Source: Nephromyces sp. MM_2019 (lineage: Eukaryota > Apicomplexa > Aconoidasida > Nephromycida). Taken from it: a stretch of DNA of 64,000 bases. Shown piece after piece: positions 1-64,000 of the stretch. The stretch covers positions 1 to 64,000 of the forward strand of contig JADHZB010000280.1 in the NCBI GenBank assembly GCA_015657535.1. Reading direction: 5' to 3'. Position numbers and translations under genes: made by a program. Position 1 is the stretch's first letter. The number at the start of each line of letters is the position of its first letter. The notes under the pieces were generated by a model. The model was not told the origin of the DNA, ran no database searches, and saw nothing but the letters and a program-made list of their open reading frames with translations.

Positions 1-83
1 AGATGTTAATTCATCTTGAAAGAAATAGTTTTTCTTGACTCTAGGTCGCCTCAGTTGCTGCGAATCACTCTAGATAAATCACA
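1..83 (-). repeat. Inverted fragment of the BC repeat element
   Basis: Read on the minus strand, this stretch closely matches 2545-2632 inside the first BC element, sharing GGTCGCCTC and CTGCGAATCACTCT with a few substitutions. It is an inverted, partial copy that runs off the window edge. It sits just left of the virus-like pseudogene, so the pseudogene is bracketed by repeat sequence on one side and a tRNA gene on the other. Confidence 0.75.
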
Positions 84-702
84 CAGACCCTATTTTTACC
101 GATCTTGAAAATAGTAATATTGAAGAGCAAGTAGCTAGCACTGGCCCTAATATTGAATCTCTTAGCCTACCAGAAATTATACCCACACTTAACATACAAT
201 ACCCGTCTCCTGCGTCCTCTTTGCTGTCACCCTCTTTTAAAAGACAAGCAGTGGGCATTATGGAAGGCTTTGATCGAAGTAAAAGGGTTAATGATTTGCT
301 AACTGAAATCTCAGAAGTGGCTCCTCACCTCGACTTTGCAATAGCAAATTTTCAGTATGAAGCCTTTGACCCAGAAACTATTCGGCAAGAGATTAAGAGG
401 CTATCAACTGGTAGAAACATGTCCAGAGATGTAGTAATACTCATTGCATGTGGGATATTTTAGGTCCTAATATACTCACATATAGTAGGCGCTTGAAACC
501 AAATAGTTTCAATATTATTAGTGAACTTATTAGAATTTATTCCATAAAGAGGAATATAAATCGTACTGTTGATGATAGAAATACCATCACAATTTCTAGA
601 CTCATGGCCTCCTTTCCTCATATTGCTTCTAAAATGCTGGAAAGGAAGCCAAAAATAGACAATGTAAGAAGCGGCAATATCATGTACCCAGACACCATAT
701 AG
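74..702 (+). pseudogene. Endogenous viral element: phenuivirus-like nucleocapsid fragment with frameshift
   Basis: An open frame runs from about 74 to 463 without an early ATG. A second frame, from about 448 to 702, carries on the same apparent protein. The first frame has an FQYEAFDP motif followed by a hydrophobic helix (VVILIACGI). The second frame opens with a Gly-Pro-Asn stretch and later has a T(I)SR...FPH motif and a YP-containing end. This order resembles the nucleocapsid family of phenuiviruses and tenuiviruses (Pfam Tenui_N). Roughly the middle part of such a protein is present. The switch of frame lies at about 455-465, the C-terminal third is missing, and an unrelated polar stretch precedes it, so it is not an intact viral gene. 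It ends about 25 bp upstream of tRNA-Val. Family assignment is by pattern recognition only. The alternative is a host gene with an intron at the frame change. Confidence 0.5.
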
Positions 703-727
703 TTATGCATCACAAGCAATATGTCAA

Positions 728-800
728 GCGAGCATGGTCCAGTGGTTAAGACGTCTGTTTAACACGCAGAAGGTCCCGAGTTCGATCCTCGGTGCTCGTA
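728..800 (+). tRNA. tRNA-Val (anticodon AAC)
   Basis: A full cloverleaf can be drawn: a 7-bp acceptor stem (728-734 with 793-799, including one G-T end pair), an anticodon arm with stem TCTGT/GCAGA and loop TTAACAC giving anticodon AAC, and a T arm CCGAG-TTCGATC-CTCGG. The discriminator base is A800. A short T run just downstream fits a Pol III terminator. No intron is seen. Confidence 0.93.
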
Positions 801-1008
801 TTTTTATCCTATTCTTTTTGAAAAATAAGACCATCTCAACTGTGAAATTATTTTTAAATCTTAACATTTATTTAAATTGCTTTTGTCAATACCAAAGGTT
901 GTGATTATTTTCAACGCTAATTTAATATGCCATTCATGCACAAAATTTTTTAAACACTTTGTGAGTGGTAAATACTTATAAATTTTTAATAAGGATAAAA
1001 ACGTTAGA

Positions 1009-1089
1009 TGGTGACTGTGGGGTTCGAACCCACGCCTTTATCAGACTGCGGCCTAAACGCAGCGCCTTAGACCACTCGGCCAAGTCACC
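1009..1089 (-). tRNA. tRNA-Leu (anticodon TAG)
   Basis: The acceptor stem is GGTGACT/AGTCACC, the anticodon arm is CTGCG-TTTAGGC-CGCAG giving anticodon TAG, there is a long variable arm as expected for class II tRNAs, and the T arm contains GGTTCGAACC. Length 81 nt, no intron. The A1 repeat element starts about 16 bp upstream of its 5' end. Confidence 0.95.
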
Positions 1090-1105
1090 TATTGTAGATT
1101 TTTTG

Positions 1106-1775
1106 TTTCATCGGGCTACATGAGCAGGTATGGTCACCCGACCTAGACTATAGTGCTAGGAAGTAGATGCGACACCCACATATTTCGGAGGGGACACGCG
1201 ATCAACGCGTAGCATTCATTCAAAGAGGGGGAAAGAAAAACGAGGAAAGAACGTAATTGTGGGTCCCCACAATTACCCCTCTGGTGAAAGATATCTTTCC
1301 CCGCAAACGAGTGGGCCTAATAAACCCCCACGAAAACTACTTCTCACCCCCGGACTGCCCCACATTCCTGAATTATACGAATCTACGTAGGGAGGACTAG
1401 TCCGAAGAGGCAAGATTTCCCGCCACGAAGAGCACAGATCCACAAGAATCCGTGTAACCTCATTACGTGGAGCCCCATTTCAGACAAGAAAAGAGATTTC
1501 AATGAAGATCCCAATTCTTTAGTTTTTTTTCCCTTTTTCTCGTTTACATGCAAGGATATTTCTCGTTGCGAGAAATATCTCGATTTTTCAGAAAGAAAAG
1601 TCTTTAAAACATTCTTTTATAACTTTAAACCTTAAAACCCTTTAGACTTGTATCGCATTCCTACGGAAGATCTAAGTTTGCAGAAAACCAAAGCTATACC
1701 CTGAACCCCGAACCCATAGTGAGTTATGCATGTTCAATTTTAACAAAGCATTTCTTATCTCCAGGTAGTCAACGA
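1106..1775 (+). repeat. Dispersed repeat element A, copy 1
   Basis: This non-coding unit aligns along its whole length with 3407-4052. Shared landmarks include ACCCGACCTAG, the CACCCCCGGA block, the CATTA(C/A)(G/A)TGGA block and the TGCATGTT near the end. The copies are diverged, roughly 65-75% by eye. This copy holds strong hairpins: 11-bp arms around 1253-1276 (GTAATTGTGGG/CCCACAATTAC) and around 1555-1579 (GATATTTCTCG/CGAGAAATATC). It has no usable reading frame. It starts about 16 bp upstream of tRNA-Leu and runs directly into BC copy 1. It may be a solo LTR, one LTR of an A-BC-A composite, or a non-autonomous element. Confidence 0.75.
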
Positions 1776-1789
1776 TAATTCATTTTTTG

Positions 1790-3400
1790 ATGCATAACTA
1801 GATATCCGGCGAGACTAAGAGCAGTAATTCTTCAGTCTTACTAGGCCATCAGACACTCTAGATATGTAGTGTTAATAAAGGCTAGACTTAGACAACGAGT
1901 TGTGTCACGAGAAAGTTAAGCCTAGTATCTTTAATTAAACTAAAACCATAAGGATGGCGAGTAATACGTTAACGCGTAAACAACTAATACTAGAAGATAA
2001 ACCGAAGAGTTTCTTCAGCGCAGATTGACGAAATGGTGTATCCAAAATTCTCCCCCCCAACAAGAAGAATAAAAGAACACTGAAAGACTAATCGAAGAAA
2101 GGAAGCCAGGATACAAGAAAAAGGATAGTGAAATAGATAGAAAACTTATAAAAAATTAATTATTCCTTAGATATAACAAATTTTAGCGAGATTTTAACGT
2201 TTTCTTTTAACTTTTAACTTGAACTCTAAAAATCACATTCCCTCGTAATTCCCAGAAATCACGAAGTTTGATACCTTTCCCGATTTCCTCATATTTACGC
2301 ACACGAATTTCGCTAGTTTAAAATTGAGCTAAGAGTTGCTAGAAATCCGCGCCTAACCGTGAATATTTGCACACACTATAATCTTCACCGCGCATAACAT
2401 TAGTAAACCACTAGAAACTAATATAAAACCGCGCCCTCGAGTCAACTAGCGTCACTTTCACTTTGGATTACCCAAAACTCAATACCTAACCCAAAACTAC
2501 TAGTATCTTCGACGCCCACAAAGGGAACTAATATACGGAACATACTTTGATTTATCCAGAGTGATTCGCAGCAACCGAGGCGACCTAGCGTCAAGAAAAA
2601 ACTAGTTCTTTGAATATGACTTAACATCTTCAAGAGCAAGAAGAAATAAAGAAATAAGATCTTTTTAAGATGATATGAAGAACAAGAAGATTCTTTACAA
2701 GAAGAAAGTAGTTTTGTTCTAAATAATTTTTATTTTAACTTTTTAATTCTTAACGCTTACTCCCCAAACTTTTTACAAGAACCAAGCTTTCGCGCCTAAC
2801 TTTAAACTCCTGAACTTTACCCGAAAAACTAGAACAACATCTAGTTAAGTCTAAAACCTAAAACACGGCACCCAAACACTTCAACGTAGATCTTACACCC
2901 TAAGTAAGCCCGCTAGTAGAATTAGGTTCCACACCTAGCGTTCGTTGTGCCAACCTTAGGCACAGTGAGGAAGAATTAGTGAGCTCTTTAATTCCCCCCA
3001 GAAGAGCTCCGCGGTGTAAAAACAAGAACGAAGAACGATTTTAACTAGAAAATAGATTATTAATAAGAAGATTTAACTATTAACTTTTAGCCCAAGCTTC
3101 CCTATTTTACCCAACGTTTTATACTATTAAGAAAGACTATTTACACGCTAACTAGAACCTAGCATGAACCAATAGAACTTAACTTTCCCACTTTGAAGAC
3201 CGACAATTTAGCTAGAAAAATTGTACTCGAAATTAAGCACGTAGAAGAACCAATCGCGGCCCTAGCGTTAAAATAGTAAATGACTAACTGAAATTATTTT
3301 TGAGTTTAGCACTGGAGTGTGTACTAAGATTAGCCTAGTCGATGAAACGCTAATTCGAAAGACTTCACCCGTACCCACCTCACTACCCAAGATAATCCAA
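1790..3400 (+). repeat. Dispersed repeat element BC, copy 1
   Basis: The left part (about 1790-2540) is nearly identical to 5480-6220, and the right part (about 2930-3400) to 6353-6829, with the same start (TGCATA..TAGATATCCGG) and end (CCACCTCACTACCC.AGATAATCCA). The middle, 2540-2890, differs from the other copy. No protein frame longer than about 65 codons is present on either strand. The sequence is rich in CTAG, GCGC and CGCG words compared with surrounding DNA. The element is flanked by A copies 1 and 2 in the same orientation, so A-BC-A could be an LTR-type arrangement, or a stack of separate insertions upstream of tRNA-Leu. Confidence 0.8.
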
Positions 3401-3406
3401 TTCATG

Positions 3407-4052
3407 GTTCATTAGGCCATATGGGCATGGGAAGTTACCCGACCTAGCTTCTAGTACTAGAAATCGGTTGTGACATCCACACATGTCTAAAAGGATATGT
3501 GACTGACAAGTATCAGTCAGAAGGAAGATTGGAAAAGAAATAACGAGTAAATGGCAACATTGTGGGCACCTACAACTATTTTATGGCAGAGTAGACTTAC
3601 CTCAACAAGAGATTGGGCTAAATGTCCCTACCAATAATACTTTTCACCCCCGGAATCACTTCATACTCAAAGAAGTAATGAACTAACATAAGGAGGCATA
3701 CCTTGAAGAAAGAGGTCATCGAAGAATCCAAGTAATCTCATTAAATGGAACCCCGATAAATACAAGAAAAGGGAAGCTTCAAAAGAGTTTCCAACCTTTA
3801 TATTTTTCTCCTTTACCCACATTCATGAAACGATATTTCCCACTCAGATAAATATTTCAATTTATTACTAAGAAATTTTTACGAACATTTTTAAAGCATT
3901 TGAAAAGTTTTAATAACAATTTAGACCAAAACTCCAACTCTATAGCTGATTCAAGCTTTGCATAGAACCCAATCTTACCCAAAGAACCCATCCTAAAGTT
4001 AGTTGTGCATGTTAGATATTCACAAAGTATCTCTTGCCAACAAGATTCCAAC
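3407..4052 (+). repeat. Dispersed repeat element A, copy 2
   Basis: Same orientation as copy 1 and alignable from start (TTCATTAGGCCATATGGGCA) to end, but AT-richer and with its hairpins decayed: the equivalent of the 1253-1276 palindrome no longer pairs well. This suggests it is the older, more mutated copy. Confidence 0.7.
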
Positions 4053-5392
4053 TACAATCCAGTAAGCTTACATGGTATAATATCCCCCACGTAAAGAAAA
4101 CAAAAATAACACACACAATACATATATAAGAAAAAAACAGAATATGCTAGGTACACTAACCTAACAAAGGAGTGATGCTAGCATATACAGAAGAGAGAAA
4201 CACAATGCTAGATAATCTAATACAATCAAAGCATAGCACAAACTATTTCCAATGGGAAATACGAACTATAATCCTGTCTAGAAAAAAACTAAAGAAGTGA
4301 AACCCACAAATGACAGGAGATAACAAAATTTAAGAACAGAGGGCCAACAACTTGTAAAGATGAATAAGCACACAATACCCGCCTAAACTCAGGAATACCC
4401 GAAACAGAACGGACACGAAAACGATAAAAAAAGATCAGTATAGACAGTGAATCTTTTTCCTTTTTTTTTTTTTATTTTGCCTTCAGATTCCCCCCCCCTC
4501 GTATTCCGCCCTGCTCTTTGAACAACTTAATCTCTTGAGTATAATAAAACATTTAATTATGAGCACGCTCTACCTATCAACATTAAAGTGTTATATAGTA
4601 CGCGGCTTAATTTAAATTCTAAAAAAAAGTGATTAAAAATTTATCTATGCGCCGTCATAAGTTAGTGATACCTAGTCTAACAAAAGAGAGACACTATTTT
4701 GAAACTATTAATCACTGCGTTTAGCCTCAGATATAACACACGGGCAAAGACCTACTCAAGGCTCACGAACCTGCATTTAAACCGGTCTCTCCACCCAAGA
4801 TAGTACTTAAACATGAGCTAGTGCACAGTTAGTTAAGAGAGATAAAATTAACGAAACCCTGAGGAATAATGAGTGAAGATCGTGGGACTGATTTTGCCCA
4901 CAGCTGCAGGATGATGCCTGGAACTATAGACAGAAAAACTGTAGCAACTACGAGCGAGAGTGGTACACAGGGAATTACGACAATGCTGGGAGATTTACAG
5001 ATAGGTAGTCCAACCCCACAGTTGGATGGTCTAAGTTCACCTTATATACCAGAAATATTGCTAGAGCGATTCTAGAAAATTCACCGAAACGAAGAAGATG
5101 AGAGCAAGTTATCACAGATTATAGCTAACTTATAAATTTCATGCGATTTTCATAACGCATGGCAACTGATAACTAAATCACTCTCTTATTGCTATAAAAA
5201 TGATTCAAATATAAAAGGAGCTAGTTAATTACTTTCCATATATCTTTTCATTAAAACTATGTTCACATGGCATTTAATTTTATTATGAGATTTCAATTTG
5301 AGGAACTAAAAGCTTTCTCTCGTCGATTGTTCTGAAGCAATAATAGAAAACTATCCTAAAAGGTCTTTCTCTAAACTCATATATTAAAACCT
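4053..5392. other. Spacer between repeat cluster and tRNA-Gly
   Basis: Mostly AT-rich spacer with a T-rich tract near 4455-4475 and a C-rich run near 4490. A 68-codon ATG frame at 4869-5075 has no recognisable domain and no exon partners that I could find; it may be a decayed gene fragment. Confidence 0.4.
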
Positions 5393-5463
5393 TGCACCAG
5401 CCGGGAATCGAACCCGGGTCACAACCTTGGGAGGGTTATATCATACCACTAGAACACTGGTGC
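5393..5463 (-). tRNA. tRNA-Gly (anticodon CCC)
   Basis: The acceptor stem is GCACCAG/CTGGTGC, the anticodon arm is TAACC-CTCCCAA-GGTTG giving anticodon CCC, and the T arm is CCGGG-TTCGATT-CCCGG. Length 71 nt with discriminator A. BC copy 2 begins 16-17 bp upstream of its 5' end. Confidence 0.94.
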
Positions 5464-5479
5464 TATAATTTTCTGGTTG

Positions 5480-6837
5480 GTGCATATCTAGATATCCGGC
5501 GAGACTAAGAGCAGTAATTCTTCAATCTTACTAGGCCATCTGACACTCTAGGTACGTAGTGTTAATAAAAGCTAGACTTAGACAACGAGTTGTGTCACGA
5601 GAAAGTTAAGCCTAGTATCTTTAATTAAACTAAAACCATAAGGATGGCGAGTAAAACGTTAACGCGTAAACAACTAACACTCGAAGATAAACCGAAGAGT
5701 TTCTTCAGCGCAGATAGACTAAATAGTGTATCCCAAAATCCCCCCCCCAACAAGAAGAATAAAAGAACACTCAAAAGCTTAATTGAAGAAAAGAAGATAG
5801 GAACAAGAATAATATAGAAAAATATAGAAAAACTTTTTCTTATCCCTTAGAGATAACAAATTTTAGAGAGATTTTAACGTTTTCTTTTAACTTTTAACTT
5901 GAACTCTAAAAATCACATTCCCTCGTAATTTCCAGAAATCACGAAGTTTGATACCTTACCCGATTTCCTCATAATTACACACACGAATTTCACTAGTTTA
6001 AAATTGAGCTAAGAGTTGCTAGAAATCCGCGCCTAACCGTGAATATTTGCACACACTACAATCATCACCGCGTATAACATTAGTAAACCACTAGAAATTA
6101 ATATAAAACCGCGCCCTCGAGTAAACTAGCGTCACTTTCACTTTGGATTACTCAAAACTCAATATCTAACCTAAAGCTACTAGTATCTTCGACGTCCACA
6201 AAGGGGACTAATATACGGAACATCTGGTGATTTATATGGGCTTATGGGCAGCAATCAGCTAGGAACGGTTGCATACCTTAGAGCTCTTAAATAGATGGGG
6301 GGAGATGCTAAAAGTGAATCCCAGTTAACAAGTAGCTAGAAAGAATGCGTCTCGACACCTAGCGTTCGGTGTGCCGATCTTAGGCGCACAGTGAAGAAGG
6401 ATTAGGAGTTCTTTAATTCCCCCCATAAGGACTACGCGGTGTAAAAACAAGAACGAAGAACGATTTTAACTAGAAAATAGATCATTGATAAGAAAATTTT
6501 GACTTTTAACTTTTACCCCAAACTTCCCTATTTTACCCAACGTTTTATACCATGAAGAAAACCCCCTTTTCTCGCTAGCTAGAACCTAGCATAAACCAAT
6601 AGAACTTAACTTTCCCACTTTGAAGACCGACAATTTAGCTAGAAAAATTGTACTCGAAATTAAGCACGTAGTAGGACCAATCGTGTCCCTAGCGTCAAAA
6701 CTAGTAAATGACTAACTAAAATTCTCTTTGAGTTTAGCACTGGAGTGTGTACTAAGAGTAGCCTATAGTCGATGAAACGCTAATTCGAACGACTTCATCC
6801 GTACCCACCTCACTACCCGAGATAATCCATCTGGATG
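5480..6837 (+). mobile_element. BC repeat element, copy 2, inserted upstream of tRNA-Gly
   Basis: This copy is a shorter relative of 1790-3400, with the variable middle reduced to about 6220-6350. It is flanked by an exact 11-bp direct repeat, TTTTCTGGTTG, at 5469-5479 and 6838-6848, which looks like a target-site duplication. The element starts 16-17 bp upstream of tRNA-Gly, near the expected Pol III start site. It carries no protein gene, so it would need trans-acting machinery. Candidate classes are a solo LTR of a Ty3-like or other tRNA-targeted retroelement, or a truncated non-LTR element such as those that target tRNA genes in Dictyostelium. Confidence 0.75.
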
Positions 6838-6848
6838 TTTTCTGGTTG

Positions 6849-8259
6849 TTTTATTATTGGACTTAATAGCAACAGTCCACACTCTAGATTTCATTTAAGA
6901 ACGATAATGCACACACGTTACATGACAAACTTTTTAAATTTTCTAAAGACAAGGCATTGAATTATTTTATCTCCCCATATCTAGGCTACTAGTGCTGAAT
7001 GCTTAGGTTAGAGTAAAACACTTAGCAGTTGAAATAGAGTCTTAATAAATAATCTTAAGTATGCACGCAAGCGAACTCAAATTTTAATACCAAAAATTTT
7101 AACACCAAGGAGCACAAAAGAACTTCGAGATTTAATAACAATCATAGACGTATGACAGAAACTAAAATAAGCTGATTTGATACATAATTTACGAGGGCCA
7201 GCTTAAATAGAAGGCCTATTAAGCATACTAACCTCAGGATCCCACAAGTTTGGACTGTGGCTGGAGTACATTTAAGGATCTTGAAAAAAAGTAGAAAAAT
7301 TTTCGAAGAACAACTCTCGAAACAAAAAAACCTCTCGAAACCAAGAATTAAATAAGAATCGAAAATACAGAATTAACACTTTTTAATTCCTTCTTTAACC
7401 TTTTTCTAATTTTTGCATACCAGTTAAGTAGTGCGATGGGTACTAGCCTTATAGGGTTGGCAAAAATCCAACCAGGGGGCTTTATTAGTAAAATACAATA
7501 GAAACTGAAAAGAAAAACTGCTTATTTTTTAAATAAAAGAAAACTTGGCTAGCAAAAGTTACGAATGTTTCATAATTTAATATAAAACCTTGAAAAACAT
7601 GAAATTGTCAAGGTTAAGTTTTTTAAGTAAGCAATCTTGAGAATACGTGTATTGTTGAGTAATTGGGAATTGAATTTATTAGTAATCTTTAGATTAATAA
7701 GCCTGAATTTTTCAATTATAGTATGTAATACTTAATGCTCTCGGTTTTGAATTTGCCAAGAAACAAGTTCTAGCTCATAAAAGTTTCAATTTTACTCGTG
7801 ACCTTATTTTTAAGATTATATCATGATAGCTCTAGGTATTTATGACCCAATTTTCCATTCTTATAAAGTGTGTCTCTGAGAACCTTCAATTTAGGTAGGA
7901 GTCTTCTATATATATATGAGCTGCAGTGCTATTATTTGTGTTAATGTCAGAGTTAATTATTTTCAATTCTACTCAATTTAGATTATGTAATATATAGATA
8001 TATATGAATTTATCGTACTTGGTATTCAAACAAAGAAAAGGAAAGAACTTAAAATGACGTGAAAAGATCTCCAATGTTGTTTTTTGTCTCATTTTTGGCA
8101 TTTGGGCTTAACCTTTTAGTTGTGTGTTATATATATTCTCCTTAAAATTTCCTTGTTGCTTTCTTTTTCATAGAATCTAAAAATCTTAAAACAATTTAAG
8201 AGCAAACAACCTACAGCTTTCATCAATATATTCATGACATTTAAAGTCAATGTAAGAAA
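6849..8259. other. Intergenic spacer
   Basis: AT-rich. The part at 7230-7490 is slightly less AT-rich and contains repeated CTCTCGAAAC words and an AGGGTTGG..CCAACC inverted pair, suggesting further decayed repeat sequence. No gene is seen. Confidence 0.4.
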
Positions 8260-8997
8260 ATGACAAAAACTTGCAGCAAATTAAACACTCAAAACCTCCT
8301 AATCAGAGCTAATTCGACCCAAGTTCAAATCATAGAAAAAAAAAAAGAGTTAAAGAGACTGTTCAATCTTTTAAGCACTGATGGGGCTATTGATTATAGG
8401 TCATTCAATAAAAGCTTTGAAAACAACGATCTGAGCTTTGATTCAAACATTTTTATCCAAATTCTTAAAATTTTGGTTTGCTATTCAATGCCAATATTGA
8501 CTCAAACGCAGCTGATGGAATTTATCTATACAGTCAAGGCTGAAAGTAATGAAAATAATCTAAGGAGCATTCAAAATGACAAATCAAAAAGAAATGAAAA
8601 AACTAAATTAAAAAATTCAAAAGCAGGTTTTAAAGGGGTTAGAATCCCTAAATTAAGTTTTTCTAACTTTAAAGAACCAAATGGCCAATTAAAAAGCCCT
8701 GAACCAATTAAAGCTGACTCAATACCAGGAAGTGATTCACCCAAAGTGGATAACATTGAGAGTGAGGATAACTACAGTGCCCAAATAATAGCCCAAATTT
8801 TCGAGTCTATTGATATTAAACACCAAGGGAAAATTCGTTATAATTACTTCAAAAAGCTGATAGAAGACCTTGGGGTGCCTTTATCAAATGAAGAAATTAA
8901 ATTGGCATTTTACTTTGGTGATTTTGACAAAGATAGAAAATTAAGTCTTAATGATTTCGTAAAGGTTGTTGAAAATAACACCGAAGCTATGTTTTAG
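8260..8997 (+). CDS. EF-hand (calmodulin/centrin-like) protein
   Basis: Single-exon gene of 245 residues from the first ATG. Two EF-hand motifs lie at the C-terminus. The loop around residues 188-199 (DIKHQGKIRYNY) is degenerate, since the usual terminal Glu is missing. The loop near residues 224-235 (DFDKDRKLSLND) has Asp at positions 1, 3 and 5 and Asp instead of Glu at position 12, so it should still bind calcium. The N-terminal half may contain two more decayed EF-hands. Between them lies a Lys/Ser/Pro-rich linker at about residues 105-170. The layout, one working EF-hand near the C-terminus, resembles divergent centrin or calmodulin-like proteins of protists. The exact partner cannot be told. 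Confidence 0.8.
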   Translation: MTKTCSKLNTQNLLIRANSTQVQIIEKKKELKRLFNLLSTDGAIDYRSFNKSFENNDLSFDSNIFIQILKILVCYSMPILTQTQLMEFIYTVKAESNENNLRSIQNDKSKRNEKTKLKNSKAGFKGVRIPKLSFSNFKEPNGQLKSPEPIKADSIPGSDSPKVDNIESEDNYSAQIIAQIFESIDIKHQGKIRYNYFKKLIEDLGVPLSNEEIKLAFYFGDFDKDRKLSLNDFVKVVENNTEAMF

Positions 8998-11156
8998 TAA
9001 AATTTAACTAGGAGTGAAAGACATTGATTTTAAAAGCAATTTTTAGAGCTAAGTTGGATGCAACCTGAAAATTCAATTTTACTTTCAGTATTTTATAGGA
9101 AACAAAAGTGGTAGATAAAAATTAAACTATTTAAAATTGTAGTGGTTTGATAGTCGCATTCATAAATTTTGAGCTATGCTATGTTATTGTGAGAGCATTA
9201 ATTTTTATTTCTATAAATGTCTACAAAACAGATTTCATTCTTATAATTGAAAATTTTAAGTGAAAGTTTTTTTATCAAAGGGATTAAACCTAACTGATGT
9301 TTTTTTTTTAATTTCAACAAATGATACCTAATGTGATGTATTTCAGTGAAAGAGCGACTTAAAACTATCTCAGGTTCTTATGGAGCATAATTTGTTACCA
9401 AATAAGACTTTTTAATCTCTTTTTTTAATTCCATTACATCATTTTTAACTCATAAATTCCTCTAGATTTCTCCTCAGCTCGACTTTGCAACCTACTGGTA
9501 TTATCTCTAAACATTATCGAATTAACGCCGACGTTATTGCTTAAAGAGTCTATCAACAACATGCTTAGCCATTTTATAGATAATTAACTAATGCCACTCA
9601 GTAATGACTTTAGATTAAAAAATTATCTTTAATCCAGCAACCATAAGTTTTGTGTGTACAAGACTATTCCTTTGTAATTTAAACAAACTGAAGCTCTGAT
9701 TTTCTAGATTTGGCATGAAACAAACTAGCATTCATTTCTCAATCTTTAAAAAGCTTATTATAATTTCAAGACTAAGTAATTTCATTTTCAGTATAATAAT
9801 TCCAGCTAATTAATTAAAGAGCCACCTAAGTCTTTAGTTTCCAATTCTTGAAACAAAATTTTAATTCATAGGATGTATGTATTAGCTCATGAATTTCTTA
9901 ATTTAAAAATTAAATGGTTCTTAAAATAATATCCAGATTGAGGCATTGTTATTTTCACGTTCATTCTTAACAATTGATCATTTTTTTTGTTAATTTAGTG
10001 AGGTGATTGATTCTTAATAAACAGTTTAGTTATAATCGAAGTACAAAAATGTCACTAATTAATATTTATACTGATTACAGATAAAGCCTTTTTTGATAGG
10101 TAAATGAAAACAAAGGCATCCTAATTGCGGAGGGCTCTAGTGAGGACTAGGGGCTTAAGTTGTGGCTATAAGTTCAATGTGTCTAAGTAATTTTAAGTTG
10201 GTTATAGATGGGTGGAAGGTAAGGTGGAGAGAGAATTGAGATGTTGAAACTAAAATGGCTTAAAATTATAAAAAGTCCTTACTACAAAACGTTTTAAGCT
10301 TTCTTATAAAACCTCGAGCAATTTGAAGTCAATTTGTCATGTATAAGTGTCTTTCAGTAGCTTGTGATAAAAAAAAAGGAACAGAAGGACACATTTTGGT
10401 AATATATAAGCTTGTAATATGCCTTTAAATATTTCCTTATTGATTTTTTATAAAAATATTTGCCATCGCCTCACCTTCTAAGCAGTGATTAATGTATTCA
10501 ACTCAAAGTGGCTTACTTTTCATTAATTGTATTGATTAGATCAATACAGGGATATTAGGAGCTTCAAGGCCTTAAAATACTTTGATTATAATGTCTATTT
10601 AAGCATCTAATTAAGTCCAATATAAAATCCCCATCTTCTAAAGTGATTTAGGCTGTTTAAAAATTGCTAATTTGTTGTCATTATTCGTTTCATGAAGTTA
10701 TAATTCTGAATACTGCTTATAAGTTATTTATAATTTTCAAGCCAATAGAGATTTTGAAAAGCATTGATGAATAGGTTTCAGAGGGTCGTCTTTATTGTGA
10801 ATGGGTAGAAGATTGCTGCTTTATAAAGCATTAAACTTTAAGAAAGGTGGCAGACTTATTTCTTCTTATAAGGAAATCTAGTTGCGATTGAGTGTTTTTT
10901 TGCCCTATCATCATGAACTATTTTTCGAGCTTAATGGGTTTAAGGATGAGTAGAGTATATTTAGTTCTAAGAGAAAGAGTGGAAGTGATCCTGTTGGTCA
11001 ACTGCAGTATTTAACAAAACTAGTTTCATAAATGCAAATTTTGATACAAAATATAACTTGTGTGTTTCAAATAGTTCTACGAGACCTAATCTATAAGCAA
11101 TGTAACTAACTACTCTATTTCCAAGCTAGTATGTTGTCCAACATTTGTAATGCTAC
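8998..11156. other. Intergenic spacer
   Basis: AT-rich sequence with many stops in all frames and no recognisable gene or RNA. It separates the plus-strand EF-hand gene from the 3' end of the minus-strand coiled-coil gene, so the two genes converge. Confidence 0.5.
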
Positions 11157-14100
11157 TTAGATAATAGACTTGAATTTATGAATGTATCCTCTATTTATTT
11201 CATAACTAGAGCTTTCATTAAAATTTGAGTTTATAGCTTTAAAATTAACTGAATTTACTTCCTTGAGAAGATCAACAATCGACTCAATTTTGTGTAAAAT
11301 TTTGTTTTTGCCACTTTCGGCAAATAGTTCTGATTCTGTTATATTATCAAGTGGTTTTTGTTTTGTGTTACTAAGCTTTGATATGTCGTTTTGGTGTAGG
11401 CCTAGTGCTAATACGGGGTCTATATAGCCATATTCTCCGGGATTTCTAGGAAGATTACTAGTAGTGTACTCATCTGTGTTGTGTGGGTTCTTTATGACGT
11501 TTTTAGTAATGTTAGTGCTGCAAAGTTTTTGCTGAAGGCTGTCAGAATCGCTTTTTAGGTTAGATAGTGTGAGTTTGAGCTTCCGGAAATAACGTTGATG
11601 ATTCCCAAAATATTTGTCGAGTATTAGTTTGGGATTACGTAGTTGGTTATTTTTTCTACTTTTCAACTTGAAACTGGGTTTGCTGGTTTTATCTTCGATA
11701 ATTAAGGAGTCATTGGATGAGCCTTTTAACTTGTGATCAAATGATGTAATTTTGTTGTTTATTTGAGGAACATTTAGTCTTGGGTTGTCCTTAATATAAT
11801 GGAAATCATTAAATGTGTTTTGTTTCGTAAAGCAATCATTTAGCTTATTAGCTCCTTGATGTAAGCATATTTCATCAACTAATTCTTTTTCAGTAATTTC
11901 ACTGTTTTTATGAAAGTCATTTTTTAAAATGTTAGGTGCCAAGACTAACGAATTTGTAACATAGCTGATTTTAGCTTCACTTTTTTGGTTATCAGGTAAA
12001 CCTTTAACATAAAATTATAGTATTATATTTATTGAGAAGTATTGGCCCAAATAATTACTGATCTTACCTCTGTAGTCCTCTAGGGCACTCAGCTTATTTT
12101 TTTTCGGTGTCTACAAAATTATTAACAAGATGTTAGGAAATAGCTATAAAGAGTTCTTTAAAAGACTTAGTTTAAAATTAAGTATTTCACACTTGATTGT
12201 TGGCACAAGATAATTCTTGAAAAAAGCTACAGTCTTGTTCAGACGTGGTAGACTTCAGGTCACAGTTAGTTTTTTTCACTTCTGCTGAGTAGTCATTACC
12301 TGATTAATTATGTTTGAACAGTTTTTCTTGATACACTTTAACGATATCTTTCTTACCCAGCTCTAGCTTAAGATTATTTGTTGTATACTTTTCATCTGGG
12401 TCAAGCTTCTCAAAAGATCTTAAAACATTAAGCATATGTGAGTTTTTCTTATTGCTATCTATGGAACTATCTTCATTTGGAAAACTAGTAGGTGAGAGTA
12501 TCAAATCTCCTGGCTTAATATCAGTGTCGACATCCCATACAGGTACACTTGCAATATTTTTTTCTTGTGGAGAGCTGAATGGTATTTCAAGGTCTTGAAA
12601 CACAACAGCTTTTTCATCACTGTAAAACTTCTGTTTGGCAAATTTATTATTTTTATCAATTTCGAATGGATTTATTATTAGAGAATGCAATCCTGGATGG
12701 GTTTCAACTTTCCATTCCAGACTTCCATCTATTTTTGATTTTCTAAATCCGTTTTCTGACAAATTTTGGTTGAAACTTAGTTTATCTTTATCAGTCGTTT
12801 CTATGTTTTCTGTGGGTATTTTTCGAATACCTGTATTTAACTGTTTAGTTGATTTTTCGAGACGAATGTGTTGACAGTGATTAAAGTTGATATTTTTTTC
12901 CCCATCAAAAATTGTTTTGTATTCATAAAGAAAGCCTTTTAAATAACTTGAAAGCTTTGAATTTATTTCTTTCAATGTTTCATTTTCCCGAATTTGTGAC
13001 ACATAGTCCCAATGGAGTTCCGAGTTCTCTTTTTCCAATTGACTTATCAAACCTTTGTAATCTTTTATTTCATTGCTTAATGAAAAGTCAACACTCCAAT
13101 CAGAATAGCAATCCGTCCCTATGGGCTCAGTTTGAGTCATTTTTGATATGACAGCTTTTACGGCATAAAGCTCTTTCTATAGTTTAAAGCAAAGGATATT
13201 AAAACATAATTTCTTGTTTTGACAGCTAATTGAGCTCACTTAGCACTGATATTATTCATATTAGAAACTTTATGAAAAGTATATGAGACATTTAATCTTA
13301 CCTGGCCTGTGGCTTCGATAACTTTTAGAGATTCCATAGCTTTGTTTTTCTCTTTGGTAATTTGCTGATTGAGCCCTAATAAGCTCTCGTTATCGATCCT
13401 TAGGTTTCCATTACATTCCTTAAAAATCAATCTAGCGATTTACAAACGAAAGGTAAAAAAATAAAAACTCACTCTAAGATAATTGATTTCATTCTCTATT
13501 TGATTTATTTGTTTGTCTCTCTCTCTGATCAAAGAGTAAACTTCGTTCAATAATTGCTTGTTTTTTTTTTTTTGAAATTCCATATCTTGTGCAAATGCCT
13601 TGCGCAATTCGTCAAAGTCACAACGATATGATAATGCTTGTTTTTCCTAAGAAATTGTGGAAGATAACACCTGTCGAAACTAACTACATACGAAGTAATA
13701 ACATACTGCTGTCTCAAGCTTTTTATTGAGTTCTACAATCTGAATATACGAAATCATTTAATAATTTTTCAAATTATTTAAAAAGCTACACACCTTTAGG
13801 GTTTCATCCTCATTTTCTGAAGTCTCATCAGCTTTTGGAAAAAGACTATCCGTCTCATGAGAGTCGGAAATTAATGGTCCTCTCTTTGATAATGACTTGA
13901 AAACAATTATAATGCACCAAAGGCTTAATATTGTTCAATGTTTGCAAAAGATACATGTATTACTTTTATTGGCTCATTTATATTAAGCGAATGATTCCAT
14001 TCATTTGATGAAGATGAATCCAGTGATTTAGCTGGATTTGCTGTGTAGTTAATTTTTTCTTTTTGATTCTTGACAGGGCTTAATTAAAAAAAAATTTGGA

Positions 14101-14676
14101 GCTATTATCGAGAAAACTTGATTTTATAACTCGATTGTTCAAAGCATGTTTTGTAAGTTAATAAATCATTTGAGACCCATACTTGATAAATCTTTTCATT
14201 TTTGCTTCCCAATTAGAGTAGGATTTGACAGGTAGGTTTGGAGATATGTCAGGATTATCCAAATCACACCTTTTAAAGCTTCCAAATAGTGAAACATCAG
14301 AAAACTTTGAGATAAAATTATTTTTCTTGAAACTATGAATTTTGGAAATATAATTCTTAGTATCGGGTGCATTTTTTCCCACTGATTTCCACTCCACACA
14401 ATTATAGTTTGGTCGAGTAAATATTATACTTGATTCATTGTCTTTGTCTTTGATATCCTTGTTGCAGATGTCTTGTTGTTCAGGGCTCGAGTCGAAGTCG
14501 ATAATTTTATCATTACAATATTTATGTGATCTAACTGTGTCAGAAATAAAGGATAGCTCACTATCCACATCCCAAGTTTCCAAACCACCAAAATTGTCTT
14601 CATTAGGAATCAGATCAAACCTCCCAGAACTCACGTTTTCACGTGGGATGGGAAGACACTGTGGAGATTGGTCCAT
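11157..14676 (-). CDS. Ten-exon coiled-coil protein of unknown function
   Basis: By frame continuity the exons are 14183-14676, 13964-14078, 13794-13895, 13707-13739, 13473-13646, 13302-13418, 12357-13176, 12193-12299, 12068-12110 and 11157-12001. They total 2850 nt, giving 949 residues with no internal stop. Donors are mostly GTAAG or GTATG, and one exon is only 33 nt. Exons 4 to 7 encode heptad-like, Lys/Glu/Gln-rich coiled coil (for example QLLNEVYSLIRERDKQIN and KGLISQLEKENSELHWDY); the ends are polar and Ser/Asn-rich. A short motif recurs: ETWDVDSEL near residue 29, DWSVDFSL at the start of exon 7 and PVWDVDTDI later in exon 7. I do not recognise the family. A cytoskeletal or centrosomal scaffold is possible but unproven. 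Confidence 0.75.
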
Positions 14677-16365
14677 ATTCACTCAAGACATTAATTAATT
14701 GTTAAATTAGGCTCTAGGGGTTTATCATTTTCATTTTAAAGAAAATAATAATTTTGATTCCCAAACATTTTTATGTAACTAAGAGTTAGCTGATTCAGTA
14801 ATAAAGGGAATTTTAAAGTCCAAGACTCTAGTTTTAAAAAAATATACTTAGGTTTCAGATATCTTTCCAATCAATCTATGTCGAAGAAAGTGTCTCAAAT
14901 TCCCTATTTTGAAATTTGATAAATTGTGACGGATTTAAGGAATTTCCAGCTTACATTACAATTAATTATTCCCTTCAAACGTTCCATCTGGAGCTATGTG
15001 AATAGTTTAATATTTTCTATAAGTAAGTTAAGTAGCAATATTTTAAGTTTATTGCAAATGGTGTCTGGATTTCACGTTTTATTGTAATCTAAAAACAGAA
15101 AAATTTCTTCGCTGTTTAATCATACAAAAGTAATACACTATTTTTAAACTCTGATAGTAAAATCAAGGTAAATTCTGAGGCCTTGTGATATATTCAAAAA
15201 TAATCTTTCTATAAATCTTTTGGCCAAGTTTCGATTCATACTAGATATTTAGCATAATTTTAAACCTTAGTTTTATATTTTCTCTTAGCTCAAATAATGA
15301 ATAATTTTACAAAATTGTGACCATTCTTATACTAGGCTTATTATAAGGTTAGAAACACAACTCACGATTTGGTTGGTGGCTACTTTTTTGCAATGAGAAG
15401 TTGTCAGTAAGTTCTTTGTAATCCTCACCAAAAAGATTCGTTAAAAATAATTTGACCAAAATGAGATTGGTTTATATACACATGTTTTTAATCAATAAAT
15501 CATAAGCTTATCTTGAACAATAATCATACGAATCAGGACTTATGAATAAAAGAAGTAGGATTCGTTTCAGATCATTTATCTTTGTTAAAAATTTTCAATT
15601 TAATATAATTAAGAACTTAAAGTAAATAGGTAATTGTGATTTTTCTTAAAATTTAGGAAGTCATATTGATATCAGTTTATGGTGCTTTTTTAATTGAGTT
15701 CAAATAGTGAAGTGCCCAACATGAAAAAAATAAGTAAAACTTTCACCCTAAAGTATTAGAGAATCTTGAAGCTTACTCATTTATGATTTTGGTTCACGTG
15801 AGAGTATTTTACAACACTTAAAGTATATCAAAAAATACATGGAATTCTACTACTTAAGCCAATCAATTTTACTTTCATTTTACAATTAATTTTTACTTCA
15901 TAAATTCCTTTTCTAGTTTGATTTTAGTTTTGGGGAGGCAATGATTCTAGAGCCCGCTGATCTGCCAATTTGATTCACACTAAATTGAAACAGTTTATGC
16001 TATAGTAAATGGTATTGTGAGATATATAAATAATCCTAAGATTAAATCTTTGTTTTTACTAATTATCAATTTGACAAAATCCCTTCTAACTTGTATGATA
16101 GTATCATTCCATTTTAGCAGTGAGCACATATCATCATCACACAGCTCTATAGTGAAATAACTTCTTTACTTTAACACTCCTCAGCACTATATAATTGCTT
16201 AAAAATTGACTCCGGAATTGAATTAACACTCAATGAGCATACTGGAAGTACTATATACCAATCAGCTCAAAAACATCAAGAGTATAACTACTGCCTTCAA
16301 ACAAAAAAGTAATAAAAGTTTTTTTGAGGCAAAATCCTTATATCCTAATATATACTTAAAGTTCT
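14677..16365. other. Intergenic spacer, divergent promoter region
   Basis: AT-rich sequence between two divergently transcribed genes, so both promoters should lie here. No conserved motif, RNA gene or open frame stands out. Confidence 0.5.
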
Positions 16366-19300
16366 ATGGCCCGATATATTGAGTTTCAATTTCGTAATCA
16401 CACGAGGTAAGATTTTTTATTACAATAAATTTAAATATGTGATCTTAAAAGCTTCTAATCCAATTAATGAAATCAATTCAAAACTGTTAGCTATCTCAGT
16501 GTTAGATCTAATTTTGAAACTAAAAAGTGAGGAAAACTCTGAATTGAACTTTTCAGGAGTCTACTGTTTCACATTGCACTAAAATTTACCCGAATCTATC
16601 ACATCTCACACACCACACTAACTCAAATGCACACACATTAATTTTCCTGTAGTGTGGACTTTTATAGAAGGATATACAAGATAAAAAATGGAGCTTGGTA
16701 TAACCATTTAGACGAAACTCTAAGTAAAATCTTATTGAAAATTTAATTAATTGTGAAAATTTTCCGTATTTAAACTCCATAGAGTCAGGATCAATGATCA
16801 AATTTACTATCGAGGCTTGGAATACACCTTTTTCGAAAAACTCAGGATATGTAATGACTTCAAATAACACTTTCCCAAAAAATATTAATCAATAATTTTT
16901 GCATAATTTACATAGATCGAGTACTGCCTAGTAATATATGGTATTGAGATCATAATATCTATACAATTTATATGTCGGGCTATGAGCCCACTAAGGTAAA
17001 TAAATTGTAAATTGATTCAATTTACTTTAAAAATATTATTTTATTCTTTATATTATGCATAAAACAATAGTATCAGAACCCATCTGCAAGTACATGCTGA
17101 AACCCCTGCATTGAAAACATTTGTCAACAAGATTCCATCAGACCTTTTCAATATATCAATTAGAGATGGAGATGCAGAGGACAAGGTAACAATTTATTTG
17201 ATTACTCCCTTGTTAGAAAAATTGAAGTTTTCGAATACTCTAGTTTATTGTCAGGATCAAGGAATCACAGGAGAACTACCTATTTCTTACTGGTGAATTT
17301 ATTCAAATAGTCAATGATATCCATCCTTAAATTGAAGCCTTCCTTTTACTTCTTAGCCAGGAAAATCGAAATAGAAGAGTCTATAAAGCTTCTCGCTAAC
17401 CAATACTTGAGTTCATTGATCCCTTATGAAGCCTTTAAAAAAATACCAAAGCATTACTTCAGATGTGTAAATAATAAAGATTGGAAATTAAGAATAAGAA
17501 AGTCCCCTAAATCAGTCATCATTAGAATAGTTAATTTAACCAAGTCAGTATCTACTTTTAACAACGTCATTTGGGCGTATTTACTGATCAATGGATACTT
17601 AACTCCAAACTGAAACAAATAATTCCACACTTAACGATTTAAAATCAATACACCTAGCTCAAGCTATATATTTAAATAAAACAATATTATATTTATATCT
17701 GATATAAAAGTCCTAAAGTTTATAATAGCATCTGATTCACTTTATACTAAAATCTACAGGCATAACCTAGAACTTATAAATAATAGCAAGCGAAGTGCAT
17801 TTTTATACGAGGGTATTTGGGCTGAGGTATTTTAATCCAACCTTTTTCTATACTAGACTACTAAAACTTTCTTTGCTTAATTACAGATGCCTTCAGAGAA
17901 AATACCATCTATGTGCTACAGTGAATTTGGTAAAGAATTTGTACACCTAACAAAGAATTTCTCTATTAGTCATGCATCTGTTAATTAAATATGTTATTTA
18001 ATTTTACATTCAGGAAGTAGTTCAACAGGAATGATGATGGGAACATCTGGAACATGCCAATATTGGGTTTCATCTGATAGCAGGTATAAAGCCAAGTCAT
18101 GAAATGATTCTTTTTTATTCACCAAGCCTATGAATTAGATGATTTTACTACAGCTTTATTAAGTTTATTTGGGTTTTCTCTGGCTTGGCAATTCTTCATG
18201 GCGAAGCTAATCATAACACTAACAAGCTTACCATCCAAGAAGTTGTAGATACTTCCGATGGTGGAAACATTTATTTCCATATCATCGATCCCTCAGACCT
18301 ACCCCAATTAAAGGTATATTAAGACTTCACAGAATATTATCATTACCAGTGAATACTTTTCATTAACTTATACATTTAAATAACTTGATAAATTTAGCAT
18401 CTAAGCAATTGATCATATCTATAACCCCCTAATTATCTATGATGACAAGGTTAAGATATCTCATGGTCATTTTTAATCCCAGATTTGCTCCGCATACAAT
18501 ATTCCTAGTGAATTTAGCTCTAACTCCTTACAAGATATTTCAGCCATGATAAAAGAATACCCTGATCAATTTCCCGACCTCCTTAAACCACTTGAGGAAT
18601 ACGTATCTGAGCCAGAACAAATAGCCGAAAACGATTTTGACTCTGATTTAAAAGTTTGGCATGACCAAATTTACACACTCGATTCAAACAATCGAGAGAA
18701 TAAAGTTACTCAATTTTTGCTTTCCAGCCCACGTGCCTTTTACTGTAAGCAGAATGAACAAATTTTTTAAGTCTTTCTTAATTATGGCACTTTCTTTAAT
18801 GATTGATTGAGATATTTCAAATTTTTATCAAATGATAAACAGTGTGCCCTTGGCTTTTACTTTTCATTTATAGGGGGTATAACAAACATGAAAGACCAAT
18901 ACTCCCACCTTGACCCATCTGGGCAATTACTTCTCAATTGGAACATTGGCTGTGAATCACTTACACACATGTGGGGACCAGATGAGCCTATAAGTTTAGA
19001 CACCACATTAACAGGTGGATTTAATAACAAAGATGTCGTGATAAATAGTAAGTTAAGCGATTTCCAACTCATACCTCCAATTGAGACTATAGAAAGAATT
19101 TTATCAAGCCGATTTGAAATAAGTGATAAAGGAATCGTTAACAGCTTACATCGCTGGTCTCATAGGCGAAACCAAATTGCAAAATCGAATGATTTATTGG
19201 TGAAATTGGCATTTGATTGTATGAAACCTTTATCTATTGGACTTCAAAATTTTCTTTTGGAGACTTTAACTCATAAGTAAAAATCCTATTCTAAGCATTC

Positions 19301-20261
19301 CCGAACATTTTAAGTTGTTAAATATTTATAATTCTTTTAATAAATTTTGAGGTATGGAGACAAAGCAGCTGAAAATTTTAAAGTACCTGACTACAGGCAC
19401 TGGTCAGTTTCATATGTTGATCTCGAATACCTTGTATTATTTATGGTAAGTAACTTTTGTATATTATATCATCAAAATTTCTTGTAGATGATTATATTTT
19501 TTATTTAGCTAGAAAACCTGAATGATATTGTTGAATCTCATTTGGATTGTAGAGAAGAGCTTGAAATCATAAAGGTAAGATAAAATATATTAATGATGGA
19601 ACAATGAATCCGTTTTAGTTCTTAATTTTCAATTTCTTAGCGATGCTGTACATTTTGGTCGTCACAAATCATAGAGGAGTTCACCTATCGATTCGGTAAG
19701 GATAGTCATGATCATAAAAATTTATGAACCTCTGCTCAGCCTATTTATCTCTACGATCTCCAGTATTCTATATAGATTAAATACACAAAATACCTCTGCA
19801 TTTAGCACACATCACAAACTTGAATTACATCGTTTAAACACAACCAATAAATAAAATATATTTAAAGCACATGAAGCACACCCACACAAAATTGCAAACA
19901 TCACACAATTAAATTACATTTAGAATTAAATGATACCACATAATTTACATCAAGTAAACCAAATAACATAGAGCAACCTTACATCTCTTATTACTAAAGA
20001 CTAAAAAATTTTATTTCCCATTCTATTCCAGTTAAGGAGTTCATCAGAGCATCTGAGAGCCTTCTCATAGTAAGAATAACTGTTTCTTATCGCTACATGC
20101 AGTAACACCACCCTTTTATACTGAATGATCAGAAGCTGAATATTCCGGACCAATTAAACCACGTGAAGAGCTTGAAATTTATGCTAGAAGGCGATCCTTC
20201 AAGAAAGTCAAGAAATCCTGCTCCTAAGAATTTTGTATTAAAAAATTCTAAAGAATTATAA
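16366..20261 (+). CDS. Large multi-exon gene, product not recognised
   Basis: The first exon (16366-16406) begins MARYIEFQF and joins in frame to 16653-16723 and 16783-16850. Later clear exons lie at about 17062-17296, 17370-17610, 17887-17930, 18015-18084, 18153-18315, 18483-18748, 18880-19278, 19353-19445, 19510-19574, 19640-19698, 20032-20071 and 20131-20261 (stop). Several junctions before 17900 are uncertain. The product would be roughly 600 residues or more. The last part is alpha-helical, with stretches such as YRHWSVSYVDLEYLVL, and the N-terminal part looks beta-rich. There are no signal peptide, strong membrane segments or catalytic motifs that I can name. It may be one gene or two adjacent genes, with a possible break near 17650-17880. 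Introns at 19700-20030 are unusually rich in CACA words. Confidence 0.5.
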
Positions 20262-21740
20262 TTTTAATCCAGAACCTCACAAGACTTGTAAAAATATCCA
20301 TAGATTGCTTATCTACTGAACTAGATTGATTTGATAAAAGCAAAATAGCTTGAAAATTATCATTAAGCATATCAATCTTACTGAATACAACAAAATTTCC
20401 ACTTGAACAAACGACACATTAAGCGATATATAAGGATCATTACATCTGCAATTATCTATCATTTCACATGTAACATAAGGTGTTGAAATTTTCAGCATAG
20501 TATTGAATATAGCAGCTAGCTAGTACATTTAACAAGTTTTTGATTATATTTTTATTTTATTGGTCAGTTCAAATTCAGTATCCAAGAAAGTCAAGTTTTA
20601 CTTAGACCTTGTAAAAAGCCAGAATTATTGATTAAATGGCATTTAAAACATCAGCGAAATAAATTTAAACTATCAGCTTGGGATTTCAAATTATTAAAGA
20701 TATATGTTTAAATTACCTTCTAAACACACTCAAAAAATCAGCTTTTTACATACAAATACCTTGTAATTTAACCTTATCTACCAACATATTGTTAAAATGT
20801 TAAAAATCGAAAAAATTTTCTTTTTGCTTTTTTAATATACAAATTCAAATTCTGAAACAATTATATTTGAAATTAAAAATTTTATTGAATATTATCAGCA
20901 TGCAAATTGCCATAGATATTATTATTAATTGAGCTGATACGTTTCAAAGCTGGTAAATTACTCGTTTTTAAATCAATTTGAAAACTAAAAAATGATAATA
21001 ATTGCTTTTACATTCATTCCACACTAGTCATCTTAGCTTTCTAGTGTTTTAGAAATGAAATAAATGCTGAAGGAATTCTATTCCTTGAAAAAACAAATAT
21101 TTTTATAAGAAATTGAACAATGCTTTGGTGAACTTGCCTACTAAGATTTTCAGTACTGAAACACCTAATGATTTTTGAGTATTAGTTTGATTTAAATGAT
21201 CTCGAGTATTATTAACAAATCCTAATTTTGTGTAGCCAAGCTAGGTATACCCTGTTTTTTCCAGGCCAGCTGCTACACTATTTGCCAAGCTTTGTTTTAT
21301 TTAATAAACTCCTTGACACCCTACATTTATAAGCTATATATATTATTCCGAATAGGAATAAAATATGAGGAAATAGTTTTATATTTTGTTTCTACAAGAT
21401 AAAATAACCTTTCTATTATTGTTTTAAATCAATTTTTAGCCATTTTACTGTTTATCTTAGAAAATAAATAAAATCTGAAACTTTAAAGCATTAACACATA
21501 CACTTAAATACAAAAGTTTTCAATAACTTAGAAAATTGTCGAGGTTTTGCATTGATGATATTTAAAAGCATTTGCACAGCTTGGACACTATCGACATATT
21601 GCATGTAATTTATTAATCTTCAAAATGTGTCCACAAAACCATTTGTTATACGACCAAAGCAATAAAACCTCAAATAAATGACTTGAGAAAGTCTCTCTTC
21701 TATTAGAAATATACTATTTGAAACTTAAAATCTAATCAAA
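20262..21740. other. Intergenic spacer
   Basis: Very AT-rich sequence with no gene seen on either strand; a few short frames have no splice partners. Confidence 0.5.
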
Positions 21741-23156
21741 ATGCTTAAGAAACTCAAAGGAAATCTCGGCTTCAAGATTGAAACTACAACTATACAGGAA
21801 CGTTTTAACGTAGGAGTTGAATTTACTGAAACCCCAACAGAATGCTATTGCCCTTATTGCAAAGCAGGAGTCGTCACACATGTAAAATTTCAAAACACGT
21901 GCTTTACCTACACAATTGCATTTTTAATATTGATGCTACTAGGATGGGTTTCTTTCATAATACTACCTTTTATTTGGACAATATTACAGGTATTTCATTA
22001 GTGTATATTTGGCTCTAATAAGCAGCATTTTTATCTCAGTTATAGGAATTTTTTCTACTACAATTGAATTATTTCTCTATACGATATCTATGAAATTTAC
22101 AGACTTGCATTCACCTTTGCCCGAATTGCCAAAATACTATTTCTTACAAAAGGCGGTGCGAATTCCCAGAAGTTAGTAGAGAACTAATAACAATCCGTAT
22201 AGGAGGCTGTGCCATTGTTCTCAGCAAGAAATACTTCTACGCACTACTAGCAATCTGTGCAATACTATTTTTTTTTGTGATCATCCGATGGCTAAACATA
22301 CTTAGAACATTGGAAGAATTCCATGAAGGTCAAGCTCATTTAATGGTAATTTATATAATTTATGTTACCTCTTAACATTTCTTCATGTTAGGACAAGAAA
22401 TAAGTAATAAGTGGAAAGATTTCTTAGCATCCTGTGGCGCACGTGGCCAATTTAGTAATTATTTGAAATCAGAGAAAATGTTTAATGAGATTTATAATAA
22501 AAAATCAATCAGTTGGGAAGGAGTACTATTAAGAATATTTGAAGATTTTTGGGGGAAAACAATCTTATTAGTAAAGTAATTGAAGCTGAACAATTTAATT
22601 TTTATTTTATGACATAGTAACCTTTAGAAATATATTGGAAATTTGACACTTATCCTCAGGATGAACCCATCACAGTTCCCATCAAACGAATACGCTGATT
22701 TGTGTAAGTCTTGTAATTTTTTAACAACTATGCAAACATTGATAGATCTTAACCCTCTATTTAGCCCTTATAGCCAAGTCTACTCTTAAAAACAAAGTAG
22801 CTGAACTTGACATTGGAGACTTAATAAGCTTTAAGGCAACAATGATTTCACTTGGGAGGCGGTAACTTTCAAAATTTAACTTTAGATAAATACTTTTTGC
22901 CATTTAACCTATACATAAAAATTCACACATCAAATCTTTCATACTTGGTGGTAGATATTTTTGGCACCTTTTTTCAAAAATTAAAATTATACTTTTATTC
23001 GCTCAAATCATGACCTACAAGTATATATACAATAAATTAATATTCTACACATATATACACAAATTATCACTCCCATATATTTGCTAATATTACTACAGGA
23101 CGGAGCATCATTTGGCCTACATGTGGCAAATGGAAAAAGTCTCAATTGAAACTTAA
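21741..23156 (+). CDS. LITAF-domain membrane protein with C-terminal OB-like region
   Basis: Six exons (21741-21989, 22103-22328, 22392-22570, 22628-22703, 22765-22861 and 23099-23156) give 294 residues in one continuous frame. Residues 37-95 form a LITAF-like zinc module: CYCPYCKAG, then a hydrophobic membrane-inserted helix (TIAFLILMLLGWVSFIILPF), then HLCPNCQNTIS. In known LITAF proteins the two Cys pairs come together to bind zinc on the cytosolic face of endosomal membranes. A second hydrophobic helix follows at about residues 127-147 (YFYALLAICAILFFFVIIRW). After it comes a region with the beta-strand pattern WEGVLLRI...VAELDIGDLISFKATMISLG...EHHLAYMW, which looks like an OB fold of the kind described at the C-terminus of wolframin. 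The LITAF assignment is strong; the OB-fold idea is tentative. The donor of intron 2 (GTCAAG) is non-consensus. Confidence 0.75.
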
Positions 23157-25092
23157 TCACGAAACATCAAATTTTACTATAAAACTTAAAATAAACATTA
23201 ATTCACACATATTAACACACCAGAATCGCATACAATAAAAAGTTGTTGAATTATTTTAATTTAGTTGCTTGTATGAATAAAGATATGAAGATAGATTTTC
23301 ATCAGTTATTTTACCTTTAAAGTTAGTTATGTAATATTTACTTTCAAACTACCATATCTAAAGGGTATAACAGTTAAAAAGATAACTTTTTTTTGTTCTG
23401 AAAAAGCTGCCCAAAACTTTCTACTAGACTAACTAAGATGATCTATTCAATAAGATTATCTAAAAGGTAGCGAGGTTTTGAAACAATTTGTATTATTTTA
23501 GAGCAAACAAATAATTTTTTCACTTCTTATGTTTAAGTCTCAATTAAATTTGAAATGTGCTAAAATTTTTATTCTCCTTTATAATAGATATCAAATGAGA
23601 TCATTGACTAACTTAATATATAAGTATACTTGCATGAAATTTTTATTTTCCTTAAGATTTATTATATCTACTATAGTCATATAATGCTACAAATCATAAA
23701 CTCCTTAATACATAAAAAACACATTGAAATAAATTAATATCATATATGATATTTTTTACCTTTTTATATGAAAATACACGCCACTAATAAATGTATTACA
23801 TGAAAATTGTTATAAGTTTAGATTAAATAACATCAACAATTCTAATAGTAATTTGACGAAATTTTCATAAAAGATATCATGCATTACATTGTAAGCGAGC
23901 AATTTGCCTATTTTATTATTGAAACAGTAGTCCACAACCCAAAAACTGGAGATGATTTAATTTAGAGACGAAACTCATATATATAGGTTTAACCTGTTGA
24001 GATACCAAGATGATAATTTATGCTCAACAAGACTTGTAACGAATTGAGAGGAAAATTGAAAACGATGTATTTTGTCTTTATAAAGTTATTAAAATTTAAT
24101 ATCTAAAAGTATTCGGATAAATTTAGTCAAATTTGATATGTACATATAAAACAAATTCTTTCAGATTCGCGATTTTTTCAAAGCAACAGGTTTTTAGGTT
24201 AGTAATTATATCTTTGTTTAAATTTATTTTATATAATTTTGATTTTCGGTGAAAAAAAAACCTTTGATAAAATGTGAAAAAGTTATTCAATGTGTTAATT
24301 GCTCATTTGACTATATTAATTGATCAAGTCTATGAGATTTGGAAATTGGAGAATAAAAACAATATATTTGTACTCATTGTTAATTCTTTCACATATCTTA
24401 TCTTGGTGATAATGATGCGGTGGGATGTTCTGTACATAATATCGAGGAATAGTAAAATTTATGACTTAAGTGGTTGCTTAGATCCACTGTTTGGGTATTC
24501 ATTATTAGTGTTTGTAATCTATATCATAAAATGACTATGCTGTAAATTTTGTAAGTGGAATGAATCATTATTATACATAGGGTTTAGGGTTTAGGTTTAT
24601 AATTGATCACTCAAAGGCCCAAATGTGCTGAATTTCCAGAAGATATGAAGGTTGCTAATTTATTGTTTATGCTCTGTTAGGGTGTATGCTTTGAAATGTA
24701 TGGTTGAAGAATGTTTTAGGTGGTGGATTAAATCAGATTTATCAACAATAAGAGTGATAAATTCTGAGATCAAAATGAAATGTTTTCCCTCTCGTTGATT
24801 TACAAAAAAAAATCGAAAAAAAATCGAAACTTCAATCCAAAGGATGAGTTTTAATAAAAATTTTAAAAAGCTTTGATTCAATATAAAATAACCCTATTGG
24901 AACAAACTTTGCATGGGGTATATAAATATTTATATCAAATTAAGGAAGACATAATAGTATTTTAGGAACCCATAATAGGTAAAAGGAAAGTAAGAGACAT
25001 AAAGAAAGAACTCATGACTTTGGAAAAATAATTTATATTAGATGAGTCCTCAACATTTTACATTACTATTAACAATATTCTTATATCTTTGA
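23157..25092. other. Intergenic spacer containing an interstitial telomere-like repeat
   Basis: AT-rich spacer. A non-ATG frame at 24274-24534 encodes two hydrophobic helices but has no start codon or exon partner, so I do not call it. A short telomere-like tract lies at 24579-24597. The spacer divides convergent genes. Confidence 0.45.
24579..24597 (+). repeat. Interstitial TTTAGGG telomere-like repeat
   Basis: The sequence GGGTTTAGGGTTTAGGTTT contains two full and one imperfect TTTAGGG units. TTTAGGG is the telomere unit of many apicomplexans as well as plants. A tract this short could be chance, a break-repair scar or a binding site for a telobox factor. Confidence 0.5.
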
Positions 25093-27495
25093 CTAGCAAG
25101 AAATCTGAGAGTGCCTCTTGATCTCTTGAAAGTTAAGATCCGAGCTTTCAAAAAAGTCATCTTCTGACTGAGTTAGGAATGAGTGGTGAACTTGTTGGGA
25201 ATCAGTTAAAAATGATTGCCTTGACGTTTTATTCAAGTTCTTATCCTCTCTATGGTAATTGCTGTAATTAAGTGGTTTGTGTAATGCGCTTGTGTGGGTG
25301 CTATTGGCACCTGTTCGTCTAGACAAGTTATTGTCTATTGGATGTGGATATTGATTCGTTGGTGAAATTTGGGGCTGTTCTTCTTGATAAGATGCTGTAT
25401 CGGAAGTTGAGGATTGATCGAAGTGATCTAGTGGGTTAGAATTCAATGGAAATTGATAAGTTGAAAAGTTTGCAAGTTTGGAATAGTACCTCAATAGACA
25501 TTGGAAATCGGAATTCATATGTGTATCTGTGAACTGGGAGATTAGAGTAATTACATCTGGTAGAAAAGTATCGTTTTTTAGGTATATAAATTGGTAAAAT
25601 TTCTGACTCGAGTGTGTAAGTTGCGATTCTAATGGACCCTTAGTTTGTTTGGGTGGTATTGATAAATATTTGGAAAGACGTAGTGTATCGATTGTATTTG
25701 AAAAAAGATTTGAAGATGTAAACTCATCATGTTTTTCAAACTCTAAGTTTTTGTTGTCAGGAAAATTGTTTTCATCAGATTCCAAAGTTATTGCTTGTTC
25801 TTTATTAAATGATGGCGAAGGTAAATTTAAAGTATAGGGCGTGTATTTCATTTTTGTTGTGTGCTTGAAGTACTTCCAATGATCCATCACAATAGATCTT
25901 GGAGGTGTATTTATACATTTTATTTGTTCATAGAGGTATGGAGTAGTAGTTTCTCGCTTTAATCTCATAAATAAATCTTCTTTTGAAATTGTTTTGGGTA
26001 GAATATTTTCTCTAAATTCTTGACAAGGCTCTTTTACATTGAAATAAAATTCTGGGTCAATCATGACAATTGTATGGTTTCTATAGCTCTCCAAAATAAT
26101 TTGACCAATAAAGCAATGAGAAATAAGCTCTTCCAATTTTGAAAACTTGAAAATACTAGGGTTCACGATTAGTTTATACTTTTTGTAGAGCTTCAATTTC
26201 AGCTTAGAGAGATAAATAAAACCCTGACTAGAGGATATTATTAGATCAATTATCATTCGAGACAAATGATGTAAATTTGTGACAAATAGTGGGTCTGTCG
26301 GAAGCTCAGATTCTGAAGAAAATATTTCGGGATCAATAGTTGAATACGCTATCCATTTAGAGCTAAAACTAGGTATAATAAAGTCATTTTCATAAGTCAA
26401 TACCCCATTTAGGATTGATAATTCTATGAAATGATAAATTTCACCTAGAGAGTATTTTTTAAGAAAGGATGCTTCGTGTTTCTTGAAATCTTGTGCGAGC
26501 TTATATCGTGCACTATACTTGCATTTTATACCTTCCTTAAGAGGTATGGATGGGCGTTTTTCTTTCAAGAAAATGAGGAATAGTTCCCAAATAGATTGTG
26601 GAAAACAATTATAAGGATCTTTTATGTCAATCCAACCTTTAAACCAAGGGGGGGTAGATTTTAGATAAATATTCTCAATTGTGCCATCATTAATCCTAAC
26701 CTCATAAAGAGATTCGTGACTAAGGTAGAAAAATAAGAACTGCTCAGAATTAATCATATTATTGTTGGCCTCATTCAGTTTATACCGAATTTCTATGATA
26801 TTAGGTTGTATTCTATCTTTATATAGACCTAAAATAGCCATGTGCAAATTGAATTTGTCTTCTTCGGTGATGTTTTGTGGTGAAGGTGATGTTGGTAATT
26901 TTATCTGATTTCGATAAGTACCTTTATTGCTTGATTTATTATATCCATCTAGTTCATTTGAATGTTTATCATTGCTTATTCCAGTGCGTTTTTCTATTGG
27001 AGTAGTATATATTTCTTGGGGTTGGGAGATGTTGTTCCCATCAATCTTATATGTACCCCTTTTTGATGTAAATCCATCTTTTCCAGTTGAGATATGTGAA
27101 TCTTCTTTATTTGTTATTTTTCGTGGATCGTTAAATTTGGGAGGTCTAATGTTTTGATTTTCATTAGGATTTGTGTAATATGCATTTCCAACTTTAGAAC
27201 TTCTATCCTTTGCATGTATATTTGAGGGAAATCTCGCTTCAGATTGCGAGAACTGCTGTTGATCTATATAGCTTTGAGCTATGTCTGCAATTCGATACGC
27301 AGGATAGCGCAGAGGTATATATTCTCCAGTTTGAGAGTAGTTCAATTGTGATGGTTTATCCCTTGAGTATTCCCAGAAATTGCTGTTATGATAAGTCACA
27401 TTTTTAGCACCGGGTACTTGGCTTCTCTTGTCCATTGGGCGTCTACTTGATTGATCAATGCCCTGATTACCATCTCTTTTCTGTTGGTACTGCAT
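25093..27495 (-). CDS. LOTUS (OST-HTH) domain protein
   Basis: Single long exon of 800 residues starting at an ATG (MQYQQKRD). Residues 1-200 are a Gln/Asn/Ser-rich, low-complexity tail. Residues 205-490 form several winged-helix-like segments. The best, at about residues 408-485, has the LOTUS pattern: a helix (HHLSRMIIDLIISS), a YLSKLKLKLYKKY helix, the KFSKLEELI helix and an IILESYRNHTIVMI strand pair. An earlier similar segment is at about 300-385 (SIWELFLIFLKEKRP). The C-terminal 300 residues are again disordered, and Ser/Gln/His-rich. LOTUS domains bind G-quadruplex RNA or the Vasa helicase and occur in germ-granule and RNA-regulation proteins; apicomplexans encode proteins with this domain. 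A role in post-transcriptional control during sexual stages is inference. Confidence 0.7.
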   Translation of the reverse strand: MQYQQKRDGNQGIDQSSRRPMDKRSQVPGAKNVTYHNSNFWEYSRDKPSQLNYSQTGEYIPLRYPAYRIADIAQSYIDQQQFSQSEARFPSNIHAKDRSSKVGNAYYTNPNENQNIRPPKFNDPRKITNKEDSHISTGKDGFTSKRGTYKIDGNNISQPQEIYTTPIEKRTGISNDKHSNELDGYNKSSNKGTYRNQIKLPTSPSPQNITEEDKFNLHMAILGLYKDRIQPNIIEIRYKLNEANNNMINSEQFLFFYLSHESLYEVRINDGTIENIYLKSTPPWFKGWIDIKDPYNCFPQSIWELFLIFLKEKRPSIPLKEGIKCKYSARYKLAQDFKKHEASFLKKYSLGEIYHFIELSILNGVLTYENDFIIPSFSSKWIAYSTIDPEIFSSESELPTDPLFVTNLHHLSRMIIDLIISSSQGFIYLSKLKLKLYKKYKLIVNPSIFKFSKLEELISHCFIGQIILESYRNHTIVMIDPEFYFNVKEPCQEFRENILPKTISKEDLFMRLKRETTTPYLYEQIKCINTPPRSIVMDHWKYFKHTTKMKYTPYTLNLPSPSFNKEQAITLESDENNFPDNKNLEFEKHDEFTSSNLFSNTIDTLRLSKYLSIPPKQTKGPLESQLTHSSQKFYQFIYLKNDTFLPDVITLISQFTDTHMNSDFQCLLRYYSKLANFSTYQFPLNSNPLDHFDQSSTSDTASYQEEQPQISPTNQYPHPIDNNLSRRTGANSTHTSALHKPLNYSNYHREDKNLNKTSRQSFLTDSQQVHHSFLTQSEDDFFESSDLNFQEIKRHSQISC

Positions 27496-29575
27496 AAGAA
27501 AGCCTAAAAGGTGTCAAACTAATATAATATTTTATAAATAATGCTTCAAGATTTAAAGTTTAAAAAAGACATCTCCAATTTTGGTCATAGGGGACAACAT
27601 CTATATTATTAATTCAAAAAAGAAAGATATAAATCTTCAAAAGATTAGTTTAATTTTGTTTTATATTTATTTGTATCTTAGGTTGTAAGAATTTTTAAAA
27701 TAAGTAGAGTTGGTATGAAAAAATATCAATTAGGTAAAAATGCAACAAAAGTGTAGAACATAGCAACAAATTTAATCACTTTAAGAAACAATTTGTGCAT
27801 TATGGTTTAATAATATACGTAACTAATTAATGCTCAGAAAATAAGTATCAAAAATTAAAATTCACAATGGGCTGCATGACTAACAAAAGGTGAAATGCTA
27901 TAATTTAGTTTAGCTTATAAGAACTAGGAATATATATCAGTGAGGTAGTGGCTGCTGTGTAAAAGGCCAAATTAGTTAGAGTGCTAGTTTAGCATAGCAT
28001 TGTTTGGGCTGCACAGTCTATCTACATCTCTGATTTTTCAAGCTCTTTTTAGCTATCGAAAGCTCTGTAAAGTCCTAAAGCCAGAATATTTACCCTAAAA
28101 AGCCTTTTTCTGAACCAACTTGCCCTGAAAAAGTGTCAGTTTCAAAAGTGCTATTGATACTTTTGGTAAGAGTTTACAACTATTGCATCTAAAAATCTGA
28201 AAGAATGCGCATTAAATTCAATGGTTAACCCAAGGTTATGAAAACACGATTCTTTTCATAGAACAAGGCCTAGCTAAAATTGCATATGGTGAAATTATTT
28301 AATGGAGACATGGAGTCTAATTAAGCCCTAGTCACATTGCTCATATTATTGAATGTTGAAATTTCCTATCAAGGTTAAAGATATACAACATTGGCAATTA
28401 ACTCGTGAGAGTATTTTAATTCACTATCTCTATCAGCTATTACCTAGATTATTTAAACTTACAAGCTCTGAAATGGAAACTGTAAGGAAAGCCAGTACAA
28501 CCATTAATAAAGAAAATGTATAAATAGAAATACTACTTCAATAGGCTCTTGAGGATTGTTTTAATAATTTTTTATTTACCATTATTTAAATAACATTGTC
28601 ATAAATTAAACGTGTAGGTTTGGATTGGAAGCCTGAATCGTTGATTTTGAAGACTAAGTGTAAAGTTGAAAAATTCTCAAATCAAGATAGAGAATAGGTC
28701 TCACACAATCCAAGCCGCACTAAGCACACACCCTCGACAAATTGAGGAACAAAACGTATAGGCTATCTCCGCCCTGAAAATGTTAACCTTATTGATTAAA
28801 ATACTCTATCAATTCACACAAGCTACTTTGGTTATACAGGCTGTTAGTAAAAACCTGATCAAAGTGACAACTGAAGTTGGGACATGGGACTCCTGTTTAA
28901 AATATCCTAGATATCGTTTTCACTTCAGTTCCTTTCGTTTTAAAATCTTCGATTGCTTTTGAAGCTGTATTGATTGTACATGTATTTTATAGGAAAGTGA
29001 CACTAGCGCAACTTTAGTGATTTAACTTTTGAAATTCAGAACTTGCTAGAAATATAGTTTTTATTTAGGGTTAGACAAATTGTATATGATTTTGTAATAA
29101 CTCTGTGCATTATTTAAAGATCTGAAATTGTTAGCTTTTACCTAAATATAGTTTTTTATAGATACATGTGCGTATTAACATTGCTTTAATATGTTAGATT
29201 TCATCTAACCCTCTCATTTTTAATGGAATACTAAATATATAAAAATTTCAATGTGTTAGTTAATGAAACGCTAAATCCAATATCCCTTAAGATTTGAGTG
29301 CAATTTAAGATCATAAATCCTCCTCCTACTAAAAATTTTTCTTTATGATTTTACAAGCAATTATTGCTTCTGAAAGTTGTTTTAAGTAATTGATCCTATT
29401 TAAGCCAAGTTTTGAAATTGTATGAAAATAAATCTGAAAATTTGCTTCATTCTACCTTGCTGAAGTAGATTAGATTAATTATCAATTTTTTTAATTTGCT
29501 TGTTAACAAATTAGATAGATCATCAAAACAATTGGTATAAAACGCATTAAATAACCTTGCCAACCCCAGGAAAAT
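27496..29575. other. Intergenic spacer, divergent promoter region
   Basis: AT-rich. Between 27890 and 28140 there is a somewhat less AT-rich stretch with GCTGC and CTAAAG repeats. Nothing codes convincingly; a 60-codon frame at 28780-28962 has no support. It lies between the 5' ends of two divergent genes. Confidence 0.45.
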
Positions 29576-32500
29576 ATGGAGCAAGTGTCTGTAGAATCTA
29601 TGGAATTGTTAAACCAATTGACTGAGAAGCTCAAAGCCCTATTATTAGATGACTCGAAAACTTATAACGAAACAAACACTCAGCTGGAAAACTTATTTTT
29701 AATTTTAGACAGATTTGCTAGGACTAAGCTACCAAATGATAAGGAGGCAAAATTTCTAAATTTTCAGATATCTTTACCGGATAGTTCCAAAATTTCTTCA
29801 GATTTTATTGGAAACATAAAGGCATACATGAAAGGTTTAGAAAATATTCAAGAGGACTCCCTTCTATTATATTGTGAGGTTTTAAATAGATTTGAAAACC
29901 TCGATAGCACGGGGTTTCTATCTCAGCTAGCAGTCGATTACTCTAGTCAAACTTTCTTTAAAATTGAAAAAAGGACAAATAAAAACCAAAGAGCTTTTAT
30001 GTCTTTAACAATATTTGACTATTTTTTCCTTCGTGTTACAACTCATCTATTTATCCTTTGGGTGGAGGGTGTATTACCAAGTTATGAGCCAGGAATATGC
30101 AAACTAATCATTAAATCTTTTGACTTAATAAATACAGACTTGTTATGCTCTGTTAAGGCATCAAGTGCATCTGGTGAACATGAAACTCTGGCTAGCATTA
30201 TTATAGAATATAGCTTGAACAAGTTAAGTCGCCTTTCTAAATTCAAATCATCTGAGGAGTCAAGGCTTGATTGCTTGAAAGTTCTGCACCTTTGTATAGA
30301 AGCCAATGAGGTATAAGTATTTCTACTTGAGTGCTATTAACTAAACAAACCAACAGTAGAGCAAAATCATTTACTAAATAGTGATAATACTTACAAACTA
30401 GCTTTTCAATATGAATACACCTATGAAAATTTACTAAAAATTTTATGAAAAAATAAAGGCCAAGGTTAGTGCCCGTAAGCTCAAAAAGGAATGCTCCCAA
30501 CAAATGACTGGGGCTTTTGTAGCGTTTCTTAAAGATAGAAACAATGAGATAAGAAAAGAGACTTGCCAAGTACTTGGAATGTTACTAACAATTTACTTGA
30601 GTTTTGATAATGATGTAAGTAAATAAATATTTTTATTAGCAATTAGCAGATTTTTTTATTTTGAAATATGTTATTGAAGCTGATGACCATTATCATTATT
30701 TTGAAATCGTGTTAAATAATTTTATTCCCTGTAATTTTAAACACATATTTCTTGTTTTAGAATTTTGAGATAATTTTCAAAAGCTTAGTAAAGGCTACTT
30801 CAGACAGTCATTGGAAAGTTCGGAAATCGGGTTAAGATTATAAATTATTAAATTATTTTTTATTGGAATTGTAAACAAATTTTTATAATTGATATAGCCA
30901 TAATGTCACTACAAAAAGTAATCAAAGAGATATATATTGATGGAAAACATCTGAGTCTTGTAGTGAGAAAGCTAATGACTCTTCGCAATGATCCTCATTC
31001 ATCTGTCCTGTAAAAATAACATAATATCCTACTGTTTTGGGATTATTTTTTATGTAATTAATCGTAGTACTGAAAGCCACAAAATAGCATCAATGGTAGT
31101 TGACTATGAAGGAGTAGAGCATAAAATTAAAGGGCTAGCGTTGTACTTTCTAATTTTTTGTTCTAATTGCCATGATCATTCACTAACATTTGTATCGGTA
31201 TGATTAATATGAATTCACATGATTATTCAAGCCTTAACTATATCTTTTGCTTTTTGAAAAATATATTTCAGCAACGAATTTTGCAAGGTTCGTCTTTGTA
31301 AGTGTAGATGAACTAAGTATGTAGAGCTTCCTACTCAAAATTTTAAATAATTAAAAAATTTTCATCCTGCTTAGATTCTCATCAAGAGTGTCATTTAGGG
31401 ATACTTGAGCAGGTAAAAAAAACAAATGACATGTTATTATAATCAATCCTTTCTCTGATTTTTTTTAAGCTTGAAGAAGATTCCAAAAAGATGGAACATA
31501 ATAGCGCTATTAAGTTGATAAAGACTCTTAACAGTTTAGCATACATCGAAAGTGAATTTATTATTAAGTTCAAGTGCCAAATCTTCGAATTGCTAATAAA
31601 ATATTTTTACACCGCTTATATAGAAGAAAATTTGCAAAATGATTGTTTTGATATCATTGGTATGCCATCAGAATTTGAATCTCATGGTCAGTATCAAGAA
31701 CTTATTTCTGAAACTTGTGAATCATGGGGACCCACTAAAGAATACCAAACCTATTTAAATAGCTTTTCGACTCGTTTTTTGAAAATGGTTGGAATTGATA
31801 GTATTATCAAGTTATCCATGAAACCAATCATTGAAAATGAAGATGCTATCATGGATCTGGTTCCATTTGGTAGTGAAAACAGTATAAAAAGTCATATCCG
31901 GTTTCTAAGAGAAGTCAATTGCAAATTCGAACAGTCAATGTAAGTCTTTAATTTTGGTTTCATCAGTGCTACAAACCAACAAACTTTGTTTGAGTGTATT
32001 TAAGAGAGCTAAAGCCCTTCATTGGTTCATCATATAATTCTGAGGTTTGTCGAAATGTTTGGGAAAATATTTGCGAAGATGTCCCATCTTTTATGTGCAA
32101 GATAATTATTCTAATTTCTAATTTTTTAGCAAATTTTCAAAATACACATTCCTTACTAAGCAATATTGACTTAGAAAGATGCTTAAGAATAATTTTGGTT
32201 TATGTCTGTTGTATCCCTAAATATACAATAGTTAATCACATTGTAAATCTTGCCCTTAAAGCCCTAATTGGACGTTTAAAAAACAAATCCTGTCAAATTG
32301 AAGTAGCTCTAATAGAGTTAATTGTGCTGAACAACTTTAAAAGGTCAAATCTATGCTGTAAAAAAGCCCTTAATTCTTTTGTAAGCATCTTTTTCATAAT
32401 AAATTGACAAATCCTTTCTAATATCTAGGCATTTTAGGTGTATCAATTAATCAATAATAAAGACAATTATGCCATTATCTTAAGACTCTACAATTATTCA

Positions 32501-33437
32501 TCTGATAAAATAAAAGATCTTAACACTATCAAATCCACTAGCCTGGAATTCAAATTATATATTATATACATGACCAGCATCTCTTACGATACTCCAATTA
32601 CGCTTATTCCAAGGTTTATTCAAAGTCTAAGAGATGTCAGTACAGTGGTGAATGACTCAGCTCAAACAAAGATTCACATATTTGAAATCATATTTAACAT
32701 ATGTAATCATATATGGCACTCAAAATTGGATGAGTAAGTTAAACTGGTACAATATCTAAAAGTATTACCAAGCTAACAATGATCTTTTCTTTCGAGCAGC
32801 GCTAAAATATTTTCTGTTATCCAGGAAATTTTGTTTGTTAGCCTAAAATGGGAAGTAGGAGAAATTAATTCTCTTACTAGATTCTCTGGATTAATATGCT
32901 TTATCAAACTTTTACGTATTCAAAACCTTCTTGGGTTGCCAATGTTTAAAATAAACATGGGAATAACGATGAAAAAGGTTCTTGAAAACCTATTCGAAGT
33001 TTTTGGTGCTGCTGCCGAGGACCACTTTAGCATTGCTAACCGATTGCTTGCATGTCATTTCATTCAAGAGTTCTCCGAAATGGTGCTTAATTCAGGTTTT
33101 TAAGCTAATAAAGATTTCCACAATTTAGCTATAAATGTTTCCTTATTTTATCTTGATTTTATTAGGTTTGTATAATCCCAACCTAGAAGAATTTGTCACG
33201 AAAGTTGTTGCAAAATTAGTTAATTCCCTTAACGATTGCTTTAAAGTTAGGGTTTTGGCTTCTTCAGCTTTAATGAAAGTTTTGAACCCTCATGTCTTAA
33301 AATTAACTAGGGTATCAGAATTAAGGAAAATACATACATTTGTAAGTTTATTTACTGAAGATGAAGATGATTTTGTAAGCCTTAATGCTAAAATAGTCAC
33401 CAACAAAATAATGATATCCTTGAATAGTAGTAACTAG
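29576..33437 (+). CDS. DNAAF5: DNAAF5/HEATR2-like HEAT-repeat dynein assembly factor
   Basis: Twelve exons: 29576-30310, 30459-30614, 30761-30830, 30898-31009, 31068-31197, a 10-nt exon 31288-31297, 31375-31412, 31470-31939, 32005-32380, 32438-32733, 32800-33095 and 33166-33437. They sum to 2961 nt, 986 residues. It is an all-helical, HEAT-type solenoid. Two parts look like DNAAF5: an early segment with DRNNEIRKETCQVLG then SDSHWKVRKS, and a C-terminal repeat with SLNDCFKVRVLASSALMKVL. The SLKWEVGEINSLTRFSGL segment also fits the expected place. DNAAF5 acts in the cytoplasm to preassemble axonemal dynein arms. Length is somewhat above the usual 850 or so. The gene lies 6 kb from the p28 dynein gene. 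It could instead be another HEAT protein; the dynein context favours DNAAF5. Confidence 0.6.
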
Positions 33438-33778
33438 AACTAAATCACCAGTACAATGAAATGATATAAACTAAACACTTTGAAAATATTTTTTCAAAAT
33501 ATTACAAAATCAACAAAAGAACTTTATGTAACAACTTATATATAGTAAAAAGTATTAAACTACAACGCAGAATTTTAAACAAAAGCTGATGCGATTAATA
33601 CAATTGATTATAACTATAAAGTCATAATTGTTAAATAAATGATAAAGTTTTTATAAGTTTTGAATTTCTGTTTGGACTTTAGATTTAGTATTCTAAAAAC
33701 TGGTTGTTTACAATTCTTATAAAATGATGGATGGCCTATTGGGAAGCTTTTAAACCATAAAATCTTTAAAAGAAGTTT

Positions 33779-34396
33779 TCATATAATCATTTCGAGGTTT
33801 TTAATCGATTCTCGTAATTTAGCGATTTTAGACTCATTATCTTTCAAATCCTTGAACTTGTGAGATTGTGATTTAATATTATATTGCAGCTTTTTAAACA
33901 ATCTTTCTCCTGCTATATCGAGATTAGATATTTCGGAAAGTTTATTTTGAAGATATTTAAGCTCTGTTGAAAGATGTTTCGTAGAATGGAGTAGTCTTGC
34001 AATGGCTTCATTCATTCCTTTTTTGGTTTCTTCAAACTTAACCCGTTTGTCGATAGCCCTAAAGCTCTTTGAGGGATTTTTAGCACTGTCTTTTTCTGAA
34101 TGATTATTCCGCTCTTGTGAGTAATTTTCTGCATTTTTGAGGTTTTCTCCTAGATTTTGAACTTTGAGGGCTGAAAGCTGTTGGTTTTTTAGGTGATTTT
34201 TTACATTTATTTTCTTAAAATTTTGCAGCTTATGAGCGGGTGATGTACCCTTAATGATTTCAGTATCCTTTTCATGGTGTGAACTAATTCCAATTTTATC
34301 AGCTCTACTAAAGCCACTACAACCTTTTAAAATTATTAGCAGTGTGTAGATGGTTAATAAAATTAAGGAACCCTTCGAACTAAGACTCTTTTTCAT
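33779..34396 (-). CDS. Secreted coiled-coil protein, unknown
   Basis: Single exon of 205 residues starting MKKSLSSKGS. A clear signal peptide covers residues 1-29 (basic start, hydrophobic core ILLTIYTLLIILKG, likely cleavage near CSGFS). The mature part is Lys/Asn/Ser-rich. From about residue 120 it forms an amphipathic helical region (ELKYLQNKLSEISNL and later KIAKLRESIKNLEMII) suited to coiled coil. No catalytic or adhesion motif is seen, and there is no membrane anchor or ER-retention signal. It converges with the DNAAF5-like gene, 340 bp away. Likely secreted or sorted to a secretory organelle; function unknown. Confidence 0.7.
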   Translation of the reverse strand: MKKSLSSKGSLILLTIYTLLIILKGCSGFSRADKIGISSHHEKDTEIIKGTSPAHKLQNFKKINVKNHLKNQQLSALKVQNLGENLKNAENYSQERNNHSEKDSAKNPSKSFRAIDKRVKFEETKKGMNEAIARLLHSTKHLSTELKYLQNKLSEISNLDIAGERLFKKLQYNIKSQSHKFKDLKDNESKIAKLRESIKNLEMII

Positions 34397-35214
34397 GATG
34401 AAAATTTTCCATTGCTAATGGTTATTTCTTGACAAGGTATTATTTGTTCAATAGGTTATGTGATCTTTAAATTATTCAAATTGAAGTTATCTAGAGCTCA
34501 ATTACAAAAAAAGATACACTGTAATTTTAATCTCATAATCACTATTAACTGGTTGTTTGTAAAATTTTAAGAAATTTAAAAAATAAGTACCTAGTTCAGA
34601 ATTTGAACTAAGCTCCTAAAACATTGACATAAAAATATCATTTTTTTTATCAACAGAATCTGCTATATCGAAAGCAATTTGATATCGAGCATGAAAATTT
34701 TAGTAAAAATGAATTCTCCTTATTTTCCTTGTTCTAGAACAAATTCTTTTTATTTTCACGAGTCAGTTTAAGAATAATTAAACATAGGATTGGAATATAA
34801 TTCTAGTTTAAGCATAATATGCCTTGAATGGGAAATTAATGTAGCTTAGTGTTTATTTGTTGAAACCTTATGCTATTTTCTTTTTAAAAAAAGTAACAGA
34901 AATTTTCTCTTGTATTAATATAAATTATGATACTAATAATAAAAATTATTAATCCAATGATTTATGCTGTGCCTTATAAAAATATAAATTTCATTTAAAA
35001 TAAATATCAAATCAAAAGTGATGATTTCATGTAATGTATAATGAGTGTTAAAAGGTTTCATATTTTAAGAGCTCAAAATTTTTGTTTACATTGAGATATA
35101 AGTTCAAAGAATCCACCCATGTGTGAGATTTGCTCTGCTTAAGTTAGCATTAACTTCTTCCAATTTTTTAACTGGAGATATTATGATAGATTTTTTATAA
35201 ACTGTAATGATATA
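34397..35214. other. Intergenic spacer, divergent promoter region
   Basis: AT-rich sequence between the 5' ends of two divergent genes. No motif stands out. Confidence 0.5.
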
Positions 35215-38200
35215 ATGGGTTCAATAGCACATGATACCAGTTATAATAAAGTGGGTGAATCAGAAAAAGATTTCCATCGACCATGGGTCAGTAATTATAA
35301 ATTTGCAGCACCGAGGGAATTTTTACCACTTATTGATGAAAATGGAAATGGTGATAAACTAATTAAGAGTCCTCCATTGTTAATTCCTGTCAATTCCAAT
35401 GGCTTAAAGTTCCGGCAAGTTAGCATTAGTAATAGTGAGATGTTAAATGATCAAAGCAACGATGAGTCGCTCAGAGTTCCCATCAAAATTCGTAATAGGC
35501 TATTTGTGTTTACTGATAAATCTTCAAATGCTGTTAAATCTGATAAAATCCCTATATCATTCAATGCTCTTATCTCTGGTGCTCACAATTATATACAAAG
35601 AAATGATAAAAAGCATGATGGGGAGGAGATTGCTAAGAAGGGTATACCAAATGATTTAAATATAGCAGAGTTATCATGCAAAACTTTATACCTAATGCCA
35701 AAATGTATGAAGCCAAAAAATCGTTTGACTTCATCATGTGATTCGTTTGACATATATAGCAATTCACCTTTGATGTCTGAAATAAATAGTTTATGCAGTA
35801 AAGAGGCTGAGTCTCAGGATCAGGATTTTACTACTAAAATCGTTGATGAAGGCTTTGCTAAAATCATGAATAACTTTCCTTATGGGATATCGGGAGAATT
35901 TTTGGACTTGAAAGTAAAAGAATTAGAATTTTCCAACAAAGAATCAGAATATGTTGGTAACTGGGAGCTTCTCCAAATAGATGGATTGGACAACTCATCG
36001 TCAGTAAAAGAATTCAAGAATGGGTTCTCGCAAAAAAAAGATAGGACACTAAAATTCAATAAAAATAGCCTTTTTGATCTTGAACAAACCAACTTCTCAG
36101 ATTTTAAAATAACCAGTAATTCACTAGCTTGTGCTGAAGCATCTGCCATTAGTGCTGATTTAGACATTGATCATTTGAATCAAATTGTTACAGAAAAATT
36201 TAAAGAAGTGTTGGATAAAGCGCTTTCTAACGTGACTCTTGAGAATAACTTATTGGGAACCGAATTTTCTAAATTCACTACAAAGCAGACTTTGCGTGCA
36301 GGAGATGTAGTTCTAGCATGTAAAGTAATTATTAAATGTGAACTAAATATTGAATCTGTCTGGCAGGCTTTCTCAAAACTTAGTAAAACTACATTTGACA
36401 GTTTGTCATCTATTTATTTTGATCAAAATATTTTAACTGAAGAAGAAAATTTTCAGATCCAATTAATTTGTTATAAAAATAATAAAATGGAATTGATAGA
36501 GCTGTTAATATGGTTTTATAGCATCATTAAGATTAGAAGTCATTGTGTAAATGGATCTGAAGGAACTCTTGGGGTTATGGAGAAAGGGCTCATTGCACCG
36601 CATGATAACAATCCAAATGCAATATATAGATCCATGGGAGAGTATGTATGTTATGTTGCCATAAAAGATATTCCGAGGGGAGAATCAGTTAAAATATCTC
36701 ATAAGACCTTATTGTTTATTGATAATATGGTCGAAATAAACCAGAACAAAAGCGATCAGCTTCACAAAGGTATCACTAATAATAATAGTGCTACAGATAA
36801 AAGTTTGAGTCAAATATGCTCTGACTTTGATGATGATGATGCTGAAGAAATAATAGAAATGGTACATAAGCGTGATATGACATCTGGACTCGAAAGCAGT
36901 GATGAAATTACTAGAAGCGAGAAGCAATCAAATTTCTCGGATGATTTATCTGCTAAAAATGTGAAAGATACGGTAACGATTTCCACATGTGAGCAGGCAA
37001 GTAGTCGATTAAACTATTCAGAGTCTAGCATGGTGAGTGATTCTTTAGAACCTTCTGAGTGTAGCTACGAAAATCTAGGAGGAAATGTTGATGAAAAGTT
37101 TCAAGATTCTGAGCCATCTCCTAGTGAAATGGTGATAATTGGATCGATCCCTGAATCAGTGTATGAAGGTGGAGATGCTATTAATATTGATGAAACTGGT
37201 TCAATAAAAGACGATATACTAAAGAGCAAGCAGTTGGAGCTAGCATCTGTTTTTTATGAAATTTATGAAGATCCAGATAAAATAGCATCTAATGAGGCTA
37301 TAAATTACAAGGAAATTCTAGATTCTATTCAAAATCATTTTGGTGCAAGTCATTGGTTGTTTGCAGGGTTTCATTTCCTTGCAGCCCGACATTTATTGTA
37401 CCACTCACCTTGTGAATATATTAGTTTCACGGATTTTAAAAATGCTTTGAGTCATATGTTGATTTTCTATGAAATGATCAAGGTTAGGATTGTAAATTCA
37501 AAAGTTAATCGTAACATAACCTTGATTAAAATATTTTTTCAAAATTTAGACAAAGGCACCTAGTTCAGTCTATGTTGACTTCATTCCTCTTATGGGTCTA
37601 GTTATGAGGATTGCCTTAGCTAGTGGTCAATGGTTACTGTTCACGAGACTTGTTAACCGAGGGTACTTTTATCCACATAAAATTTTGAATATATATATCA
37701 TGAGTTATTCTTTTTTGTCTAGGCATCTTGAGCAAATAAGAAGGTGTTTAGGATTCTGGGATCCAACATTTATTAGTTTTCGGGGGGCTTATGATTATAT
37801 AAAATTATCTCTTAAAAGTCATCAGCTAAGTATTGAAAAGCTTCAAAATTTTGCATCAATGTCATCACAAAAAGTTCCACTGAATACTAAATTTGAAGAA
37901 TCTGGTCCTGAAGAGCTATTGTTTAATAAGCTGTGTGAGGCAAAAATTCAGGAAAAGCAAGTTGTGAAGGAAGTTAAGAAACAAAATTTTATAGGCATGG
38001 TCAAAAAGATACCTATGAAAATTTATCAAAGCATAGGAGATAATCCCACAGAGAATCCAACATGCATCGAAGATGTGACAAAAACTCATCCTGAGAGTTT
38101 AGTCAATAAGTATATGTTCCCGCAACCTTATCCTATTCCAGGTGGCAATTACGAAGCTGCATTTATGACAAGGAAGATATCAGAGAATTTGGAAAAACAA

Positions 38201-39121
38201 GCTCAAAGTAGAGTAAGTCACCAAGATTCAATTGAATCAGATTCATATTACGAGTCTTTGGAAGATAACGAAGAGGTTTATAATCTTCCATTGATTCAAC
38301 TGAGTGACCCCTTAGGTATTGGATCAACATTTATAGATAGTATGAAAGTTATTGAGAACTGTTCGTCTCCAGTTGATCAGGGTGGTATAGCTTCCAAAAA
38401 AAGGCTTCCGAGTTTAAATTATAGCAGCATATCTGAGTTGAACAACACAAAAGATGGGAAATTCCCACCTCATCGGTTTTTTACCAACTTTTTCTATGTT
38501 GATCATGAGGAAAGAAAAAAATTAAAAGGTGAAGGCCATTTGAAAATAAAAACTAGTAGCGAAGAAGTCCCGGATTTCAATTCTGTGTATCAAGCCCAAA
38601 AAGAATACTTAAAAGCTGAGCATGAATCGCAAAAGTTCAATTGCTCCAAATCTAAGGAGAGTGTCAACAAAGCTATTAAGTGTCTCAAAAACACTCGCGC
38701 AAGAAAAGAGTACCCAGATCCCATGGAGATTTCTAAGCTATTGGCCAAAGGGCTTGCTACAATATTTAATCCAAAAATACACACTTTAGCGACATATGAA
38801 GAATTAAAGGATCAAAATTGTGAAGACTCAAAGTTTACCAGTGTTAAAGATATCGAAAAATTTACTGATGGAAGTGTAAAGGACATTGATTGTCAGTTCA
38901 ATGTGTCAGACGATACCGAAAACTGCCAGGAAAGCTGTAGCTCTGAGTGTGCAAATTCAATTAAAACAGATGCTACAATTAAAATAGAGGAATATAAAAG
39001 TAAAATTCCTCCCCCGCCTAAATTTCACATTAGAAAATCTCAATCCTTTTTACATAAAGAATACAAATATGCAATTAATGACTATAATAAAAGCCTTATT
39101 AAGGCTACTATGAAGATTTAA
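35215..39121 (+). CDS. Large SET-like domain protein with degenerate active site
   Basis: Two exons, 35215-37482 and 37550-39121, joined by a 67-nt intron, give 1279 residues. A split SET-like domain can be traced. The opening strand is near residues 344-372 (TLRAGDVVLACKVII). A helical insert follows. The closing part, about residues 444-500, has a glycine stretch, PHDNNPN in place of the usual NHxCxPN, and AIKDIPRGESVKISH in place of the GEEl.i.Y motif. The catalytic Tyr position is His and the NHxC Cys is absent, so methyltransferase activity is doubtful. After an acidic stretch (DFDDDDAEE, about residue 538) comes a helical region at about 670-830, as in the C-terminal helical bundle of SMYD-type proteins. 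The last 450 residues are polar and Ser/Lys-rich. The SET assignment is tentative. Confidence 0.55.
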
Positions 39122-39709
39122 GTTTCCTACTTTATTAGGAAATTTCATTTTTTTTATTCGAATACTAAACAATTTTTGATACTTTACTATATACGATGTG
39201 CGAAAACTGTGTTACTTATTTTTATCCATTAAGTATCTTATCCATTTATAATCTTGAAAATTATTGGTAAAATTGCTGCGCTCATTAAGCTTTTCGACAC
39301 TCAATTTTTTAGATTATCCAAAATCGTTAGCATTTCAAAGTTAAATTATCATAAATTTTAGATAAGTAATTAAATTGTATAACTAAAATCATAAAGTGTG
39401 ATATTGCTTTTTCAGCATCTTTCTTAATCTGAAGCTATTTGTACCACTGGGCTGAAAAGATCTATTAAAAAAGCTTTCGACACTTGATAATAATTGAATT
39501 CCATAGTTATTTTATACACCAAATTTAACTTGATAAGACTTAAAACAAGACAGAATTTAAAAATACACTCCCCACAGGTGTTGAAATTTAGGATTTCTAG
39601 AGTATTGAATTAAATCTCGAGTGAAAATATAGCTTTAGGAGATTTAAAATTTATTTTCTGATTATTGAAATAAAAGCAATAATCTACAGTAGCTGTATGT
39701 TTAATTAAG
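39122..39709. other. Intergenic spacer, p28 promoter region
   Basis: AT-rich, no gene seen. It precedes the p28 start and should hold its promoter. Confidence 0.5.
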
Positions 39710-40635
39710 ATGTTGGATCAATTAGATTCAGACACCTTGAGAGATTGGTTTTTAGAGCGTCAGTCACCAATACAAGTCACCAAAGAAGAAAGCATTAAGC
39801 CCGTATACCTTGGTTCCTCAATAAGGCAACCATCGACCATTTCAATAAGAAACTCGGATCGTGTTAAACATAAAACGTTTAAAAACTTGAACTCAAAAAT
39901 TTACCAAAAAGAATCAAAAATTCTTGATCAAATATTTCCCAAAAAAATTTTTGTTAAAAATAACCAATTATATGAGGCGAAGGTAAGCTTTGTTCCAGCT
40001 AATTTAACAAAGCTCATCTCAATAGAAAATGAGTTATACACCAAATTGCAAGCTTCAAAGGCCAAAGAAATAGGCATATGCCAAACTAGGAGGACTATTT
40101 TTAGTAGATTTTTGGATGAACTCATCCGGCAGGTTAACAATTCAATTACTAGTTTAAATTACTTTTAAAAACAAATTGCTTTATAGGAATTGATTGTATC
40201 CAGTGGAAGGGGCCTATTACTGATGTATTTGAAGCTAGAACTCGAAGATCAATTAAATTCGTATCAACGAGCTTTGAGCTCCTCTTTGAATTATGGTATC
40301 AGGAAAGCATGCTCATTAGATAAAAGAAAACTTGAGCTGCAAAATAAAAAAGTAGATCTAATGGTAAAAATAAAAAATAAGGCAGCAAATATTAAAGATA
40401 AGTCAGAATTCCTAAATACACAAGCCCAACCATCAGGGAAGAAGAAATACGAGGTTTGAAACAGTGCTCCATTGGGAGTAGTTAATGGAGCTTTGGCTAA
40501 TAGTGCTGGTCCTTATCCTTCATTTCTTGTTAGGTTTTGAAAGAATTTCAAGACAAAATAAGTGAAAATAAAAAGATGTTACAAACTTATAAGTTAAAAA
40601 TTGAAGAAATGATTTCAAACACGGATCATGAATAA
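39710..40635 (+). CDS. DNALI1: Axonemal inner-arm dynein light chain p28
   Basis: Three exons (39710-40132, 40187-40453 and 40534-40635) give 263 residues, close to the usual 240-260 for this family. The family core is clear: a region ending KAKEIGICQTRRTIFSRF, then LDELIRQ exactly at the first splice junction, then a GRGLLLMYL segment, QRALSSSLNYGIRKA, and a long C-terminal coiled coil rich in Lys and Glu. p28 is the light chain shared by several single-headed inner dynein arms and binds actin and the dynein heavy-chain tail in the axoneme. Only organisms that build a motile flagellum keep it. The N-terminal 60 residues are polar and divergent. Introns are 54 and 80 nt. Confidence 0.92.
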
Positions 40636-42244
40636 GGTTGTACTGATCATTATAGGATTTTTTTTTTTATGAAAAAATGATCTATAATCTCCGAAAAATA
40701 TCTAGAAATCATATAAGTTATAGTTTTTATCACTTTGAAAAGACTTAGTTATATAAATAAAAGTAACGCAACAAGATGAAATTTTGATTAGTCTTGATCC
40801 TATAAATCACAACATTAATTGATGCAAACAACAAACGTCCATTGCAAAAATTATCTCCAATTTTGCCCTTCTATGTAAAAGAGCAAATATTTGTTCTATA
40901 CCACTAGCTTTTTGTATACGTTTTAGCACTTTGTTACATGTGCTTAAATTGAATTCTTATGCTTTTGAAACATTCTAATGATGGACTTATATTTTTTGGC
41001 TTTCATAAATATGGTTTTACAAAATATATAAATTAGTACTATATAGATTGGAGAGATTATTCACTATTCATTTAATTCCATGAATAAGAACCAACACATT
41101 TTTAATTAGACTCTATAAGATGTCGTTTATACTCGCTTCCAAAGATTCATTTTATTTTTACAATATCTTAACATCTATTAACCTCAGTTTTAATTGAAAA
41201 GTGGTCAAAAACCTTACATATATGAGGACATTTGGCCATTCTGTCTATTTCCTAAATATTGAACTCTTATAGATGGCTTATAAATAAATTTAAAGTAATA
41301 GAATTTAAGAAATTACTTTTACTCAGAATTATCTTTAGAGGAATTATAATCAAAAGGTTTGATAATCCTGAGGGTTAAAAGTAAGCAATGTGTGCTAGAA
41401 TTATATACTCAATTTCTATCGCTTCAATTTTTATTCGGTTACTTGTCAGCAATATATTATTAAGCCTTGTTTTATGTACTTAATTTACAAACAAATGGAG
41501 TATGATGAAAACAACACTCTACAAAAGTTGATTCATTTGACATTAGTATTTTATAATGTTTATAGGAATTTATGACTAATGAATGATATAAGCTTAGGGT
41601 AGCTTAAATATGTAGAGGTGTTCATTCGTAGTTTGTTTAAGCTCAAATTCAAATTGTCTTTACAATTTTATAATTTTTATCAATCAAAAGATAAGGTCAA
41701 ATAAAATAGATTTGATTTGAGCTATAATGAATAGTACAAAAAATGCTACAGCTAATAGTGATAAAAAACTTAAAAAAGGTATAATTATACTCTATAGATT
41801 TAAGAATTAGAAAAACACCATTTCCGAGTTATATGCTATAAAAATTAATTCAGACTTGAGTATACAAGTTAAAAAAGAATAGAGTGATTAGTTAAATGAA
41901 AAAGATTTCTAGGCTTAGTTAGAGTCCATCACTTAATATATTACTTTATTTATTTTAAAATTTTAGTGACATGCAAGGGGCTTATATCTATAAAATTTTT
42001 AATTTACTACTCTTTTTTGCTATAAAATTTTATTCTATTAACAATTATTAGTTGGTAAAATTTTTTTGTTTTTCCAACAATATTAATTTTATTGTCTGTT
42101 TTTGCAAAGTCTTTTACAACACAATTATATAATCAGTTTTGTTCAATTTTTAAATTACAAATTTAATTTGCTTATATAGGAATTTTACAACAAATACTGC
42201 AAAACTACTGATGCATTTGATAAATTTTGATATAAGTTGAAACG
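40636..42244. other. Intergenic spacer
   Basis: AT-rich sequence, no gene or RNA seen on either strand. Confidence 0.5.
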
Positions 42245-43760
42245 ATGAAAATTTTTAAGGGTTAGTGAAAACACGATAAAACAATAAATTTTATCCATAT
42301 TCTTATTTTTTTTTGCAGATATAAAAAAGAGTTTCCTGAAATTGATTACTCACCTAAAGTGTGGGATAAAAAAAAATCGAAAGGTTAGCATTGTTACATC
42401 CAATAGATGTTGCCAAATTTGTACGAAAATGAAAAAATTATTCTTATAAAATTTTCAGTTTAGAAAGGATGGGACAAAAAATAGCCAGTCCAAGATCATT
42501 GGCTTAGGCTCATTTAAAAGTCATCACAAATGTACTAGTAATAATATAATTCGGCGTGAAAAAGTTTTTAAGGTCCCTAATGACATCAGTGACGAAAATT
42601 TTGGCCTCAAATCAGATTCATGTGTTGAAATGAGAAATACCAAAATTTCTATAGAAAATCAATTTAGGCAATCAGAACTTGCCCAGAACAGAGAAAGCAG
42701 CCCAGTTGCAAGTTTTGATAGCTACAAACAACAAATTTCACAGGATCCTTTCACTATTGATAACAGAGCTTCAAATTCAAGCGCAAATGAAATTAACACT
42801 AATGAAAATTTAAAATATAATTACAAATCATGTGATCCTGAAAGTCCAGAAATTATATTGCTTACTGATGATAATCTAAAAGAGAGTATAACTATTTCAG
42901 AATTAGATATTGCTCAAAGCATAGAGAATTATGGTAATGAAAAGCATATGCAAATCATTGGAAATTCACAGGAAGTCATATCTAAATCTACTAAGGACAC
43001 TACTAGAGACAACGAAGCCTATGAAAGCCTAACAGAGAACTTGTTTTTACTTATACTCGGAAATGAATGTAAAAGTCAAGAGGTAACAGATGACATCAGT
43101 ACCAAAGGTCCTACTGAGGAAACTAGAAATGATCAAACAAACCAAGGCGAACCAGCAATTGTTAACTTTCCTATTACCTTGGTTTGTGGTAAGCTTGGTA
43201 CGGTATCAGAGAATGGAAACACGAACAAAAATTCTTGCAAATCAAATAATGAACATGCTACATGTACCTTAAACATAATAATTAACCGTCAAGCTAGTAA
43301 TGATTTATCAAAGCTTAGCAGGATGTCCAATACAAGAAAACATTCAAAAAATAAAAACAAGAACTCAGCTGTCAAAGAACAGAAATATTTAATTATCTTG
43401 AGTCAAATGTTCAAGTTTCATAGATTAAATGAATCTTTGAAAATCGATATTATGAAATATACCTTTCGAAACAATATGGGGACACCTGAAAGATACCGAA
43501 AGCAGCAGAAGGACCACAACAGGGTGCATTTGCAACTACTACACCAAGCTAGCAATCCTTGTAATAAGAACAAGGAGCAAATAGAAAATAGCCTAGTTCC
43601 GAATTTGCACTTTTTTCTATCATCGGCAATGGGTTTAATGAAGTTCAACAATGTGTCAAATAATTTATACCAGCTTTTCAAATCCAATAGCTTTTACCAA
43701 AAAACTGCTCGAGAAGACATTACTACCCCATTAAAACTTACTAAAAATAAAACGGACTAA
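42245..43760 (+). CDS. Asn/Ser-rich basic protein, unknown
   Basis: Three exons are proposed: 42245-42260 (a 16-nt start exon, MKIFK), 42319-42383 and 42459-43760, giving 460 residues in frame. Without the first two exons an ATG at 42630 would still give 376 residues. The protein starts with a strongly basic stretch (FLKLITHLKCGIKKNRK, FRKDGTKN), then becomes acidic and Asn/Ser-rich, and ends with a helical region (YLIILSQMFKFHRLNESLK) followed by RYRKQQKDHNRVHLQLLHQ. It could bind nucleic acid or another protein through the basic parts, but no domain is recognised. The very short first exon is the least certain part. Confidence 0.6.
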
Positions 43761-44762
43761 ATTTTTCAGTAATCTTGAAAATCACAGGCTTCACTGAGCC
43801 TTAAAGAGTGATTAGGAAATCGATTTAGAATGCTTTTGTGGTATCTTTATTACTAGGACTCTTTAATAGAAACTTTAAGCTAAAAAATATTTAAGAGTAA
43901 AAAATTCAGTGATTTTATTTGTTTTTCTCTGCCCAATATCTATCTTGGTGTGTTTTATTCTTTAGCTTAAATTGCTAGCTAAAGCTTTTTTGTAACTAAA
44001 AATTATTTAAAGACATTAACAAATTTATGATTTGCAGTTTAGTGAGGAAAACTAGAAATATAAAGAAAAAATTTGCCATAGGTTTAAAAAATTATAATTT
44101 ATACCTTGCTTTTGTTAGTATTGTTATCTTATCCAAGTTAATATTAATTATATACATGGAAGGAGTTGTGTTTGATATGTTAGAGTTAGCCTATTAGAAT
44201 CTGACATCTATCAACACCTCGAACTTTTAAGCAAAATTCTAACTTAGTGAAGTATAAAGTGAATAACATGAAATGAGATTGATCATAACTAGTTTGTCTT
44301 AACAACATTAATACTTAAGCGTAGCGCAGCAGCTTATGTCATTTTCTAATTGATAAATTTATAAATTTAGACTTTCTGTATCGTATTTATTAATTTTCCC
44401 ATTAATGGCTAACTTCAAAGGTGTTTGATCTAGTATCAAACAATTAGGTGAAGTAAATTTGGAATTTTCAGAAACTATATTAAAGAAAAATTGTAAATTT
44501 AAAAATCTATTATATTATATTATTTTCATTTCTTAAAATTTTTCTAATTTTTCTCATAAAAAGCTCAAGATATTCTAGAAGTCTTTCGAAATTTGAAATG
44601 GTAAAAAAATTTATGAAAAGTGTCTTTTTATTATAATAATAGAATCAGCAGATTAAATATTATATTTCATTTTTTAGTAAACCTAGTGGAATTATGTGCA
44701 CCCAAGTTTTTAAAATGCAATCGCTCCTAGAAGCATAAAAAGAATTATTACAAATTAAAACA
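43761..44762. other. Intergenic spacer
   Basis: AT-rich sequence, no gene seen. Confidence 0.5.
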
Positions 44763-45217
44763 ATGGGTTCAGATGAAGACAGGGCCAACGCTCTAATGAG
44801 GGATATTCAAAATCATCGCAAGTCCCTGGACACTTACTTTTCTAGTATAAAAGAAGATAAAGATTTTGAGGCTGTTTTACGGGTATAAACAAAATTCCTA
44901 TATACACACATGATAATATTAATAATACCCACCCACCAAAACAAATAATATAAAAGAAAGGAAATTACATTTCAAAAATAATACACACAGCAATAATATC
45001 TGAAAAACATAAAAGTCAATGAATATTGAATTTATTTTGATAATTCAACAAATGAAAGTGAATTAATTTTCTACAGCTCAGAAAACGAATTTATCGAAGC
45101 ATCAAGTTATTATCGGAATCTGTTAAAAAATTGATGAATATCTTAACAATAAAAAAAAATTTACAAAATTTTCCAACTCAATTGGAAACTGACTTAACTG
45201 AAGCTGTTAAAAAGTAA
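44763..45217 (+). CDS. Small helical protein, 86 residues
   Basis: Two exons, 44763-44882 and 45077-45217, joined in phase 0 by a CACA-rich intron of 194 nt. The product is nearly all helix, with charged heptads (RANALMRDIQNHRKSLDTYF, then LRKRIYRSIKLLSESVKKL). Size and character resemble small coiled-coil proteins such as tubulin-binding cofactor A or BLOC-type subunits, but no diagnostic motif is present and I do not assign it. The start context and clean splice sites support a real gene. Confidence 0.5.
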
Positions 45218-45555
45218 AATAAAGATACTGTCCTAAATTTGAATAATTAAAGTTTAGAATGAATTTTAATGTTGATTTTTTGAATGCTATATGATGCTGT
45301 TTAAAAATGTCAGATACAAGTTTGATTACAGTGTTTGGTGGAATTCCAATGAAAGGCATTTCTTTTTGATGAGATTAGAGCTATTTGTTCAAAATTCATA
45401 GCCTGTGCAATTAATTAGTTAGCTGTAAAAACCTTTTTGATGATAATGTAAAATTTTAAATTAACTTATGGTTTTTTGAGAATCACATAGCTATGCCAAC
45501 AGTTTATAAACAGTAACAAACAACTCGTTGGCAAACTAGCAATATTATCTTTTTA

Positions 45556-45750
45556 ATGAACGAAATTTTCGAGACTAAAAAAAAACAACGCAAGCGTAGC
45601 GAATTATGTACTTCAAAGTGGCCTACTTGCCTGGATCTAATTATATATGAGAACTTTTTAACTTTATACTACTTAACTTTCATATTAGCATTCGTAATAA
45701 TAGCTTTGGGAAATATCTTTCATTTAAGCTGTAACTCTCGCACTAACTAA
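45556..45750 (+). CDS. Possible small single-pass membrane protein
   Basis: A 64-codon ATG frame. It begins with a basic segment (KKKQRKRSE) and then has one strong membrane helix, LTLYYLTFILAFVIIALG. Two Cys residues precede the helix and one follows it. There is no splice evidence; it could be chance in AT-rich DNA, or an upstream exon of the next gene, 180 bp away. Confidence 0.3.
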   Translation: MNEIFETKKKQRKRSELCTSKWPTCLDLIIYENFLTLYYLTFILAFVIIALGNIFHLSCNSRTN

Positions 45751-45933
45751 TCTACTTAGAGCTTCTTAAACCTACAACGTGTATAAGCCTATAGCAAACA
45801 TAAAAGCTTCTTAATACTAAAATTTAGTTCATCTTAAATCTTTACATCGAACTTTGAGTTAATTGAAAAAGATATCAAAAACTATAACTTATTTCTAATG
45901 ACCTTTAACCTATTATTTCTCAGAATACTAATA

Positions 45934-46694
45934 ATGGATAATCAAAATGAAGAAAAAACCCTTCAAACAATCAAAAAAGATGTTAATAGGAGCGTTATTC
46001 GCATCTCAGAATTTTATAATAGACTACTAGGATCTTCATCGAAAATAGGAAACGTCGTGGGTACATATGCAGGTAGCCAACTCACCTTTATTAAACTTAA
46101 ATACACTAAGTTAACTATGAAAATGAGAAGGAAACGTTTACATAAGAGAATACCATACCTACTTTTTAATACCCAAAAACATATGGAATTAAAAGTTTCA
46201 ATGATCTAGATATTCGAGCCCTCTATACTTACCATCAATTTCACTCCTTCTGCCATCATTATCACCGATCATTACTGTTACTATACTCTACAGAAATTGA
46301 AGGCCGACTGTACACGATTACTAATAAAATGAAGCAGTTGAAATCAAGGTACATTTTATTTCACTATAAAAAGATATGATTTGAATTAATATTTTTTATA
46401 TAACTACTTTTCAGAGCGATAACTGATTCTACCTTAGTTTGGGCTGCTTTTTGGCTCTTTGTTTGTGTTAGTATTTTCATAATATTGAGGCGTTTGAGGA
46501 TAATAAGATTGATTTGCTCAGTAAGTTTATTTCATAATTATATAATTACTTTAAAACTACTATTATTGGATCAGGTAATGTATAGCTTTGTGGTGACTAT
46601 ACCAAGAGTTGTTCGATACATATTATTTATACTTTCATCATGGAAAAAAGTAAACTATCAAGAGGTTCAAATAGACATACCTACAGAATTATAA
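45934..46694 (+). CDS. Small membrane protein with C-terminal hydrophobic helices
   Basis: Four exons (45934-46072, 46210-46348, 46415-46520 and 46575-46694) total 504 nt, 167 residues with all phases matching. The N-terminal half is hydrophilic and helical (TLQTIKKDVNRSVIRISEFY, later EGRLYTITNKMKQL). A strong membrane helix follows at about residues 103-119 (LVWAAFWLFVCVSIFIIL) with a basic cap (RRLRIIR), then a second hydrophobic segment near 129-150 (SFVVTIPRVVRYILFIL) and a short polar tail. The plan, a helical head with a C-terminal anchor, recalls SNARE-related or ER-shaping proteins, but no family is identified. An ATG at 45898 is also in frame; 45934 is preferred because an acceptor-like CAG sits between them. 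Confidence 0.55.
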
Positions 46695-49115
46695 CTAAAA
46701 GACTTCAAGGTTGGAGCACTAGGGTTTTCAGTTATGGAACATTTCTCATTTTAAGCTATAGCTTATTTGCTTTTAGGTGCATCTAAAAAAATATACCTTG
46801 GCAGGTATTCGATTGTAAATAACCACTCAAGTTATTATTAAGCTCATAAGAAACTCTTAGCTAGAATAAAAAGCTTTCATTTGAATAATATACAGACATT
46901 CTATATACATTGGAAAACTAGATTTCTTTCAAACTATCAGGATTATTAGTTACTTTACTTGCATCAAATTTTATATTTGGTACCTGTCAAATATCGTGTT
47001 AGTCGCAAAATAAAAACCCAACAAAACATTTAACTGAAAAAATCCACAGTTTTACAAAAACCCTAAATCATTTTGTTAGGATATTTATTTCTAAACCTTT
47101 TTTTTTTTAATTCAAAGCCGTGTTAAATTACTCCTACCAAAGTTGATAGCCTAGTTCGCTGACTTCGAAGTAAAGTAAAAGGTAAAGATCATACATATAT
47201 TACCCAATATAATACTAAAATTTTAAAATCAATAAACTTGTTGATAAAGTTGATCAAAAATAAAGCTTTGACTTAGTGTTGTTGATTTTTACATTTTATG
47301 GAAATTTTTTCGTTCAAGAAATTCACTAAAATTACAAGGGAACATATAATTTATGGATCAACATAAGACTACTATCTTCCACACTCACACAATCAACTCT
47401 TTGGTATTTTGGTTCTGGAGGTGAAACTGTCTATTTCCCAAATGAAATTTCTATGAACATCATAATTTACCAAAATTTTAATATCAAATCAACAATTTGT
47501 GGTACCATAATTTTAACTAATCATTTTAATTATTATCAATCTACACAAATTCTACCTTCATTATTTTATTAAAATATTTTGATTTTTAATAATAAAAATT
47601 TAGTACCATTTAAAAATTAAAAACCTATTGATATTGAAAATTACACTACTATTAGCTTAAAAGAGAAATCTTGAAAGAAAACATTAATATTCTGATTTTA
47701 AGATATTTAAGCTATGGAAATTTCTATAAAGTCTTTGCTTTTTGATACCTAATTACTTTTTGAATAATTCTCAGGCAAAGTTGCATTATTTAATTGATTT
47801 AGACTATAATTAGTCAATAGCGATGCTTTAGAGATTAATTATCAGTACTTTTTAGAATAGCTCTTCAGGTTCGTATAAAAAAATAGAACAATTTGTCTTT
47901 GTTATTCTTGTATTATCTTTATTTGAACAGTCTTGTTTTCAGCTCTACTTGAATTATTTTTAGTTTTAAGGAATAAATAATAGGAAAGAGTATGTTAAAG
48001 CAAATAAAAATTGAGTGGGCAACAGCACTAATAAAGTTGTGTGAAGTCACGGATGAATTGCTGGTTATGTTAGATTTTATATTTATAAAAATAAAATCTA
48101 ACATAACTTTTAAACAAGAGAAATATTTTTAATGGTCACGTGTCCTACCTATATTAACAAAATGTAAGAGTGAGATTTGGACTTCCCGAAGAGTGAAAGG
48201 CTCTTTTTAGTTAAAAATAATTATAATATGAACACACTTAAGCTAAACATAGCTATGCTCCATGTCTATTGGTGTAGGGATCCAGTATTAAAGCTAACGT
48301 AATAGATATTAAAATTGCTCTTGTTTGACAAATTATTTTTACAATATGCTTTAATCATAATAAGCTCGATCTAAAACTGATTTCAGCTAGTCTAATGTAA
48401 GATCAATTACTCACACAAATTGAATTTGTAAATGCCTATAAAAATGCCTTTATTTTTTTGAGGATAACTAAATAACAATTTTGGAAGCAAAATGAATGAG
48501 TTTAACCTTTTATAAGCTATAGTGACTTGGTATTTCTTATTATTCTATGCTAAATCTTGTCTAAAACTCAGACGCAAGCAAATGACTGTTTACTTTATTA
48601 AGACAGTCTCAAAGCGCACAATAGATTGACAATACTCATTTTTGAAAGTATTGAAAGCTGGGTGCGTTCAATTTGGCTAATTATTTCAAATAAACTGTGA
48701 CAAAAATCTTAAATCAAGAATAAATAACCCATCAATTAAATTAAACACACTCTAACGATTTTTATAGCACATGAATCAACAAACAAGATCTTAGGAGTTT
48801 TTTATGATAAAAATAAAAACTTTTGTTAAATTTACTTCTCAGATGCCTACAACTCTTATTAAACATAAGATTTTATTGATGGAAAGATTCATTTCATGTT
48901 GATCCTATATGATTGAGGGTAATCTCTTCACTCATCTGAATATATGTAAAGCTTTTAAGTCTAAGTTTAAGAATAAAAATAACGTGAACTATCAAAAAAA
49001 CTTCATTATTATTTTAATCAACATGAATTCTTAGGTAATTATTAAAAGCACTGGAACGTTATTTACTATTCGGTGTTAATAAAAACAATTTTATGCCTAT
49101 TAACTCCTACACAAA
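46695..49115. other. Long intergenic spacer with a perfect inverted repeat
   Basis: 2.4 kb of AT-rich sequence with no gene seen. It contains the perfect hairpin listed separately at 48064-48107. Confidence 0.5.
48064..48107. repeat. Perfect 17-bp inverted repeat (hairpin)
   Basis: GTTATGTTAGATTTTAT at 48064-48080 is exactly reversed at 48091-48107, with a 10-nt loop. A perfect 17-bp stem in a gene-free spacer is unlikely to be a simple AT-rich coincidence, since both arms contain internal G and C. It could be a non-coding RNA hairpin, a terminator or the residue of a small foldback element. Confidence 0.8.
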
Positions 49116-49439
49116 ATGATTGATTCGAACCAGTCCCAGAGTCCAATATTTCATGAAAAAATTCATATTTTCAGTATAGAAAATTCAAAAAATGATAAAA
49201 TGCCAAATGGACGATTTAATTTATGGAGATTTTTTATAAATTCGATGCAAAGGTAAATGTTATTAGACCTCTCTTTTCCTTGCATCTTTATAGCACCATT
49301 TCAATTCACTCAATCTCTTAGGAGGCCGATGGTTAAGATTGAGGATGGTAATCGTAAAAAATATGAGCAAATTGTTAAACCATTACCTAATCAACAGCCT
49401 AAAAGCTATAAAGGTGATTCAATAAATTTACCTATTTGA
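49116..49439 (+). CDS. Small two-exon protein, 84 residues
   Basis: Exons 49116-49252 and 49322-49439 join in frame across a 69-nt intron with a GTAAAT donor and CTCTTAG acceptor. The product is polar and basic: an N-terminal NQSQSPIFHEKIHIF, a middle WRFFINSMQRRPMVKIEDG, and a Pro/Gln/Lys-rich tail. No domain is recognised and there is no signal peptide or membrane helix. The consistent frame and splice sites support it moderately. Confidence 0.45.
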
Positions 49440-50254
49440 TATTAATCCTTTATAATCTGATTACAAATTACCTTTTAATCCATGATGATCAAATAAATTT
49501 CTATAAAATTAGGACTATTAGAACTAAGAAATTTCCAAAATCAATTTATAACAGGTAACTTTGAAGTCAAACAATTTTACAACAAGTCTTCTAAATCACT
49601 TAAAAAAACTTCTTGTGACACAAATTCTTGTAACAAAAATTTGTGTGCACAAAGCTTTGATCTAGTGGAAATCGACTTAAAAAATTATCAAGAAAAGTAG
49701 AACAGAGCTTGAAGGAAAGGTTTTTAGCAGAATCACTACAAAACCGTGTTTGTTTCTAGCATACCCTGTTAAGTAGAAGCATCTACATTCTGTCAAGTGT
49801 AACTATTATCAGAAGAATCAGATAAAGTAATTGAATACAATGTTAAAACTGTGATTTTATAACCATGATAAATTTTAACTAGACAACTAAACATTTCACT
49901 TAAACATTGCTAAATGAATTTATCTCAGATGCTAAGCTCAAATTTTAATTTAGAAATGATTCATTAAGAGCTTCATGATTAATACTTGGTAATAAAATAA
50001 AAAGATAATGTTATCTACTCGACAGACACACTTAGACTACACTATTCTAGTCATTGATTGATTGGTGACTAAACAGCCTAGCTTTAAACAAAAATTGCAA
50101 ATGCTTAGGAAAGTAATTAACTATCTTTTGTTGGTCTTATAAAACTAGCTAATCCTTGTGTTTTTACTCATTTATGAAAGATGAGCGCAAAAATTGTACA
50201 TTAAACCATTTCTAATAAATGGCCTTTTGTTTACATAACCAGAAGTTGACTTAA
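49440..50254. other. Intergenic spacer
   Basis: AT-rich, no gene seen. Confidence 0.5.
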
Positions 50255-52265
50255 ATGGGACCTTTATGCTTTTTAATCTTATGGTTTAATTTACTTATTC
50301 TGTCATTTATAAATTCTGTACCTGGAATTGCATTCAGGCTATCAAAATCCTATGGGAATGAAAATATCTTATTTGAGCAATCAAAATGTACAAATAAAAT
50401 CTGGTATACAAGGCCCAATCATAACCGTTCTACTAACACAAATAACTATAAACATTGCTATATCAGCATAAGATTTCCACTGAAAAATACAAAACTCTTA
50501 CAAGCTTTCAACTCTGACTCCCCAAACATCCCTATTAATACTACTTACTTGGATGACATTAATGAGGAGAAGCTTACTGAGTTGCTTAAACTAAATAAAA
50601 TCTTCATAACAAACGCTCAAGATAGGTATAAATTAAAAGCCATTGTTTCCATTCTCCAGTCACGAGCACAAACAGATAAAGACGACTCATTTTATTTATT
50701 GTTTGAAGAAAAATTGAGTAGTAACCAAAGCTACACAAATAATCATGAGTTTCAAAACAAAACCTCAGCATCTTTTTTTCTTCAAAAACCTTGTCAAAAC
50801 AAACAGAAACAAAATTTCAATGAGCTCCAAAATAATTATCATACTTCATTTAAAAACACTGAACGCCAACAAAATATCATACTTGATTTATGGAATCAAA
50901 TCGAGATAGATAACATACCTTACAATGAAAATGAGATAATAAAAATATTAAAACCTAACTACTTTCCTTATCGAAACTTTCAAGAAAATTCCAACCAGTA
51001 CTCATGGATAACTTACAATGATCATCCTCTGGAAACTGGAAAGTTATCAAATGAAAATGATGGCTTTATTAGCCCTAGAGGTTATATGAACTCTAATAAT
51101 TTGTCCTTTGCAAGTATCAAGGGCTCTTTACGGAGGGAAGTAATCCATTTGGAATCTATAATAACTCCCTACACTGTAAGAAGTTTTTGTTTTAGACTTT
51201 CCTAAGCTTTGAACCAAATAAATATAAAGGCTTATTATTATTCAATTGGAGAGCAATTATTTTCAATTGAAAGATATATAAGTCAACAAGTTGTTCTTGC
51301 AGGCTAAAAATTTATCTCCCAGGAGTTCCGTTATCGAAGAATCAAATTTGTCATTAAAGAATAGAATAAGAGGAAAGCCTGATAATGCTCCTCCAAATAA
51401 CCCTATGAAAGTTTATTTTGTTTCCCCTGGAATGGAACACTCGGATACAGATTTCTGTGAAGAAGCTATTCTTTTACTTTGTGACAAAAGAGGCCAAAAG
51501 TTAGTTCAAATTAAATTATTATCCAGAAAATGAAAGACTCATTTTCTTATCTTTATCAGGAATTCCGATGGTCATCTGCTTGCCGACTACTTTTCTGATT
51601 CCACCCACTCAATGGTATTTGTTCCAGAATTATGTTTGCAACAAAATGAGGAAACTAAGATCACAACTAAATCTAAAACAAAATATGCAGCTGATTTATT
51701 TTATATCTTAAAAGCCTTGTCCCAGAAACATAAAATAAGAAAACTGGCGATAATCAGTGTGGGATTAAGTTGTCCTTTTTTGATTGATTTGAGTAAACTG
51801 TTTTTCAGATATGAAAAAATTATTCAAGCTACAAGCTCTATTTTCGAAACAAAAACTAGAAAGAACTTTAAAAATGGTGATATTCAACCCAGTTCTGAAA
51901 CTATCAAGAATAATGAATCTCTCGAGACAGTTGTTTCCCCATACGCCACGAAAAAAAATGTACTTAAAAGCTATATTGAAGGATTTTGCAATTTAAGCAC
52001 AGAATGTATCATTTTGATAAGCCCAGATCGGTATTCTGATTTTGAAGATAATTTTATTGTAGCATCAAAACCAACACCTGCTATATTGGCTTTTATCTAC
52101 AACTCAGAATTTTCAACTTCATCAGCTGGAGACTTGAATGAACTAAAGATAAAACACTCTTCGAGCAATCATATGATAATTGAAGCTGAACTTCAGATTA
52201 GTAAGCTATTAGGACATAAATGGAGGTCTAACCCACTCTCCAAAGTAAGCAACAAATTCATCTAA
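50255..52265 (+). CDS. Secretory-pathway protein, possibly organelle-targeted, unknown
   Basis: Three exons (50255-51175, 51303-51499 and 51560-52265) give 607 residues in one frame. A signal peptide covers about residues 1-26 (MGPLCFLILWFNLLILSF). It is followed by more than 100 residues rich in Asn, Ser, Lys and Thr, poor in acidic residues at first, which is how apicoplast transit peptides look. The C-terminal 270 residues appear folded: a strand MKVYFVSPGMEHSDTDF, a helix DLFYILKALSQKHK, a strand RKLAIISVGLS and a strand ECIILISPDRYSDF. This alternating pattern recalls alpha/beta-hydrolase folds, but the nucleophile elbow would be SVGLS, lacking a clear G-x-S-x-G. Targeting is inference and the enzyme class is unknown. 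Confidence 0.6.
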
Positions 52266-53048
52266 CTAATCTCGAAATCATGTGAAGCTAATATATATAA
52301 AAATTATTAGGTAGAAGAAGATTTCCTCCTAATTTCAACTGCTTGGATTGAAGCTAATCTTTATAACAGACAAGAGAAAAATAACCATATCTAAAACTGT
52401 ACATTTAGCATCAATGTGTTTGAAATAATCATTTTCCCAATCTATAACATAAGCCAACATAGCATAATTAATTGTAAATTACAACGCTTTTATAACTTTA
52501 ACTTTATAGAAATCATATATTTTGCAAATGGATTATAAATGGATTACTATAAATGATTTTATTTCAAATTTGAAAATGTGATGCTGCTGGAATCATTAAA
52601 ATCCTGTATGCTGAAATCTTTAATTAAATCATTTTGATAAAAGCAACTCCGATGCAATTATATGCAAAAGATAAAATTAATAAAAACAAAAATTTAAGCT
52701 ATATCAAACTTATTGAAAGATTCTGAAACCATGAAATTATCCTAAGTTATTACTAAATTTAAATGAGCTTATAAAAACTTTGTATTATACAAATTAAATA
52801 CTGAGGATCATTTAGCAATTTGATACTTCATAATATCAATCAACTTGATGTCTGTGTTACAGCGGATATATGAATCAAGTATTGTTAATATAAATTATTA
52901 TTTTTAGCTACTTTAGCTAGTTAGCAATTAGAAATATTATGAGATGATACAGCAATCGATCGATTAAATGAGCTATAAATATTAATGCCGAGGTTAAGCT
53001 TAGAAAGAATAAAATTTTTGATTATCATCTAATTATTTTATAGCCAAC
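52266..53048. other. Intergenic spacer
   Basis: AT-rich, no gene seen. It precedes the M16 protease start. Confidence 0.5.
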
Positions 53049-56000
53049 ATGAAAAGTATTAATAAAGGAAGAGAAGAATTTTCTACTGATGAGATTCCTG
53101 AACATTTCCAACTCATTCGTAGCAAACAAACATCATTGTCCGATTGCTACATGCATGAGTTCTTTTCAACTTTTTCAGGAGTCCGAATATTTTTTATAAA
53201 GTTTGATTCACCAATTGTTGAAGGTGCTTTTTGCCTACCAACTGAAGTAATTATATGCATGACAATCCATTCACCTTCTTTCAGGGGCTCCACTTCACTC
53301 TATAATTTGCTAGCTATCTTGAGTAAACCTACATTTATGAGAGAGAGGAGCCATTTAGCTTTGTTTCATGTTAGAGCAGTGAAATATAGTAAAACGACAA
53401 CTAAAGCTATACATCACTTGAGACTTTTGCTAGTGCTTACCAATGTCACATTACGATTTGTATTAAAATTATTTACCTTTCTGCTCTGTTTAACAGCCCC
53501 ATAACGATGAAGGTTTACCACACATCCTAGAGCATTTAACCTTTCTTGGCAGCAAAGGCTACCCTCATAAGGGTCTATTAGATTGCCTTGCTTCGAGGTA
53601 GTACCCAATTTATATAGTTTCAAAACTTGTTTACAAAGGCAATGAATCTCAAGCCAATAAATGAATCTCAGGATGTCTTGCTTATAAATTTTAACTTTTA
53701 CTGTCTAGCACTCTCATGTCATTTGATAACAAAAAATGGAAAACTTTATATTATAATCTTATCTATAAGAAAACTTTTAATTTTTTTCAATTTTTATGAG
53801 ACTTTTGTCCTATCAATTAGATGCTTCGCAAACGGAACCAATGCGTGGACACAGACGGACCACACAGCTTATACTATATCTACAGCTGGATCTGAAGGCT
53901 TCTTAAATATTTTACCAGGCAATTTATTTTTGAACTACTAAAAAGTTGAATTCCTTCACAGTTCTCACTTTATTCTCATTTCAGTCTATTTGGACCACAT
54001 CTTACAACCAAATCTTGCTGATGAAGATTTCCTAACAGAAGTCCATCACATTACTGAGGATGGGGGAAGTGCAGGAGTTATTTACTCCGAATTGCAGATG
54101 ACAGAGAACACATCTGAGAACTTGATATATCTGGAAGCTCTAAGGTATCTATTCTGTGCAAAATACATTTTAATGAGAATAAGCACATTGTTACGACTAC
54201 ATTTAGCAACCTATATCCGGGCGAAAGTGGGTATAAATATGACGCCGGAGGAAAGTTAGCCGATGTGAGAAAATCAAATAATGAACGAGTAAAAGAGTAC
54301 CATAAATTATTCTATAGGTATGTTGACTCAAGTATATTGAATATTTCATCATTTTGTTTTTAATTCACTTAAAAAAGATGGGACAACCTTAATTTAATAA
54401 TATCGGGTAATATTGATATATGTAAATTACTCCAAGCAGTGGCATCTATAGAAGAGAATCAACTTGGAAAGGTAATTGATTACAGCAATCTAAACTCTAG
54501 TTACAACCTATTTTAATTCACAACACAATATTTTGCTATACTTTTCCACAAAAAAGGTTAAAACTTGTTCCTTTGAATATGAAAAATTATTTTTTGACAC
54601 TGCAAACACCTTACGCCCTTGGTGTGATAAAAAACACACCACTCCATTAAAGTCTACATCTCGAAATAGAGTATACTTTCCATCTGGAGACGAGGAGAAC
54701 GGAGATTATTGCATTGCATACAGAGCTATCCCTTGGCATCAAATGAAAGGTAGCAATACAATAGGCTATTCAAGAATTCTTAGTTATATGTGTATATATT
54801 TGATATATTTGCCAGACATTCAAGCACTTGACATTCTTGGGGAATATCTAACCGATTCAAATATAAGCCCATTACAGAAAAGACTTGTAGAAATTGATGA
54901 GCCTTATTGCTCTGATATCAACTTTACCTTAGAGAGCTTCAAAGTTAGTGAAAAATTCCTTCTCTAAATGAAAAAGAAACTCAACTTCACAAACTCAGGA
55001 CACTTGCTTCCTCATCGAATTTTCTGATGTAGCCATAGGGCCAAACAACAATCCTTCTGCCAACATGGATAACATTTTTTACATCACTATGGAAATTTTT
55101 GAACAAATTGCAAAAGATGGATTGGACATGGATCGACTACATAAGCTCATTAAAAGGTAAGTATTTCAGTCTTTCTAATTATGGCATGCAACAATCCCAA
55201 AGAACTTTTCTATTCAATCATTAGGTCAACTTATGCTGTACAACAATCCATTGAGAATAAGCCCCACTCTGAATGTTAGTAGTAGTAATACTCAGTATTA
55301 AAAATGAATTATAAAATTTATTATACCTTTTAGTTTCTAATATGATAATTGAGTATTGCATAAATGGATCATCCAAGCAAAATCTTGATGATCTCATAGA
55401 TCAAAAGAACATTATAAATCAGCTCCTTTCAAAGCCCGAGGATTTTTGGATTAAAGTAAGTTCATTTAAATATCAATTTCGAATTCATGATATTTGCCAC
55501 TCCTACTGACTTTATTTTTCCTTTAGCATTTTAATAATTTTTTTAGGGAAGCACCGAAAGTTATAGTCGAGTCTTTACCTTCTAAAAAGCGCTATAAACA
55601 ACTCCAACGTGAGGAAAAGAAGTATAAAGAGCACATAGTTAAGACCATTGGAAAAGCCAAACTAACCGTAAGCAGCCAACCTTCACTGAGTCTCACTCTC
55701 GTTATTTAAATATGCTTATTCCCAATCAGAGCATAAAAGCCGAGGTTGAAAAGACAAAAGAAAAACAGGCCAAACCACCTCCTTCGGAAATTATAGATTC
55801 ATTCTCCTTACCTGATGCTAATGGTTAACGAATCTCCCCACAAAAAAAATATTCGCACTTCTTTTCAAAATCCTGATTCTTATAAGATTATGCTTATATT
55901 TGATTAATACAGGCATTGTCCCAATTACCTTCCCAACCTATAGGAACTTTTCAGTAGCGGATCACCCTTTTGATGCCGCTTCTTTTGATGATACCATTGA

Positions 56001-58116
56001 CATTCCATTCTGTTTACAATTTGATAAGATATCCAGTGACTTTTTTTCAATTACAGTTGTAACCCAAACACCTAAAACTTGGTCTAGAGATAAGACACTG
56101 CTTCTTCCTTTACTCACGGAACTTCTCTTTGAATCAAATATCGTTTTAGGAGATGTATCTTTGACACACGAGCAATTTTCTTCACACCTTATTAACACAT
56201 TGGTAACTTTTTAATTTATCTTGTTATTACTGTATTCTCCTTAATACACAAACTTTATGCTTGGAAACTAGGAAGGTTCCCTATATATAACCCTTTTAAC
56301 TCTACTAAATAGGTATCATATGGCTCAAATGTTGGCTACTATGAGAAAACTTTGTTTCCAAACTACGTGACAGTCGTTATGACCCTGCCAATAGATAAGT
56401 AAGTAACAAAATATACAAATTTATAGATACCTGACTACAAGTCATTTTCAAATTTTAGCTTTCACAAAGGAATCCAAGTTTTAAAATCAGTTCTTTACAA
56501 CGTAAAATTCTCTACTGATCGAATCTCTTGCACAATAAGAAAAATGCTGAGTGCCTCCACTAAAAAGAGACGAGACGCTTCTAATATGATGAGGCAAAGT
56601 CACGCTAACATGAGGTAATTTACCAACCTCTACATAATGCTTTTGATAAATTTAAACCTTTCTCTTCTTATTCAGATTTGATCAAAGCTCAAACATCTGC
56701 TTATATGGTTTCCCAAAGCAAAGGCCTTTTCTAAATAGTTTACTAAGAAAGCTTGACAAAACTGCAGAGAGTTTGTCAGAAATATACGAAGAGTTATTCG
56801 AATCATCAAAATTAATGGTTCACATTGCGACTGATGATTCAAAACTTAATAAAAGTTGGCTTACGGACTTCGCATTAATCTTTTCCTCTAGTGTTAAGCT
56901 AAATGAATCGAAAGGTCCATATTCAAATGGCATTTTACATTTATAACTAATCCTTGACCAAATTTACATACATATAAATTTAAAAATGTTAATAGGTAGT
57001 CTTAAAAAGTTCCCTGATACTAGTTTCCTTTGGAATGATGCTATTCCAGTCAATTCTAAACTTTCTCATGGAAACGGAATCATTTTTGGATTAGAAAGCT
57101 GTGACTCCTCCAATCTTAATCTTGATGTAAATGGCCCCAATGGATACTCTAGACCGAATTATCCTATCTTGGCACTGCTGACTGAATATTTCAACCTTAC
57201 AGAAGGTTTTTGTAATTTAATCAATTAAAAAGCTACTAAAAAACCCCCGTTGAACTATATTTTAGGACCACTATACCGTGTGACAAGAGGTGGCGGTTAC
57301 TCATATGACTGTTACTTAGGATTTAATTTTTCTCAGGGCCTATTAAGCCTTGTAATTTCACCAGCATCAGATCTTGTACAGGTATATCTATATTCTGATT
57401 GAATAGACTAAAGCTCTATTCAATATGTCAATACAATCCATATCTATCAGGCTTTAAAAAAATCCATCGAATGCATCGAGTCGCATTGTAAGGATCCGAA
57501 TAAATTTATTAACTATGACGTAGACTCTGCCAAATGTGCTTTAATTTATTCTTTATTTGAGTAAGCATATTTCATATTGTATTTTTAGCTTTTTACCATA
57601 CTTTGCTCAAACTGTCAGTCGTGAAAAATCGCAAATATGTTGCGCTTCACAAAGATTTTTGAGCGCATTCAAGCAAGTCGCTATCAATTTTAATGCTGAA
57701 ACTTCTCAAAAAGTAAGAAGCTATTATAGTCAAGCAATATTGTTCAATTTTATTATAAATTATTGTATAGATAATTACGATTTCCACCAAAGAGCTTCAT
57801 GAAGCTTGTTTTACTTGGCTAAAGGGTCTGTGCAACTTTGAAATAGCACCAGATAATCTGAAAGATGGCAAATCGTTGATAATCATTTCCAATACAGATA
57901 ATGTATATTAAATAACACTTTATAATATTTTATATGCCTAAAAAGTCCTTCACACTATTACAGGTCAAAGCTATTAACAATAGCTTAAACTTTAATGGCT
58001 TTCCTTTACTCAACCACATTACTTCTGAGACAGCTTATAATTGGATGTCTCAAGGTAACGAATGTAACAATATCAAGAGCAGGAAGGCTAAGAATAGACG
58101 AATTACTTATTCATAG
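53049..58116 (+). CDS. M16 family zinc metalloprotease (C05D11.1/SDD3-like)
   Basis: I trace 23 exons with matching phases, totalling 3264 nt (1087 residues, near the 1000 or so usual for this subfamily). The inverted zinc motif HILEH begins exon 2 (53497-53597) within NDEGLPHILEHLTFLGSKGY, where both His and the Glu are intact. The third ligand is expected in GVIYSELQ (exon 4). Further family landmarks are NAWTQTDHTAYTISTAG, NLYPGESGYKYDAGGKL, YFPSGDEENGDY and GPLYRVTRGGGYSYDCYLG, the substrate-binding RxxGxxY-like site in the C-terminal half. The combination points to the uncharacterised cytosolic M16 group typified by worm C05D11.1 and yeast SDD3, not insulysin or falcilysin. It should degrade peptides inside a clamshell chamber. 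Intron 3 (53919-53984) uses a GC donor. No signal peptide is seen. Confidence 0.88.
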
Positions 58117-58987
58117 CAAGTTTTGATATAACTTAGGTGCATTAAACGAACTTTGATCAATTTCAAATTTACACCAAAAGTAACTGACTTGTCCTCACGT
58201 AAACTTAAGTTATAAACAATAGCAATCAAACAACTGAACAAAATTGAACTAGGACAAAACATTGAATGCCAATACACTATAAAACCAATTTTTATAAGTA
58301 TATACAATTTTAATAGCTTTCTAAGAACATCTTATTTCTTATGTGATTTCAATCTTGAGAGCTTATTAACCTAATACTATCATTAAAAAACAAATCTAAA
58401 GCAATTGATAAACTAGCAACTACAAATTTTTCGGGCTGATTGTTAGAAAGTTTGGTGTATAAATTTTCAATTTTTTCTATCAAAAATCATGTTAAAATAT
58501 TTAGGCCCTATGAAAAGTTTAAATGTCTTTGACTTTATATCCATCAAAACTAATATTGTTAGCTACTATAAATAAGCTAGCTAGGTCCATTTTTGTATAG
58601 ATTTTTATTTAAAGTTAAGTTTATAGCAATCAAAACTAGTATTTTTAGATTCTATAAGCTAACTAATTAAGCTCAGTATTTGGTTAACTTTTCGTTTATT
58701 GTGAGTTTGGAAAGTTATTAAGGGCAGAAAATTTAAAAAAAAACAGGCTTAACTACATGCTTGTGTAATTACATTATAAATAAGTATGCTCGTTCTGTAA
58801 ATTATAGCAAGTTTATATTTATAATTGAAATAAATTTCTTTGGGAAGTGTACACACCGCTTATGAAAATTTGATAAATTAAGGTTTAGATTTTGAATTAA
58901 TATTACAAAAATATGTTGGAAAAGACTATTCATTTGGTAATTAAAGAATATATAACTAGAATTAGTTTCATCCTCAACTAGTTTATA
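58117..58987. other. Intergenic spacer
   Basis: AT-rich, no gene seen. It contains diverged copies of a phrase of the type TATAAGCTAACTA near 58560-58580 and 58645-58665. Confidence 0.45.
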
Positions 58988-59688
58988 ATGTTTTATATAA
59001 TATTTTCTAAAACAAGCAACACAGTGTGTCAATTGCCGATATCACCAGTAAGTTGTTATTTTAACTTTTTGAAGTTTCTTTTTAATCAAAAATATTAATT
59101 TTAGGGAGGTAAAGATGGCCTTATGGGTGCTTTTCAAGGACGTTCAGATTTTCAGATAAGGATTCATGTGCGTATGCAATAAATTTTTTTAAATCCATTA
59201 GTATCGAATTGTGCTAAAGGCACCCGTAGAGGACACCCAGGACACTCTAGATTCTTTGGGTTAAAAAATTTTATAATTTTTATAAAATTATTACAATAGG
59301 CCATTTTAGATGCAATGACAAAGATTGAAGAAGCTCAACGTAGAGCAGACGAAGAGGATTATGCTTCACAGAAGCAATTAATACTTAATAATCATAAAAA
59401 TCGTATAAGGCAATGATGTACAATACAAAATGTCTTTAAAAAATTAATTGAATTTTTAGGGACTCAGTTCATGCTTCTTTCGAACCTCTTCAAGCAATGG
59501 TAACATTAAAAATTTTCCACTTTTAAGCATGAAACTTTTTGAATTAAGATACCTAACATGATCAAAACCGGAGTTGCAAAGAGTAAGCTTTTGTTTGATT
59601 TATAAATATCGGATTATTGCCTAACAATGGATTAGAAATTCGTGACTTTTATCACCCACAAGTGTTTGGAATGAGATCCGATTTTTGA
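58988..59688 (+). CDS. Small charged coiled-coil protein, six short exons
   Basis: Exons 58988-59047, 59105-59167, 59300-59409, 59460-59499, 59549-59582 and 59636-59688 give 360 nt (119 residues) with matching phases. The centre is a charged helix (AMTKIEEAQRRADEEDYASQ) preceded by a Gly-rich stretch (GGKDGLMGAFQG). The tail ends KKIRDFYHPQVFGMRSDF. Intron 3 would use a GC donor (AAG|GCAATG). I do not recognise the family. The first exon is the weakest part, because its upstream ATG is in AT-rich DNA. A small helix-rich regulator or structural protein is possible. Confidence 0.45.
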
Positions 59689-60535
59689 TGAGCTTAAATA
59701 GTACTTAAGCTCCTTAGGTACATTTATACAGTTTGAATTAATTCCTGCAAAAGCTAACATAATATAAACTCGGCCCTGTTGGGCGTGAAATATTTAATGA
59801 AGCTTGTAAGTTAATATTTGTCAAGAATAGGTATATAAAAGCTTGGGAATATTGGGGTAATTAATTCCTTTTAAAAATTGACTTAATGAATGCAAATGTT
59901 ATTCCTTGAATTACAGTATAAAAAATAACAATATTTAACTAAATGTCATGAAATTTTGTTTATCCACAACCTATCGATAGCCTCGAGAGATAAAAATTGT
60001 AAGTTATTGGGCAAGTAATTGATGAATTAGCTAACTTATAGAAACGCCATGCACTGTTAGGGATGATGTTGTTTGAATAAATAGCATACAAATTAATAAA
60101 AGTTATAGTAAATGTTTAATCATGGCACAGTGAATAAATTATAATTCACATATTCAAATAAAAGTGAATTTTTACCAAATATGGATAAATTAAACCAAAT
60201 GCAGTGACTTAGAACTATTTACTGAACATTAGAGGGTGGAATGCAAATGTCGATCTCACTGCTTTTGCATGGTTACTATAATGATTTAAGCACACAAATT
60301 GTAACTCTACACACTACAAGGTCATAAAAACACTTTTCTTAAGGGACGTTCTCCTAGCTCTCAAGCTTTGATATGTAATTGATTTATTAATCAGGCTGAA
60401 AATCATTGCCTGCTTTATATTTTAGCTCTTTATATCATTAGAAATTGTGCTACTAGATCTATTTTCTCTGAACTAGTTTTTATAACCACCACTATTTACT
60501 TTGATACAACTTTGCTATTTATAATATTCATAACA
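59689..60535. other. Intergenic spacer
   Basis: AT-rich sequence before the homoserine kinase start; no gene seen. Confidence 0.5.
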
Positions 60536-61879
60536 ATGAAAGGGGTTTCAGTTAAAGTTCCAGCAACATCGGCTAATTTGGGGCCAGGTTTTGATTGCCT
60601 TGGAATAGCCCTGGATTTATGGAATGAGGTTAAGGTAACCCATAGTGACAAGTTCAACATCACTGTCGAAGGAGAAGGTATGAATCAAGTCTCTTATACT
60701 CCTCAAAATCTTGTAAGTTTATATTTTTAAAACATATTTCCAAAATAGGAGCAAGATTCTCTTTATAAACACATTATTAATCATCAATAAAAAAACATGA
60801 ATATGTACTCTAAATACTTTTGCAACCAGTATTTGTTACTAAAACATTCTTCCTAACTCACCATCGCCCACTATCTTTTCACTTTCTAGATAGTTCAGTC
60901 AGCTCATCAAGTATTTAAATACTTTAAAAAGCCCATCCCAGAGTTAAGTTTTCACTGTTACAATGCAATCCCATTCGCAAGAGGCCTGGGGAGTAGCGCA
61001 GCTGCTGCTGTTTCCGGATTAGTGGCTGGCTGGGCTTTGGCCACAGACAGCCTTGATATTGACCTCCAAACAATTTTCAAAATGGCCAGCCATATTGATG
61101 GCCACCCAGATAATATATCCCCAGCTATCTTTGGTGGTATTTGTATCAGCTATTTGAAGAGCATGAATGTAACATATTATCTTGAGCACCTTATTCAAGC
61201 TTATAAAAATACAACATTTTTATTTTTTTTACTAACAAAAATCTCTTGTAAATTCTCAACTAAATATTTTCTGTTAATAGGAAGTAAAAGCCGAAGGAGA
61301 TTTTATTATCAAAGATATTTCCTATTCTAAGATAGATTACCCACTAAAGTCTCTAAAATGTGTCATCTTTGTCGGTGACCAAGAGCTCAAAACTTCTGAA
61401 TCACGATCTATATTACCCCAAACCTACACTGTAAAAGATATTATCTTCAATATATCTCGTACAGCACTTTTAGTTAACTCAATTGCATCAGGAAAACTAG
61501 AAGATTTAAAAGATGCTATGCAAGACAAATTGCACCAGCCATATAGATCCACATGGGTCAAGCACCTTGATGGATGCATCAAAAGAGCTATTGAAAATGG
61601 TAATATTTAATTTAATAAAATCTACTGCTGCTGTTAATAGATTCATATTGAAACAAAATTAATAACATTGCTCCAGGTGCATATTGTGCTTATTTAAGTG
61701 GAGCCGGACCATCAATAATTTCTTGGTGCCCAAGCACAGACGTTAAAGATAGAGATGACCCAGCTTTGCAGAAAATTGGAAATTCAATGATGCAAGAGGC
61801 ATCAAATTATTATGTTACTGGTAGGATACTTATTACAGATTTAAATTTTAAAGGATTAGAGTTTCAAGGGATTTATTAA
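60536..61879 (+). CDS. thrB: Homoserine kinase (GHMP family)
   Basis: Exons 60536-60712, 60890-61168, 61281-61599 and 61677-61879 give 325 residues, normal for the enzyme. It phosphorylates L-homoserine with ATP, the step before threonine synthase. Landmarks are the start [18 protein letters not shown], the ATP-binding loop [16 protein letters not shown] (about residues 85-100), the [16 protein letters not shown] motif 3 region, and the C-terminal glycine loop [12 protein letters not shown]. All are intact. The form resembles bacterial and cyanobacterial homoserine kinases more than the fungal enzyme. The GTAGG...ACAG piece at 61821-61838 looks like an intron but is 18 nt, in frame and without a stop, so it is read through here. 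There is no targeting peptide. Confidence 0.93.
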
Positions 61880-62021
61880 CAATTTGATTTTCTTTTTTCA
61901 TTTAAAAATTCTTCAGCGATTAGGATTTAGAAAAATAATTCTTTTAGAAAAATAATTCTTAGCCGAAACATTTGAATAATGCAAAAGATTTTTATTACAA
62001 ATTTATCAGTTAAAATTTTAG

Positions 62022-63047
62022 CTATTCCAATAAATCATTAAAATGGTATTTTATGTAAAGCTCAATCAATGTTTTATTTAGACTACTATTTGTTAATAAA
62101 TTGTCATTATTACTATTTACTTTTGGAATATTTTTTTCAATATTTTCTTGATTGCCTATAATTGAAGTTGTATTAATTGAGATTCTTGAATCTACTTCTT
62201 CTTGTACATGCGGATTCACAATTCCATCCTCATCAAAAAATATATTAGCACCATCATATGATATAAGATTGTTCGATTCTAATTCTAAAGAGTTTGCCCT
62301 TAAGGTTTCAGATTTGACTGATGAGATATCTTGTGAAATCATCTTGAATGTAAGCATTGATTTGTTCTCTGTTTCATATTGCCAGGCATCCAAATTAGAG
62401 ATTGATTGTGGTCGCTTACTAATTTTGTTAAATTTTTTTCTTTTTTTCTTTGAATTTTTACGTTCTCTATTTAGCTTTGCGAGGTATCGACTACGATTTT
62501 GAATTAAAAATAACTTACATGATAAAGGACTGATAACAAGAAAGATAACTATATACCTTCTGAATGAAGATTCGGATACATTTTTATTAGAACTTGTTTT
62601 TGTAGGTGATTCTTCCTGTTCCTTAAGCTCTGAATTATTGGTTTCGTTTTTTGATGGAAAAGTGGCACTTTCGAGATGATTTGTTTGAGTTAAGTCATCA
62701 GATCCACTATCCGAGTTTTCTGAGATGAGAACAAACTGTGGAAAAGTGACAGTAATTATAAAACTTACAATAAATTATAAAGTGCAATCAAAATAAAATC
62801 TTACTATTTCATCCTCAAGTGATAAGATATCTCTTGAAAATTCTGTCTTATCAACTAATAATTTCGGCTTTTTTTCATGAAAAGTCATCTCATCATTTAC
62901 TAGATCATTCTTCTCTCTTTGATTATTTAGGGTATGATTGTGTGTTTCCACATCTTGCAAACATAGGCTATGTAGACATGGCCCTCTAAATCCTCTCGAG
63001 TTTTCTGCAGGAAGTGGCTCAACTAACTCAGTATTATTGAAATCCAT
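62022..63047 (-). CDS. Charged, Ser/Glu/Asn-rich protein of unknown function
   Basis: Three exons on the minus strand (62805-63047, 62557-62735 and 62022-62490) give 296 residues in frame. Exon 1 begins MDFNNTELVEPL and includes RGPCLHSLCLQ; exon 2 is an acidic, Ser-rich disordered stretch; exon 3 opens with a very basic helix (KLNREERKNSKKKEKKFNK) that could be a nuclear-localisation or nucleic-acid-binding segment, then an Asn-rich acidic tail. No known domain is seen. It converges with homoserine kinase, with only 142 bp between the stop codons, so the 3' ends may overlap. Confidence 0.65.
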
Positions 63048-64000
63048 TGTGCTTTTAATGAAAACTTACAGCCAATTTAGCAATTTATTATTTAAGAAAA
63101 GACTCAAGTTATTTTCCATGTAGATTCCCACCGTGGAATACGTATTTAGAGTATTAACTTATATACAAGTTCACTAAAAACTAGTAAGCTTAGAATGGTC
63201 GTTCAGCCATTAAATAGTTTTGAAATCTAGAGGCTTTAGTAGTTAAAATAATCTTTGCATCCTTCTTAAAAAATCTTACTTAAGTTAACTATTACTTAGC
63301 ACCACAAGTTTTTATTGAAAATGTTTTCAATGAGTGCTCAGCTGATTTGATTTGATTATGCTTTACAACATGCGTATCCTATAACTTATAATATCAATTT
63401 ATACTTTAGTAAAAATTGATCTTTTAACTGATTTAAAATTTCATAAGATAAAACAAGTTTAATTAATATCAAGGCGTAGTAACAATAAAGTTCTCCCTGA
63501 ATAGATTTCCAATGTCTCTCAGTACCTTATGGTTTTCTTATTATTTGAATGATTCTCATAAACTAACTCCCATTTGGATGATGACTGAAAATAAAAAACT
63601 TAATTTAAACGTCAGAAATACTTAAATATAGACTTTTGCCTTGTAATTTAAACTATTTTATTTTCAATTGATATTAGCAACAGGATTTTATAAAAAATAC
63701 TGCAAATTCCCCGGTATAAAATCTGTAAAATTTTATATATGTTTTCAAAACTCTCATTATGAATATGAGGATGAATTTATATCAGCTCATTTATAATGTT
63801 CCAATATTTAAGATAAATGAATAATTAACATGCTTTCAAATTAATCATAAAATCGATATTATATTATAAATTCAGAGTTGTGCACTAAAACAATATCATA
63901 AAAAGAGTGTAGTTTCCCTATTTCTAAGAATTTCTCATAAAATAGAATGTCTTTCTGAGAGATTTACATAAATTAAGAGCCCGCCCATCTTTTTACAGTC
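63048..64000. other. Spacer upstream of the last minus-strand gene
   Basis: AT-rich, no gene seen. It should contain the promoter of the 62-63 kb gene. Confidence 0.5.

Follow-up and report, generated by a model that had tools for sequence, protein, structure and literature searches.

Does the beginning of this contig hold the remains of a negative-strand RNA virus and, if it does, by what route did the viral sequence reach its present place? To our knowledge, the entry of such viruses into nuclear genomes is still mostly a matter of guesswork. The window analysed here is the whole 64,000-nt stretch deposited for Nephromyces sp. MM_2019 (contig JADHZB010000280.1, positions 1 to 64,000 of the forward strand), and the sequence in question stands at its very start. 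In our judgement, the insert very probably derives from a phenui/tenui-like negative-strand RNA virus. The whole account, in which a viral nucleocapsid fragment was placed by tRNA-targeting retroelement machinery, appears to us evenly poised between right and wrong once the mechanism is included.

Two overlapping open frames lie on the + strand, at 74-463 (frame 1, 129 aa) and 415-702 (frame 2, 95 aa). Separate Pfam-A scans of the two frames (24,736 models, E up to 10) returned one family per frame, Tenui_N (PF05733) in both cases: frame 1 matches columns 22-57 of 224 (19.3 bits, E 0.0009) and frame 2 columns 77-121 of 224 (16.1 bits, E 0.009), both scores lying below the curated cut-off of 25 bits. 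The family is absent from three other frames of the stretch (antisense 82-321, antisense 463-702 and + 135-299). The two matches are collinear and have the right spacing for one gene, with 56 nt between the matched nucleotides (Table 1) versus 19 profile columns. A preliminary description had recognised, in the right order, features resembling those of a phenui- or tenuivirus nucleocapsid in these two frames and had proposed searching each separately with this profile; the separate searches are positive for both frames at the sub-threshold scores given.

Since the 56-nt gap fits 19 profile columns, the frame change falls within 446-501, an interval that contains the frameshift placed earlier at about 455-465. 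Two outcomes that would speak against the viral reading, a match to a different family and an intron at the frame change, were looked for: Tenui_N is the only family per frame, and the intron was rejected because the distance between the matches is what the profile gap requires, leaving no room for one. At the C-terminal end, about 84 of the 224 Tenui_N columns are missing by count, that is, about one third, in agreement with the truncation first described. Lacking the full-length domain of about 224 columns, the sequence is classed as a fragment and not as a nucleocapsid gene. Single-sequence structure models (mean pLDDT 48.4 and 40.6 for the two frames) were too poor for a fold search. We claim no present function for the fragment, which the frame change and the lost C-terminal third leave dead.

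The extent proposed at the outset, 74-702, holds for its core and fails at both edges, where 74-81 belongs to host repeat X and 700-702 to host repeat A; the viral-like part covers about 82-699 (~618 nt). As the apparent stop of frame 2 belongs to repeat A, the viral-like frame itself runs without a stop as far as the junction. The A terminus at 700-712 is exact and reads TGATGCATAACTA on the opposite strand. In 241,631 bp from loci chosen for holding A or B, this 13-mer, one mismatch being allowed, occurs at 15 places, comprising 13 ends of A copies and the present junction on two contigs; given that choice of loci, the count is not genome-wide.

The window forms the start of contig C144. A second contig, C143 (34,104 bp), ends after reverse complementation in the identical 720 nt, and this exact overlap (window 1-720, C143:1-720) was left unmerged by the assembler. 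The left flank was read from the first 10 kb of C143, into which the tail of X runs on leftwards; copies of X are also found in other loci. C144 alone has 81 nt of X to the left of the insert and, to its right, the A terminus, tRNA-Val and further elements; in this one assembly, host DNA flanks the insert on both sides, the arrangement that the preliminary description had wanted confirmed with long reads. Virus-derived sequence with host DNA on both sides, as expected of an endogenous viral element (EVE), is present on C144 and on the overlapping contig, and the insert can be regarded, on sequence grounds, as a putative EVE holding the 5′ portion of the mRNA or antigenome for a nucleocapsid. 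A reading as two genomic copies, on C143 and on C144, was set aside in favour of one locus on overlapping contig ends, which is simpler; a true duplicate could still exist.

Table 1. Features at the putative viral insert and in the neighbouring tRNA-anchored stacks (window coordinates)
Feature	Position	Strand	Remarks
Tail of host repeat X	1..81	+	Ends GATAAATCA at 73-81; 90% identical to 2629-2548 over 82 nt
5′ part of viral-like insert	82..259	+	No ATG before 260 in any + frame; frame 83 without stops
Nucleocapsid-like frame 1, first ATG to stop	260..463	+	Tenui_N match 338-445
Nucleocapsid-like frame 2, open to repeat A junction	415..699	+	Tenui_N match 502-642; without C-terminal third
13-nt terminus of host repeat A, TAGTTATGCATCA	700..712	+	Its bases 700-702 form the apparent stop of frame 2
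15-bp gap, element terminus to tRNA gene	713..727	.	713-717 is the 5-nt spacer position
tRNA-Val (AAC)	728..800	+	
tRNA-Leu (TAG), anchor of second stack	1009..1089	-	
tRNA-anchored element "Leu"	1104..1782	-	
Element A copy	1788..2542	-	
Element X copy	2548..2931	-	
Truncated element B copy	2932..3399	-	
tRNA-Gly (CCC), anchor of third stack	5393..5463	-	
Element A copy	5478..6222	-	Terminus 14 bp from tRNA-Gly
Element B copy	6228..6829	-	TCTGG on both sides

How far the locus stands alone was addressed with the profile and with the frames themselves. In a six-frame Tenui_N search of the 48.3 Mb genome (E ≤ 10), only this locus was found, on the two overlapping contig ends, and it was listed by frame 1 alone; none of 14 control genomes gave a match (0/14), the controls, where named elsewhere, being prokaryotes. 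As a protein query against its own genome, frame 1 returned this locus only, and frame 2 returned it on the two overlapping contig ends together with one chance-level match (E 1.68, 25% identity). Against PDB sequences (E ≤ 10), frame 1 has 18 listed matches, of which 6 are to nucleoprotein/NP protein and 12 to antibody chains; the best, 4csf_E, is weak (E 0.33). The nucleoproteins matched are presumably those of phenuiviruses. Frame 2, searched against the same sequences at the same threshold, matched two unrelated proteins and no nucleoprotein. No relative of either frame was found in IMG/VR or among 5.8 billion proteins, a collection whose length limits exclude full-length relatives of a piece. 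A search for a bunyaviral polymerase elsewhere in the genome (E ≤ 1) gave no match, and neither did its control, so that absence is not established. As a family-level name for the viral lineage, "phenuivirus" is that of the nearest Pfam model.

The upstream part of the insert admits two readings. The earliest ATG among its + frames stands at 260, and by the PDB alignment the protein starts within a few residues of this codon. An ATG-free 82-259 was seen in 1518 of 20,000 dinucleotide shuffles, and a stop-free frame 83 in 303 of 20,000 dinucleotide and 699 of 20,000 mononucleotide shuffles. The absence of ATG favours an mRNA leader, and the stop-free frame favours an N-terminal extension.

The left junction bears on where the viral sequence begins. 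Positions 81-90 read ACACAGACCC, and phenuivirus segments carry the terminal motif ACACAAAG, as given in the parts of the sources consulted (PMC10496375, PMC5552725). Agreement is confined to the first five bases, of which the very first is also the last base of repeat X; a viral terminus at this place is a lead that we did not count. The bases at 82-86 (CACAG) occupy the expected 5-nt spacer position. This far end of the insert has neither a TG/CA terminus nor a clean target duplication. A candidate duplication, ATCACA (78-83 and 709-714), was not counted because X and A end alike over most of its length.

The insert stands among repeats of several kinds, A (745-755 nt), X (about 400 nt), B (about 600 nt) and others, which start with TG, end with CA and are stacked behind tRNA genes with 5-nt spacers. 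A repeat search with one compact copy found at least 39 places in the genome, and twenty stretches (loci L038-L057) were read for repeat structure. The tRNA genes with stacks are of many isotypes, and the spacers within one stack are near-identical. The window and the examined stretches hold 23 predicted tRNA genes, of which 17 were measured and the other 6, having no recognised terminus, were not counted; the element terminus lies 12-15 bp upstream of the tRNA gene in 17 of 17, tRNA-Val here (15 bp) being one of them. Both ends were recognised in 31 copies belonging to A, B or X; the paired 5-nt spacers are identical in 7, differ by a single letter in 12 and agree at fewer than 4 letters in the remaining 12. 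Likeness at 4-5 of 5 was observed in 19 of the 31, versus a mean of 3.5 and a maximum of 11 with random partners (10,000 shuffles).

For A, X and B, two marks of tRNA-targeting LTR retrotransposons were found, a fixed short upstream distance and TG...CA ends with a 5-nt target duplication. Insertion of the integrase type, held at a constant distance from Pol III genes, would leave such a pattern of repeats, and the stacks of A, X and B may represent a Ty3-like tRNA-targeting system. In the parts of the sources consulted (PMC5911963, PMC5006619), yeast Ty3 and Dictyostelium DGLT-A are described as inserting about 15 bp upstream of tRNA genes, and DGLT-A as leaving solo terminal repeats there and as occurring in either orientation. 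With these elements (PMC5911963, PMC5006619), A, X and B have the upstream tRNA distance in common; they differ in that no reverse transcriptase or integrase is tied to them here, and in that the 16 A starts whose terminus is intact face the tRNA without exception, in contrast to the two orientations of DGLT-A.

Reverse transcriptase and integrase genes are present in the genome, at six places each (E ≤ 0.001 and E ≤ 0.1, respectively). None of the 13 loci around these places contains a tRNA gene, and at the nucleotide level none resembles A, X, B or the insert, apart from a single 16-nt match to element Leu. Another locus, L051:3421-4560, holds an A-ended element of 1140 nt at tRNA-Val(CAC): A ends of 278 and 69 nt (both 91% identical) surround ~790 nt with a gag-like frame for a coiled protein, which runs toward the tRNA in the same orientation as the viral-like insert. 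On contig C328, a frame that neighbours a reverse transcriptase is 44% identical to residues 110-206 of this gag-like protein; L051 carries the gag-like frame only. More than anything, L051 resembles an A-ended element that lacks repeated ends, with A as a putative LTR. We take the direction of A from the gag-like frame of this one locus.

Read outward from tRNA-Val, the stack consists of GCTTG, the 13 nt of A with the viral-like DNA in antisense, CTGTG, X, TTTTT, B, TTTTT and older elements. By this order, the viral-like DNA occupies one slot of the tRNA-Val stack, with a canonical end on the tRNA side. The 5-mers flanking the slot, GCTTG and CTGTG, are alike at 2 of 5 letters, and the stack neighbours have TTTTT. 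Elsewhere in the genome, G000:C40:17525-18367 contains tRNA-Val-like and tRNA-Leu-like matches in the same order as window 728-1089 and is a possible paralogous site.

The position of the insert in the landing spot of the elements suggests that element enzymes copied and placed the viral sequence. In such a scheme, a retroelement reverse transcriptase would start the minus strand at the 3′ end of an A-type element, copy 13 nt and then switch template to a viral plus-sense RNA inside the nucleocapsid frame, continuing until it had reached, or nearly reached, the 5′ end of this RNA. A tRNA-seeking integrase would position the chimeric DNA by the one end that was proper, and repair would join the far end to the tip of X. 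Read in sense orientation, the chimera consists of the viral 5′ part followed by the last 13 nt of A. A template switch 13 nt into A would explain the sense orientation, the lost C-terminal third, the kept 5′ part and the single correct terminus, and one-ended integration with repair at the other end would explain the kept tRNA distance together with the missing clean duplication. We put forward this one-step chimera, comprising element-primed DNA, a switch after 13 nt to the nucleocapsid mRNA and delivery to the tRNA gene by integrase, as a tentative hypothesis in which our confidence falls somewhat short of even. Chimeras of arenavirus RNA with a mouse LTR element are reportedly on record. 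The earlier argument that a negative-strand RNA virus needs reverse transcription to enter a genome gains support, because the insert sits in a tRNA-anchored slot of retroelement-like repeats.

In favour of the account speak the collinear Tenui_N matches, the single genomic locus, the exact A terminus, the 15-bp tRNA gap, the stack of X, B and older elements behind it with 5-nt spacers, the likeness of paired spacers among the A, B and X copies, the reverse transcriptase and integrase genes of the genome, and the A-ended element at L051 with its gag-like frame in the same orientation. Against it stand the Pfam scores below the cut-off, the weak PDB matches, the lack of a close relative, the non-canonical far end, the unlike spacers, the dissimilarity of the reverse transcriptase and integrase loci to A, X and B, a direction of A taken from a single locus, and the putative standing of A as an LTR.

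The rival that survives best treats the viral fragment as filler DNA. A copy of A at tRNA-Val would have been broken to its last 13 nt, the break perhaps joining two stacks, and free viral cDNA, perhaps made by any reverse transcriptase, would have been captured in repair. This would fit a far end without an element terminus and flanking 5-mers that match neither each other nor the TTTTT beyond X, and truncation is seen in other stack copies, such as B at 2932-3399. However, it requires a break that happened to fall at the very tip of X, or next to it, and a viral piece that replaces just one slot, and it leaves the kept 5′ part and the cut 3′ part of the gene to chance. We consider capture during repair unlikely, and an improbable alternative denies the viral origin itself. 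In that case, the frames would be a diverged gag or some other gene of the tRNA-anchored elements, resembling Tenui_N by chance, as might be imagined from matches that are each weak alone and under the cut-off and from the gag-like frame that L051 carries in a corresponding position and the same orientation. Nevertheless, two collinear, rightly spaced matches to one model are not readily expected of it, the insert sequence is single in the genome whereas the elements are many, and a gag of the local elements was rejected as a candidate for the frames, the gag-like protein of L051 having no blastp similarity to either of them at E ≤ 10. An assembly artefact, in which viral or other reads were misjoined to host repeats, would suit two contigs that both end here with an unmerged overlap of exactly 720 nt, but is highly improbable given that both junctions are identical on the two contigs letter for letter, that the insert meets the element terminus exactly and keeps the usual tRNA distance, and that the broken frame is that of an old copy, unlike a circulating virus.

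Three observations concern other genes. A frame of 806 aa at 25096-27513 (- strand) of the window contains DUF7602, OHA and a weak OST-HTH match, and a protein search gave no relative for it at E ≤ 0.001. An axonemal dynein light chain fragment at 39683-40165 (+ strand) implies that the host probably builds flagella or cilia. The ribosomal L3 gene of the genome matches in several pieces.

Returning to the viral fragment and its proposed delivery by tRNA-targeting elements, we compared it with known cases, each described here from the consulted part of its source. The tick Ixodes scapularis harbours phlebovirus-related nucleoprotein EVEs, and its RNA-virus EVEs fit mRNA integration (PMC2987831). 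Like the insert studied here, they are phenui-type nucleoprotein fragments in a nuclear genome; unlike it, they occur in an animal, and neither tRNA genes nor a retroelement terminus is mentioned in the consulted part of that paper (PMC2987831). In the nematode Bursaphelenchus xylophilus, a nodavirus-like element lies in an LTR retrotransposon and was read by its authors as captured (PMC5177903). Both cases tie a non-retroviral RNA-virus sequence to a retroelement (PMC5177903). The nematode element is whole, with two LTRs and pol around the polymerase-like gene (PMC5177903), whereas here a 13-nt terminus is present on one side and the site is tRNA-anchored. Leishbuviridae, relatives of Phenuiviridae, infect trypanosomatids (PMC10496375); they resemble the proposed virus in being phenuivirus-related and in having single-celled hosts, and differ from it in being exogenous (PMC10496375). 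Among the titles and abstract beginnings of openly licensed literature, we found no RNA-virus fossil in a tRNA-anchored slot, which is no proof of absence.

The exact element terminus, the fixed tRNA distance and the slot between stacked elements make one route of entry concrete and testable. If the host is a protist, as the preliminary description took it to be, the fragment documents that a bunya-like virus once infected its lineage. If the one-step chimera is true, tRNA-targeting elements would be a gene-safe door for the archiving of RNA viruses in small eukaryotic genomes, and the sequence immediately upstream of tRNA genes, wherever a genome has elements of this type, may hold more such fossils.
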